Shown: piece after piece, positions 1 through 64,000 of the stretch
How positions within the stretch are numbered: the stretch's first letter is position 1
Layout of the letters: each line of letters starts with the position of its first letter
Assembly (NCBI GenBank): GCA_026874595.1
Contig: CM049320.1
Coordinates: 30,368,714-30,432,713, forward strand
Length of the DNA stretch: 64,000 nucleotides
Direction: 5' to 3'
Source: Sipunculus nudus
Taxonomy: Eukaryota; Annelida; Sipuncula; Golfingiida; Sipunculidae
Position numbers and translations under genes: made by a program
The notes under the pieces: model-generated
Database searches by the model: none
The model's input: the letters and a program-made list of their open reading frames with translations, nothing else
Told to the model about the DNA's origin: nothing

Positions 1-174
1 GTCGCTTCACAGATGACGAAGGGAAAACGGTATGTTACTTCATAGTGGTGTCCCCATCCATATCCGTAGCGGAAACACATGATTCTTGTCGTGAAAAGGG
101 GTCATCTCTACTAGCCGTAGAGACGCTGAATGAGTTGCATTACTTGAAACAACTCGTCAGTGAAGCTGACCCCC
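1..174 (+). CDS. CTLD gene, penultimate exon
   Basis: Open in the frame starting at base 3 and ending with one base of a split codon before GTGAGT at 175. It carries the first half of the CTLD: the CYF strand, the helix with the first conserved Cys (SCREKG) and the second helix (ETLNELHYLKQLV). A possible acceptor CACAG ends at 12, which would make it a 162 bp phase 1-1 exon. The frame is also open to the window edge. Confidence 0.8.
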
Positions 175-1162
175 GTGAGTATTCAACTATGTGTTAGTTA
201 AGAATATTTTTATTTATTGAATTTGGGATAGAATCATAGACATGTTTTTACTAATATCTCATGATGAATCCTGCTACTAAATATATTTGAGACTCATTAT
301 CTCCACAACATCCTGTCCTTTGATTCTGATTGTTTTTAAACGAAAACGTATATATCAAGTGGCTAATGTGGCTCAGGGGTCGAGCACAGGACTCAAAGCC
401 GCCAGGTGTGAGGTTTTTCACGGTCGACCCGACCCAAAATAAGCGCTCTGCAGGCTAACTGGGAAGGTCGTGTCACAAACGAGTGCGTCTTTCGGGAAAG
501 ACCCTACAAGGTTGATGATTAAATAGGTACCGCAGATATAGTAGTCATCGGACCCGGTTAATTCTAGGATATAAAATTTGAGGAAGCCTGTGATATAGCC
601 CTTTCATTTAGTCCAAATCCGGGTGGAATACTGCAGATTCTATAATTAGTTAAGCTAGCAATATATATATATATACATTGCGGGTTTTTTTATTACCTTT
701 TTTGTATGTTTCGATAAAAATGTCAAATGATCAGGGAAAAGCATGAAAATTACATTTTTTTCTAAAAAGTTAAAGTCACATCATAACAAAGGAAAACCTA
801 TCAAAATTGTATTATTTTATTTTCTTAAAAGATGAAAATCAAATTTTTGATGCGGGGGTTAAAATTGACGCGGACTGTGTCTGAGAACCAGACTTTTTAT
901 ATTTTCGGCCTTCTCACTTGTAGTTTGCAAGCAGAACGCACATTGTGGTTATTGGCTCTCTGGCATGAAGGCTTTTGGGGGCTGGCATTGGCCCAATTTC
1001 ACGCCTGTAAGTTACGACAACTGGATCAACAACGACCCACGAGCTAATCGAATGCAGATGATGCTTGACAGATCTTGTCGTTTCCGTATGGTAAGACGCG
1101 GCGCACGTGCAAATGGGTATATCTGTGAGAAGCAATTGGAGAATGCACTATTGCTTTCCTGA
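1..1162 (+). CDS. C-type lectin-domain protein, last two exons (5' partial)
   Basis: C-type lectin domains (CTLDs) bind sugars or other ligands, usually outside the cell. Two exons join in phase: 1-174 and 924-1162 (TGA at 1160-1162). The first ends CCCC|GTGAGT with one leftover base; the second follows TTGTAG and starts with the two bases that complete a Leu codon. The joined frame has the family order: a Cys early (CYF), a Cys followed by a G..L block (CREKGSSLLAVE), YWLSGM, GGWHW, a DNWINNDP stretch at the usual ligand-loop position, then Cys and NGYICEK near the end. The classic calcium motifs EPN/QPD and WND are absent (NDP in place of the first), so sugar binding by the standard route is doubtful. 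The N-terminal part and any signal peptide lie before the window. The exon could instead begin at 13, after a CACAG. The family call is firm, the ligand unknown. Confidence 0.85.
358..640 (+). repeat. tRNA-derived SINE, copy 1
   Basis: The head reads TGTGGCTCAGGGGT-GAGCAC, an RNA polymerase III A-box like a tRNA. It is followed by CACGGTCG, AAGCGCTCTGCAGG, ACAAACGAGTGCG and a tail ending near ACTGCAGATTC. The same blocks in the same order recur at 10,938-11,278 (-), 18,748-19,055 (+), 48,148-48,455 (+) and 59,900-60,241 (-), which defines a family of about 300-350 bp. The copy sits in the CTLD intron. Confidence 0.75.
924..1162 (+). CDS. CTLD gene, last exon
   Basis: Follows an acceptor CTTGTAG. 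It codes the second half of the CTLD (CGYWLSGM, GGWHW, NWINNDP, final YICEK) and then a short tail to TGA at 1160-1162. A possible poly(A) signal AATAAA lies far downstream at 2332-2337. Confidence 0.85.
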
Positions 1163-3009
1163 GAAGACCAGAATAGAAATATGAGTTTCAACTGTAGTCG
1201 TAGAAGCTGGTTGTGATATTATGAACTAACCAGTGGTCTTAAAAACAGAACGCTTATAGCACGACAGGGGAACTGAAATGTTTATAGTACAACGCTCCAG
1301 TAGCTAACATCTTTAATAATTTTATCACAGGTACATACGTAACTAACATTAAGATTGTAAACTCTTGTGTACATCATATCAAAATCAAATGGTTATATTT
1401 TCACGTATTCGTTTTTAACAAAAAGTAGCTTTTATTTTTATGTGTTATTATTATGCACTTTTCGCGCAGATTTATTCGAACATTGGGCCACCAGTGATTA
1501 TTAATGGTTTTTATTAGCGTTTACTCTGTTTGCTTTGCTTAAGATATAAACTTTCTTGTAGACATTAATGCACATTGAAACAAAAAAAAATCAAGCAGGT
1601 TCCATATTTAAGAAACTAAAGTCAACATGCAAGATCTGTTGGAATCTGATCTTTCGATTTAATTATGTGCATTGTGTTTCTGATTTTTAACGTGCTGGCC
1701 TTTTTCCAATCAATTAAACTTTTGATTTACATTTAGTATGTCATAGTTTCCATTATCTAAATGTCATTATTACATGTGATATTAATATTACATAAACTGT
1801 TTAAAATTACAAATCTTATAACCCCTAATAAGCAGTACTGTGAATAATTGTTACCTAGATTCAGTGATCGGGTATAATCAAAATGACCACACATTGAAAC
1901 TATGCGATTTTATAACCTTATAACCTTATAAGAACCTTCTTTGATAGAAATCAGGTGGCCAGAACATATTATGTAATCACTGTGAATCGCGGGATTTTAA
2001 AATTACCAATATAACGGAATGTATCTCTTTGTCCTGTATGATATGAGTTTATAACATTACACTTGATGTGTCAGGAAAATGAGCTTTGAAATATCAATTT
2101 GTACTTGGAAACCCCAAAAAACAGTATTGTAAAAAATTGTTACCTAGATTGAGTCATCAGTATAATCAAAATGACCATACATTGAAACTATGCGATTTGT
2201 TATGTGTCAAGAAAAATGAGCTACGAAATATCAATTTGTATGTAATACGTATTCGTCTTAATGGTATAATGCAGACATTTCATGAAGAAGTCATTTCAGG
2301 GTATCATTCTAAGTCAGGTTTATAAGTTGTCAATAAAACAGGTTTCAACTTCCATTGAATTGTTAGGATCCAAACTGCACCGGTCTTTTACCTATTTTGC
2401 TACACACCCATTTGTGTGGTTCTTTATACGATATTGTTTTCAATCAAACTAATTTGTTTGGTATTACCTGCGGGTAAAATAAATTTATTAACTTATTTAC
2501 TATGGTAACACTGGACTCCATAATATTCTACTCTTAAGGCCAGAGTGAACCTGTGATACTTTGACAAAATGTCTGTTAAGGAATAAGAAAAATTACTTAT
2601 AGGTTGGATCAGTGATGACTCAAAATTTTTTTTGTAAAATATAAAACATATTATAATTCAAAGATTTTAATATACCGAAGGGAACTTCGAAACCTTCTTA
2701 TTAAGTGTTCAATATTATGTCTTTTACATACCCAGGCAAGCTAATTGTTTTCTGTCAGATGTGCAATTTCTAAGAGCCAAAATTTCGGCAACCGTGTAAA
2801 AGTTGTGAAGCCTTTTATCTACACTCAGTTTACATTGTCTTTCATCTAAATATTTTATGTACACAGATTTGCAGAAACAAAAAAGATAAGGGGAGGGCAA
2901 ACTTCTCTTAGGGGACCACACAAAACGTCAGCAAGGTCTCTTATAGTCTTTTTTAGATGTGGCTAATAAACTAATTAACGCATATTTATTCGTCAAATAA
3001 ATAAAACAT
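1163..3009. other. Gene-poor stretch after the CTLD gene
   Basis: AT-rich, with no supported exon. It contains an imperfect direct duplication (1815-2245, listed separately). An AATAAA at 2332-2337 could serve the CTLD transcript. Short open frames here show no splice context or recognisable motif. Confidence 0.5.
1815..2245 (+). repeat. Imperfect tandem repeat
   Basis: The block TTGTTACCTAGATT followed by TATAATCAAAATGACCA and CATTGAAACTATGCGATTT occurs at about 1848-1913 and again at about 2139-2198. The block GTGTCA-GAAAA-TGAGCT with AAATATCAATTTGTA occurs at about 2069 and again at about 2205. Together they show an imperfect duplication of a few hundred bases. Confidence 0.7.
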
Positions 3010-3760
3010 GTAACATGTAAATGACACACGTCAAACACATGTTTTCTCCTCCAGTATGGACTAATGTTTTTCACTGTAAACTTCTTTACACTACACCCCT
3101 TCCAAGATCTTATATTTGTCACTTTACACTTTTTTTGACCTCCACCATGTTCTTATGTTTGTTACATTACACACGTTTTCACCTCCACTATGATCTTATG
3201 TTTGTATCGTTGTACATGTTTTCTCCTCCAGCATGGACTAATGTTTGTCAAGTAAACTTCTTTACACCTCTAACAAGGTCTTATATTTGTCACTTTACAC
3301 ATGTTTTCACCTTCACTATGATTTTTTATTTGTAACTTTATACATGTTTTCTACCCCTACATGGACTTATGTCTGAAACTTAATTCATGTTCTGACCTCC
3401 ACCATTATCTTATGCTTGTCACTTTATACTTGTGTTCACCTCCATCATGATCTTATGTTTGTCACATTACACACGTTTTCACCTCCACCATGATCTTATG
3501 TTTGTCACTTTACAATTGATTTCACCTCCACCATGATCTAATGTTTGTCACGTTACACATGTTTCCAACTCCACCATGATCGTATGTCATAACCGTATAT
3601 CTGTCCCTGTATACTTGTTTACACATCCACAATTGTCTTGTGCTTGTCACTGTATACCTTTTTACATCTCACCTCTGATCTAATGCTTCGACCGTACACT
3701 TGTTTACACCTCCACCATGGACTTATGCTGACCACTGTATACATGTTTCTACATTATATT
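3010..3760 (+). repeat. Minisatellite, ~46 bp period
   Basis: About sixteen degenerate copies of a unit like CACCTCCACCATGATCTTAT followed by GTTTGTCACTTTACACATGT. The units vary by substitution and small indels. Frame breaks show it is not coding. Confidence 0.85.
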
Positions 3761-4764
3761 TACGATTTTTCACACGCAAGCCGACATTTGTAATGGAGAG
3801 TGGCGACTGGTCACGATATAGTTGCTTTCCTTCTTGTGTTTACTGTCAATTATTAGGTATGATTTAAACATAAATGCTTATTCAACACCCGGGAGTTGAA
3901 ACATTGCGGTTTTACTTGATGTTATAAATGTTTCTATATTAAAAAATGAAAACCAATCCACACTACAGTCCATAGATAGGTCTGTGTAAAGTACGGGAGA
4001 CTTATTCATGCTACAGTCTGGTGATCTTTGGACAATTTGGATTTATCAATGTTTAACAATAAACATAGAAATGGCCACAAAAAGATAACTATGTTTCTTA
4101 ATTTAAAAGGACAAAACAGCCCCCGTGTCAAGATCGCTTGGTTCTTATGATGATTTACCCTTTAGAATCATACGATATCAGCGGTTGAGGTAATGCGGGG
4201 TCATCTTGCACTACCTATGTCCGTTGCTTTTTTCAATGGTGTTTATAAAATGCATTAATGCTAGCCCCTTTTTACCTCGGAGGCACGTCTGATAAATCAA
4301 GCGATTATATAACAGCATAAGAAGACTCTCCTGTGTTTGGACGTCATTTAATTACTTCAAAAATAAATATGAATGAAAGGTCTTACTAAGTAATAGTGAC
4401 GAAGTAAGCTGATGTGAGATGATGTCACAAAAACGTATTAGATGATATTAGTACATCACACTTTTCTTATCTCACACATAGGTCCCTGTACTGTGTGAAT
4501 AGACATATATGGCCACTTGTAATAACGCTATTGTATCTTAAAATAGATAATAACTGTCCAGGAGTTGCAAATAAATATATTCATTTCTTACTGATTTAAA
4601 CCATCATTAATTGGCATGTTACCTCGTAAGTTAATTTATAGTGCCAAACAAAATAGATTTGAAAGACATATCGCGGAAAATTATCATGTATGCATAAGCA
4701 TCAATCATACGCCAAAGTGCTACCTAGAATGTATCTATGCATGATCTGAATCCTCTCTGCTAAG

Positions 4765-4828
<64 letters not shown>

Positions 4829-6930
4829 CCATGTCACAAATGCCAAGTACTAATGCATAGCTACATGTACCAGTTTAGTGAAAGGTATACCTTCCACACT
4901 GCAGATTTATAATTGACGTCCTATTAAAAGCAACTGAGGATAAGCAAAAACATCTTTAATCTTTGAAATGTGTGTAATGAATGGAAAAAAATCATTATAC
5001 ATCATTAGACATTTAGGTTATCATATGGTATTACTTTAACTTATATTTTCAGTCAGTCCCATGCTATTGAAAAGAAAGAAAAAGGTAAAGATCTGTATTT
5101 TTGAGGTTTGCATGCAGTTTGGATGTTGTTCGTCCTGCATCATTTTAAAAGGCAAGTTTCTGTATCCAGGAGACCAATGCCACAAGCAGGATTATTCTTG
5201 GGCCAGCAGCTGTTCGTACATCCTTCGATAGAATTTCAACGAATCTGTTTCAACGAAACCTAGTGAAGATCAAAATCCGCGGCTGTTGAGCAAAAAAAAA
5301 ATTTGTTATTCTGTCACAGACAATCCTACTATTCTACAGGTAGTGATACTATACAATGGAAACCTAAAAAAATACGACCACCAACGGGTACTTGATAAAA
5401 TGGTTGCATTATCAAGGTGGTCGTCTAAGAGAGGTCTGATATAAAGAGCAACAGAGTGTGGACTGCGGAAAAGGGATCGTTATTTTGAGGTGGTTAGTAA
5501 ACCGAGGTGTTTGTTAGGCGAGGTTTTACTGAAGTTCAAAATATGCCAATATTATCAAAGGTTAGATGTGATTCATGCCATGCCAACAGAAACAAAATTG
5601 AGAATTTAAAAATTGTGAATATTTTGAGTAAAATTTATTTTATTCTTAATAACCAATTAATTAAAGTAGTGTTGTAAATAGGCATCTTGCAGTTTATGTG
5701 AAATATTATGACTTAAATGCTATTGCCTTATGGTGTTACTTTAATAAATGTTTAGATATGTTAGGAAAAACTAAGCTTAATCTTAAAAAGGTAAAAAACA
5801 GGAAAACCAGGTAAATGTTTTGAAAATTGGTTTATTAAGCTGCGAAATAACTCGTCAAATAAACTCATACGGCAGATTTGACCAAGATGAAGAATGTAGC
5901 TCATTGAATATTAAACACGGCAAAAGATGCCTTTTTTAAGTAAATGGTAAATAGACATACACGTTAATATATGTGAAGGATACCTCCAAAGCCTCAAAAC
6001 ATTTTCAATTGTATAATCGAAAAAAGTGAGAGGTATAGCAGCATGATAAAAGGAACCAGAATGCGATTACATCAGATGACATTCTCACCTGAGCCCTCTA
6101 TGCCTACTGGCCATAAATTAAAACGTGAAGAAGAGACGAATATGAAAAAGATAATCACAGATTTTGCTTCCATGCTCATCAAATTGTTGGGAGTTCATGC
6201 ACTTGTACTTTTTGCACTAACCTAATGCTAGATAGGGGAAAATTGATTTTGAATTAGTCCAATAACTATAACTTATTGTGTTTGATATTCATGTTGACCT
6301 GGCAGATTGATATTTTAAAAGACATTCGCAGCTTATATATTTGTCGAAGCTGCCAATTTATTTTTCTAAATAAATGCACCGATATTTTTCCAGCAGGTGT
6401 CAGAGTGTTAAATAGACAAATCGATAATTTACAATTAATTTACAAATAAATGTCTGTTTCTTTTAATTTCTAACTTTGTTGAAGGGAACTTATCTACTTG
6501 ACACCCTTTCTGTTGATGCACGGTATATTGCTCTATCTCATGAATCCAAATCATGTTTCATCCGAACCCACCTTATGTATCTGTCAACGTCTCATTGTCT
6601 CTAACGTTGGACTAAACGCCATCACTCTAAAAGCTGGAGACACATTTCGTGCATTAGATTGAAACGCCTGTTTGTCCCATTTTTTAAACACGTCACAATA
6701 TGTTCAACACTTTTCACTGTGAAATGTGTTTCAAATAGCTGTAAACATATTTCAAATTCAACTAAAACATGTTTTGCTTATACACGCATTCCATAGCTTT
6801 TTCCTGCCAAACGGTAATGTTACTTGAAACACGTTTATATCTACATGTTCGGTATTGACACGATTTCAAAACACCTCTGAACACGTTTAAATACTTTTTA
6901 ACCTATTTCAACTTGAAACTTCTTTATATC
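3761..6930. other. Gene-poor stretch with a microsatellite and a MITE
   Basis: No supported gene. Contents are a (TA)n run at about 4771-4827 and a Tigger-like inverted-repeat element at about 5354-5532. The 6043-6225 open frame has no splice context or family resemblance. Around 6640-6800 the DNA repeats words such as GAAACGCCT-TTTGTCCCA, which are also seen at 8333, just past the piggyBac element. Confidence 0.5.
5354..5532. mobile_element. Tigger/pogo-like MITE (tentative)
   Basis: The left end reads CAATGGAAACCT, and the right end GGCGAGGTTTTACTG reads CAGTAAAACCTCGCC on the other strand. These resemble the CAGT..AACCTCG inverted termini of Tigger/pogo DNA elements. The length (~180 bp) fits a non-autonomous copy. 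The target duplication is not clear. Confidence 0.4.
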
Positions 6931-8331
6931 TTAACCTTCGTCAGTACACCTGGGGTATTTGGACCCCAGGGGTGTATTTCATGCGATATTTTTTTATTGA
7001 TCAGTTGTTGTCTTTTCTCTTTTTAGGTATATGTCAGGTATATTGATGTCGTTATTACGTTTAAAGATTGTGTGGTTCCATTGAACCATAGGATCTGTAT
7101 TTAAAATATTCTCTTGGGGTCCAAGTGGACCCCAGTCGGAAACAGTGCACAACATAATAATATTGTTTAATGTTTATCTCTTATATTCAAAAATGCTACC
7201 TCTCTGACCCCGTTAGGCACTTAGGGATATAATATTGCGCATTTATTTCATATTTCTAATAAAACAGTTAGAAATCAGTCAAGCTACATCATATTCAAGG
7301 CGATGAGTATAATTCATGAGCGCTACTTTGACCCTACAAATGGTGAATTATCTGATTTGGGCAAGATGATGGCGATGATCATAATGATTGTCCTGAAATT
7401 ACTTCTGAAGATACTTTTGATTGTCCTGATGTCAGATCATAAGATACTTCTGATTGTCCTGCAGTCCTTGTGTCAGACCTTTATGATGGCCATCTACACT
7501 AACGTTTGCAAAATATCTGGGCAATTCAGAAATATGTGAAATCAGCATTTATAGATCTTATCCTGCTTGATTTTCACCAACACGCTGTCAAGGGAACTTC
7601 AGCAACAAAAACGCATTGCTACCCCTGTCCCAGACCAGACAGACAGACAGAAAATTTGCCAATGCTGCACCATCTGTGACATTCATGCCTGCGCAGATCA
7701 CTCTATCCTCAGCATACAATGCGATGAATGTCCGTGAGGCTACAAATATATAAGACTGGAAGACTGGTTTTATTTTTCATTTCCTTTGAGACTTTTGATG
7801 AATTTCTTAATTACAAATATAAATAAGAATTGCAGTTCATTCCTATTTTAATTTCAGATGGTCAAATAAAATTATGCCTTTGCTTGTTTTGAAATCAACT
7901 TCTTTGAAGTTGCAGTGTGTGGGGTCCAATTAGACCCCAATACCATTTTTTATAATTCCAAGTCAAAATCTCTGGACTTTGTTTTTTATCTGGATATATT
8001 GTGTGTTATTTTATATGGCACCACTTAAATTTTCAATAAAAAATATTACTGATATGCTAGCCTGAACAAACTGAGAGAAAACACGGCCAATGAAGAAAAC
8101 ATTTTGTAATTCTTGGAAAATATGGTATTGATACCTTTATTTTAAGTATTTTCTATCATATGTTGTATTTACTGTTCTACAGTTGTCCAAAAGCCTATAT
8201 TAACCATGGAATAATCAAATAACGATGATATTTATGTAGTATACATTGAATATGCATCAATTATTACTGGGGTTCAGATGGACCCAAGGTGTACGGATTG
8301 ATGTTTTTCGACGTATCCTTATGAAGGTTAA
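6931..8331. mobile_element. piggyBac-type DNA transposon, internally deleted
   Basis: The 1401 bp element is bounded by TTAA at 6931-6934 and 8328-8331, the target site of piggyBac elements. The ends are inverted repeats: the left reads TTAACCTTCGTCAGTACACC and the right, on the other strand, begins TTAACCTTCAT and later has GTACACC. Inverted GGGGTCC/GGACCCC words lie just inside both ends and again at about 7116 and 7920. Inside is a fragment with acidic runs (about 7360-7440, DDGDD type) and a Cys-rich C-terminal remnant (7651-7737), but far too little for a ~550-600 aa transposase. It looks like a relic moved in trans. Confidence 0.75.
7651..7737 (+). pseudogene. Remnant Cys-rich C-terminus of a piggyBac transposase
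   Basis: The frame starting at 7651 runs to TGA at 7735-7737. In about 28 residues it has seven Cys and two His (spacing like CQCC..C..H..C..H..C..C). piggyBac transposases end in a Cys/His zinc-binding domain, and this fragment sits inside TTAA-bounded ends, so the match is sensible. The catalytic core is missing. Confidence 0.5.
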
Positions 8332-10937
8332 AACGCCTTTTTGTCCCAATTTTCAACCACGTTTTTAATGGTAAAACATGTTTTACCATTATACTAGTTG
8401 CTTTGTATTCAGATTTAACTGAACACAAGGAGAAGGAGAAACATTACTTGTTGTACTTTGATTTAAATGTTTCTTGAATTTATCTAGATCTTGTTCTAGG
8501 AGTATACTACTTTGCGATGACAAACATAAGGAATAATTCGAAGTTACGAAGATATGATTTATTGAGATCTTAAACTTTGAATTTTATTATCAAACATAAT
8601 CAAAACAATATACAATCACAGTTACTTTTAATCTTCTGTAGCCTCTTTTACTTCACCTGCAACACCACACTCCCTTGGATAAGAAATAAAAACTTTAAGG
8701 CAGCAACACTATTTGAAACCCTAAATTCAGTATCTAAATTCAATTAAAAAGTGGTTTATATGCATATAAGACCCCATACAGTATATATTACTTTAAACTT
8801 AATACAAGGATCTTTCTGAATGATCATATTTTTTTTTTATTTTCGTTCATTTTCACATGATTTTGACACATTAAAAAAGTTAAATTTTTAAAATGAACAC
8901 TATTTTTAAGCCTCCCAGTGACAGCAATCCCCTTTTAATGAACTAATATTAAACTACATGACAATATCTCAGTGTTTTTTTTTTTCTCTATCACGATTCT
9001 ATCTACCCAGAAACTGAAATTTTAAGTTTTATTCAACAAATTATAGAATTAAAATTTTAATTTTAGTTTCTGAGTAGATAGAATCACGGTGGAGAAATAA
9101 AAAAAACTGAAAGTTTAATATGGAAGGTGCTAATATATATTAATTATAACAGGTATGAATTTAAATCTTTTCATCTTATAATGTTAACCAATCACATTCA
9201 ACAGAATATATCTTTATACAGAAATGAGTAGATCAGCAGGAATACAATGGTATCACGGTTCAGTGAATTGGGAGAAACTGCCTGTCTTTTGTCACATGAA
9301 ATGGGTTAAAATCATAATGGCATGAGAAATCATAATTACTATACCACTGTTTTATATATGGTTTGAGAAAATTTTGCCAAGATTTATTTTTGTCTTTTCA
9401 GTATATTGAATGAACTAGAAATTTAGAATAATTCCTTTTATTGCAATTTTGAATAGATGGGTAATCTCATGTTAAATACAGAAAAGTTTTGTACAATTCC
9501 TATGGCATCAAAGGAATAGAAACTAACCCTAAAGGGGGTTTCATGATGCTATTAAGGTAAATCAATTAAACTTTAATGCAAACTAAATTATTTACAATAT
9601 ATCAATACAACTCAATAGTGGAGACTACAGACTTATGGTTGTGTATATAATATGGGTATTACGAATACATATAAATACCCAGAATAAGTTGTTTATCTTA
9701 TTTTTTTGCACAATGACAGGTACTTGTACTTAAGTACAGACTATGTGGAATTTAAAATCTGTAGTTCAAACAGTATAAAAAACGCAAGCATACGGACGGA
9801 CGACGGACGCAGGGTCATCGCTAGTGCTCAGTTGACATATACTTAGTTATAAACAGCTAAAAAAAAAACAATAATATACATGATTTTTCTTCAAATGTTT
9901 GCCATGCACGTATTCATTATTTCGTGCATTATCAATTTTTCAATGGTTATGACTAAGTGATAATAGATGTGTTTGGAGTGAACAGCGGTAATTAACCTTC
10001 CATTCTGTATGCAGCTTCTTCCATTTTGAATATGCGTTGAGTCCTGATACGACTTCGTCCACTGACCATTCCTTCTTTCCTTCCATATCCAATCACAGGT
10101 AGTTTCCTTCTGTCCTAGCTTGTCCTTTCATCCGACCCGTTAACCGCACGTTTCCGTCATTAAGTGTCCGTTAAAACACCAAAAAACCCACCTGTTATAT
10201 CTTGACTAGGGGCGAAACATGTTTAAAATGTGTGTCAAACATGTTGAACCGTCTCATGATTAAAAAAAATAAATAAAACTGCTGTACCACATGTTTTAAA
10301 AATTTCCCTATCTAAAACATATTATAAAGTGAGACATGTCGCATCTACTTTGAAATGGCAACTCATCCCCACTTTTTGCAGTGATAGGAATAAGAGTCAT
10401 TTTGTATTACAAACTCGGTTTCCTGGATAGGAAGACCGTCTTCAAATAAGGATATTTTATCCATGTAACACTAGATGTCACGATCTGTTGCTTTAAGTAA
10501 AACTTTTGATTGTTATGAAAGCAAATGAAAGCTTTTTATTTTATTATTATTTACTCCATCCTTTATTTTTCTACTGCATGGGGCGCTGTTTACTTAAAAA
10601 TGAAGCCTGAAAACTGAATTTAAGAACGTTTATCCGATATTTTACCAACATATCGAGTTGTTGATCTGATAGTCAGCTGGCATTATTAGTACCTGTAAAT
10701 ATGTGCGCCCTTCCCATTAAACTGGATTATTAGTCCTGATGAAATTATACGTAATTAAAAACTCGGATACCTCCACATACACAAAAAAATGTAAATCATA
10801 GTTTCAATAAAATGATAGGCTAAACTTACCGGATAAATAATTCAAAATGTTATTTTATCGACACGGTTAACTCTCAAGGTTTTTTTTTTTATTTTTGCGG
10901 GGTAACCGCCTTCTTTTTATTGGTAACTTAACAAAGT
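8332..10937. other. Gene-poor AT-rich stretch
   Basis: No supported gene. It holds a long hairpin (8970-9112) and, at about 9787-9840, a short relic (CGGACGGACGACGGACGCAGG, then GCTCAGTTGAC) like the end of the ~340 bp-monomer element at 30.2 kb. At 10,120-10,330 there is AAACATGT/ACATGTTT-rich DNA. Confidence 0.45.
8970..9112. repeat. Long imperfect hairpin
   Basis: The left arm runs about 8970-9028 (CTATCACGATTCTATCTACC, then AGAAACTGAAATTTTA). The right arm runs about 9053-9112 (TAAAATT, TAGTTTCTGAGTAGATAGAA, TCACGGTGGAGA). The arms are near-complementary around a ~25 bp loop. It may be a palindromic MITE. Confidence 0.7.
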
Positions 10938-11278
10938 ATGTGTAGATCTGCAGAATTCCATTTCGGTTTTTGGACTACATGACAGGGTAATATCAAACGC
11001 TCTCATTTTGAATCCTAGTGTTAACCAGGCCCAGGGACTACTGTGTCCGAGTGCGTATTCATACCCAGCTGGTTCATACGACCAAGGAACCCCCGAAAGG
11101 CGCACTCGTTTGTGAATGAAACACAGCCGTGGAACACGACCTTCCCGTTAAGTCTGCAGAACGCTCATCCTGGGTGATGGCCGACCGTGAAAAATTTCAC
11201 CGCCTCGACTGAAACTCGAACTCACGATCCCCCGCCTTTAAATCTTGTGCTCTACCCCTGAGCCACAGAAGCCGGTTA
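10938..11278 (-). repeat. tRNA-derived SINE, copy 2 (best-preserved)
   Basis: On the - strand it begins CCGGCTTCTGTGGCTCAGGG with GTAGAGCAC (A-box), then GAGTTCGAG (B-box). These are followed by the family body (TTTTTCACGGTCGGCC, ATGAGCGTTCTGCAGAC, CACAAACGAGTGCG) and the tail AATGGAATTCTGCAGATC. At ~340 bp it is the clearest full-length copy here. Confidence 0.85.
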
Positions 11279-13269
11279 CACGTGTGGGTCAAATAATCTT
11301 CTTCGTATTATTCTTGGAGACAGGAGCTCTTTCTTCCTGACAAGCAGATGTACTCCGTTCAACGCGAACAATGCCTCATCATGTTGAAATATAAAGGTTG
11401 ATATCAATACTTGCATAAGATTCGTCCGAGGTCTTTAATTATCAAATATATATTTATATTTTTATGTATATATACAGACATATATGTGTGTACAAAATAA
11501 GTAGAAGATAGAAAGTGCAAAAGAGAAAAGGGAAACATATTTTTGGATGAACATTTCACCAAAAATATCAATTAGATTTGTGAAATATATTGAAGCTGGA
11601 TTCTGAAGAGAAAATCTTCATGCTAAATTAGTCATATATTCTTATCCTTAGTTGATGGGGAAGACGAGTATTTAAGTGAATTGAGGCAACGTTTTAGTTT
11701 AAGATTATATGCCTCCTTTCGCGGACCCTGACAACTAGAACGGATTTAATGTTGTTGCAAACGTCACGACACCCTAAATGCAGGTTTAACAAAGAGCGCA
11801 CGAGCATTGTGTTGTAAGCACGAAAGTCATGACAACAAATAGGACAGCTGAGAAAAAACACAGATACGCCGGTTCTCTGGTTCACATAGGATATCCCGTA
11901 CTCTGATTTTACGGCTGGGTACAAGATGGAGTAATACTGATGTGACACCATGTAGAAGACACAATAAATAGCATAATAGGTTGACATCCACACAAAAAAA
12001 TAAAAAAAAGCTTGCTAAATGTCTCTAAAATCAGAGAAACGAGCCGATTAGCCAGGTGCAATTGTTGTTTGTACATAAAGGGAAGAGCCCTGATCTGCTA
12101 AGCATAGCACGAATGTGTATGGCGCATTAAGATGTTACTCGGGGACAGATGGAATAATTTTTATTAAGCGTATTCGCGCCGATCGGGGTCACAGTATGCA
12201 AGGAAACGTCACGTGAAATATATATATTTCAGCGTTATAATTAAAAAATTTGGGAAAGATGAACGATTGCCTATTATACAAATTGAAGGAAATGTAACTT
12301 TAGCTTTACTTTGCCTTTTTGAAGACAATCAAACTCTGTGTTGGAAAGGCAGTCCGGATCACCACGCAAAAACAGATACAATTCCACAGGCGCAGATGAA
12401 AAGGTAGAATACAAATGGTAAGTGTTACATGTGACCTAAAAGTGTAAAACAAATTGCACAGAATGCCCAGGCAAAATAAACTTATACGAGTAAACAATTC
12501 CATGCAAGGAGGACGCTCTAGTAAAACACAGGCCCATCAGGGGGTACTACAGTATCACTGGGCCGATCGCGGGTGGTTTCTTTATTAGTCAAAAATAGAA
12601 TGAAAATTAAAATTTTTTATAGCATACGGTGGGGTAGATACGGTATTGACACATTTTAACAAAATGAGGACTCCGCTCATCGTCTGCTCGGGGAACATTC
12701 AATTCATTTGCTTACCGCCTGACGGCCGATTCCCGAATGGTCCATAAGGCTTAACTGTGCTATTATTCTGACACAGCCACATCACATACGGGAGAGTAGT
12801 GTCAAGACATCAAAATGTTTAAAGTAATATAGATATCAGATGAGAGTTGAGGGTAAAGCGTACCTCTAAGACGTTATAGTCTTTGGTATGTGACTGCCCA
12901 TATCGACCACGTCCAAGAGTGCTACTCCCTAGCGAATTGTAGGGTTTTCATGCGAGACAATGATTCATGCGCATGCGCAGCAGACGATTAATCAGGTTCA
13001 ATTTACGTCCTATCAGCTTTTCCTAGATATCCAACTGCTCTCTATGCTTGATCACTTAGCAGAAATGCATGAAAAACTGAACTGCGTGTGTAACATGAAC
13101 ATTTTAATGGTCTAGGTCAGGGTCAGGTTCAGGGTTTAGTCACGCTTAATTACCCATCAACCGAAAGTGCTTACTAATCAAACCTAGGCTGTGCAAATTA
13201 CATGTGTATTAAAGTATAGTCAATTCTCATCCATCCATTCTTTCTCTTTGCAGCATCTAAATGGCTGAC
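11279..13269. other. Gene-poor stretch before the first duplicated segment
   Basis: No supported gene. A 99-codon open frame on the - strand (11,694-11,993) has hydrophobic stretches, but I see no splice context or family match. Around 12,965-12,985 is a GCGCATGCGCAGCAG word also seen, altered, near 33,490 at the start of the second copy. Confidence 0.4.
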
Positions 13270-14338
13270 CAATTAGAGTTGGAATAACGAGGATGAATAG
13301 TGCATTTACTATATATAAACTGCTGACATTGAGTTATTTCAGAATTATATCCAAATTTAATTTTGTGTAACAGTGCAATAAATGAAACATATTAAGCCTA
13401 TATTTGTCATATAATCTTTTTTTAATTAAAAAGATGAACTTGTAGAAATACTACAAATGCGTTTTAAATTAAAAAATAATAGGATAACTCTTTCAATATA
13501 TTGTTGTAAATAAAAAATATTTAAATATAGTTCATGTTTTTTTTTATATGTCGTATAAGCATACTTCTTGAAACAAAATAGTGATATATTGTTGTAAATG
13601 AAAATTGTTATAAATTTATTTCATGTGATTTATAATATGTAGTATAATCATACTTTTTGAAATTTGCTAAAAGATTTTTAAGTTACAGACATATTACATC
13701 CCATACAACCCTCGCTTCTTAAATTTGAGAGTGAGCGCGGGGAATCTAGGTATTTGATGTATTGAATGCAGCTGGTGCTTTCACAGACCAGGCACGTTTA
13801 CATATTAATACCCACGCCACAGAATAAAAACTCGGGCACCGCTGTTTGTGCTCATACATGTTAATGGGCATGTGTCAGACATATCATTATTTATCATGTT
13901 CGGTTATGTTTCTCGTGTCATTGTTTTAGTTAGATTCTGGTATTCTCCAACTAAGCTATAATTACCGAGCACTCATCGTTAAAGAAGGGATTCTACGCAG
14001 AAACAGCAAGACATGATAAAGATCTCCGCCGTATGATTTTTTGTGTTCATCACGGCTCTTACACCGGATTCATGATTCAGATACACAATTCCACGCGCAT
14101 GTATCATTTTGCTTCTAAGACTTGCATACATAAAAACAACACGTTTGCTCTTGGGATTGGAATTCATATTGCCATAATACATTATATATTCTATAGATGT
14201 AACATGTGGACAGCCTGTCACCTGTACAAAGGCAATCAAAACATGGTAGAAGAAATTCACCTGGTTGACCATCATTTGCCCTCTACGTATGGACAAGGCC
14301 AATCTCATACTTTTAAGCATTTTAACCGTTTGCTATAG

Positions 14339-14340
<2 letters not shown>

Positions 14341-14430
<90 letters not shown>
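14341..14430. repeat. (TA)n followed by (GA)n microsatellite
   Basis: A pure TA run of about 46 bp passes directly into GAGAGA of about 44 bp. A second (TA)n block lies at about 14,552-14,612. In copy B the (GA)n at 33,888-33,957 and the (TA)n at 34,759-34,797 are the nearest equivalents. Confidence 0.95.
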
Positions 14431-14431
<1 letters not shown>

Positions 14432-14549
14432 TTTGTGTGTGTATTTTAATTGTCAGTAAATGAGAGAAATGCATGAACATTTTGAAAGAAAGGGAATGCG
14501 TATGCTTGACAGTTTAAAACAGCTTGATCCATGCAAGAATTAAAAGGTC

Positions 14550-14551
<2 letters not shown>

Positions 14552-14615
<64 letters not shown>

Positions 14616-14781
14616 GTTTCACATTGTCATCAGACGAGAGTTCCTACAGAAGACAGTAAAACAAACCTACTAGATACTACCAGATTCAATAACAAATTTC
14701 TTTTAGAAATGCATCCAGAACTCAGTAAATACATATGGGAATATGCGCAAACGAATATGCGTCATAGGATAACATAATACA

Positions 14782-14850
<69 letters not shown>
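14552..14850. repeat. (TA)n and (ATT)n microsatellites
   Basis: TA runs at about 14,552-14,612 and 14,781-14,822, the latter running into (ATT)n to about 14,850. The short open frames made of Ile-Tyr repeats are artefacts of these runs. Confidence 0.9.
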
Positions 14851-14852
<2 letters not shown>

Positions 14853-15719
14853 CCAACAACTACTTGCAACTCTAAACACAGAAATAAACTCGTGAGTCAT
14901 GCAGACACGCAAATATATTCTAACTACGGCACTCGATATACAAGCACCAATCCAGCGAAGATGAACAGCTAGATTAGCACCAAAGCACCGTAGCACACAA
15001 GGTGACTAAAACGAAAGCCCATGCCACTCGGACCGGATGACAACACCATAAGCCGGCCCTCGTATCAAATACTTTTGTCCATGGTTAGAGAAGGATACAA
15101 TGATAGAATATGCTGATAAATAAAATTAACCAAACCCGAAGAAACCTATTGTTATATAGTGTAAAAACATCAGTATTCCATTTAATGACACCATTGTGTC
15201 AATATTTGTGATTCTTCTCTGGTCCATCCTCAATTCACCAGGGCCCATCATCGATACGACAAACTGAAGAAAACATGTTAAACATATGGTTATTGTAAGC
15301 ATTTGCATGCTCTATATAGTGATTACAATATTAATCTTCGACAATGACAGGATCTCATAGTATTATTCTTAAAAATTACATGTAAGTGTTGTTTTCATGC
15401 CATGCTTTGTTGTTAACGTAGTTAACAACAATGTATTAATATAGATAAATTGTAATTATGACGTATTACTGGGAAACAAGGCAGGCATGTACTTTGCATA
15501 CATTTAAATGATCAATTAGATTTTTAAAAAAAAACGACGTTACATATTTTATATATGTAAAAATTAGGTCTTCAGTTTGATGAAATTTGTCCAAAAAATG
15601 AATATTTCCTGATACGGCCTTGTAAACTATTTTTGTATAGAAGATTTGCATGTTTTCGTTTTCCTTATTAGATTTATTACTATCATTTATTCTGGTTATG
15701 AGTTTTGGAATCGAGGCAA

Positions 15720-16130
15720 TCTATATATTTGCATCTATATGTATATATAAATTATTTATTTTACATGGATAGTACAAATAGTTATTATAACTAGTTGCGG
15801 AACTCTCCATGGCCCATATTTTGGGGTTTGTTAGACTTTGTGGGTGGAGTAATCCGGGTCGCCAGCAGATAGAGCCGAGCGTTTTACACCTCGACTGTCC
15901 AGGCCCCTGTAAGCCCCTGTATGTCAGTATGAATGAATGCCTGCGTGTATATCTGCCCAGGACTCCTACGAAATTGGCCAATTACTGTTTAAACCTAAAG
16001 ATATTTCGAACAAAGGTTATCCTGGTTATTATTGATTTTGGAAGGCATATGAACAAATTAAACTTAATTGCACTCTTTATTATCCAAGTGGCAGACTCTC
16101 GACTGCATTTCGCGTGCCGCTTGAACATAG
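15720..16130. mobile_element. Insertion present only in duplication copy A
   Basis: Copy A and copy B align up to about 15,715/35,930 and again from about 16,135/35,945 (TTCAATGA-GGTG), so about 400 bp is extra in A. It contains GC-richer DNA (about 15,800-15,960). No clear terminal repeat or target duplication was seen, so its class is unknown. A deletion in B is the alternative. Confidence 0.45.
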
Positions 16131-16880
16131 CCCCTTTCAATGAGGGTGATTTCCCTCGTCTCAACAAGTTGTTCATGGAAGTCTCAAAAACCTAAACTTC
16201 ATTAGTATAAATGTGTCTCTTCGAGCTGATTAATGCATTTATATCCATATTATTATTTGCTTAAAAAAATGTAGAGGAAACATGGTAGTAAAAACTAAAA
16301 AGGATAGTAATTAATACGCGTCACTGATTTCGTTTATTAAGGACCCTCAAATCTATGAAAGCATAAACCATAAAACTGAAATAATGTACGTTTATTACAG
16401 ATAAACAGGGCCGGATGTAGCCTCCAACACCGTTCCCTACCCGTCTGCATGCAAAAGTTATGTTTACAGTACACAAGCCCTCCTTCCACACTTTTTTTTA
16501 CCTGTACCTCGGTGTTGAGTAACCGTGTAAAGAGATTCATACTTGTACGGTTTCTAGTCGACTGATACTCGACTGATACTCAGAAACTGTCCCGATGTCG
16601 GCCCGAATCCGTAGACCTACTTATCCTTTTCGAGGTTGCAGATGCCGTCATTGCCAAAAATATTATGATGGGGTGATTCCTGGCTGTGCGCATTAGCTTT
16701 TTATACGTAAAAACTTAAGTCGGGCCATGTAGCGACTCGTCAGGCAAGGAGATGAGGAAGGGAGGAATCTTACAAAAGTTCATATCACATGAAGTGTTCT
16801 CCAGGAATACTAGTGTTTAAGAACATGCAAAGAGGGGAAAACCCTTCATAGACATAAAAGCAAATGCAGAATCTTATAAT

Positions 16881-16897
16881 GGGGGGGGGGGGGGGGT
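16881..16897 (+). repeat. Poly(G) run
   Basis: About 17 G in a row, continuing into G-rich DNA to about 16,940. G-quadruplex formation is plausible. It lies in the lipocalin-like copy A intron and is absent from copy B. Confidence 0.9.
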
Positions 16898-16967
16898 GGT
16901 TGGGGTGGGAGGCGGGGGAGGGGGAGGGGAATGGGGGGACAACACCCTGGCCCCTGTTATAGAAGTT

Positions 16968-17544
16968 AGCCGTTAAAACCTGACTCAGTAGGCAATCGGA
17001 TAATTGGGCTGGTAAGCCTTCTCGAGTCGTGATACATGTTTAATCCAGGAAGGTATCGCAGTGGTCTTGCATTAGGTTGCATTCATATCGTGGTAAATGG
17101 CCCATAATCTCAATATTATGCTACAAATAATGAATCTACACAATAGTATACATGTAAGCTAACAACCCAAACTGAAACACGGTCTCCATGGACACGGGTC
17201 ATTTCCTGTATCGCCTGCAAGCTGCCTGCGTCCTGTAACCCGTGCCAGCCATGCTTGTGTTCATGCGGTCATAAATTCAACAAACACGCCAAGTGTTTAC
17301 CAATGCGCTGGGTTAATACGGAACTTTTCTCACTCATGTTTGGAACTATTAGAAAGTACACAATAAATGCTACAATTGGTCTGGTTAATGTTGATTGGCA
17401 GTTTACATGTAGGCCATGAAGCATTGTCAGAAATGACGAAAATATTTGCATCTTCATTAATGCTTCCCTCAGGCATAGATGTCATAACAACCTGACATGG
17501 CGCTAGTAATCTGGTCGTAATGCCAGAGGGTCAATATGACGCTG
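16968..17544. mobile_element. 0.58 kb non-autonomous element, copy 1, with target duplication
   Basis: Flanked by the direct repeat TATAGAAGTT at 16,958-16,967 and 17,545-17,554. The matching place in copy B (about 37,103-37,115, GTAAAGAAGTATGCAAG) has no insert, so this is a filled site beside an empty one. The body matches 19,671-20,254 and 38,895-39,469 (shared AACCCA-ACTGAAAC, GTCATTTCCTGTAT, GAGCCATGCTTG, TTGGTCTG). No transposase is present. The 8-10 bp duplication suggests a cut-and-paste element. Confidence 0.7.
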
Positions 17545-18252
17545 TATAGAAGTTTGCAAGAAGACCTATTGGACTTTATACATAACTTTGGCATGTAGAA
17601 GTACAGGGTAAGTGTGCAAAACTTAACATCCGTTCACTGTGTACATACGTACTCGCTCGCCTTGCCACCTGTCTTGGGCGAAATTGTTTAACACAGGCAT
17701 CCCTAATGTTTCGCCTGGCTGCTCTATGGAGCTGTCTCTCTGGTTAAGGTATTCCAGGCCGGTAGTAGGTCTCCATCCCTGGATTGGCACACCCTTCACC
17801 GTCAGGGTTTTCTTCCCAGCAAAGAAAGAGCACGATGTATTGACTTCCCATTTCCATGATTTTCACTTTTAGTCTCGCATGAAAAAAAATGAAATATACA
17901 AAATTTACAAAATGGACATATCAGGTTGTTTTATTAGAAATGTTCAACTTCTTTGAAAATATTCTTGCTCAGCCAACTCTCATCATATAACATGCACTTT
18001 TTCCATTCAAACGTGCTTTTTATCCGGATTATTTTGAGCGAAAGAGACATTTAGAGAGTACGAAAAAGCCAGTATTCTGAAAAAGTGAGATACGCATGAC
18101 AATTCTGTAATGGCAGAAATATTCGAGGACACAGGAAACTGGGTTTTTCATGTTTACTATTTAGACACAATGATTTTTTTATATTATGTGACAATAAAAC
18201 TGAATAAAACTACAATTGTTTTATAATAACTGAGGTCCTGTTTAAAATCTGG

Positions 18253-18330
18253 GGGTGGCGGTTTAATGGTTAAGGTGCCGGGCTCATTATCGAAAGGTCG
18301 TGAGTTCGATTCCTGGGGAGATCACGAAAT
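18253..18330 (+). repeat. tRNA-like SINE head
   Basis: GGTTTAATGGTTAAGGTGCC resembles a D-arm/A-box, and GTCGTGAGTTCGATTCC is a B-box. What follows is CGCGAAA/CGCGAAT-rich repeat DNA rather than an acceptor stem, so this is a SINE or tRNA-like relic, not a working tRNA gene. A cut-off head of a similar type is at 36,203-36,255. Confidence 0.55.
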
Positions 18331-18747
18331 CGGAATCCTCGCGAAAGAATGAGGAAGGGAAAATCACGAATATTTAACCTCGCGAATATGAAGATATGAA
18401 GATGACCATAGGTTAAGTTCCATAGGTCAAAGGTCAGAAATGTTTTAAAGCAACAAAAGCTTTATTGAATCAGGATTAGAACAGCTTTGTGTCTTTAACT
18501 CTTCGACAACGGATATTCAAAATAGCGATCTGCCTAGGCTCAAGTATTTTTTTTTTTTGCCATTGGGCCTACCTTGAACTTAAAGCGATGAACACAAACC
18601 AACACTCAATGTGAGCTACGGTAGTTAGGTTCAGCTTGATTGGTGAAGAGTTTTATATTAAATATTAATATACATGTCCTTAATATGTCTATATCCCTAA
18701 GAATTAGCTCTCTTTTAAACATATTTAATGTTCAATTTGATCATCTT

Positions 18748-19055
18748 CATACTTCTTATCATCATAGGGGTAGAGCACAGTGCTCAAAGCCGGAATATAT
18801 TGAGAGTTTTTTTACGGTCGGTCACCACCCAAGACGAGCGCTCTGTTGGCTTAGTAGGGATACTGTTCCCAACAGTCGTGTATCACTCACAAACGAGTAC
18901 GTATTTGTGGGTTTCTCTGTATTTTGACCCAGCATTCGGAATGACACACCGCCTCAATCCGCAGGATTGATACACCAAGCCTGATTGACACCAGAATAAT
19001 AGCGTGTAAGCAACTGTCACGTATTCCGAAATCGTAATGGAATTCTGCCGATGTA
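18748..19055 (+). repeat. tRNA-derived SINE, copy 3
   Basis: Has the family blocks AGGGGTAGAGCACAGTGCTC, TTTTACGGTCGG, GACGAGCGCTCTG, CTCACAAACGAGTACG and the tail AATGGAATTCTGCCGATG. The 5' end is degraded. The counterpart in the second duplicated segment is the truncated copy at 38,553-38,640. Confidence 0.75.
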
Positions 19056-19670
19056 CATAGCACTTAGTTAGAAAATCATTCAAATGGAGGCGGTCAGCTA
19101 CACCAAACAAACTGAATTACATTCTTTGCCAATTGTGGAATATGAAAGACGCAGCGGTTTTGCATGGAAGGCATTTGTGTCTGTGCTTATCGTCTTTGTA
19201 CAGATGTACAAATGATTTTATAGAATTTTATTTTTTTTGTACGTATCGTCATCCTACAGCATTAAATATAAATTAATAGACTGTTATTTTATTATACATA
19301 TCGTCTTTCTACAGCATTGTATATGAATTAATAAATTCTTGCTTTTTGTAAGTATTGTCATTCTTCAACATTACAAATGAATTAATAGACTTTTTTATTT
19401 TGTACGTTTTGTCATTTTACAGCATAACATATGAATTATTAGACTTATTTTGTAAGTATTGTAACTCAACATGCATGAGGTAAGAATGAATAGAGTACTA
19501 TGCATTTTTTTCGATCAGATTGTATTTTCTAAGCTGTTGTCAAATAATCTAGGATTGGTGTTAATGAACAACCCAAGACAGTTTTAAAACCAAGACTAGC
19601 CTTGAAGACCAAGTCTTCAGTCCAGTTTAATTTCAGTACCAAGACGTTTTAGAACGGTCTTGATAAATAT

Positions 19671-20254
19671 TAGCCCTGACAACACGACACAGTAAGCATT
19701 TATACTTGGATCGTCATTCAACCATGAGTCGTGATACAAGCTATATTGAGGAATGAAGCGCAGTGGTATTCCTCACGACGCATGTATATCTTGGTTAGCA
19801 GCCCTTTATCTTAACATTAAGCTACGTATGATAAATTAACAGAAAAGAATAGATTTGAACTCACAACCCAAACTGAAACTCTGAGGTAACGAGTCGTTTC
19901 CTGTATAGCGTACTAATTGGCTGTTTCCAGTAACCTGTGCGAGCCATGCTTGTGTTAATGTGATCATAAATTCAGCTAACATGCGGAGTAATTTACCAAA
20001 ATGCTGAGTTAAAACGGATATTTTCTCGCTCATTTTAGGTGTGGTTAAAAAGAACACTGAAAAAAGCTAATGATTGGTCTGTTTTATGTCAAGTGACAGC
20101 GTACTAGTAGGCCGTGTGGTGCTGTCATAAATAACGAAATTATTTGCATCCTCATGGATCCTTAAAGTGCGTTCCTCGTTACAGGATATAACGGGACTTT
20201 GACAGCCTGTACGCTGGTCGTATATTCTCTAATGTCAGATTCCCATATGGCGCT
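19671..20254. mobile_element. 0.58 kb non-autonomous element, copy 2
   Basis: Same family as 16,968-17,544, starting AGCCCTGACAACACGACACAG and ending CATATGGCGCT. It lies at the position matching copy 3 in the second duplicated segment, so it was there before the segment doubled. Confidence 0.65.
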
Positions 20255-22252
20255 GGATAAACATCCGTTTGCTATAGTTACCCAAAACAGGTCCCGTGTA
20301 GACTTGACCGGGTCTTGATATTGTAAGATTAAGCCAGTTTATCAAAGATTATAACACGTTGAAAATCACCTTGGTACAACTGCACCTCTCGGGGCTGCTG
20401 GGGTCCCTATGTATGGCCCTGGCACTGGGGCTGAATATGGGCTTGGCAGTGAATGTGCTAGGCCTTAGAAAAAAGTTGAGTAAAACCACTATATTAAACA
20501 AAATATTTTTTCTTCTACATAAAGATAGTCTTAAACGTTTTGTTTTAGGTTTTAAGTATATAACAAAGACATGTCAAATTTTGCCACACGTAGTCCCAAT
20601 TAATTTCGGGTAACCACGTTGTGTAAACCGAAATGCATATTGTTATTTACTAAAAGGTAAAGGGAATCTTGATATAGATATTGAAACGATCATGAAATAT
20701 GTCTTCCTCAAGACCGCTGCAAAACTCGAGACTGCACTGCAAGACCCAAAACAAGACTCAAGCCTAGTCAGGTACTGTGGTTGCCTTTTTAATTTCGAAG
20801 GTTTAAATGTCGCCATATTCGCGAATGTGAAAAATCGCAAATATGAAACTTTCGGGAATAAAATGCCCCATCAACTAACATGACCTCTGAAAAACAAATT
20901 TATCAGCAACCTAATCTGTGCCTGGTTTGAAACTGGTCCATGCATTAGCCGTACTCACAGGCTATGATACATATTGACTGTGATACAAGTCATAATTTTC
21001 TGACTGAACCAGATATTATTTAGGTATTGTAGGATTTTTTTTTTTAATTAAATTTTAAATCAATATAGATCCTGCTGTACCCAGATTTTCAGGTTCTGAT
21101 GCAATCGCGAAAAAGAAACCCTTGCAAAACCATCAAAATGAAGAAATCGCGAAATTTAAGCCTCTCGAATATAAAGCTAACCATAGTTAATTGAAACTGG
21201 CCCATGAACTTACCTCCAGAGATAGACCCATATTTTTTTTCATACAGAAGAATTTCCATGTTATAAAACTGATAAAGTGGGTTCCATATTTGGTCCAGCA
21301 TCCAGTACCCCAGCAACTGAAAAGAACGAGAGCGGACATGGAAACATAAATGTAATCACTTAAATTAATGATACACAATTGTAATATTCTTTAGTCTCGG
21401 TTTAAGGATATTATTATTTAGTTTAAAAAGCTCATTGTTAAACTGCTTACCCTCTGTTACCTTAAATTATAATGCACAAATAAGAAAATGATTCTTAACC
21501 ATTATTTGTTAATGAATGAGAAACTTCACCAATAAGCATACCATTAGAGAGGACAACTACCAAATTTAAAGTAATACTTGGAGACTAGTATAGATTCAAG
21601 GTGAATTGACAACTATACTATCTTTTATAAAAGCTTACCTTTCTTGGACTAAAATGTGGATCAACTGGTACGTCATCAAGTTTACAGGTCCCTGCAAAGG
21701 CATGTGGGAAGATGGAAGAGAAACTAGCGATGAAATGATTTTCGTGATAATGACGATGAACTGATTTTCGTAATAATGAGGATGACAGCCAGATTATATT
21801 TTTCTCTACCTAGCCCTCTTTAAAACCACACAAACACCAACACATACATACATAGACACATATTTATCTAATTCAAATATAAAAATTATATCATATTTAT
21901 TAATTCATAATATTGTTACATTAAATGATTTTAATATACAGATTAAAGGCCACCTGATGTCATTCACAATATTTTGTTTAACGAAATATCTCTAGTCATA
22001 TTAAGCTGCTATAACTTGATAGCTCGCTTTCTAGCTATTTAATGGTTGATACCGAGATATTAAACTTTATATTATGATATGAGATTAAAAAAGAAGAATA
22101 CAGTTTCATTTAGAAAAATCTAGGGACGTATTGCAGATCATAATCGTGCCTGAAAGGAATGGGTACCCGGGTTCATTATTACATAAACCGCCGGTGTTCA
22201 TGACAGCATGTATTGGTTCTACACTCTCTCTTGTCAGATTATTTCACGTGGA

Positions 22253-22265
22253 GAGAGAGAGAGAG
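22253..22265 (+). repeat. Short (GA)n
   Basis: GAGAGAGAGAGAGA beside the - strand lipocalin-like exon 1. Copy B has AAAGAAAGAGAGAGG at about 41,396. Confidence 0.8.
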
Positions 22266-22332
22266 ACGTTCATTAATGACATAATCGTCATTTATAATGT
22301 CATTTATAATGAAAATTACGGTAATAAAAATG

Positions 22333-22380
<48 letters not shown>
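22333..22380 (+). repeat. (AAT)n microsatellite
   Basis: About 16 AAT units immediately before exon 1 of lipocalin-like copy A. Copy B keeps a shorter AAT run at about 41,453-41,483. Confidence 0.95.
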
Positions 22381-22639
22381 TAAAATATGACAAAATAGTA
22401 TACCTTCTGCAAAACAGAACAGGAATCCTAATCCAGCTATGAGTGTCCAGATCATATACATTGTCGGGCTGGCGTTCCCACGGTGAAGGCGTTTTTGTGT
22501 GTGATAGGAACCGCCGGGACGCGACACTTAAATGTATGGCGGTGTTAGGGGATCTAATTATAAAGTAAATAATTGACTATGCCTATTTTTTCGCGATCAT
22601 TGGAGTGGGACGACTTGAATCTTGATGAATAACAGCAGT

Positions 22640-23290
22640 GAATACCCATGCTGCATCACTGAATGTTCTGTGTAATATACATCCAGTGCCAGAAGGACAG
22701 ACGCATCACATTAACCTATTTGACATAAAAGGTGCCGTGTCTGTGTATGAAAAAAAGTGCCATACTTTCATGAAATTTCTGGGTATAATTCATCATATAT
22801 CACATAAAAGTGCCATGCCTATATGAATTTTTTCAATGTAACATACATCGTGTATCGCAAAAAATCGTACGTAATACCTTGATTAATATTATTGGTAATA
22901 TACATCGTTTATCACATAAAAGTGCCTTGCTTTTATGAATGCTCTATGAATTATACATCGTGTACTTTAAAGTGCCATGCCTTAATGAATGTTCAGTGTA
23001 ACATACATCGTGTATCACATAAAATTCCATGCCTTTATGAATTTTCTTAATAAAATACATCGTATATCACATAAAATACCAGAGTAACATACAGCATGAA
23101 TCACTTTTAGTGCCATGTGTTTATGAATGATTTTGGTAATATACATCGTGTATCTTATAAAAGTGCCATGTTTTTATGGAGTTTCCTTTTCAGTATACCC
23201 CGAGGATCACATAAATGGAATGACTTTATGAATTGTGTTAGTGCATCGTGTATCACGTGCGCCATGCCTTCATGACTGTTCTGGGTAAAA
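22640..23290 (+). repeat. Minisatellite, ~50 bp period (copy A)
   Basis: Repeated units such as TAATATACATCGTGTATCAC followed by ATAAAAGTGCCATGCC and TTATGAATG, about a dozen and degenerate. The same array, shorter, lies at 41,775-42,000 in copy B. Confidence 0.85.
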
Positions 23291-23477
23291 TACATCTTAT
23301 ATTTCGATATTTAGGTAGCGTTACTTACACTGTATTAGTAAGGCACTACTGCATATTTAAATATTATAATTAGTGTTATAATTTTAAATATCCGAATTTA
23401 AGTTTCATAGAAATAAACCCTGAAAACCCACTCTTTACAGATTGCATTTGTAGTCATATAAAAATATATATCCCCTA

Positions 23478-23480
<3 letters not shown>

Positions 23481-23521
<41 letters not shown>
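23481..23521. repeat. (TA)n microsatellite
   Basis: Pure TA run of about 41 bp just beyond duplication copy A. Confidence 0.95.
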
Positions 23522-23525
<4 letters not shown>

Positions 23526-25149
23526 CCTTTGGCACTCACCTTATCACAATAAAACAACCCATACCTTTTCCTAAAGAACTATCTAGCTATGCACAAGGCA
23601 GATAATGAAACAATGTAAGATGCTTTATACATATATAATGGCAATATCTAAAATATTGCATCATCATTTGCTATTTTCACAGAATGTGATAAAAAAATTA
23701 GTCAATGTCTCAAATGCATAGTGTTTGTATCAAAACTGTAACTATTAGCATTTAAGGGAAAAAAGAGATTTCCTGCAAAACATCTGTCCATTTGTGAAGC
23801 CAGTGCTCTGGACATCATCAGCATATCCATTTAACACAGGCTATGGGTCTCCCCTGTATATTTTCACCACTAAACAGGCGTGTATCATTCATTCGTCGTG
23901 TCTTTGGTGAATTGCCTACCACACCGATATTTTCCATCGCTATACAAACTCTATGTTGCCTTAATCGCAACTCCATTTAATGAATAATCAATGGTTACCA
24001 TTGGAGATGTAAACAGTCAACCATCTATCAAACGCGAATTTGCATAATTTGGACGACTCTCCGAAAAAGAACACATGTAGTCTGTTATCAGAGCAGCTTT
24101 CATGCACTGTTATAATTATTGTTTTGAATCCAGTGAATATTAAAGATAAAGTGATAAAGATTAGCCGATTTCTATATTAACTGAAAAACCAGACAAAGAC
24201 AACAAACGAATTGAGGGTACAGCCTGCAGAGAGCTCACCCGTGAAGAATCGTACCTCATCGGTAACGATTCGAACTTACTACTGCCGGCTTGGATCCCAG
24301 TGAACTACCCTTAGAACAAGAAGCCAATGCTCTGACGGCTATATTGGTATTTGGACAGGTCATAGACACGAATTTCTATTAAGAAATTCGAGAAAAAGAA
24401 GAAGATGTTACTAATAGAATGTATGCAGAATCCTGATTATCCAGGTTCTCAAATTCTGCATTCTGTTTGCCAAACACAAAAAAAATGGTATTTGCAAACC
24501 TATGTTCATACATTTGTGTGAGAGTATTTATAAGGTTGGTACGTTATCGAAAGCAAGTGGATCGTTCGGTTGTATTTCAGGTAGGAAAAATAGCATATTG
24601 ATAAATAATATTATATAAGCCTTATTTACATTCAAGTACCGAGTGTAATTTAAAACGGACGAGGAATATAGAGTATAATCAATTTTCTAATAGCAAATAC
24701 AAAATAACAACTGAAATTAGTAAATTAAGGTTGGAAAAACTGTCGGGGCCTATTGCAAGATGGCTGTCAATTTATGGAAATGCGGCATATATAAGTTGAC
24801 CATATGTATCAGAGGTCAAGCCATTGGTGCCGCAATAAGTAACCATATCCCCATCCCATCTGACTTTGCATGTGATATTGGGGATAAACTTTCCAAGCGC
24901 TTGGATAATAAAGCGCTTGGGACGTTATTTGCGAACATATCATGGGATAACTAAGAAACCCTAATATTGTTGAATATAAGCGAATTGTAATGACTAACAT
25001 TTTTTCACCGATTCTCAATTTTCATTTATGCCGTGACACCTGTTGGTTCGTAATTAAAACTTTTACAAGAATATTTGTATTCAAAGTACTTGACGGCCTT
25101 CTTCCACATACCACCAATACTGTAAATGCATGACTTATTGTGCTAATGA
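23522..25149. other. Gene-poor stretch with a SINE relic
   Basis: No supported gene. A tRNA-like SINE relic lies at 24,220-24,345 (-). A short palindrome, GAATTTCTATTAAGAAATTC, is at about 24,371. The 24,760-24,954 open frame has no splice context or recognisable family. Confidence 0.45.
24220..24345 (-). repeat. tRNA-like SINE relic
   Basis: On the - strand the order is: a degraded A-box region (GCTTCTTGTTCTAAGGGTAG), GTAAGTTCGAATC (B-box), TTCACGGGTGAGC, then CTCTGCAGGCT. This is the block order of the main SINE family, in a shorter and more diverged copy. Confidence 0.55.
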
Positions 25150-26215
25150 ACAGTACTTAAGAGCTGTTGTAAAACCCCTCCTTAAGAAGCCAGGCCCTGA
25201 TCAAAACAACCTCAAGAAAAACAGGCCGCTGTCAGGCCGGTGTCACACTTGACTTTCTTAAGAAAGCTAATTGCGAGAATTATTGCTTGTAGAACACATG
25301 TACAGCTCCCAGAAAACTCTGCATGACCACCAACAGTCTACTTATTGCTATGGGCAAAGCACTGAGACGGTAATGATATTGCAGCCCAGTAGTCTCAGGA
25401 CTACTTGGCTGGTACAAGACAGGTCATAGAAGCTGCAGGGTCCAGGTCCCCAACGCTCTCTCTCCACACAGGTGTCCCACAGGTTCTGTCTTGGGACCTC
25501 TTCTATTCCCGTGCTATGTCCACCCTCTCATAGCCATCTTTCACGAAAAGTCTTACGTCACGGGGATGCAGATGACGCCCAGAAGTACAAGCACTGAAGG
25601 ATGCTCAAGGATACTGCCAGTTTTCGACCGGCCATTATATTGGCATAATCAAGGCGTGCGACCCAGTTGTCAAGATCGGAGATGCTTTGATCAGACCCGT
25701 AGAATACCTACATAATTTGGAACACCTTTTCATCAAATCATGTGCATGATCCCACAGGTAAATCATGTCTGGAGGTCAGTTTACCACTAACTCCATCAAC
25801 TTACCACCGACTCAATCAGAATGCATGCACATCAGTCATAAACTCAATTGTGGTGTCCAGACTGAACAACAATGGGCTACTGTATGGACTATCGAGAATC
25901 TAGACAAATAGCTTCAAGTTGACTCTCCTGCATGTTTTATTATAGACGTATTCGGAGCAGGAATTACATTGGCCTAATTTTAAAATAATTGCATCTGCTA
26001 ACAGTTAGTCAGCGGGTCATATATGAAATCTCTTTTTACAACGCAATGGTGTCTTCCGTCCAGGGACAAGGGTTTGTTTCACATACCCGAAATTACCAGG
26101 ACAGCTAATGTAATGTACTGAACCCAGATCTACCGAAGCCATCTTCACTTCAGACTTTCACTAGGAACCTAAGGACCACTCTATTTAAGCAACATATAGA
26201 AAGTGAAAAGCGCTA
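25150..26215 (+). mobile_element. Degenerate non-LTR retrotransposon (CR1/L2-type reverse transcriptase)
   Basis: Translated pieces in shifting frames match the order of a CR1/L2-type reverse transcriptase. VKPLLKKPGPD is at about 25,170. The GVPQ..VLG block is near 25,470 with a one-base loss. GPLLFPCYVHPL is at 25,494, followed by a corrupted ADD-box region (TGMQMTP). A tail near 26,150-26,215 resembles the usual C-terminal FK.H line. Several frameshifts and stops mean it is dead. The 5' end is missing, as is common for LINE copies. Confidence 0.7.
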
Positions 26216-27007
26216 GAAATATTCTCATAGACTTGCTATATATTAACTGAGTGATTTAGAAAAAAGTCCCGACCTTTATTTGCTAATATATTTACAAATA
26301 CTGCATATAAGTTGTTTAAAGTTGGTGTGTAGTTTCATAGGACCAGGGGTAAAACTTCCTGATTTATTACAAGAATGAATGTGCATATTGAATTTTGTTA
26401 TATCCAGTACTTGCGGTCGATGTCAAGTGTCATCCGGTTACAGGTCATGGGGCACATGTGATGGTCTTATCGGTAGCAGTTTGTCATTAAGTTAGTCATT
26501 AACGGTTAGTCATTCAGAGATTAAAGTCTTTTGTCAAACACTGGATTTTGACTTATTCCCAAGTTACTGATAATGTTCCTCTGGGACTCTTGTGTATCTG
26601 GATTGCTCTATTGACAATGAATATTCTATTAAATATAATACTTGTTCGCCTCAGATCTTGTAGTCCCTGGCCTTCAACTCCCAGCTTCATGTCGATCAAC
26701 TGAACTAGGTCTTTCTTAAATGTGATTACCCTTTTTACAGAATGTAGACCTTCACCCAAAGAGAAGGAGTAAAGCATTTTAGATGGACTAACTTTTTTCT
26801 TAACACACGAGCTTTCGAAGCGCTTATGCTTCTTAGTCAGGGTTAAGGTGGAAACTTACTACCTGACAAGAGGCCTTTGCACTTCGAAAGCATGAAAGTT
26901 GTTGGTATGTAGACAAATGCATATCATATAATTTTGTCTGTAAAATTCCATTGTTAGTCTATCAATTCCAAGTTAGTCTATCTAAAAGGCGTCACTCTTT
27001 CTCTAAT

Positions 27008-27061
<54 letters not shown>
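27008..27061. repeat. (TA)n microsatellite
   Basis: TA run of about 54 bp with one C interruption. Confidence 0.95.
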
Positions 27062-27062
<1 letters not shown>

Positions 27063-27714
27063 CAAATTACTAAATCATCCCTCATGATTTCCCGACGGAG
27101 TATGCCATTATAAACGGAAATGATTGTTATAAAAGAAAATTGTTTAAAAAGTAAAAACCTGTAGCAAATATCCAGGTATACGCTTATGTATAACATAATG
27201 CTGGTATACAATACATAACCATTATATGTATGTTTTTAGTATAGTTTATAAAAAATAGGATGATACACAAAACCTTTATTATCAGACGTCGTGCTAAATT
27301 CCTACGATCAGAACGCCAATTAATACGTGTCCCTTATAATTATATGTATAAAAAAATGAACTCGCAAGATTTAATTATATCTTTTGGAGACAAGAGGCGA
27401 GCAATGAATGCACATAAAGCGTTTATGATATATAACTTGAATCACGATATAATTAACTATGAGTTAGTGCTGATGCCACACGGTTCATTTTTCAAACATC
27501 ACACCAATAAACTTAAGCTGACCATCACATGGATGTAGTATTCTTAAATTTTATTGGAAAACAAATGACATCCAAAAGCTAGCAGATAACCCATTAATTA
27601 GATAAAGTTAGATTATATAATGTTTTACGTCAGCTGCGTTTTGACCTCTTTGGTTTTGTTATGCATGCAATCAATCGCAGTGTGACAAGTCGGAGGTATG
27701 CCTAGAATAATTAA

Positions 27715-27960
27715 CATGCTTGCTTCCCCTCTGTAGGGGAAGGGTCTGCTTAGAGGATGGGTTGTGCTGGTCATGTTGCTTGTGTTGCAATCCTTCGGTC
27801 ACTGGTGTAATCAGTATGATACTTGAGGTCATGTTGTTCTATTTATTTGCATGACGTGTCACAAATCCGCGAATCTGATACAGAGCAGTGAATAGTTTTG
27901 GCTGCTCATGATGGCTTTAGGAGTTTTGCCAGGAGGCCTTGTAAAACTGGTACCCTTATG
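27715..27960 (+). repeat. Dispersed GTGTTGCTTGTGCTGCCA-type repeat, copy 1
   Basis: Contains CATGTTGCTTGTGTTGCAAT and GGTCACTGGTGTAAT. The same words in the same order occur at 30,440-30,720 and, better preserved, at 42,010-42,350 (TTGCTTGTGCTGCCATCTCT, AGTTCACTGGTGTAGTAAT). Confidence 0.6.
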
Positions 27961-28245
27961 AGAATAAAGTACATCATGAAGCAAATTGTACTATTGATCA
28001 TTAGCATTACACTATCAATTATTTTACAAAAAATAATCACAAGAGGAGACATATTGTTTAATTTTTATGTATGTTTAGCATAATCGAATAAAAAAACTGA
28101 TAGCATCTGTCACACATTTCTAAATATGTGGACAATAAAAGACAAGTTTTCCACATGCTTGTTTTGGACTGCTTGAATGTGTAATTTTGGCTTCAATTCA
28201 TTCGGACCATGATTGTGTGGGAAAAAATATATACAAGCCCTGATT

Positions 28246-28345
28246 TTCATGGCCATGTTGTCCCCCGCTTCCGCAAAACGGGGGACATTGATTTGGGTTT
28301 GTTAGTCTCTCCGTCTGTCTGACTGTCAGTCCGTCAGGTTTTCGT
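28246..28345. repeat. Left arm of an outer inverted pair around the ~340 bp array
   Basis: CATGTTGTCCCCCGCTTCCGC here, and GGGGGACAACG..GCGGAAGCGG at 30,287-30,316, are inverted relative to each other and flank the array. It could be the outer element into which the array expanded, or two neighbouring copies. Confidence 0.5.
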
Positions 28346-28577
28346 TTCCGTGCCATATTTATGTAAATATTATCCGATTTCATTCAAATTATGGTCAGTT
28401 ATTGTTCCCACTTTTTGGGATTATATTTGGAGTGTCTGTCTGAAATATTGTTATCACCAGCTCAAAAAAAGTTTCCCTTTGTTCCCAATTCACAAAAAAT
28501 AAGACATGTAGAGACATCTTCATGGGAACGATGAAAACTTAACCACAGCCACTGTCACATGTAGAGATCTCTTCAGG

Positions 28578-30262
28578 GGAAACAAGTGACCCATGGATCA
28601 TGACGCTCAGCTGACTTGGAAGAGATTTGCGAAAGGAAATTTTAACATCGGAATGGAAGTATATACCCATTCAACTTAAGAATCAAACAGATTAACCAAC
28701 AGGCTGAGATTGTGTCTGTTTCAATATATATAAAAAAAGAGAAAAAATGCATAAACAATTACAGGTAGCTCCACAAGTCTGCAGAAACTAATAAAAAGAC
28801 TTAATGGTCAATATCCATGCAAAGAAGCACGGTGGTCTCTGGATTAGTTGTTCAGATACTTTTGTATCAAATTTTCCATTATTCTGAGGAATACTTTGGA
28901 GTCCTATAGCATGGAGGATATGGGTAACAGAGACCTAATTTCAGGTTAGTTATTGAGATACTTGAGTTTTTGTATCAAATTTTTCATTATTCTGGGGGGT
29001 ATTTTGGAGCCATACAGCATAATGGGTATGGGTAACAGAGACCTAATTTCAGGTTTCCATGGAGATTTTTCATGGGTCTCTCTGTGTGTAAAGAATGAAG
29101 ATTTTAGGTCCAGTTGTTATGATTTGTGCCCTGTTAACAGATGTTCATATCTTTAAAGGTCTCAAAAATAGAGAAAATCATTTGAAAAAAAAGCCCGATC
29201 AAATACATGTGGTGCCACCAGGCTGCAGAAACTAATGAAACATGCCATGATCAATATCCATGCAAACAATTATGGTGATCTCTGCATTAGTTGTTCAGAT
29301 TCTTCCGCTTTTGTATCAAATTTTCCATTATTCTGAGCTATACTTTGGAGTACCATAGCTCAACGGTTATGGGTAACAAAGACCTATTTTCAGGTATCCA
29401 TTGAGACTTTTCATGGGTCTCCCTGTGTGTCAAGAATGAATATTACAGGTCCAGTCGTTATAATCTGAACCCTCTTGACAGATAACGACATCCTTGAAGG
29501 TCTCAAAAATAAAAAAAAAATTGTAAAAATTTGAAAAATACAGGAGGCGCCACCAGTCTGCAGAAACTGAGGAATCATCTCATGATCAATATGTATGCAA
29601 AAAATCATGACCATCAGGGATGTAGTTAATCAGATATTGAAGTTTTTGTATGAAATTTTTCACTATTCTGGGGGGGGGGAAGTACTTTGGGGCCCCATCG
29701 CTCAAAGGATATGGGTAACAGAGACCTAATTTCTAGTTTCCATGGAGACTTTTCATAGGTCACTCAGAATGTCAAGAATGAAGATTCTAGAGCTATTCTT
29801 TACGATTTGTGCCCAGTTAACAGATGTCCAAACTTTTAAGGTCTCAAAAATAGAGAAAAAATTCGTAAAAATTCGAAAAATACAGGTGGTGCCACCAGTC
29901 TGCAGGAACAGATGGAACATCTCATGATCAATATGTATGCCAAAAATCATCACCATCAGTGATGTAGTTAATGAGATATTGAAGTTTTTGTATGAATTTT
30001 TTTACTTTTCTGGGGGGTACTTTGGGGCCCCATAGCTCGAAGGATATGGGTAACAGAGACCTCATTTCTGGTTTCCAAGGAGATTTTTCATGGACCTCTC
30101 AGAATGTCAAGTTACAAGATTCTAGGTACAGCGGATACGATTTGTGCCTGGTTAACGGCCAGACAGACGGCGAGACGAACAGACGGACATACAGACAGAC
30201 GGACGACGGTCAAAGAGTGAATGTTATAGCTCAGCAAGACTGAAAGTCAGCTGAGCTAATAA
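28578..30262 (+). repeat. Array of ~340 bp monomers bounded by short inverted ends
   Basis: The word CTGCAGAAACT and its neighbours recur at about 28,780, 29,223, 29,559 and 29,900, about 340 bp apart (one interval is about 440 bp with an internal partial repeat). Each unit reads in order: caccagtctgcag, tgatcaatat-catgcaaa, gttgttcagat, tttgtatcaaatttt, attctg-ggg, atgggtaacagagacctaa, gatttgtgccc-gttaacaga, ggtctcaaaaata. The block opens AACAAGTGACCCATGGATCA with GCTCAGCTGAC and closes, after a (GACA/GACG)n purine tract at 30,155-30,207, with GTCAGCTGAGC. No protein coding is visible. Confidence 0.8.
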
Positions 30263-30284
30263 AAACTAAAACATTGAGAAAGCA

Positions 30285-30335
30285 AAAGGGGGACAACGAG
30301 AGGCGGAAGCGGAGGACATGAATTCCATGAATTTA
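30285..30335. repeat. Right arm of the outer inverted pair
   Basis: GGGGGACAACGAGAGGCGGA followed by AGCGGAGGACATGAATTCC. It is the inverse partner of 28,246-28,300. Confidence 0.5.
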
Positions 30336-30439
30336 CTTGTTTGATTATAGAAATAATAAATTCTTATGTAAAAAGGAATTAAGTATGAGAAAATGGTTTG
30401 AAATTTACATAAAAGAAGTTCACACGTCGGGAGTTTTAT

Positions 30440-30722
30440 TGATATTATATAGGGCCAAATATACAGACACGTACTACAAACCGCTGTGCTGTTTGTGGTG
30501 CTTGGCTTCCCGCAATAGGGAAATAGTTTGACAGAGGGGGTACAGTGTTGGTTGTGTTGTTTGTTCTGCCATCTCTAGGTCACTGGTGTTATGATATTGG
30601 ATCTGGATCCGAGTGTGATGCTTGTGCTTCCACCTATAAGGAAATAGTCTGGGAAAGTTTTTTTTATGTGCTGCTTGCACTGCAATATTTAGGTTATTCA
30701 AGAATATCATCGACACATACCG
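30440..30722 (+). repeat. Dispersed GTGTTGCTTGTGCTGCCA-type repeat, copy 2
   Basis: Shares ACCGCTGTGCTG, GGAAATAGTTTG, TGCCATCTCTAGGTCACTGG and, at its end, TTCAAGAATATCATCGACAC with 42,040-42,567. The shared end suggests one ~300-500 bp family. Confidence 0.65.
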
Positions 30723-30734
30723 GTTGTCCGGCCG

Positions 30735-31660
30735 TACGTTCGTTAACAGGGCACAAATCGTAACCGTTCGACCCAGAAAATTCTATCTGTACATCCAGAG
30801 AGGTCCATTAAAAAAATCACCTTGGAAACCTGAAAGTATGTCTCTGTTCCCCTATCTCTGAGCTATGGGATTCGTAAGTACCCCAAGAATAATAAAAAAT
30901 TGATACAGAAGCTGCAGTATCCGAATAACCAATGCATTAATTGCCATAATTATTTTCATGCATATTGATTATGGAGTGCTACATCAGTTCCTTCAGACTG
31001 GTGGCAGCACCTGTATTTTTTTATTTTAACATTTTTCTTTATTTTAGGGATCTTCAAATAAGGCATTCGTCCATGAGCATGGGGCGATTCGTAAACGTTT
31101 GACCCAGAATCTTCTAACTTGACAGCCAGTGAGGTCCATAAAAATCTCCTTTGGAACCTGAAAGTATGTTTCTTTAACCCATGTCTTTGGAGCTATAGGG
31201 CTCGTAAGTACCCCCCCCCCCCCCCGAATAAATAAGAATTTGATACAAAAGCTCCAGTATCTGTATAACTAATGCATTGATCGCCATGATTCTTTGTATG
31301 CATATTGATCATGGAGGGCTTCATCAGTTCCTGAAGACTTGTGGCGCCTCCTTATTTTTTAAAACTTCTTTTGGTATTTTGTTCTTTACTTTTTAGAAAT
31401 CCAAATGAAGCGGTCTGGCTGTTTATATCGCACAAACCGTAACTCTTAGACCTAGAAACTTCTAACTGTGCATCCAGGGAGGTCCTTGAGCATATCTCCT
31501 CGGAAACCTGAAATTAGGTCATGCGAAGTATGGGCCGAATACATGCTTTGTAAGCACCTAGTGAGTCCAGAATCCTCATACATGACTTTCAGGGAGTTCC
31601 ATGAAAAAATCTCCTTGGAAGCCTGGAACAATGTCACTGTGATCTATTTTCTGCACACTG
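30735..31660 (-). repeat. ~340 bp monomer array, opposite orientation
   Basis: The reverse complement of the same unit (GTTAACAGGGCACAAATCGT, then ATTGATTATGGAG-GCT-CATCAG and AGACTGGTGGC) at about 30,735-31,060, 31,060-31,390 and a partial third. It includes a C-run at 31,209-31,225. With the 28.6-30.3 kb array it forms a head-to-head pair. Confidence 0.75.
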
Positions 31661-33252
31661 TGTGAAAGAACATCATGTTAACACCTTATTAGTCAGATGG
31701 ACACATATGGTAGCAGCTGGATTTAGATATAATGTCTATTGGCAAAATGCATGATTTTGAGCACTCTTTAGAGTCATTTTACCCATTGTTCATGGCTCCT
31801 TGAAATCAGCTGGGCGTCATTGCCTATGGGCCACTTGTTCTTATATGAAAATATACTTACAAAATTTATCAAAAAAAGATTATAACGTCACATTGAAATA
31901 CATCTATCAGATGCTTACTATCACGAAGATATTTCGGGAAGCGTTAAATGTCACATATTCTAATTCGACTCAAGCAAGACTGATACTTTAATTCGTTCTG
32001 ATGATGCAGACTGATTATCACACATAATTGTATTTTTTAAAATTAATCCATGAATCTGTTTAAGTCTGTTTTCAAAATCAATTGCTGCGCTTTATTTTCT
32101 GTCACGATTCTGGAAAAGAAGTACAGTCAATATTAGAATATCTACAATTATGTACATGTATATAAGAAAAGTCATTAAACCCTCACAGAACCTTGTTTCT
32201 TATTTAATTACTAATATTGATCATATTTTGGGGGCAAGATAAACCTGGCTCATAACGCTTCACCTATAGTGTGAAAAGGTATCGTGTAATACATATAATA
32301 CTGAATCATTAACCATAATACATTAAACACAGTACCTTTGAGTATGAATGTGTTACTCTACCGGGGCACCCATCCCGGTATTAATCATGATGCCGTAGGC
32401 CGTTTTTCACCAAAGAGCGCATATCTGCAAGTCCCCCCTTACGTATATATTAATTCATTTAATTTTTCCACGGTGTGCATAACGGAGCAGCTGTCCCACG
32501 GTCTGTGGTAGACGTTACTATCAGACGAAGAACGTCAACCCTATGACAATACATACTGACATGACGGCAATGCGTATAATTTTTTTATTAGCAGGATTAG
32601 GGCTCATTTTCTGTTTTACAGAAAATACTGTTTGTTTACTATATATTATCTTTTTTTAATTATCATATTGATTGTAAAAATAATCTGCTTAAAAATTTTA
32701 GATAATACATCAATTTTAAGGATTTATTTCCTCATCATAAATTTTGTATAGCAGTATGCATGCTTAATACTGGAATAAGGTATCAACCATGACCTATATT
32801 TAAAAAAGTTAACAACAAGCAAGTCCCATTTCCATAGAATTTAGATCTGAAATACCAGCTGGAAATGTTAAAGTTACACCTGCAAATTGCCTGGCTATTG
32901 CATATATGTATTTATATAGATAAAATTATATATTTATAATATTATTGTTCATCTCTTTACCTATTAAACCCATTTTTAAATACTACGCTATTCCCTTGCT
33001 AGTAACCTGGCTCACAAAGAGGAAGTGAGGTTATTTTGGTCGTGCAAGCATTTCCGTCTGTATTTATGAAGGTATGTGAATCCAGACATGTTAAAAAATT
33101 ACAGGATCCTTTATTTTGAATCAGAACACTTATTTTTTTATACTTTTTTTCATTTTTTTCACAATTTAGGCTTCCACAGAATGTGTTCATAATTCATAGT
33201 ATCCTTAGTATTCAAAGTATACACAAACCTATAACCATTGTGTTGTTTTATC
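31661..33252. other. Gene-poor stretch
   Basis: No supported gene or clear repeat. AT-rich. Open frames at 31,800 and 32,999 show no motif or splice context. Confidence 0.4.
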
Positions 33253-33480
33253 AACCGGCTTCTGTGGTTGAGGGGTAAGAACCCTAAGCTAAGAGAGCAT
33301 GAATTTGAATCTCAGCCAAGGCAGTGAGATTTGTCTGTCACTCAGGGTACCGCTTTGAATTGTTTGTGGCAAGATGGTTTCCCCAAGACAGTGTATAATA
33401 CACAAACGCGTTCGCTAATGTGGCGTCCATGCAGGGTGTTATAACTCCGTAATAAGCTTGCTCACAAAGAGTACCCACAT
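33253..33480 (+). repeat. tRNA-derived SINE, copy 4 (diverged)
   Basis: AACCGGCTTCTGTGGTTGAG with GGGTAAGAACC at the head, GAATTTGAATCTCAGCC as the B-box region, then CACTCAGGGTACCGCTTTG and ACACAAACGCGTTCG. The 3' end is unclear. It abuts the left edge of duplication copy B. Confidence 0.6.
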
Positions 33481-33883
33481 GTGTAATGTTCGCTGCGCAT
33501 GCTCAACACCAGGATAGGAGAGCTGGAATAATGAGGATGATTGTGATTTTGCATAACAATGCCATCAATGCAAAATATTTAGCCTAGATTTGTCACCCGA
33601 ATAAAAAAAGATGAACGTTTGAAAAAAGAAAATATTATAAATGTTTCAATATATTGATAATATGTTGTATATGAAAAAAGTTTTAAATATAATTTATGTT
33701 ATTTAAAAAAGTCGTAAAAGGATACTTTTTGAAACAATATATTGGCATATTGTTGTAAATAAAAATATTTAAATATAGTTCATGTTATTTAAAATTGTTG
33801 TATAAGGATCCTTTTTGAAATTTGCTAAAATATTGTTAGCTTACAGACACGCTACTTTCGCATACAACCCTTGCCTCACAGGC

Positions 33884-33887
<4 letters not shown>

Positions 33888-33949
<62 letters not shown>

Positions 33950-33957
33950 CAGAGAGC
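33888..33957 (+). repeat. (GA)n microsatellite
   Basis: A GA run of about 65 bp with a few interruptions. Copy A has only GAGAGTGAGCG at the matching place (13,727), so it expanded after the duplication. Confidence 0.95.
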
Positions 33958-34755
33958 GTGGGGAATCTAGGCTTTTGATGCATTGCATGCAGTTGGCACC
34001 CTTACAGACTGGCCACGTTTGCGAATTAATTCCTACGCCAGAAGTAAAACCCGGCAACCACTGCTTATGCTCATGCATGTTCATGGGCATGTGTCAGAGA
34101 TATCACTATGTATCTTATTTACTCATGTTAATTCATGTATTTTTATGTGGATTTTTGGATTGTCCAAACAAGGACTTAATTACCGTGTACTCATCGTAAA
34201 AGGAAAAAATCTCCGCAGAATCAGCGAGGCGTGATAAAGATGTCCGCAGTATGGTATATGTGTTGATCATCGACCTGATGCCGAATTCATCATTCAGATA
34301 CAGAAATCCACGCGCACGTATTGTCATAATTCTAAGACTTACATACATAAAACAACACGTTTGCTCTTGGGATTCAGATTCGTATTTCCATAATACACAA
34401 TGCACGACACAATATACAGATGTAGAATATAAACTATTAATCAAGCCTGTCACCGGTATACCGTACATCAAAACATAGTATAAGAAATTATGTTCGCCAG
34501 GTTCACCATCATCTGCTCTATACGTATGAACAAGAAAAACCTCATACTTTAAAGAATTTTAGCTGTTTGGTGTATGCAGATGAAAGAAACACGCAAGAAG
34601 TTTGTAATAACATTCTTTGTATATACCGATAATTATAGGTTTTGCAAGCAAAGGAATACATTATTTACCACTTGCCACGGACAATGAAAGACTCTGCGCG
34701 CATTCATATTGGAAGTCATTACAGTATAAAAATCGCGATCCATGCTATTAAAAGC

Positions 34756-34758
<3 letters not shown>

Positions 34759-34797
<39 letters not shown>
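34759..34797. repeat. (TA)n microsatellite
   Basis: TA run of about 38 bp, the counterpart of the block at 14,552 in copy A. Confidence 0.95.
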
Positions 34798-34799
<2 letters not shown>

Positions 34800-36202
34800 T
34801 TTATATGGTTTTATATTCTCATCAGGCGACATTTACCACCGAAGACAATTAAACAACCAAAACATAAAAACGTTAAACACAGAACACCTTTAGCACTACT
34901 ATATTCAATAACCACAAAACCTCATTTAGAAATGAATCCGTACGACTGAACTCAATAAATACATATTGGAGAGAGACCAAAGTAGGATAACATAAACATA
35001 TTTTATTATATGCAAACCTCAACTTGGAACTCTGAACAAACGAAATGATCTCGTGACGTCATACAGACACGCAAATAAATTCCTGATACGGAACCTGATA
35101 TACCGACACCAAGCAAGCGACAATGAACAGCTTAGCACAGAAGAGCTTCATTAATCTCTAGTTACCATATACGCAAGCCCAAGCCATTCGGACCCGGTGA
35201 AAATACCAGAAACCGGTCCATAACAAAGATAAACGGCCCTGTATAGGTGACATGTATGCCTATGAACGTACAATAGACTAGGATGCCCATAGACGATATT
35301 TACAGCAGAGGCCACTATTAAGCTAAATCATTATATTAACAAAATAACTAAACCTCTAAATTAAACATTGTTATATAGTGTCAATACATCAGTGTTTCAT
35401 TTAATGGCACTATTGTGTCACTCATTTTGTTTCTTCTTCTCTGGTCCTCCATTAATTCACCAAGGTCCATCATCGACACGACAAACTGAAATAAACATGT
35501 CAAATGGTTGGTAAGTGGATGCAGTTGTTTTTTTCTATATAGTGGTTATATCGTGAGTGATTGTAATGTAATTTAGTGGACAATTTTAGAGTTTCATGAT
35601 TTTATTCAAGAGAATACAGGTAAGGGTTTCTTTACATGTCATGCTTGTTTACATTTGCATGGACAAATCCATATTGTAACAATAACATATTACTGTAAAA
35701 CAATGCAAACATTTACTTTGCATACATTTAAATGATTAATTAGATAAAAACTCGGACGTAAAATCTCTTTATAAAGTCAAATAAAGTATTTAATAGGACG
35801 ATGTAAGTCTTAAAATATATTCCTGATACAGCCTATTTATCCCTTTTTATTACAGATGTTTTGCGTTTTTATTTTCACCTTTTATTATACTTTTATAACT
35901 TATATTTATTCTGGTAATGGACATTGAAATTAGGTCCCTGTTTTTCAATGAAGGTGTTTTTCAAAAACTCGACAAGCTTTTCATGGATGCATAAAGTACC
36001 ATTGAAAGCTAAACTTCATTAATATGTATTTATCCTTTTAAACTGCTAAATATATTTATATCCACATTATAAATTGCTGCATATACATTTGGAGCACAGG
36101 TGGCAGTAAAAAATGAAATGAACGGTAATTGATCCACAGTTTGAACAGAAACAGCCTCATTCATGGAAAATATTTCCCATCACTGAATTGGCTGATTAAT
36201 GT

Positions 36203-36255
36203 AGGACGTAGCCTAGTGGTTAAGGCGTCCCCGGTTCGAACTCCGCCGGTGCCTT
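36203..36255 (+). repeat. Truncated tRNA-like head
   Basis: ACGTAGCCTAGTGGTTAAGG is a tRNA-like A-box, followed closely by CCGGTTCGAACTCCG as the B-box. The anticodon arm is mostly lost. Confidence 0.5.
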
Positions 36256-38290
36256 TATGGTATGATGGTAAAATCTCGTATTAGAACCGCTCTAATGTCT
36301 AAATGACAGGTTATGACTTTTGGATTATTCCTAACCCCCTGCATATAAAACCTGAAATCTAGAAGGCTTAATGATAAATATATCATTCTTATCATATGAG
36401 TACCTTCATCCTCATCCAATAGACAGCGCCGCCAACAGGCCATGGACCTATCCTTCAAGAAAAGATTAAGGACACTCAACTTTAAGAAAGTGTATTAATA
36501 ATGTTTTTCAATATAGGCCAAGGGCCTAGGGAATTGTAGAATAATGTACGTTAATTAAGAAAAAAAGCAGGGCCGGGAGTTGCCTGCCGTACCGTCCCCT
36601 ATAATTTTTCATGCAAAGGTTACGTATAAAGTACACTAGCTCTCCATGTACACGTCTTTTTGCTGGGCCTCGGTGTTGAGAAAGCGCATCAAAGGTCGTA
36701 GTTCTACGGTTTCTAGTCGAATGATACTCCGTGCCTATAATCAGTCTGCCGAATCCATATAACTTCTAATCCTTTTACACGGGTGCAGTTGCCGTCGTTG
36801 CAACATAAAAGTAAAATAGATGATATCGTGAAGGGTTGATTCTTTTTGTTGAGTGTAGGTACGCATCAGATGTTTTATACGTTAAATCTTAAGTTGACCA
36901 TGTGGCGACAAGTCAGGCAGTACACAGAGAGGATAAATATTACTAAAATGCTCATATCACGAAGTGTTCCCCAGGAATACACATGTATAACAACATGCTA
37001 AAAGGAGTAAATCCCTTTTTGAAGCAAATATACAATTTTTATAATTTAGTGTGTTGGGAGATATAATGTGAGAGGATTGGGATGATCAACACCCTAAATC
37101 AGGTAAAGAAGTATGCAAGAAGAGCTATTAGACTTTATATATAACTTTCGCATGCAAAAGTACCGGGAAACGATGGGAAAATCATCATCCGTTTAATGTG
37201 TACATACGTATACTTTCTCGCCTGGCCACCAGTCTTGGGCGAAATTGCTGAATACAGGCATCCTTGATGTTTCGCTTGACTGCTTTACGAAGCTTCCTCT
37301 TTGGCTTAGGTTTCCCTGACCGATAGTAGGTCTCTCACTGGATAAGCACACGCTTCAGAGCAAAGGAAGGCAACGAAGTATCGACGTTTTATTTCCATGA
37401 TTTTCACCCTTAGTCCTGCATGACAAAATGTGATATGTAACATTTATAAATATTTGGTTGTCTTACCAGACATTTTGCACTTCTGTGGAAATATTTTTGT
37501 CTTAGCCAACTCTCATCATATGCAACGCACGTTGTTCCCTGAAACTTGCTTTTTATCTAGATTATTCCGATTGAAAGAGACACAGACGACAGTTTAGAAA
37601 GCGAGAAAGAAGCCAGTATTCTGAAAACAAAGTAAGGTTCACGTGACATTTCTGCAATGGAAGAAAAGTACGAGGATACAGGTCAGGTAAATACCTGCTG
37701 AACCGAGTTTTCCATGGTGACTACTAAAACGGAATGACAGTATTTTTATATTATCTGACAATAATGAATAAAGATTGAATTGTTTTATAATAAATGAGGC
37801 TCTCTTTTAATCCGAATACTTTGCGTACATATTTAAGTTAACGAAAAATAAACCGTCCCTCTCCCATCCACAGGAAAATAATACATAAACCAACAGTACT
37901 TATTCTGCGTAGGCTGTTGTTTGGGGAGATCACGAAAATGGAATCCCCGCTAGAGAATGAGGAAGGGAAGTCGCGAAGGATTAATCTCGCGAATGTACAG
38001 CCAACCACTCTAAATTGCATAGGTCAAAGGTTAGAAACCGTTTAAGCAACAAAAGCTTGATTGAATCAGAGTAAGAACTGCTTTGTCTCTGTAACCTGTC
38101 AATTATAGATATTCAAAATAATAATCTGCCTAGGCACAAGAAACTTTTTACATTACAGTTGGTCATCTGACCTACTACGATGTACATATTATGTTCTATA
38201 TACTTCTTTAATATCATGACCATAAATTTAATGAAATATATTTTTACAGTTATAATTAATTTTCAGCTATTACTTTTATTTCTTCGTTAC

Positions 38291-38397
38291 CTGTCTGGTC
38301 ACCGATGGTGTAAAATCCGTTAGCGTCATTTCCTTGAACAGGTACCAGTGAGTCCGGGCCACTATACACGCAGGTCGATGAACTGATGTTACCAAAT
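38291..38397 (-). CDS. Lipocalin-like copy B, exon 4 (absent from copy A)
   Basis: Acceptor TTGTTCAG and donor ACAG|GTAACG bracket a 107 bp exon that starts with one base and ends with one base of split codons, matching E3 and E5 exactly. It codes FGNISSSTCVYSGP, then a stretch ending NGFYTIGDQT, plausible as central barrel strands. The equivalent interval of copy A holds unrelated DNA. Confidence 0.55.
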
Positions 38398-38552
38398 CTG
38401 AACAAGATCGTATGATTTAGTTTACTAGCTGTGTGTCTGTCAATCTCCATATCCTAGCAGGAGATTTGCTATATCCTGCCACATAAGCCGAATCCAGAGT
38501 GTAAATCAGTTGTAATTTGGAATAAATGAAATTCTCTCCTTCTTTCCAATAT

Positions 38553-38640
38553 AACCGGCTACTGTGGCCTAGGGGTAGGGCACAGTGCTCAAAGCTTGGA
38601 TATATAGATTTTTTTTATAGTTACGGTCGGCGAACCTATG
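38553..38640 (+). repeat. tRNA-derived SINE, copy 5 (3' truncated)
   Basis: ACCGGCTACTGTGGCCTAGG, then GTAGGGCACAGTGCTCAAAGC and ACGGTCGGCGAA. The body after about 85 bp is lost. Same locus as the copy at 18,748-19,055. Confidence 0.7.
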
Positions 38641-38894
38641 GTCATTCTAAGGCACTGCATATGAAATAAGATAATGTACTTTCCATACGAGTCCAAAATC
38701 TACAGCATTAAGTGTGAATGAATAGACTAGTATGTATACTAGCGATCAGATTATATTATCTCACGGAATCCAGCTGTAGTCGAATAATCTAGGGTAGGTT
38801 AAAAAAAAACAGCCCGAGAAAGTCTTGAGCTCAAAACTTCAGTCAAGTCGGGGTTCAGTATCAAGACTCTTTTGAGATACGTCTTGATAAACAT

Positions 38895-39469
38895 AAGCCG
38901 TGACAACGCGACTCGGTAGGCATTTTAAATTGGATGATAATCCTAACATGAGTCATGACACAAGCTATATAAACGAATGCATCGCAGTGATTTGCCATCA
39001 TGTTGCATTCATACTGTTGTAAATAGCCGGTACTCTTAACATTAGGGTACGATTGATGAATTAACTTAAAAGAATAGATTTGAACTCACAACCCATAATT
39101 CAAAACTACGTCTCTATGGTATAGAGTCATTTCCTGTATAACGTACAAGTTGGCGAGCCATGCTTGAATTCATGAGGTCAGAAATTCAACAAACATGCGG
39201 AGGGATTTACCAAAATGCTGAGTTAAAACGGAAATTTTCCTGGCTAATGCTACAAGTGGTTAGAAGGTTTACAAAAAAGTAAATGATTGGTCTGTTTTAT
39301 GTCAAGTGACAGCGTAATAGTAGGCCATGAGGCGCTGTCAGAAATGATGAAAGTATTTGCAGTATCATGGATCATTAGAGGGCGTTCCTCTTCGACAGAC
39401 TAAACGGCATCCAGGACAGCACGTATGCTGGCTGTAGACTCTCTGATGCCAGTGGGCCGATATGGCGCT
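38895..39469. mobile_element. 0.58 kb non-autonomous element, copy 3
   Basis: Begins AGCCGTGACAACGCGACTCG and ends CCGATATGGCGCT. It is the counterpart of copy 2, with shared flanks on both sides (TCTTGATAAA upstream, AAACATCCG downstream). Confidence 0.65.
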
Positions 39470-40824
39470 AGATAAACATCCGATGGCTATCGCAATCCAA
39501 AATAAGTCCCATGTAGTCGTGACCGTGTCTTGAGGTATAATAATGTAGGGTTGAGCCAGCTAATTAAAGATGATTTTATAACACGTGCAAAATCACGAAA
39601 AAACGGAGTTTTCGGTTAACGCTTATTCCATTCAGTAGAACATTTTCTGTTGCGAATCGAAGCGTATACTCGAATCAAAGAGTTTGTACGCGCATTGAAA
39701 TTTACAAGCAAATGCATTTTTTTTAATGGAAAAGACCGGACCGGGTGTAAAATCTGCTGTGCTGGGCATAAGAAAGCAGCGGAGTACAAACACTATATAA
39801 AGAACAAAATTTTGTTATTCCAAAGTCTATAAAGTTTTACAATAAGTTTTAGATATAAAACAAAGACACGGTCAATATTGCAAAAGGTACTCCCTATTAA
39901 TGTTTGGTCACCACGTGGTGTAAAACGAGGTGCACACTAATATTTACATAAAGGTTAAGGTAATCTTGATATAGATATTGAAACAAACATGAGATATGTC
40001 TTCCTCAAGACCGCTTTAAGACTCGAAACCGCACTTCAAGACCCACATCAAGACTCAAGAATAGTCAGGTATGTTAAAACTCACACCTTATCTTACCTCC
40101 TGCCTTGTTTCACAAAAAGAGATGCATTTTTTTGTTCATACAGATGCATTTCTCTGTTATAAATATGGTGCTATCGGTGCCATACTTTGTCCTGTACCCA
40201 GTACCCCAGCAACTGAAGTGAAAAAGAGCAGTCATTAAAAATAAATATAAAAAACGAAAGTTACTGATACAAAAGTGTTAATATTCCTCACGCTAAATTA
40301 AATCGTATTGTTGTTATAATGAGAAAAAGGTAACGTTAGTTATAGAACATGCTAAAGAATAAAACAAAGTCGGTAAGGATATTAATAAGTAGTTAGAAAA
40401 AGCTCATCGGGAAACTTTTACTTTTTGTTCACTCAAAATAATACACAAACAAATACATCTTAACTGTTATTTTTAAATGAATGAGACATTTTATCAATAG
40501 GCATACAATTAGAAAGAACTACGTACCAAATTTAAAGCAATACTTGGATACCAGTATAGATTCAAGGTGTGGCACATCATAAATGGACAGCTATACTACC
40601 TTTTATAAAACCTTACCTTTGTTTGATTTAAACGTGGATCAACCGGTACGTGATCAAGTTTACAGATCCCTGCAAAGATATTTGAGAAGATGGAAGAGGA
40701 AATGGTGATGCAGTGATTTCCCTGATATTGGTGATGAACTGATTTTCCTGATAATGATGATGAAATTAATATTTTGTTTTTCTCTACCTAACCATCTTCA
40801 CAACCAAACACCCACATAAACAAA

Positions 40825-40829
<5 letters not shown>

Positions 40830-40888
<59 letters not shown>
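40830..40888. repeat. (TA)n microsatellite
   Basis: TA run of about 58 bp. Copy A has ACATACATACATAGACACAT at the matching place, so this expansion is private to copy B. Confidence 0.95.
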
Positions 40889-40891
<3 letters not shown>

Positions 40892-41774
40892 TCAAATATA
40901 TAAATTATGCTGGTATTCATCAATACTGTTATATTAGTTAATTTAATGTACAGATTAAGGCCATCTGATGTAATTCACAATTTTTTGTAGGTTGGACAAA
41001 ATATCTCCAGCAGACATTTCAGATTGAAATCCTATAACCCTCATACCCAAGCCATTTTATAATGATACCAAGATTTTTAATTTCGTATTATGATATGAGA
41101 TCAAGATAGACAAATATCGTTCCATTTTAAAAAGAAAATCTCGGGACGTATTGGAGATAAAAATTGGGGCTGAAAGGAAATGCGTAGCACGGCTCATTTC
41201 GTCGTAAACCGCCGGTGTTTATGACAGCTTGTATTGATTCTAGTCTCTCTCTTGTAGGATTAATTTACGGGTTTATAAATATATAACTTGATCCCTATTT
41301 TATTGTTTGCATGTATGCTGAAATAAAAAATAAGAAATGATGCTGTGCAAACGTTTTCTTAATACCATTCTTATTATATAATTATATATATATAAAGAAA
41401 GAGAGAGGCATTCATTAATGACATTATTATCATTTATTATGACAATTACGGTAATAATAAAAATAATAATAATAATAATAACATATTAAAGCAAAACATT
41501 TACCATCTGCAAAACAGAACAGGAATCCTAATCCAGCTGTCGACGACCAAATCATATTCATATTGTCGTTAATCGCGGTGGCGTTGCCCCGGTGATGGTG
41601 TTTTGTGTGGTTTGTGAACCGCAGGGATGCAACACTTTAATGTACGACAGTGTTGGGGGATTTACTTTAAAAGTAAGAAATAGTCTATGTCAGTGTGCGA
41701 TCGCTGGAGTGAGGCGACTTGAATCATGATGAATAATACATGGGTGATGAATAATCCCTGTGAATACCAAGGTT

Positions 41775-42000
41775 GCATAACTGAATATTCTGTGTAATAT
41801 ACATCCTGTGCCAGGAGGATGGATGCACCACATTATTCTATTTCACATAAACGTTCAATGCCTTGATGAATGCTCTATGTAATATACATCGTGTATCACA
41901 TAAAAGTGCCATGCCTTGACGAATGTTTTTTTGGTAATATACATCGTGTATCACATTACAGTGCCATACCTTTATGAATGCTCTATGCCATAGTGCGACA
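41775..42000 (+). repeat. Minisatellite, ~50 bp period (copy B)
   Basis: About four units of ATATACATCGTGTATCACAT with AAAAGTGCCATGCC, the same unit as 22,640-23,290. It marks the right end of the duplicated segment. Confidence 0.85.
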
Positions 42001-42009
42001 GTTATATCG

Positions 42010-42567
42010 AGGTTTTCTGTCCACAATATGGCTTATATCGTACTAGAGACCGCTGTGCTGGTTGTGTTGCTTGTGTGCTGTCCTACACAAGGAAATAGTT
42101 TGGAGATTGTGTTTGTTGTGATGTTTGTGCTGCCACCTCATTGTCAAGGTTGTAATGATAATGGTTCTGGAGCACTGTATGTTGCTTTTGCTGCCATCTA
42201 AACGGAAAGAATCTGAGAGAGGACAGGTTTTGGTTATGTTGCTTGTGCTGCCATCTCTAGTTCACTGGTGTAGTAATAATGACTTTAAAGCCCTGTGTGT
42301 GTTGCTTGTGCTGCCTTCTATAAAAGAGTGGTCTGATACAGTGAAGCTTCTGCTGGTGCATTTTTCTTGGTGTCTTTTATATCAGAAATGTGCTTTACCA
42401 ATAAATAAAGGCATATTAATAACATTAAACCACAGAACAAGTTTTGAAAATCCGTTAATATCTAATTACAAAGCAAGAGTAATGTCGGTTACGTTTATAT
42501 AAATGTTTGTATGATCTGAAATAGAAATGGAATCAATATAGTTCAAGAATACCATCGACACATACCT
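42010..42567 (+). repeat. Dispersed GTGTTGCTTGTGCTGCCA-type repeat, copy 3
   Basis: Internally repetitive: TTGCTTGTGCTGCC recurs about every 80-90 bp. It ends near TTCAAGAATACCATCGACAC, as does the copy at 30.7 kb. Open frames over it are by-products. Confidence 0.65.
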
Positions 42568-44721
<2,154 letters not shown>

Positions 44722-44794
44722 ATGATGGCGGTCTCTTTCAGACTTCTTTTACTTTCATGCTGCATGTCTTTCGTGGCTGGTCTTGGTACCGTAA
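44722..44794 (+). CDS. Alkaline phosphatase exon 1: start and signal peptide
   Basis: ATG at 44,722 begins [20 protein letters not shown], a typical secretory leader. The donor region is tandem, GTAAGTAAGTG. Only the second GT (44,795) leaves the one-base overhang needed by exon 2, which starts with two bases of a codon. Using the first GT (44,791) would break the frame. Confidence 0.85.
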
Positions 44795-47054
44795 GTAAGT
44801 GTCTTTTTATCAAGAAATGTCTTTGCCTGGTAGAAAAGTCAGTGGTTAATGGTTCGTTTTGAAGATCCCTAGTGCCATTCGGTCTGACGCCTGAAAAGCA
44901 TCGCGTTAAGAGCTCGATAGCATGTAAGACTACAGTGATAATGTTTATAATGTGTTATTTATATAAATAAAACTCCTAGATTATCTCTGACTAAGTACAC
45001 ATATCAATACCTAGAATTAATAATAAAAATAATAATGCTGATGATGATAATAATCATAATAATAATAATAATAGCATTTTATTCTTGAGATAATTCAAAC
45101 TCTACTAATTATGATTGAGGTTATTTTAATGTTGTTAAGAACCGCCTGATTCCCGTTTTGCTGTACAGTATGTATTCACTGATGCTATAAGGATAAAGCA
45201 TTTTATTCTTGAGATAATTCAAACTCTACTAATTATGATTGAGGTTATTTTAATATTGTTAAGAACCACCTGATTCCCGTTTTGCTGTACAGTATGTATT
45301 CACTGATGCTATAAGGATTCACTGGTAATGATCTCTGGTATAGATACATGTACCAGGGCGTATACATATATAAGCATGCTACCATGCAGGGGGGGTCACT
45401 CCCAAGGACATCTCTGTCCAGGACACGTGGCTGTATTTATTTTCCCTGTATAACATCTATGACACACCTGAGGTTTGGACCTCTTTTAAATAATTTTCAA
45501 AATAAATTCTGATATCAAACTTTTTTTTACCTGAGAATTTGTTGTTTCTTCAGTCACACTAGACCAAGAAAAAGGGGGCTTGTGTATATCTTTTTTTAAC
45601 CATCCTGGCCCGAATGCAGTGAAGCCCAAAATGCCCCACCAAGCAGTCCCAAACAAGCATTTGGACAACACGTACCTCTTTGATTGGCCACAGATTTTAA
45701 AAAAATGACCAATACTGTCAAATTTATTGGTACTTATGCTTAACATAATTATAAATTAAACAATGGGATGTTTTTGCTGTCCCACCACATGATGGATAGA
45801 GCCAACCAGAGAAAGCCAGACTACTCTCCTTCAGGTTCAGGGCTAATGACCCCAGGTCATGTAGCCCACCCCAGGTCATGTAAACAATTAGGACCACGTG
45901 ACCTCCAAGGACAGTACTGTTGTAAACAGATATTGTGGGGCAAATGTTTACAGGGCTGCTGGTAAATGTTGACCTTGAAGGTGTCATGCTGGACAGTAAA
46001 TTAATAATAGTAGCAATAATACAAACAATAGTAAGATTAATATTAGCATTTCATTATCGTATTATAGTATTATCCCTTTCACGTTTGTTCAATATATAAT
46101 TTATTTTGTTATATTTATATTGTTCAATTTATACATGTATAAAAAATTATGATTAACAATACAACTGTTTGTACTTTAACATAATTTCATTTTCGATTAA
46201 AAAAGAAACTTATGGGAACTGTAGACTACTTAAATGGATGCAATTCCTGTTTGAAATACATGTAAAACAGTAAAGATTTAATGTTAGCAAGTAGTTGTCC
46301 TTAATTATGAAATTTCCGAAATATGCATACAACCCCGTATGCAAGTATGAAAAAAGACACAGTTTTTAATTTGTCATCCTGCATCTATAGGTCAGAGGTC
46401 ACCTGCAGTCGATGCCAAGCTGTGAACGCTCATAAAGCCCCCATTTGTACTAGATGTTTTTCACAAAGTGAGTTTCTGTGCATAAACGTGATTTTTTTTT
46501 TTGCTGAATAAAGTCATACAGCTGCACTTAGGCCAAGGAGAACTAACGCAGAGCTCGTTGCACATTGAAATATTTTTTTCTTACATAATCGATAAATCAA
46601 AATAAAAAAAAAAATAAGAAAGCCGCCTTGTAACTTAAGTAAAAGGAACACACGCGCGGCCAAATTTAAACAATGTGACACTTGCGAAACGCTGTCTCCT
46701 GTGTGACCTTTGAGCACTTGATGTTTTTAAGATCTTTTTATTTTATGTTTCCGTTTAAAAGCTCACGTGTGTGAGTTCATCTTCTTTTTGTTATGGACCT
46801 ATATCTAATGAGGTTGTAAAAATGAGCAGTTCTGAATATATATTAATGATATTATAATATATATATATAAATTATCATAATGATAAAATAATAATAATAA
46901 TAATCATATGATTCATATATTATAATTATTATTGTGTTAAATATAAATATAAATACATAATAATAATACATAGAAAATAAAATTATACTTATTATTGTGT
47001 TATTTATATATAAATATAAAATAATATATATATATATTTAAATATATATACACT

Positions 47055-47117
<63 letters not shown>

Positions 47118-49634
47118 ACTCTATAAACATTTATAACTCATTAAAGCTGGCAATGTTGCCCAGTTTCTTGGGTGCCCACATTAGGGTATATAGGATTTCC
47201 CTGCACACATATCATGGCAACGTGCGACCTGCCTTATGAACCACCACAAAGGGATACAGCCGCCGTCCACTACATCCATACCCCCTCTTGCCAAAACCCA
47301 TTAGAACAGAGGACAGGACATAATTCAGCACAGGTTTTGTCTTTATACCCTGCCCAGACGTGGCAGTTGTTAAAGAGAACAAATGCAAACCCTACAATCC
47401 TCGTATACTTCTCAGCATGCATTCCAGTGGACCAGATTGAACACCCGACCTGTGTTTTGCATTCAACAAAGTCGCGGATAGTACCGAGGATTACACCTTC
47501 AATTACATAAATCGAAATAGCAGACTCGGTGTCCGGGACTCCCAGTTGTAAGCCAGCGTCGTTTTTCGGTTCTGTACGGTGTTAAATACCCTAAAAGATG
47601 GCTCACGCGGTACGCTTGGCCGATGTGGCGATATGTGCCTTAGTGGCATATTTTACCTGCAGTTCATTGATAAATGATGAAATTTGAAACACTAAGACAC
47701 ATTTTATTTGAATGAAATATAATCCAGTTTTAATAGGAAATCACATTATTTTAATTGGCATGGGGGGGGGGGGGGGGCGGATATAATCTGGTAAATCCCC
47801 CTTGCTGAAAAAGTGTGTTAAAAAAAGTGTGCGTGTGTGTGGGGGGGGGGGGGGGGTGCCCCTGTTCCTACCAAATTGCGCCCACGCAATATGATAATCA
47901 ATATACATTAATATGTATTTTCTTTTCAGAATCGGACTGGGATGCCATAGCCCAGGCTGAGCTTAGCGACGCCCTCAACACGAAACCCAACCTCAATGTG
48001 GCCAAAAACGTGATATTGTTCGTTGGCGATGGCATGGGTATATCCACTTTAACAGCCTCCAGGATCTACAAGGGGCAGCTGGCGGGACGTCCGGGGGAAG
48101 AGACGGTCCTTGCGTGGGAAAAATTCCCCAGCATTGGTTTGTCTAAGGTGTATCTGTTGATCATGGGTAGAACAAGATGGGAGACGGGAGATCGTAAGTG
48201 CGAATCTCAGCCGAGATTTATCACGATAGGCCAATGCCAGGGTGAGCGCTCTGCAGGCTTAGGGGGGAAGCCGTATCCCACAGTCGTTCCATTCAAAAAA
48301 TACTGTGCCTTTCGGGGTCCCCAGCAATGGGACGATTACAGACACAGGGCCCGCAAGTGCGAAGTCACAGGGCCTGGTTAATACAGGTTAAAATATGAGA
48401 GAAAGCGTGTGATACTGCCCTGTCACGTCGTCCGGTACCGGAATTGAAATCTTATGATTTGCATACACTCAGAGTTAAGATAGCATTAAAAGTGGAGGCG
48501 ACCAAAAATATTAGAATAAAAAAGGTTATTCTTACCTAGTTACGGCGGAGAATCTGCACGTAATTCACGGAATAGATTATTAGCTATTGCCCCTCCTTAC
48601 CACAGATAACAGATAAGACACTTTCTGGGAGTGCGGGTATCTGAGAATATTTGTTCAGTTTTCCTTGGACGGTGCATAAATTAAATACGTATTAAATGTA
48701 TTTCATTGTATTCCAATTTATTCTAAGTCAACCATGATCATGCAATAATTTTTGATATTTTAAGACATATAAAGGTGCCTGCACCACATGCAAGTCGGTC
48801 AGCTAAGGAAATGAATTTCAAACAAATAACTTCAGGTTCATAACTGATCAACAGAAAAGGACAATTCAGTTATATATACATGTATTTGTGAATACATGTA
48901 TGTGTATTAATTTATTTTAACAAATGTGGATTTTGCAAAACATAAATAAACACGTACAAACTTGGAAGATAATTGGTAATGTAAATAATATACATATACA
49001 TATATATATATATATATATTATATGCATGATAAATGTAATGTATTATTTTTATTATACAGAAATGCTTATGCTATTATTATAATACATGAATAGTTATTA
49101 AAATATATATATATATATAAATGCCTTATATTCTAAATATTTGTTTTCTAATAATATTTGTTCTGTAATTGAGCATATATATTTACGATTTTATTCAACA
49201 GGTTTACCAGGCCGACAGACAAGTACCAGGGTCGGCCGGAACAGGAACTTGTATGTTCTCTGGGAAGAAAACCGTGGACCGTACGGTCGGAGTGAACCAT
49301 AATGTGATATACGGAGACTGCTCTACGGAGAAGGGAAACGAGGTGACAACGCTGGCCAACTGGGCGGCGGACGCAGGTATGTGCGTGATTTTACTGTTCA
49401 AACACCCTTTGACACAAGATTGACGCCCCCTGGTGGACGAAACAGTTATCATGTTCTCGGGTCAAGGCTGAAGTTAACCAAATTATCGCAAATATATTTC
49501 ACTTTAAATTATAAAATTAGCTGTACGTGCACGTGTCTGTTTCCCAGACAACGGTGGACCATTGGATTGGTAGGGATATTAGCCGAACGAGGAGAAAATG
49601 CGACTCTCGGTTATTATGTTATGTGTCCATGCGC

Positions 49635-49690
<56 letters not shown>

Positions 49691-52600
49691 AACTGTATAC
49701 TGAATGAACGGATCAGAACGAGGCTGGAAGTAGCATGAATATGAGGCAGCGATTTTTAGCTGGGAGTCCGACAGACCGACAAACATACTCAAACAAGAGA
49801 TCGAAAGAGTGACAGTTTTACCGTTTTGAGGAATGAAGCACCTGGTCTATGCAAAAATGATGATAGAAAAATCTGATCCCACCACCCAATAAAAGGAGCA
49901 CAGGTCATGGTTCCGAAATTGTCATGTTTGGGGGTATCAATGTGTGTGTCGATATTTGAACTTAAATTTTAATCGTGGTAGTTTGTATACTATGACAACT
50001 TTTAGGGACATCGGTTGGAGCGATTAACGGTACCGATATATGTGGATATTTGAAGATAAATTTTGATAAATGTATTAGTATGTAGTGACCACTCCTTGCA
50101 GGCAAGTCGGTTGGCGTGATCAGCACGGCCCGACTCACGCATGCGACACCTGCCGCCATGTACGCACACTCCGTGTCCCGACTGTGGGAAAACGACGGAA
50201 AGCTTCCCGAAGACGCCAAGGGAGTCTGTGAGGACATCGCGGCTCAGCTGATCAAACAACACCATATACAGGTACATACGCTTTTACTGCGCTATATTAC
50301 AGGCACTTGAATCCCTATAAACGTCATATATATATGAGTTGTCTGATGAATTTTTTGTTCAATCCGTTTCTTGTGTATTTCTAGGTGTTCCTTGGTGGCG
50401 GCAGGGCTCAGTTTCTCCCTAACACCACAACAGACGTGGAATATGAAAATAAAATGGGTCTTCGCAAGGATGGAAGAAACCTGATTGAAGTAGGTACAGC
50501 ACTAACTCATTAATAGTAGCCTTCATTACATATTACTTTTAGAGGAACTCGGGCTTGGACTCGGAGGTCAGGCCGAGTCAATTTGAGTCTAAGGAAAAAA
50601 GACTATGGCGGAACAAACTCGCATACGTGAACTATTTACAAGATATTAAAATAATTCATTACTGTTTATACGAAGCTAAATATCCCTGCATCGGGGGCTA
50701 AACAGAATAAACTAAACAAAACTTAACTCTAACAGATATATTTAAGATAATCTTGAATATCCATTTTAAAGTATTTTAAATAATGATATTTTTGTTGGAC
50801 TTGGATTTCGACTCGAATTCTAAAGGACTCGGACTTGGACTCGAACCTAAAAGACTCGGACTTGGACTCGAACCTGAAAGACTCGGAATTGGACTCGAAC
50901 CGGGTTTCGACTTTGAACCTTAAAGACTCGGATTAAGACTTTGAACCTAAAGGACTCGGATTTGGACTCGAACCTAAAAGTTACGGATTTGGACTCGAAC
51001 CTAAAAGACTCGGACTTGGACTCGAACCTAAAAGACTCGGATTTGGACTTTGAACCTAAAAGACTCGGACTTGGATTCGAACCTAAAGGACTCGGTTTGG
51101 ACTTTGATCCTTAAAGACTCGGACTTGGACTCGAACCTAAAAGACTCGGATTTGGACTTTGAACCTAAAGGTTCAGACTTGGACTCGAACCTAAAAGACT
51201 CGGACTTGGACTCGAACCTAAAAGACTCGGATTTGGACTTTGAACCTAAAAGACTCGGACTTGGATTCGAACCTAAAGGACTCGGTTTGGACTTTGATCC
51301 TTAAAGACTCGGACTTGGACTCGAACCTAAAAGACTCGGATTTGGACTTTGAACCTAAAGGTTCAGACTTGGACTCGAACCTAAAAGACTCGGACTTGCA
51401 CTCGAACCTAAAAGACTCGGATTTGGACTTTGAATCTAAAAGACTCGGACTTGGATTCGAACCTAAAGGACTCGGATTTGGACTTTGAACCTAAAAGACT
51501 CTGACGTGGACTCGAACCTGAAAGAGTGCCGAGTGCACTATTTGAATCTGTTACAGGAATGGAAGAATTCTATGAAAGCGAAAGACAAGAAATATGAGTA
51601 TGTGTGGAACAAGACTCAACTTGATATGGTCAGTCCTGACAAGACGGATTATCTACTCGGTAAGTAAAAAAGCTCTCATATAATATCACTTTAAATATAT
51701 CCCGGGGTTATTTATTATGTAAATTTATTTCTAGATGTGACGTTTATATTTCTCATGTTCATTTCCGATTGGTCGACTCTTGCAGCGATAGGACGAGTTA
51801 TAGTCAGAGCTTAGGGCCCCTTTGATCACTCAGCATGATGATAGGCTTGACAAGTCAACAATGTCATCGTGCCATTAATCTTTATATAACTGGATATATT
51901 TTCCGACTGGAGATTTTATGTTGATCTCGAGTGGAAAAACAAAAAACATTAGTTCTTTTATTTACAGCCTTGGTAATAACAGCGATCACTACTTGATTTC
52001 CAATAACTCAAATGTTATTTCAGTAATTTTGGATGAAGTCTTGATTATAACGATTTCTCTTATAATCAAGACTAATTCGTAAAGGTTGTTGTACATCTTA
52101 ATAAAAACTTGTGTCGAAACATTATGGGACATATAATTAGGAGCAATATAATGCCTATTCTTTCCCACTATCAGTTCAGTTTTGTGTTATACAAAAGTTT
52201 CCAAGCAAAACCATCCCAGCACACAGTCTAAGTACCTCGCATACGGCTGTTTAAGACCTTGATATGACTCTGCGTGATGTTTAACACAGTCAACTTGTTT
52301 ACCATAACAATGCTATGTGACCGGAGGTCCGATTGTAAGCTGCAACACGCAATGTTTTAAACTAGAGACCGGGGTATCCGCGTTTACCGAGTCCCTCAAA
52401 TTCAGTAAGGATAAAGAACTACAGCTAAACCTATTTAATAAGACCACATATGGGACTGATCAAAAGTGGTCTTAATTCACAGGTGGTCTTATAAGACTGT
52501 CAGTTTTAACCAAATTTTTTTTGGGTTCACTCAAGGGTTGACTTATTGAAAGGTGGTCGTATTGAACCAAGGACCTCTCAGACATGTTCCACTGCATATA

Positions 52601-55600
52601 TGTTCTGGTAGTGCCAGTATTTTACACTATTCCTTTAATTTTGAGCTTCACTTGTTATAAGGCCAATAGTATTACTGTAATTGTTGATTATTCAGGAATG
52701 TTTGAGCCGAGCCACATGCATTACGAGGCCAACAGGGAGAATGACAAGGCCGGGGAACCATCACTAGCTGAGATGACGGAGAAAGCCATCAGCATCCTGA
52801 AGAAAAATGAGAAAGGGTTCTTCCTTCTGGTGGAAGGTTTATAGATCTTCATTCCTTGTGTTCCCTTACAGTCTATATTATAAATGACGGTGGTGGCAAT
52901 GAATCGTTGTCACGTGACTCCTCTGTGTCCGTTTTGGGTCATGAAGTGTCGTGGAAGATGCCAAATGTGTCCTAAGGGGGATTTTCTGTATTTCCCCTAT
53001 TGATCCTTAGGAATTTGGCATTATTTCACAATCTATCAAAACGCAATCTTTCAGAAACTAAGTCTACTTTTTATTTCCAGCAAATTAACTCGATCCACGG
53101 AAAAACCGTCCATTGTGTGGTCGCGCGGGCCTGCATCAACTCGGGTCATGACTAATAGTATACAAAATAACCTTGCACTCTTGAAATCCCTTCAAACTTC
53201 AAATTGGTCTGCTCCCAGTGACCAGTATCCATTCCCTCCTTGGTGGAGAGGACGAACCTTTGTGGTTAAGACTTTGGCCAGGTGTCTTTTTGGGCCCCGA
53301 AACTGACTCGAACCCACAACCTCGCGGTCGCAAGTCCAGCGCCCTAAACCATACGCCACTACAAAGCCCGGAATGTCTCACTTGATTTAAAGCAATAGCT
53401 TTATTTAAACCAGCCCGGAATCGACAATGTGACCATGTACGACGAACTTATTCCCACGTTTGAGGGGTACCATTAATTTGACATCTCCAAATCCCCGGTT
53501 ATTCATATGGCTTTTCCTTTCATTTAAAACACCATCACTGCAACTGAAAGGGGAAATTGGTCCTTTTATGTGTCATGTATCGGACTAGTCTCTAGTCATA
53601 AAATTATCTGAACGAATGCGGGCGCTGGTGCCGCTGTTCACGGGACCACTCCTGGTTCATGTGCAAACTGGTACACATATATTTTTATATTATGGGATAG
53701 GAATCAGCGATATGGTTCAGCCGAGACCCAGGAATAAGAGAATATTACTCCAGGGATAAAACTGTGAGTCATATGAATAACCTTTGAAATGACTTTTCTT
53801 CAGTATGTGTTGCCTGACTACAATTAATTGTCCTTTCGTATTTGACACTGAGATACACATCTTTGATAAAAAAAAAATCCGTGTAATTATTTAAGGTTAC
53901 CAGTTCCAGTATATTTTAATGCATAAAATTTGTAAATTCATGTGTCACATTACGTTTCAGGGGCAAGAATAGACCATGGTCACCATGACAGCCTGGCTCG
54001 GCAAGCACTCAGCGAGACCCTGGGACTAGAGAAAGCGGTTAAGTCAGCGAAGAAACTCACTGACGATGACGACACTTTAATCGTCGTAACGGCCGACCAC
54101 TCCCATGTATTTACAATCGGTGGTTATCCGACCAGAGGAAACGACATATTAGGTATGGACGCATTTCTATAGATCTTTTAAGCCGTTACTGATTATATTT
54201 TATCATTAAAAAATGTGAAAAGAAAACTTAGTATCAAGCATCGTTAGATGTAACAGAGTCAGATATTTTTTGGCATGTGCAGAATCAAACAAGCTCACGG
54301 TGTGACGCTCAGAAATAGATGAATAACTTGCAAAATATGCCGCCAGATGTCAAGATTTCTTAACATGATCTATAGGTGTAGCCATTTTAAGACAGTACGG
54401 CATGCTGACTGGGTCAGAGTTACTTTGCTGATGATACACTTTGTATTGATGATCAATTCTGATGACAGGTTTTGTATGGATGAACATTTCTTACGTCACA
54501 TGCTATGGATACACATGTTCAACGACATACTTTTATAGATCCACATTTCTTAAAATCGTATTTTTAACAATTGATTGGTTTAAGAGTATCATAGTGACGC
54601 GGTCTATCGAATGAAGATGATCTAATTAGAATGAGATGTTTTTTTTTTATTAAGCCCCCTAGACAAATTAATTTGCTGTGAGGTGATCGCCGCCTTTCAC
54701 GCGCCGTCAGTCGATCTGATTTATCGGCTGAGGGGTTTGCGCCAACGGTGGATCGACAGATGGGTCGCCCATCAGCCGTTGGGCCATACCCATTGATCAA
54801 TATTAAAGTTAACACTGAACAAAAAGTATATACTATATCATGTAATCTTATTTTTTATAATAAAATAGACAATAAAATAATAAATGATGATTGAACCTAT
54901 GAAATTAAAATAACTGCATGTTAACTAACCCAAAAACTGACTGGTGAATAATGCCTTTAGATGATACAGGGTACAAATAAACTAAATTTTCTGTATTTTA
55001 TGTTTATATGTAATTCTATACATGTGCATCTGTTTAATCTCTCTTAGGTCCGACTAGAATATCGTTATCCTATGCGGTTCTGAGAAATGTATTTTTTTTT
55101 TACACCCAGTAGCTGCTGTCCACATATGTTTTACATGGACACGTTTCCTTAATATAAATAAATTAAGTATTCACCACAGATTACGTGTTTCAAGTCGTCT
55201 TATTTATTTTTTTTTATATAAAATGCTCTAATCTTATCATCGGCCGATAGGCGAACCATCAGTGGATTGACCGCGGGCGCAAGCCCTTCGGCCGAAAGCT
55301 CAGATCGACCGATGGCGCGTGACATGACGTTGTGTCCTAGTTATAAAGTACCCAAACTGTTAAATTTTTCTAACCTTTATGTGTTTTTTTTTTCAATCAC
55401 AAGCATATATTCTTCCAGGACTTGTCGACAACAAAGGTTTCCAAGTTGAGCCCTCCAGGGACGGCTTGCCGTACCTGACGCTCGGATACGTGAACGGTCC
55501 AAACGCACCGATAAACGCCCCGCGGAAAAGCCTGACCGGGCTGACTAAGGAGGAGCTCCGTAAGTTAAACTTACCACGTTTATTTTATTTTTTATCATAT

Positions 55601-56351
55601 AAGCAACCGGAAGACTAAGCCTCCGTCATTCACTTATTCGGCCCATATTTCCAGGTTAACCATGATATTTTTAGGGCATTTCGGGAAAGGTCCATTTATC
55701 TCCATTCTTCCTGATGTATGGAAGAGAAGGTCACAGTTTCAACAATCTTGTTCAAGATGACTTATTGAACCATCCAGTAACATCAACACCAGAAAAGAAT
55801 ATATCTGATATAATATTAGGTATCGATTGGATTTTGATGTGGTCACGGCGCATGATCCGGATTGAGGAACGCCATCAAGAAATTGTACAGTCTCTTATCT
55901 GCAATGAACCAGGGAATATGGGCCAAATAAGTAAATGCAAGATCGGCTTGTGGAGCATCCCACAATAGCCCCAATCCACCCCATGGCGGACCCTTGCATT
56001 AGTTAGAATGCACTAGTTACTGTTATTTTTTTTCTGTTTCCAGATGATTTTGAATTCATGCAGCCGGCAGCTATTCCAACCAAATACGAAACCCACGGAG
56101 GGGAGGATGTGGCGATATACGCCACAGGCCCGATGTCGCATCTGTTCCACCGGACACACGAGCAGCATTTTATCGCCCACGCTTTGGCGTACGCCGCCTG
56201 CATAGGCCAAAACAAGGGTCACTGTTACGGAGCGACACCTGGAGGCCAGTCAGGACATCAAACTTGCGGTGGAAACCGACATGAAGTTTCCGATCTGGTG
56301 TTTTTTGTCACGTTGTTTTGTTTGTCGCTTTCAAGATTACTGGTGTACTGA
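44722..56351 (+). CDS. Alkaline phosphatase, complete ten-exon gene
   Basis: Membrane-linked metalloenzyme that hydrolyses phosphomonoesters at alkaline pH. Ten exons, all with GT-AG introns and matching phases, sum to 1626 bp (541 aa plus TGA), close to the usual 520-540 aa. N-terminal signal peptide (about residues 1-22). Metal and catalytic residues by alignment to animal enzymes: D58 (VGDGMG), nucleophile S108, H169 and T171 (HATP), R182, E328 (LLVEG), D333 and H337 (RIDHGHH), D374 and H375 (VTADHSH), H457 (ETHGGED). A hydrophobic C-terminus (about 523-541) fits a GPI-anchor signal. Oddity: the residue before S108, Asp in typical enzymes, is Gly107. One N-glycosylation sequon lies in exon 5 (PNTTTD). 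The gene is convergent with eIF4G downstream. Substrate and tissue cannot be read from the DNA. Confidence 0.93.
45073..45320 (+). repeat. Recent 124 bp tandem duplication in intron 1
   Basis: The block starting AGCATTTTATTCTTGAGATA at 45,073 is repeated at 45,197 with about two differences (AATGTTGTT/AATATTGTT and ACCGCC/ACCACC). Confidence 0.95.
45321..47929. other. Remainder of alkaline phosphatase intron 1
   Basis: No supported exon. Contents are AT-rich DNA with (AAT)n and (TA)n runs (46,840-47,112) and two G-runs (47,763-47,778 and 47,841-47,857), the second within 90 bp of the exon 2 acceptor. The - strand frames at 45,486-45,987 and the + frame at 47,172-47,510 are open but without recognisable motifs. 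Confidence 0.5.
47763..47857 (+). repeat. Two poly(G) runs
   Basis: G-runs of about 15 and 17 bases, the second preceded by (GT)n, upstream of alkaline phosphatase exon 2. G-quadruplex formation is plausible. Confidence 0.85.
47930..48147 (+). CDS. Alkaline phosphatase exon 2: first metal-binding Asp
   Basis: Acceptor TTTTCAG, 218 bp, ends at Lys97 before GTGTAT. Contains [12 protein letters not shown] with D58, and the RIYKGQ and FPSIGLSK blocks typical of the family. A SINE begins at the donor itself. Confidence 0.9.
48148..48455 (+). repeat. tRNA-derived SINE, copy 6, at the exon 2 donor
   Basis: GTATCTGTTGATCATGGGTA lines up with the SINE head CTTCTGTGGCTCAGGGGTA. It is followed by GCGAATCTCAGCCGAG (B-box region), GGTGAGCGCTCTGCAGG and the family tail (GGGCCTGGTTAATAC, TGATACTGCCCTGTCACGT). 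The element starts at the splice junction, so the donor GTGTAT may derive from it. Confidence 0.7.
48990..49020. repeat. (TA)n microsatellite
   Basis: Short interrupted TA run in alkaline phosphatase intron 2. Confidence 0.85.
49202..49376 (+). CDS. Alkaline phosphatase exon 3: nucleophile serine
   Basis: Acceptor TTCAACAG, 175 bp. Codes [16 protein letters not shown]: Ser108 (TCG, 49,232-49,234) is the phosphate-accepting serine, and Gly107 (GGG, 49,229-49,231) replaces the usual Asp. Ends in the [15 protein letters not shown] helix. Confidence 0.92.
49638..49690 (+). repeat. (GT)n/(GA)n microsatellite
   Basis: GTGTGTGTGT followed by about 40 bp of GA repeat in alkaline phosphatase intron 3. 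Confidence 0.95.
50102..50271 (+). CDS. Alkaline phosphatase exon 4: HATP metal site and substrate Arg
   Basis: Acceptor CTTGCAG, 170 bp, phase-matched to exon 3. Contains [16 protein letters not shown] (H169, T171) and VSRLW with R182, the phosphate-contacting Arg by position. Confidence 0.92.
50385..50489 (+). CDS. Alkaline phosphatase exon 5
   Basis: Acceptor TTTCTAG, 105 bp, phase 0-0. Codes [13 protein letters not shown], the family's GGG block, with an NTT glycosylation sequon. Ends RNLIE before GTAGGT. Confidence 0.9.
50790..51530 (+). repeat. 27 bp minisatellite in alkaline phosphatase intron 5
   Basis: About 27 copies of a unit like AAAGACTCGGACTTGGACTC followed by GAACCTA. A higher-order unit of 190 bp (seven monomers) repeats nearly exactly at 51,050 and 51,240. 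Because 27 is a multiple of 3, long meaningless frames (NLKDSDLDS-type) stay open. It fills most of the intron and ends about 30 bp before exon 6. Confidence 0.95.
51557..51659 (+). CDS. Alkaline phosphatase exon 6
   Basis: Acceptor GTTACAG, 103 bp. Codes [24 protein letters not shown], matching the family's W.N.....DYLLG block. It follows directly on the intron 5 minisatellite. Confidence 0.9.
52422..52577. mobile_element. Possible Tigger-like MITE in intron 6
   Basis: CAGCTAAACCTATTTAATAAGACCAC at the left and GGTGGTCGTATTGAACCAAGG at the right are roughly inverse, and GTGGTCTTA recurs inside. Similar AGACCAC/GTGGTC words occur in the 5.35 kb element. Ends are not sharp. Confidence 0.35.
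52696..52836 (+). CDS. Alkaline phosphatase exon 7
   Basis: Acceptor TATTCAG, 141 bp. Codes [14 protein letters not shown], then the [11 protein letters not shown] helix and KGFFLLVEG with Mg ligand E328. The donor is the weak GTTTAT, but phase and protein continuity require it. Confidence 0.9.
53235..53378 (-). repeat. tRNA-like SINE in intron 7
   Basis: On the - strand: GTAGTGGCGTATGGTTTAGG (A-box), then GGTTGTGGGTTCGAGTC (B-box) and TTTCGGGGCCC. It is unlike the main SINE family in sequence and has no credible acceptor stem, so it is a SINE rather than a functional tRNA gene. Confidence 0.55.
53961..54152 (+). CDS. Alkaline phosphatase exon 8: main zinc-site exon
   Basis: Acceptor CGTTTCAG, 192 bp. 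Codes GARIDHGHH (D333, H337) and [10 protein letters not shown] (D374, H375). Ends RGNDILG across the donor GTATGG. Confidence 0.93.
54690..54783. repeat. Inverted repeat, left arm (alkaline phosphatase intron 8)
   Basis: TTTCACGCGCCGTCAGTCGA, TCTGAT, then GGTTTGCGCC and ATGGGTCGCCCATCAGCCG. It is the inverse of 55,238-55,327 and GC-rich against an AT-rich background. The pair encloses about 450 bp. Confidence 0.75.
55238..55327. repeat. Inverted repeat, right arm (alkaline phosphatase intron 8)
   Basis: ATCGGCCGATAGGCGAACCA through GGGCGCAAGCCC to TCGACCGATGGCGCGTGACA. It pairs with the left arm and may be the termini of one DNA element or two opposed copies. Confidence 0.75.
55419..55559 (+). 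CDS. Alkaline phosphatase exon 9: variable crown region
   Basis: Acceptor TTCTTCCAG, 141 bp. Codes [20 protein letters not shown], then GYVNGPNAP, matching the family's Y.NGPG block. Ends one base into a codon before GTAAGTT. Confidence 0.88.
56044..56351 (+). CDS. Alkaline phosphatase exon 10: last zinc ligand and C-terminus
   Basis: Acceptor GTTTCCAG. Codes [20 protein letters not shown] (H457), then [16 protein letters not shown], and ends with a hydrophobic tail to TGA at 56,349-56,351, a likely GPI-attachment signal. Candidate poly(A) signals lie only at 57,747 and 57,975. Confidence 0.92.
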
Positions 56352-56431
56352 AATAAGCCGTTAATTTAGACACATAGGCAGATATTTACACCACTGTGTT
56401 CCCACCAGAGGGGCCTGTCACAGATGACTTA

Positions 56432-57210
56432 AGCTGTGTTTCCATGTACGTACGTGTATACGCGTATATGTGTGAAAAATCGATCACATGGTTTTGTAAC
56501 CGAGTTGTTTCCATGTGTCCGTCAGCGTATATACATGCGTGACAATCGACACAGGTAGGGCTGAAAGTAGTACTCGAGAACTCGAGTCAGGGTAATACTT
56601 ACCGAGTACTCGAGTCCAAAATTCGGACTCGAGTACTCGTTATGTACCTGCATATCTAAATATTACTACAAATGTACTGGCAATCTTGGCCTATTTATTC
56701 ATTATCGAAGTTATAATCATACTGTATAGTTTATTTCGAAGAGACTTACATTTATGAGTTATATGCTTTCGAATGGAGTTTTCCACGGTTTGATTTTAGT
56801 ATTCATATATATCCCTTCGTTTGATTAAAGTTAAGCCATCATGAAGTCAAATGTATTTTTGCATCGATAAACAGATGTCAGTTTAACTTTACAGCATTGC
56901 CATAGTAACGAGTACTCGAGTCCGAGTCGGGTATTGCCTATCGGGTACTCGAGCCCAACATTTTGTACCCATTTCAGTCCTAGACACAGGAGCGATTTTT
57001 CTGCATAGGGTCTGCGTGAACTCAGGAATTAAGGGTAAAATGACGTCGTTTCACAATGTTTTTGTGGAAGGCCTGCTCGATCCACTGTACAAATATATAC
57101 GCCTGCCACTTCACGCATATACACACATAGGCGCACATGGAAATACATCTATTTATCACGCATATACGCACATACGCATATACGCGCACATGGAAACATC
57201 CCTGTAAATT
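56432..57210. mobile_element. Inverted-repeat element hosting a hAT insertion
   Basis: The left end TGTTTCCATGTACGTACGTG with TATACGCGTATATGTGTGA and the right end, on the other strand ATGTTTCCATGTGCGCGTAT with ATGCGTATGTGCGTA, are inverted repeats with sub-repeats. About 350 bp remains once the inserted hAT element is removed. It lies just after the alkaline phosphatase stop codon, probably in the 3' UTR or flank. Confidence 0.6.
56556..56982. mobile_element. hAT-type non-autonomous element with perfect 8 bp target duplication
   Basis: The 427 bp element begins TAGGGCTGAAA and ends TTTCAGTCCTA, imperfect inverted termini of hAT type. It is flanked by GACACAGG at 56,548-56,555 and again at 56,983-56,990. 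Inside each end are GAGTACTCGAGTCC palindromic words. No transposase frame is present. Confidence 0.85.
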
Positions 57211-57746
57211 GACCGGCCTCTTGAAAAAGAATTTATGCGATTTCTGGGTTCCCCTGTGTAAAGATTAATGATTTTAGGGTAATTTTGGTTATGAAATGTT
57301 CTTATAACGCTTTCATGAAGGATTTTATGAACTTGTTTATAAACAACATATTTGTAAACATAGCAATGTTGACAAACGGGAAAAAGATATGTAACCGATG
57401 CTTGATGCCCATGTCGAAATTGATTTATTTTTGCGGGTCCCCAGATTTTATAAACACGTTGATATAATCAAAACGAGCAGTCTGTGTGCGATGATATCCA
57501 TGCTGTCTGGCCTATTTTTTAAACGCTTCGAGGGATTGCCTGTAGTTGATTAGGGTCAGATAGGTGATTGGGCCCCTTTGAAAAAATGAGTAACTCCAAG
57601 CTTTAAGACACAGACCCTCATAACAAGTTAGACAACCCATTGTGACATATACAACTTCTTTTTTTTTAAGTCTTCTGTGACAGGCCCCTGTGGTTCCCAC
57701 AAATGTTTCATAAATTACTTAGTTTTGTGTGTTCAATTTCTCTACG

Positions 57747-57752
57747 AATAAA
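57747..57752 (+). terminator. Candidate poly(A) signal for alkaline phosphatase
   Basis: AATAAA about 1.4 kb past the stop, with another at 57,975-57,980. No nearer AATAAA was found, so the 3' UTR may include the transposon block at 56.4-57.2 kb. This is inferred from sequence alone. Confidence 0.35.
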
Positions 57753-58839
57753 ATTGCTTTATTAACTGTTTGCTAGAAGCAATTGAACAAGGTTTATACG
57801 CTTGTTCTAAAATTGCTCTTTGAATTATTTAGTATGTGTCAATATTCTTTGATTCAAGTCATAATTCATTAATATTTGGGAACAGGAGGCAGAAGATCCA
57901 GAGAGGAATGCAATATTATAGTTAATGAATTGATGTTTGATATATAATGTATATTATATTACCAACACTGTACTAATAAAATATTTTAATTCATTTTTCT
58001 TTTTCATTTAAATGAACAGACCTAATTATATAAGAAAAATGACCAGCTTAAACTTGACACTTTAATAATCCCCGGATCAAGTGTTCAAATGAATCCGCCG
58101 CGGTTTACGCATAACAAACAGACACTTATATCCCATAGCATGTGATATGCCAGGATTATATTGCCACGTTATCAATTTAACTGCAGGATTTGCTTCAGAA
58201 GCATTTTGTAACGGACTTTGATGTGTATTAGTTTCAATAGAATTTCATTAACTACTGGGCCTTAACATTTAATGTTATTTTAATGTATAGTGCTTCATAA
58301 GCCCTAGAGACTGGATGTGTAAATGCATACGTAGAAAAATTGAACAAAAAAAATATGTACATGTTGCACTTTCATAAACAAGTAGTTAGTTCTATTACTA
58401 TTTCTTTAAACAGTACCGCAGAAGACCAACGCATGGAATATATAAATATATAATATATAAAAGGGTAATTTTATGGTTAATAAGACAAAGTAAATGGCAT
58501 GGAGACAAATGATTATTTTTATACTCTAGCCAATCAGTTGCAAAAACATCAAAAAGAAACATCATATTTATTTTAAATTGATTGGTTCTTATACATCCAA
58601 CATAAATATATTCTTATAAATCCAACATTATCATATTAAACATTAATGTATATATATATATATATATATATTAGTTATATAATAGTCCCCGTGCCAACTC
58701 ATGTAGAGGGTGAGAATATGACAGAGGGGAAGGGAATCTTGCGTAGCCAGATGGTAAGGCCACCGACCGGAAATCGGAAGATCGTGGGTTCGATTCCCAC
58801 CGTCAGTGAACCGTAATTTCTGTGTATACCATTTCCATC

Positions 58840-58904
<65 letters not shown>

Positions 58905-59046
58905 CAGGTTGTTGAAGCGCACCCTTCGATAAACAGTTGCAGTCGCCTGCAGATAATATTGAATTAGTTCTGAAATCAATGGATAGATGGCAGCATATAT
59001 GAAAATCGAATAGTGAATGTCCCGCTAAATGTTCGTGTCCTCTACA
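57753..59046. other. Convergent intergenic region between alkaline phosphatase and eIF4G
   Basis: Non-coding as far as can be seen. It holds (TA)n runs at 58,650-58,672 and 58,840-58,866, a (GA)n run to about 58,899, and a tRNA-like element at 58,738-58,808. TTTATT at 58,567-58,572 is AATAAA on the - strand and could end the eIF4G transcript. Confidence 0.5.
58738..58808 (+). repeat. tRNA-like element (SINE head or tRNA pseudogene)
   Basis: GTAGCCAGATGGTAAGGCC gives a D-arm/A-box, CCGACCGGAAATCGG folds as an anticodon-type stem-loop (GGA at the anticodon place), and GTGGGTTCGATTCCCAC is a perfect T-arm. The acceptor stem pairs at only about five of seven positions, U33 is a C, and the long variable arm expected of a Ser tRNA is missing. 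It is therefore not called as a functional tRNA. Confidence 0.5.
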
Positions 59047-59164
59047 CTAAGTTCCTGGGTCATTTACATTTACATCTTTTTGTATTGGTCCGTTTCTGCG
59101 ACCCATTTCTTTTTTCCTTTGATTCTTACGTCTTCTGTAGTTACGACCACGACGAGCATTAGTG
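59047..59164 (-). CDS. eIF4G C-terminal extension exon 2: basic tail and stop
   Basis: Acceptor TTTTTGCAG, 118 bp. Completes a Ser codon and codes TNARRGRNYRRRKNQRKKEM, then GRRNGPIQ and VNDPGT before TAG at 59,049-59,047. The basic cluster could bind RNA or act as a localisation signal (inference). Confidence 0.6.
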
Positions 59165-59313
59165 CTGCAAAAATGCATGTTTATAAAAGTGTGAATATAA
59201 ATATAAATATTGAAATCTCGCCTCCATGACGACCAATTTTTTGTGGTATAATGATAATTCCTGCAAATACGGCCACTTTGGCTGGTCCTGCTGGTTTGGC
59301 GAGATTTCAATAT

Positions 59314-59344
<31 letters not shown>

Positions 59345-60638
59345 CCGAGTTAAATATGTGTAAACTGCGAGAAATAGTAGTTGTATGTACTACCTAACCT
59401 CTGGTCACAAGTCCTGTTTAAATCTTTTAAATGTCGTTTAAAGAGGAGAAATTAATACGCACTTTAAAATAATTTCTTCACACAATATAATGAAAGGAAA
59501 TACGGAACCAGATGGTATGAATGACTTTCAAGGTACATAAAAACTATAAGTACAGTAAATCTTTTTTTAACCTGGTCAGAATGATTGCGTCAGCTACTTA
59601 ACATGTAACATTACCTGCCGGATGTACCGAGACTGAAGAATGGACCAGGACCTGGACGTGTCTGTGAAATAGTTTTCGGTCTTGTCCCAGAAAGTGTCTG
59701 CTGCTGAGATACCCAAACCCCAACATAAGACGCCGTTTTGCTGTCCTTGACATTAAAAGCCTGTAAATTAACAATGTCAAATTTAAATCCAGATCTGGGT
59801 TTGTAACGGGAGAGCGGTTTTGTTTTATAAGATTTTGTTTTTGGAGTTAACTACCTCGATTTGTTATATTCTTTTGTTCAATTTTAAATTGAAGTATGTA
59901 AATCTGCAGAGTCCATTTCGGTTTGGGAAAACGTGGAGTAGCACTCGCTTCCTATTATGTTATTTTGTATCCAGATGACATCCAGGACCAACGTGTACCG
60001 CACCTGCGGGTGCCGGTTGTGCAGTCATTCCCATTGCTGGGACATTTACACAGAGCAACCTCTACAGACGCACTCGTTTGTGAGTGATACACGGTTGTGG
60101 GGCAGAGCCTTCCTATTAAGGAAGATCAGGGCTCAGCCTTGGTGGGGCTGCCATGATAAATCTCACCGCTCCACGGCTGAGATTTGAACTCACCAAGTCC
60201 CGACTTTGAGGCCTGTGCTCTGCCTCTAGACTCTAGGTAACAGTGATTATGGCAACGAACGTTAATTTCACTTGTAGTTTTTAATTTCATGGAATTAGTT
60301 GGTTACCTTTTTCAGGGAAATTTAACCAACCGGCGATATTGTACCTCAACATATTTTGCACATATCAAAAGACCCACATTATAATAATTTCAGAGATATA
60401 TAGCAATGCCATTTGCTTTAAATAGTAAACGTTATTTAAAAACTGGCGGTGAAATGTGATTCACTGAAATGTTATGTCCCGATCGCTAAATATTGTTAAT
60501 TTTCTTAAACATGAAAACCCTGCTGTAAGCAAATAACACATATACATACATGTAATGTAACACCTCGATTAAGAGACTACCTCAAAATAATGACCACTTT
60601 TTTTTATTGCTCTGTTTGCGTCCCAATTCTTGTTTGAT

Positions 60639-60692
<54 letters not shown>

Positions 60693-60827
60693 TGAAACCT
60701 CGTTGTGTCGAAGTCGAAGGGACCCTCAGAAAACTTCGACACATCCGGGGTTCGACACAAGCGGGTTTATTTGGTATCGAGTCTGTAACTTCAATATAGG
60801 CGGGATATTCTACACAACGAGGTTTCA

Positions 60828-60876
<49 letters not shown>

Positions 60877-62545
60877 CCTCACTTAGACCTTCTTGAAAAT
60901 GCGACCATTTTATCGAGGTCCCGTTGGTTGACGTAATTTCGAGGTGTCACTGTATAGATACATGACTGAATAAGGCACCATATTACCGTGGGGATTACTC
61001 CCTCGTGTTTTTCCTCAGCTTTCAACCAACTGAAAAATTTGACGACAGTTTTCCGGGCTTGTTTCTTTCCAGCCTCATTAGGATTGTTGTCCTTTTCCCA
61101 GGTATAAAAGCAATCTTCTGATATCACTACTTCATCGTAGAGGACATCGAAAAATTGTTGCAGCAGACCTGAAATGTCAGGTGCCAGTTAAAAAAGTTAT
61201 CATCTCAATACATTATAGAAACAGAGTGATTTAAATACAATATTCAAACGCATTAGTCTAAAGTAATGACTGTTTTTTTTATTGAAATCTTTTTATTGAA
61301 ATATTTTTATTGAAATTGAAATTTTAATGAAATCGAAAATATTTAAATAAAGTTTTTTGAAGGGGACGATTAGAATGTCTTGAGGTGTACTTTAAACTCA
61401 GCAGTATTAATGCTACTGTTTTTTTTATGGTTTCGAAAAATATCAAATGAGATTTGATTTTTTAGTTTTTTCAACATTTTGAATTTTGAATAAGAATGTA
61501 TCATGGAAAGAAACATTGTGCATGTGTATAGGGCATATTCCATGCTCTCGCCTTACAACCTATGTTCATGAAGTATGTTCCTTTTCACCCATTTAACTCC
61601 AATTCTGTTCTAATTCTGTTGTGGAGGAATATTACTTGAATTCAATGAACCTACTTATAAAAATAGCACAGCATAGGTAACTATAACTTAAAGGGGCCCA
61701 ATCACCAATCTGACCTTCATAAACTTAAGGTAATCCTTTGGAGCTTTTATAAAAATAGGCCGGAAAACGTAGATATGCCCGCACACAGACTGCTTGTTTT
61801 GTTTATATTGAAAATGATTATAAGATGTGGGGGCCGACCAAAATAATCAAAACAAATTGAACAAAGGCATCAGGCAGCAAGTCAGATAGGCCAGAGTTTT
61901 GCAAATAGCGTTTTGCAAAAAGTGACCTTTCACCTCTGTAGATATCTACAACCTGAGGTTACATGTTTTTCCTAGTTTATCAACTTTGCTGTGTTGCCCT
62001 CATGAATAAGACGCCAAGTCTAAACAGATGAACGGTCATTTATGATACAGCCTTAATGGCATTTTATGTCTGTTTTTCACACAAACACGCTTGTAGATTT
62101 ATAAGTCTTAAAGCAAATGCATAAATTTATAAAAATATATATTTTATGTTTCCAGTAAGTCAAAGATAAATATTATTAGTTATAACAGTTCGGATAACAA
62201 TTACCACCCGTTGTTGTGGGTCCTCGTCAAATTGTAATTATAATAGATGCACTATGTGTAGGTTTCTGCATGGTCAGATCGCGAAAACAGAAACCTCGCG
62301 AAACAACTAAAGGGTGAAAATCGACAAAAAATAGACCCACGAATATGAAAACAACCACAGTATATATTGATTAATTATCCACAAAGTGTGTTTACCTGTC
62401 GGATGGCCCAGCCTTTGCATAATGGCCTGCAAGGCATACAAGGCTTGGAGCTCCAGGTCAGCCTTGGTCAGGAACTTCCGTAACACTTTAACCCGTCTCA
62501 CGAGTTTATCTTCCATCAGTTCCCAAGTCACAATGTCGTCTATAA
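59047..62545 (-). CDS. Translation initiation factor eIF4G, last four exons (5' partial)
   Basis: eIF4G is the scaffold of the eIF4F complex that recruits ribosomes to capped mRNA. Exons on the - strand: 62,545-62,396, 61,168-60,987, 59,760-59,615 and 59,164-59,047. All have GT-AG introns and matching phases, giving 197 residues plus TAG after a split first codon. The first two exons carry the C-terminal W2 (AA-box) domain: LELQALYALQAIMQRLGHPT, then LLQQFFDVLYDE, VISEDCFYTWE and FFSWLKAEEK. In animals this domain ends eIF4G and binds Mnk kinases. Here two further exons add ~87 residues, Gln/Ser/Pro-rich and then Arg/Lys-rich (RRGRNYRRRKNQRKK), ending VNDPGT. The tail exons rest on splice phase only. 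Upstream exons are beyond the window. Confidence 0.85.
59310..59344. repeat. (TA)n microsatellite
   Basis: Interrupted TA run just upstream of the final eIF4G exon on the - strand. Confidence 0.9.
59615..59760 (-). CDS. eIF4G C-terminal extension exon 1
   Basis: Acceptor ATTTACAG, 146 bp, donor CGGCAG|GTAATG. Phase 0 in and two bases out fit both neighbours. Codes AFNVKDSKTASYVGVWVSQQ, then a Thr/Ser/Pro/Gly-rich stretch. No known domain. Confidence 0.6.
59900..60241 (-). repeat. tRNA-derived SINE, copy 7
   Basis: On the - strand: GAGGCAGAGCACAGGCCTC at the head, GTGAGTTCAAATCTCAGCC (B-box region), CACAAACGAGTGCG in the body and AATGGACTCTGCAGATTTAC at the tail. It lies in the eIF4G intron in the same orientation as the gene. 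Confidence 0.75.
60556..60957. mobile_element. Outer Tigger-like element split by a nested insertion
   Basis: The left end ACACCTCGATTAAGAGACTA and the right end, read on the other strand, ACACCTCGAAATTACGTCAA are inverted relatives. Both carry GACCA/TGACCA-type internal words. The middle is occupied by (TA)n and the element at 60,690-60,830. Confidence 0.5.
60690..60830. mobile_element. Tigger/pogo-like MITE inside a TA microsatellite
   Basis: The 141 bp element has termini CAGTGAAACCTCGTTGTGTC and, on the other strand, CAGTGAAACCTCGTTGTGTA, 19 of 20 matching. It also has internal TTCGACACA inverted words. It is flanked on both sides by (TA)n (60,641-60,689 and 60,831-60,872), consistent with TA target choice. 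Confidence 0.8.
60987..61168 (-). CDS. eIF4G exon: second half of W2 domain
   Basis: Acceptor ACATTTCAG, 182 bp, donor CCCACG|GTAATA. Codes LLQQFFDVLYDEVVISEDCF, then YTWEKDNNP and KTVVKFFSWLKAEEKHEG, the conserved acidic/aromatic end of eIF4G. If this donor were not used, the frame would run about 36 codons into the intron. Confidence 0.87.
61200..62390. other. eIF4G intron
   Basis: No exon seen. At 62,275-62,360 is a CTCGCGAAAC..ACGAATATGAAAACAACC repeat word set also found, altered, at 18,320-18,400, 20,815-20,845 and 37,925-37,995. Confidence 0.5.
62275..62360 (+). repeat. CGCGAAA/CGAATATGAA dispersed repeat fragment
   Basis: GATCGCGAAAAC, CCTCGCGAAAC and CCACGAATATGAAAACAACC. Related fragments occur after the tRNA-like head at 18,253 and in duplication copy B at 37,925, suggesting the 3' body of another SINE or MITE family. 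Confidence 0.5.
62396..62545 (-). CDS. eIF4G exon: first half of W2 domain
   Basis: Acceptor ATTATACAG, donor CGACAG|GTAAAC, 150 bp. Codes IDDIVTWELMEDKLVRRVKV, then LRKFLTKADLELQALYALQA. The LQALYALQA string is near-identical to vertebrate eIF4G. Confidence 0.88.
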
Positions 62546-62657
62546 CTGTATAATTACATTTAAAGAACAGCTTGTTTATATGAATAGGCATCACAAAAGC
62601 TGAGTTCGACGACCAGGTAAAGTTTAAATATTAACATCCACATGGTTGATCATGTAT

Positions 62658-64000
62658 TCAAAACAAGTGACCCATGGGTCATGACGCTCAGCAGACTGAC
62701 AGGTTCATAATATGTCCTTGCACAGACAACTAATTAAGATAATGCAGGTGGCATCATTTTTCATGCATATGAGCTTAAGTTCATCAAGGCCCATAAGCAC
62801 AACAAAATTGATGACAATCTTACCAGCCTTTCATGAAGAATCTGGCAATTTGTGTATTTTGCTTTACTTCTGGGGTGCTCAAACATACCCCAAACTCTGA
62901 GAATATAGGTCACTGTGACCCAATTTCAGGTTTCTAGGGATAACTTTAGAGGAACTCTTTTAGGATTTCAAGTTAGGTTCTGGGCCCCATGGTTATGATT
63001 TGTGCCCTACTTTGGTATCACATTTTCAATTATTCTGAAGGGTGCTTATAAGCCCCATAGCAGGGAAAATATGGGTAACAGAGACCTTAGTTCACGTTTC
63101 GAAGGAGACTCTAAGAAGAAGATTCTAAGATCAATGGTTACAATTTGAGCCCTGTTAAGGGACGACCGCATCTTTGAAGGTCTCATAAATAGAGAAAAAA
63201 TGTGTAAATTTTTTTTTAAAAATTGAGATGGTGCCACAAGTCCGCAAGAACTGATAAAAAACTCCATGATGAGTATGCATACAAAAAATCAGGGTGATTA
63301 ATGCAATAGTTGTTCAGATACTCGAGCTTTTGTATAACATGTTTAATTATTCTGGGAGGTATTTCTAAGACCCAAAGCTCGTAATATATAGGTGACAGAG
63401 GCCTAATTTCAGGTTACCATACAGTTTTTTATGGACCTCCGAGGATCTTAAAAAGGAAGATTCTAGGTCTAGTCTTAACAACTTGTGCCCTGTTAACAGA
63501 TGAATGCATCTTTTAAGGTCTCAAAAATAGATAAAAAAATAGTAAAAATCGAAAAAATACAGGTGGCGCCACCAGTCTGCAGAAACTGATGAAACAATCC
63601 ATGATCAATATCCATGCAAAAAATCATGAAGATTAATGTATAAGTTGTTCAGATACTTGAGCTTTTGTATCATATTTTCTATTATTCTGGGGGGGGGGGG
63701 GGGGGATGGAGGGGGGTAGAAGCCCTATAGCTCACAGGTTTTGGGTAACAGAGACCAATTTCCAGTTTCCAAGGAGACTTTTCATTGGCCTCCCTGCATG
63801 TCAAGACAGAAGATTCTAAGTCCAGTCATTAAGATTTGTGCCCGTTAACAGATTAGCATCTTTTAAGGTCTCCAAAATAAAGAAAAAAATCGTAAAAAAT
63901 AAAAAAAATACAGGTGGCGCCACCAGTCTGCAGAAACTGGTGAAACACTCCATGATCAATATCAATGCAAAGAATCATTGTGATCAATGCATTAGTTGTT
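62658..64000 (+). repeat. ~340 bp monomer array, third locus (runs off window)
   Basis: Opens AACAAGTGACCCATGGGTCA with GACGCTCAGCAGAC, the same start as at 28,578. Monomers recur with CAAGTCCGCAAGAACTG at about 63,237, CAGTCTGCAGAAACTG at about 63,573 and again at about 63,922, giving ~336-350 bp spacing. A G-run lies at 63,691-63,705. No gene inside. It continues past 64,000. Confidence 0.8.

Follow-up and report, generated by a model that had tools for sequence, protein, structure and literature searches.

An unbroken alkaline phosphatase gene of Sipunculus nudus with glycine in place of the aspartate before the catalytic serine

The short PROSITE-style signature of alkaline phosphatases, [IV]-x-D-S, includes an aspartate directly before the catalytic serine, and the locus described here raises the question of what is encoded by an alkaline phosphatase gene in which this aspartate is missing. 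The window, that is, the whole stretch of 64,000 nucleotides analysed (contig CM049320.1 of assembly GCA_026874595.1, positions 30,368,714 to 30,432,713), reads GTA CCA GGG TCG GCC GGA at 49223-49240, which translates as V-P-G-S-A-G. The signature aspartate is absent from the predicted protein and glycine stands in its place. An earlier note on this DNA had drawn attention to glycine at the equivalent of E. coli Asp101, and the GGG TCG codons at 49229-49234 were recovered in alignments with both TNAP and the E. coli enzyme. The reading frame at the site is set by the open exon 49202-49376 and by the alignment with TNAP, in which QVPGSAGT of the window protein faces QVPDSAGT. Conversion of GGG to GAC or GAT takes two base changes; the glycine can therefore be put down neither to one miscalled base nor to a single recent mutation. 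The natural substitution in an unbroken gene is real and well supported.

The gene model comprises ten coding exons (Table 1). Exons 2-10 were set by homology together with splice sites, and they have AG and GT ends throughout, barring the final stop. Exon 1 is probable, and two further in-phase donors also yield an open join. The spliced frame runs for 541 codons with its sole stop at the end, no frameshift and nine GT-AG introns, the first of which is putative. Mean hydropathy is 1.80 for residues 2-22, encoded by the putative signal-peptide exon, and 1.69 for the last 20 residues. Cysteines are found at residues 137, 198, 492 and 500, an arrangement that we take to be compatible with the two disulfides of mammalian enzymes.

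Table 1. Features of the alkaline phosphatase gene, in positions of the window.
Feature	Position	Strand	Remarks
Whole gene, ten coding exons	44722-56351	+	541 aa; exon 1 putative
Coding exon 1 (probable): start codon, signal peptide	44722..44794	+	Putative, from open frame, hydrophobic N-terminus and phase-compatible GTAAGT donor
Coding exon 2: GDGMG, Asp is a Zn2 and Mg ligand	47930..48147	+	AG/GT ends, homology
Coding exon 3: nucleophile loop VPGSAGT	49202..49376	+	AG/GT ends, homology
GGG, Gly replacing Asp (E. coli Asp101; human TNSALP Asp109)	49229..49231	+	Precursor residue 107
TCG, catalytic Ser (E. coli Ser102; human TNSALP Ser110, number from PMC10329691)	49232..49234	+	Precursor residue 108
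Coding exon 4: His at the E. coli 153 position (50140-50142), Mg-ligand Thr, substrate Arg (50179-50181)	50102..50271	+	Coordinates of the substrate Arg counted manually
Coding exon 5	50385..50489	+	
Coding exon 6	51557..51659	+	
Coding exon 7: LLVEG, Mg-ligand Glu	52696..52836	+	
Coding exon 8: RIDHGHH and TADHSH, Zn ligands	53961..54152	+	
Coding exon 9	55419..55559	+	Lowest conservation, 8/40 aligned residues identical to TNAP
Coding exon 10: ETHGGEDV (Zn1-ligand His), hydrophobic C-terminal tail like that of GPI-anchored enzymes, stop codon	56044..56351	+	

Two alternatives to parts of this model were considered. An exon suspected to be missing between 50271 and 51557 was located and is exon 5 of Table 1, and a shifted acceptor, dropping Val-Tyr-Gln, was ruled out by a gapless alignment with TNAP there. 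A motif scan and a tblastn search of the window found no second nucleophile exon and no other alkaline phosphatase, returning only chance matches (E of at least 3.5). Base composition ranges from 33.5 to 40.5% GC per 4 kb step across the window. The intron ahead of the exon at 51557 holds a minisatellite (50798-51525) built of a 27-base unit in about 27 copies, with a higher-order repeat of 190 bases (3.8 copies, 92% matches); it stops about 30 bases short of the acceptor, and several of its frames are partly open.

The encoded protein matches PF00245 over profile positions 1-423 of 423 with 480.7 bits, against a curated cut-off of 24.4, and its closest solved structure is TNAP (486.9 bits against PDB 7yiv), and it agrees with the human enzyme at 233 of the 469 residues aligned. 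At E. coli positions 51, 102, 155, 166, 322, 327, 331, 369, 370 and 412 the alignment places D, S, T, R, E, D, H, D, H and H, respectively, and the two zinc sites and one magnesium site (D51, D327, H331, D369, H370, H412, T155 and E322, E. coli numbering) are identical to E. coli in all eight residues. In this regard, the statement in the earlier note that the metal ligands and the substrate arginine are intact agrees with the alignment. Membership of PF00245 rests on the profile, the serine, the ligands and the arginine, since the missing aspartate is neither ligand nor nucleophile and the E. coli enzyme is active without it. The window protein resembles animal alkaline phosphatases, including TNAP/TNSALP, in its family profile, nucleophile, zinc and magnesium ligands, substrate arginine, histidine at position 153 and hydrophobic ends, whereas it differs from them in having glycine for aspartate before the serine, valine for threonine nine residues upstream, and lysine for valine in the GVK that follows.

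To what extent the aspartate is constant among relatives was evaluated in a set of 38 loci, 4 from genome contigs, 12 from viral contigs and 22 from plasmid records. Among 41 stretches scanned in genome contigs there were 4 relatives, and the viral-contig scans gave relatives in 0/11, 1/40, 11/34 and 0/3 stretches; plasmid records with a match numbered 262 and 271 in two lists, 23 stretches being picked from both, and 11 phage records with a match were left out of the comparison. A tblastn alignment spanned the site in all 38 loci and yielded 39 sequences (37 distinct proteins), every one of them with aspartate. They were drawn from collections of prokaryotes, plasmids or viruses, with no animal among them, and because some are duplicates of one contig or belong to near-identical strains, they do not amount to 39 separate lineages. 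E. coli PhoA (L039) and human TNAP, which were added to a fuller alignment, have aspartate as well, as do the printed PDB alignments of placental-type and intestinal-type enzymes, 1k7h/1shn, 3a52, 2x98 and 2iuc/2w5x. We take 1k7h/1shn to be the shrimp enzyme, 3a52 that of Shewanella, 2x98 a halobacterial enzyme and 2iuc/2w5x TAB5; the animal comparison consists of TNAP, two more mammalian enzymes and shrimp. Hits in the prokaryotic, viral, plasmid and PDB collections included no recognised mollusc enzyme. Among the sequences compared, the expectation that other enzymes carry D-S at this point is upheld. Even the animal-like alphaproteobacterial phosphatases of Microvirga and Ensifer (L005 and L006), which are about 46-48% identical to the window protein across most of its length, differ from it in that both retain the aspartate.

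Position 153 adds to the distinctness of the site. The window protein has histidine there, as do 27 of the 39 others, but all 27 retain aspartate at 101, and the window protein is the only member of the alignment with neither of the two aspartates. Position 328 is also histidine, against lysine in E. coli. Among the matches listed in a literature search that covers few subscription journals, and whose silence does not show absence, there was no paper on a natural glycine at this site; searches with motif strings gave no paper combining two of them, and the term for the bovine intestinal Gly322 case was absent from the papers among the best matches listed.

Two of the homologous loci are themselves unusual. 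In L003, a Clostridia MAG (match from 1501), asparagine is aligned to the catalytic serine with the aspartate retained, and 11 of the 28 conserved columns differ in this sequence. L002, a Bacteroidales MAG, contains two adjacent alkaline phosphatase-like stretches, the first strongly divergent (16 of 31 conserved columns). From their sequences, L003 and one of the L002 copies look like divergent or non-enzymatic paralogues.

Conservation elsewhere in the protein bears on whether the gene is decaying, which the earlier note had denied. In the alignment with E. coli, 28 columns are at least 90% identical among the 39 others, and the window protein keeps 27 of them, departing at the glycine site alone; decay is therefore unlikely. 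Without E. coli (38 others) there are two departures in 29 columns, the second being valine for threonine at residue 73, and at the 80% level 43 of 50 columns are kept. By leave-one-out, 37 of the 39 others show 0 to 4 departures at conserved columns and the remaining two show 11 and 16. Lowering the level to 85% gives 39 columns, and the window protein departs at four; three of the four fall within residues 73-95. At 85%, departures in this segment, which was picked post hoc, number 3/7 against 1/32 in the rest of the protein (Fisher p 0.014); the figures are 3/7 against 4/43 at 80% (p 0.048) and 1/5 against 0/23 at 90% (p 0.18). In the numbering of the 516-residue fragment, the unusual neighbours of the glycine are valine for threonine at 73 and cysteine for alanine at 89. 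The protein is thus well kept overall, with a hint of local change around the nucleophile, and the clustering of departures in 73-95 could reflect local relaxation or local adaptation alike. The valine codon lies at 49202-49204, the first codon of the nucleophile exon at the intron boundary; 35 of the 39 others have threonine there and 4 have histidine.

The consequences of losing the aspartate can be approached through the E. coli enzyme, in which, according to excerpts of PMC4438272, Asp101 and Asp153 position Arg166. The same excerpts give a kcat of 12 per s, a KM of 0.36 uM and an observed kcat/KM of 3.3e7 per M per s for the wild type, with 6.3e8 estimated for the chemistry-limited step. 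D101A has a kcat of 36 per s, a KM of 3.6 uM and a kcat/KM of 9.9e6, that is, a higher kcat, a tenfold higher KM and a lower kcat/KM than the wild type. D101G is active, with a kcat/KM of 7.6e6, and D101S has 9.1e6, with 3.1e6 and 1.7e6 listed too. In the double mutant D101A/D153A kcat is 2.2 per s, KM 6.2 uM and kcat/KM 3.3e5, and crystals show R166 displaced in D101S and either flipped or in two positions in D101A/D153A. D101G is thus the identical substitution at the equivalent residue, although D101G, D101A and D101S are laboratory mutants with Asp153 and Lys328, whereas the window protein is natural and has histidine at both positions. The proposal that small residues at 101 raise turnover stands only in part, as far as these excerpts go: such residues are tolerated and kcat rises in D101A, but kcat/KM falls and a rise is not assured without Asp153. 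Higher turnover in the window protein is not to be assumed, because the gain of D101A was obtained with Asp153 present, the window protein has histidine there, and D101A/D153A loses turnover. Histidine at 153 may partly replace Asp153. By analogy, the chemistry of the site is largely anticipated by E. coli mutagenesis.

Taken together, we consider it fairly probable, from the predicted protein and from the E. coli mutants, that the gene encodes a functional, secreted and probably GPI-anchored TNAP-like animal alkaline phosphatase that carries a natural equivalent of D101G, with an untethered arginine and weaker phosphate binding. In such an enzyme, loss of the carboxylate would free the substrate arginine (E. 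coli R166) on the Asp101 side and, with histidine at 153, neither of the arginine-holding aspartates of E. coli would be present. With both aspartates missing, the arginine would be expected to be mobile and to bind substrate and product phosphate more weakly, with a higher KM and lower product inhibition. Turnover could go up if phosphate release is rate-limiting and down if chemistry is. The natural niche of this enzyme would be high-substrate or high-phosphate surroundings.

Other explanations have to be weighed against this one. It is unlikely, in our estimation, that the glycine marks a weakened allele or early relaxed selection, that is, a hypomorph without an adaptive role that either still segregates or has become fixed in a redundant paralogue. 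Human data lend this idea some weight: in the available parts of PMC12651241, TNSALP Asp109Glu is expressed like the wild type and has 40% activity in a cell assay, and it is reported on one allele in two adult-onset hypophosphatasia patients (excerpts of PMC12651241 and PMC10433156). This variation affects the equivalent residue of an animal enzyme, which may mean that animal enzymes tolerate change at the site less well and which keeps the hypomorph explanation alive, although the human change is to glutamate rather than glycine and is a patient allele. The unusual residues also tend toward the same loop. Redundancy would be plausible if the host were a mollusc: the portions of PMC6368272 available report eight alkaline phosphatase transcripts in one land-snail species and state that molluscs have evolved many such enzymes. 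Against a hypomorph, however, speak the preserved conserved columns, all ligands tested, the splice sites and the frame, together with the need for two base changes rather than one. A non-enzymatic or repurposed paralogue, in which the fold and metals are retained with little activity, would fit the loss of an active-site residue that is universal among the relatives examined and the valine at the exon boundary; we nevertheless regard it as highly improbable, given that the nucleophile, the metal ligands and the substrate arginine are all retained and that E. coli alkaline phosphatase is highly active with D101G alone (excerpts of PMC4438272). A sequencing, assembly or haplotype-mixing artefact is more improbable still, since it needs two adjacent wrong bases amid a clean frame and clean splice sites.

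A narrower form of the favoured explanation, overlapping with it, holds that the change is adaptive and lineage-wide: a clade-fixed enzyme with its arginine held by neither aspartate, of low phosphate affinity, releasing phosphate fast, resisting product inhibition and working in settings rich in free phosphate, such as mineralising or digestive surfaces. The codon, two steps from aspartate, suggests some age, and the gene is unbroken. In squid, by contrast, the active-site residues I106-T116 and the metal ligands are stated, in the excerpts of PMC3569863, to be conserved relative to oyster, cow and human, which makes it improbable that every mollusc has the change. We hold this version to be quite unlikely.

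The functional, weakly phosphate-binding enzyme that we favour would be of interest for several reasons. In the literature examined, the Asp101/Arg166/Asp153 network has been measured thoroughly, on artificial mutants, and a natural enzyme without both aspartates, encoded by a gene that is otherwise evidently constrained, would show what selection accepts instead of tight phosphate binding. One clean natural exception to an otherwise constant aspartate makes a useful test case. Weak product inhibition is desirable in reporter phosphatases, and the glycine enzyme could have practical interest for that reason.

Three other features of the window were observed, all on the minus strand. An eIF4G/eIF5-type exon (Pfam W2, 4.1e-12) lies at 60879-61187, convergent to the phosphatase gene, and 62307-62630, which has no significant Pfam match, is by eye perhaps an adjoining exon of the same eIF4G/eIF5-type gene. 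At 34133-34558 there is an open frame of 141 codons with a weak, sub-threshold match to Tweety (E 0.0078).
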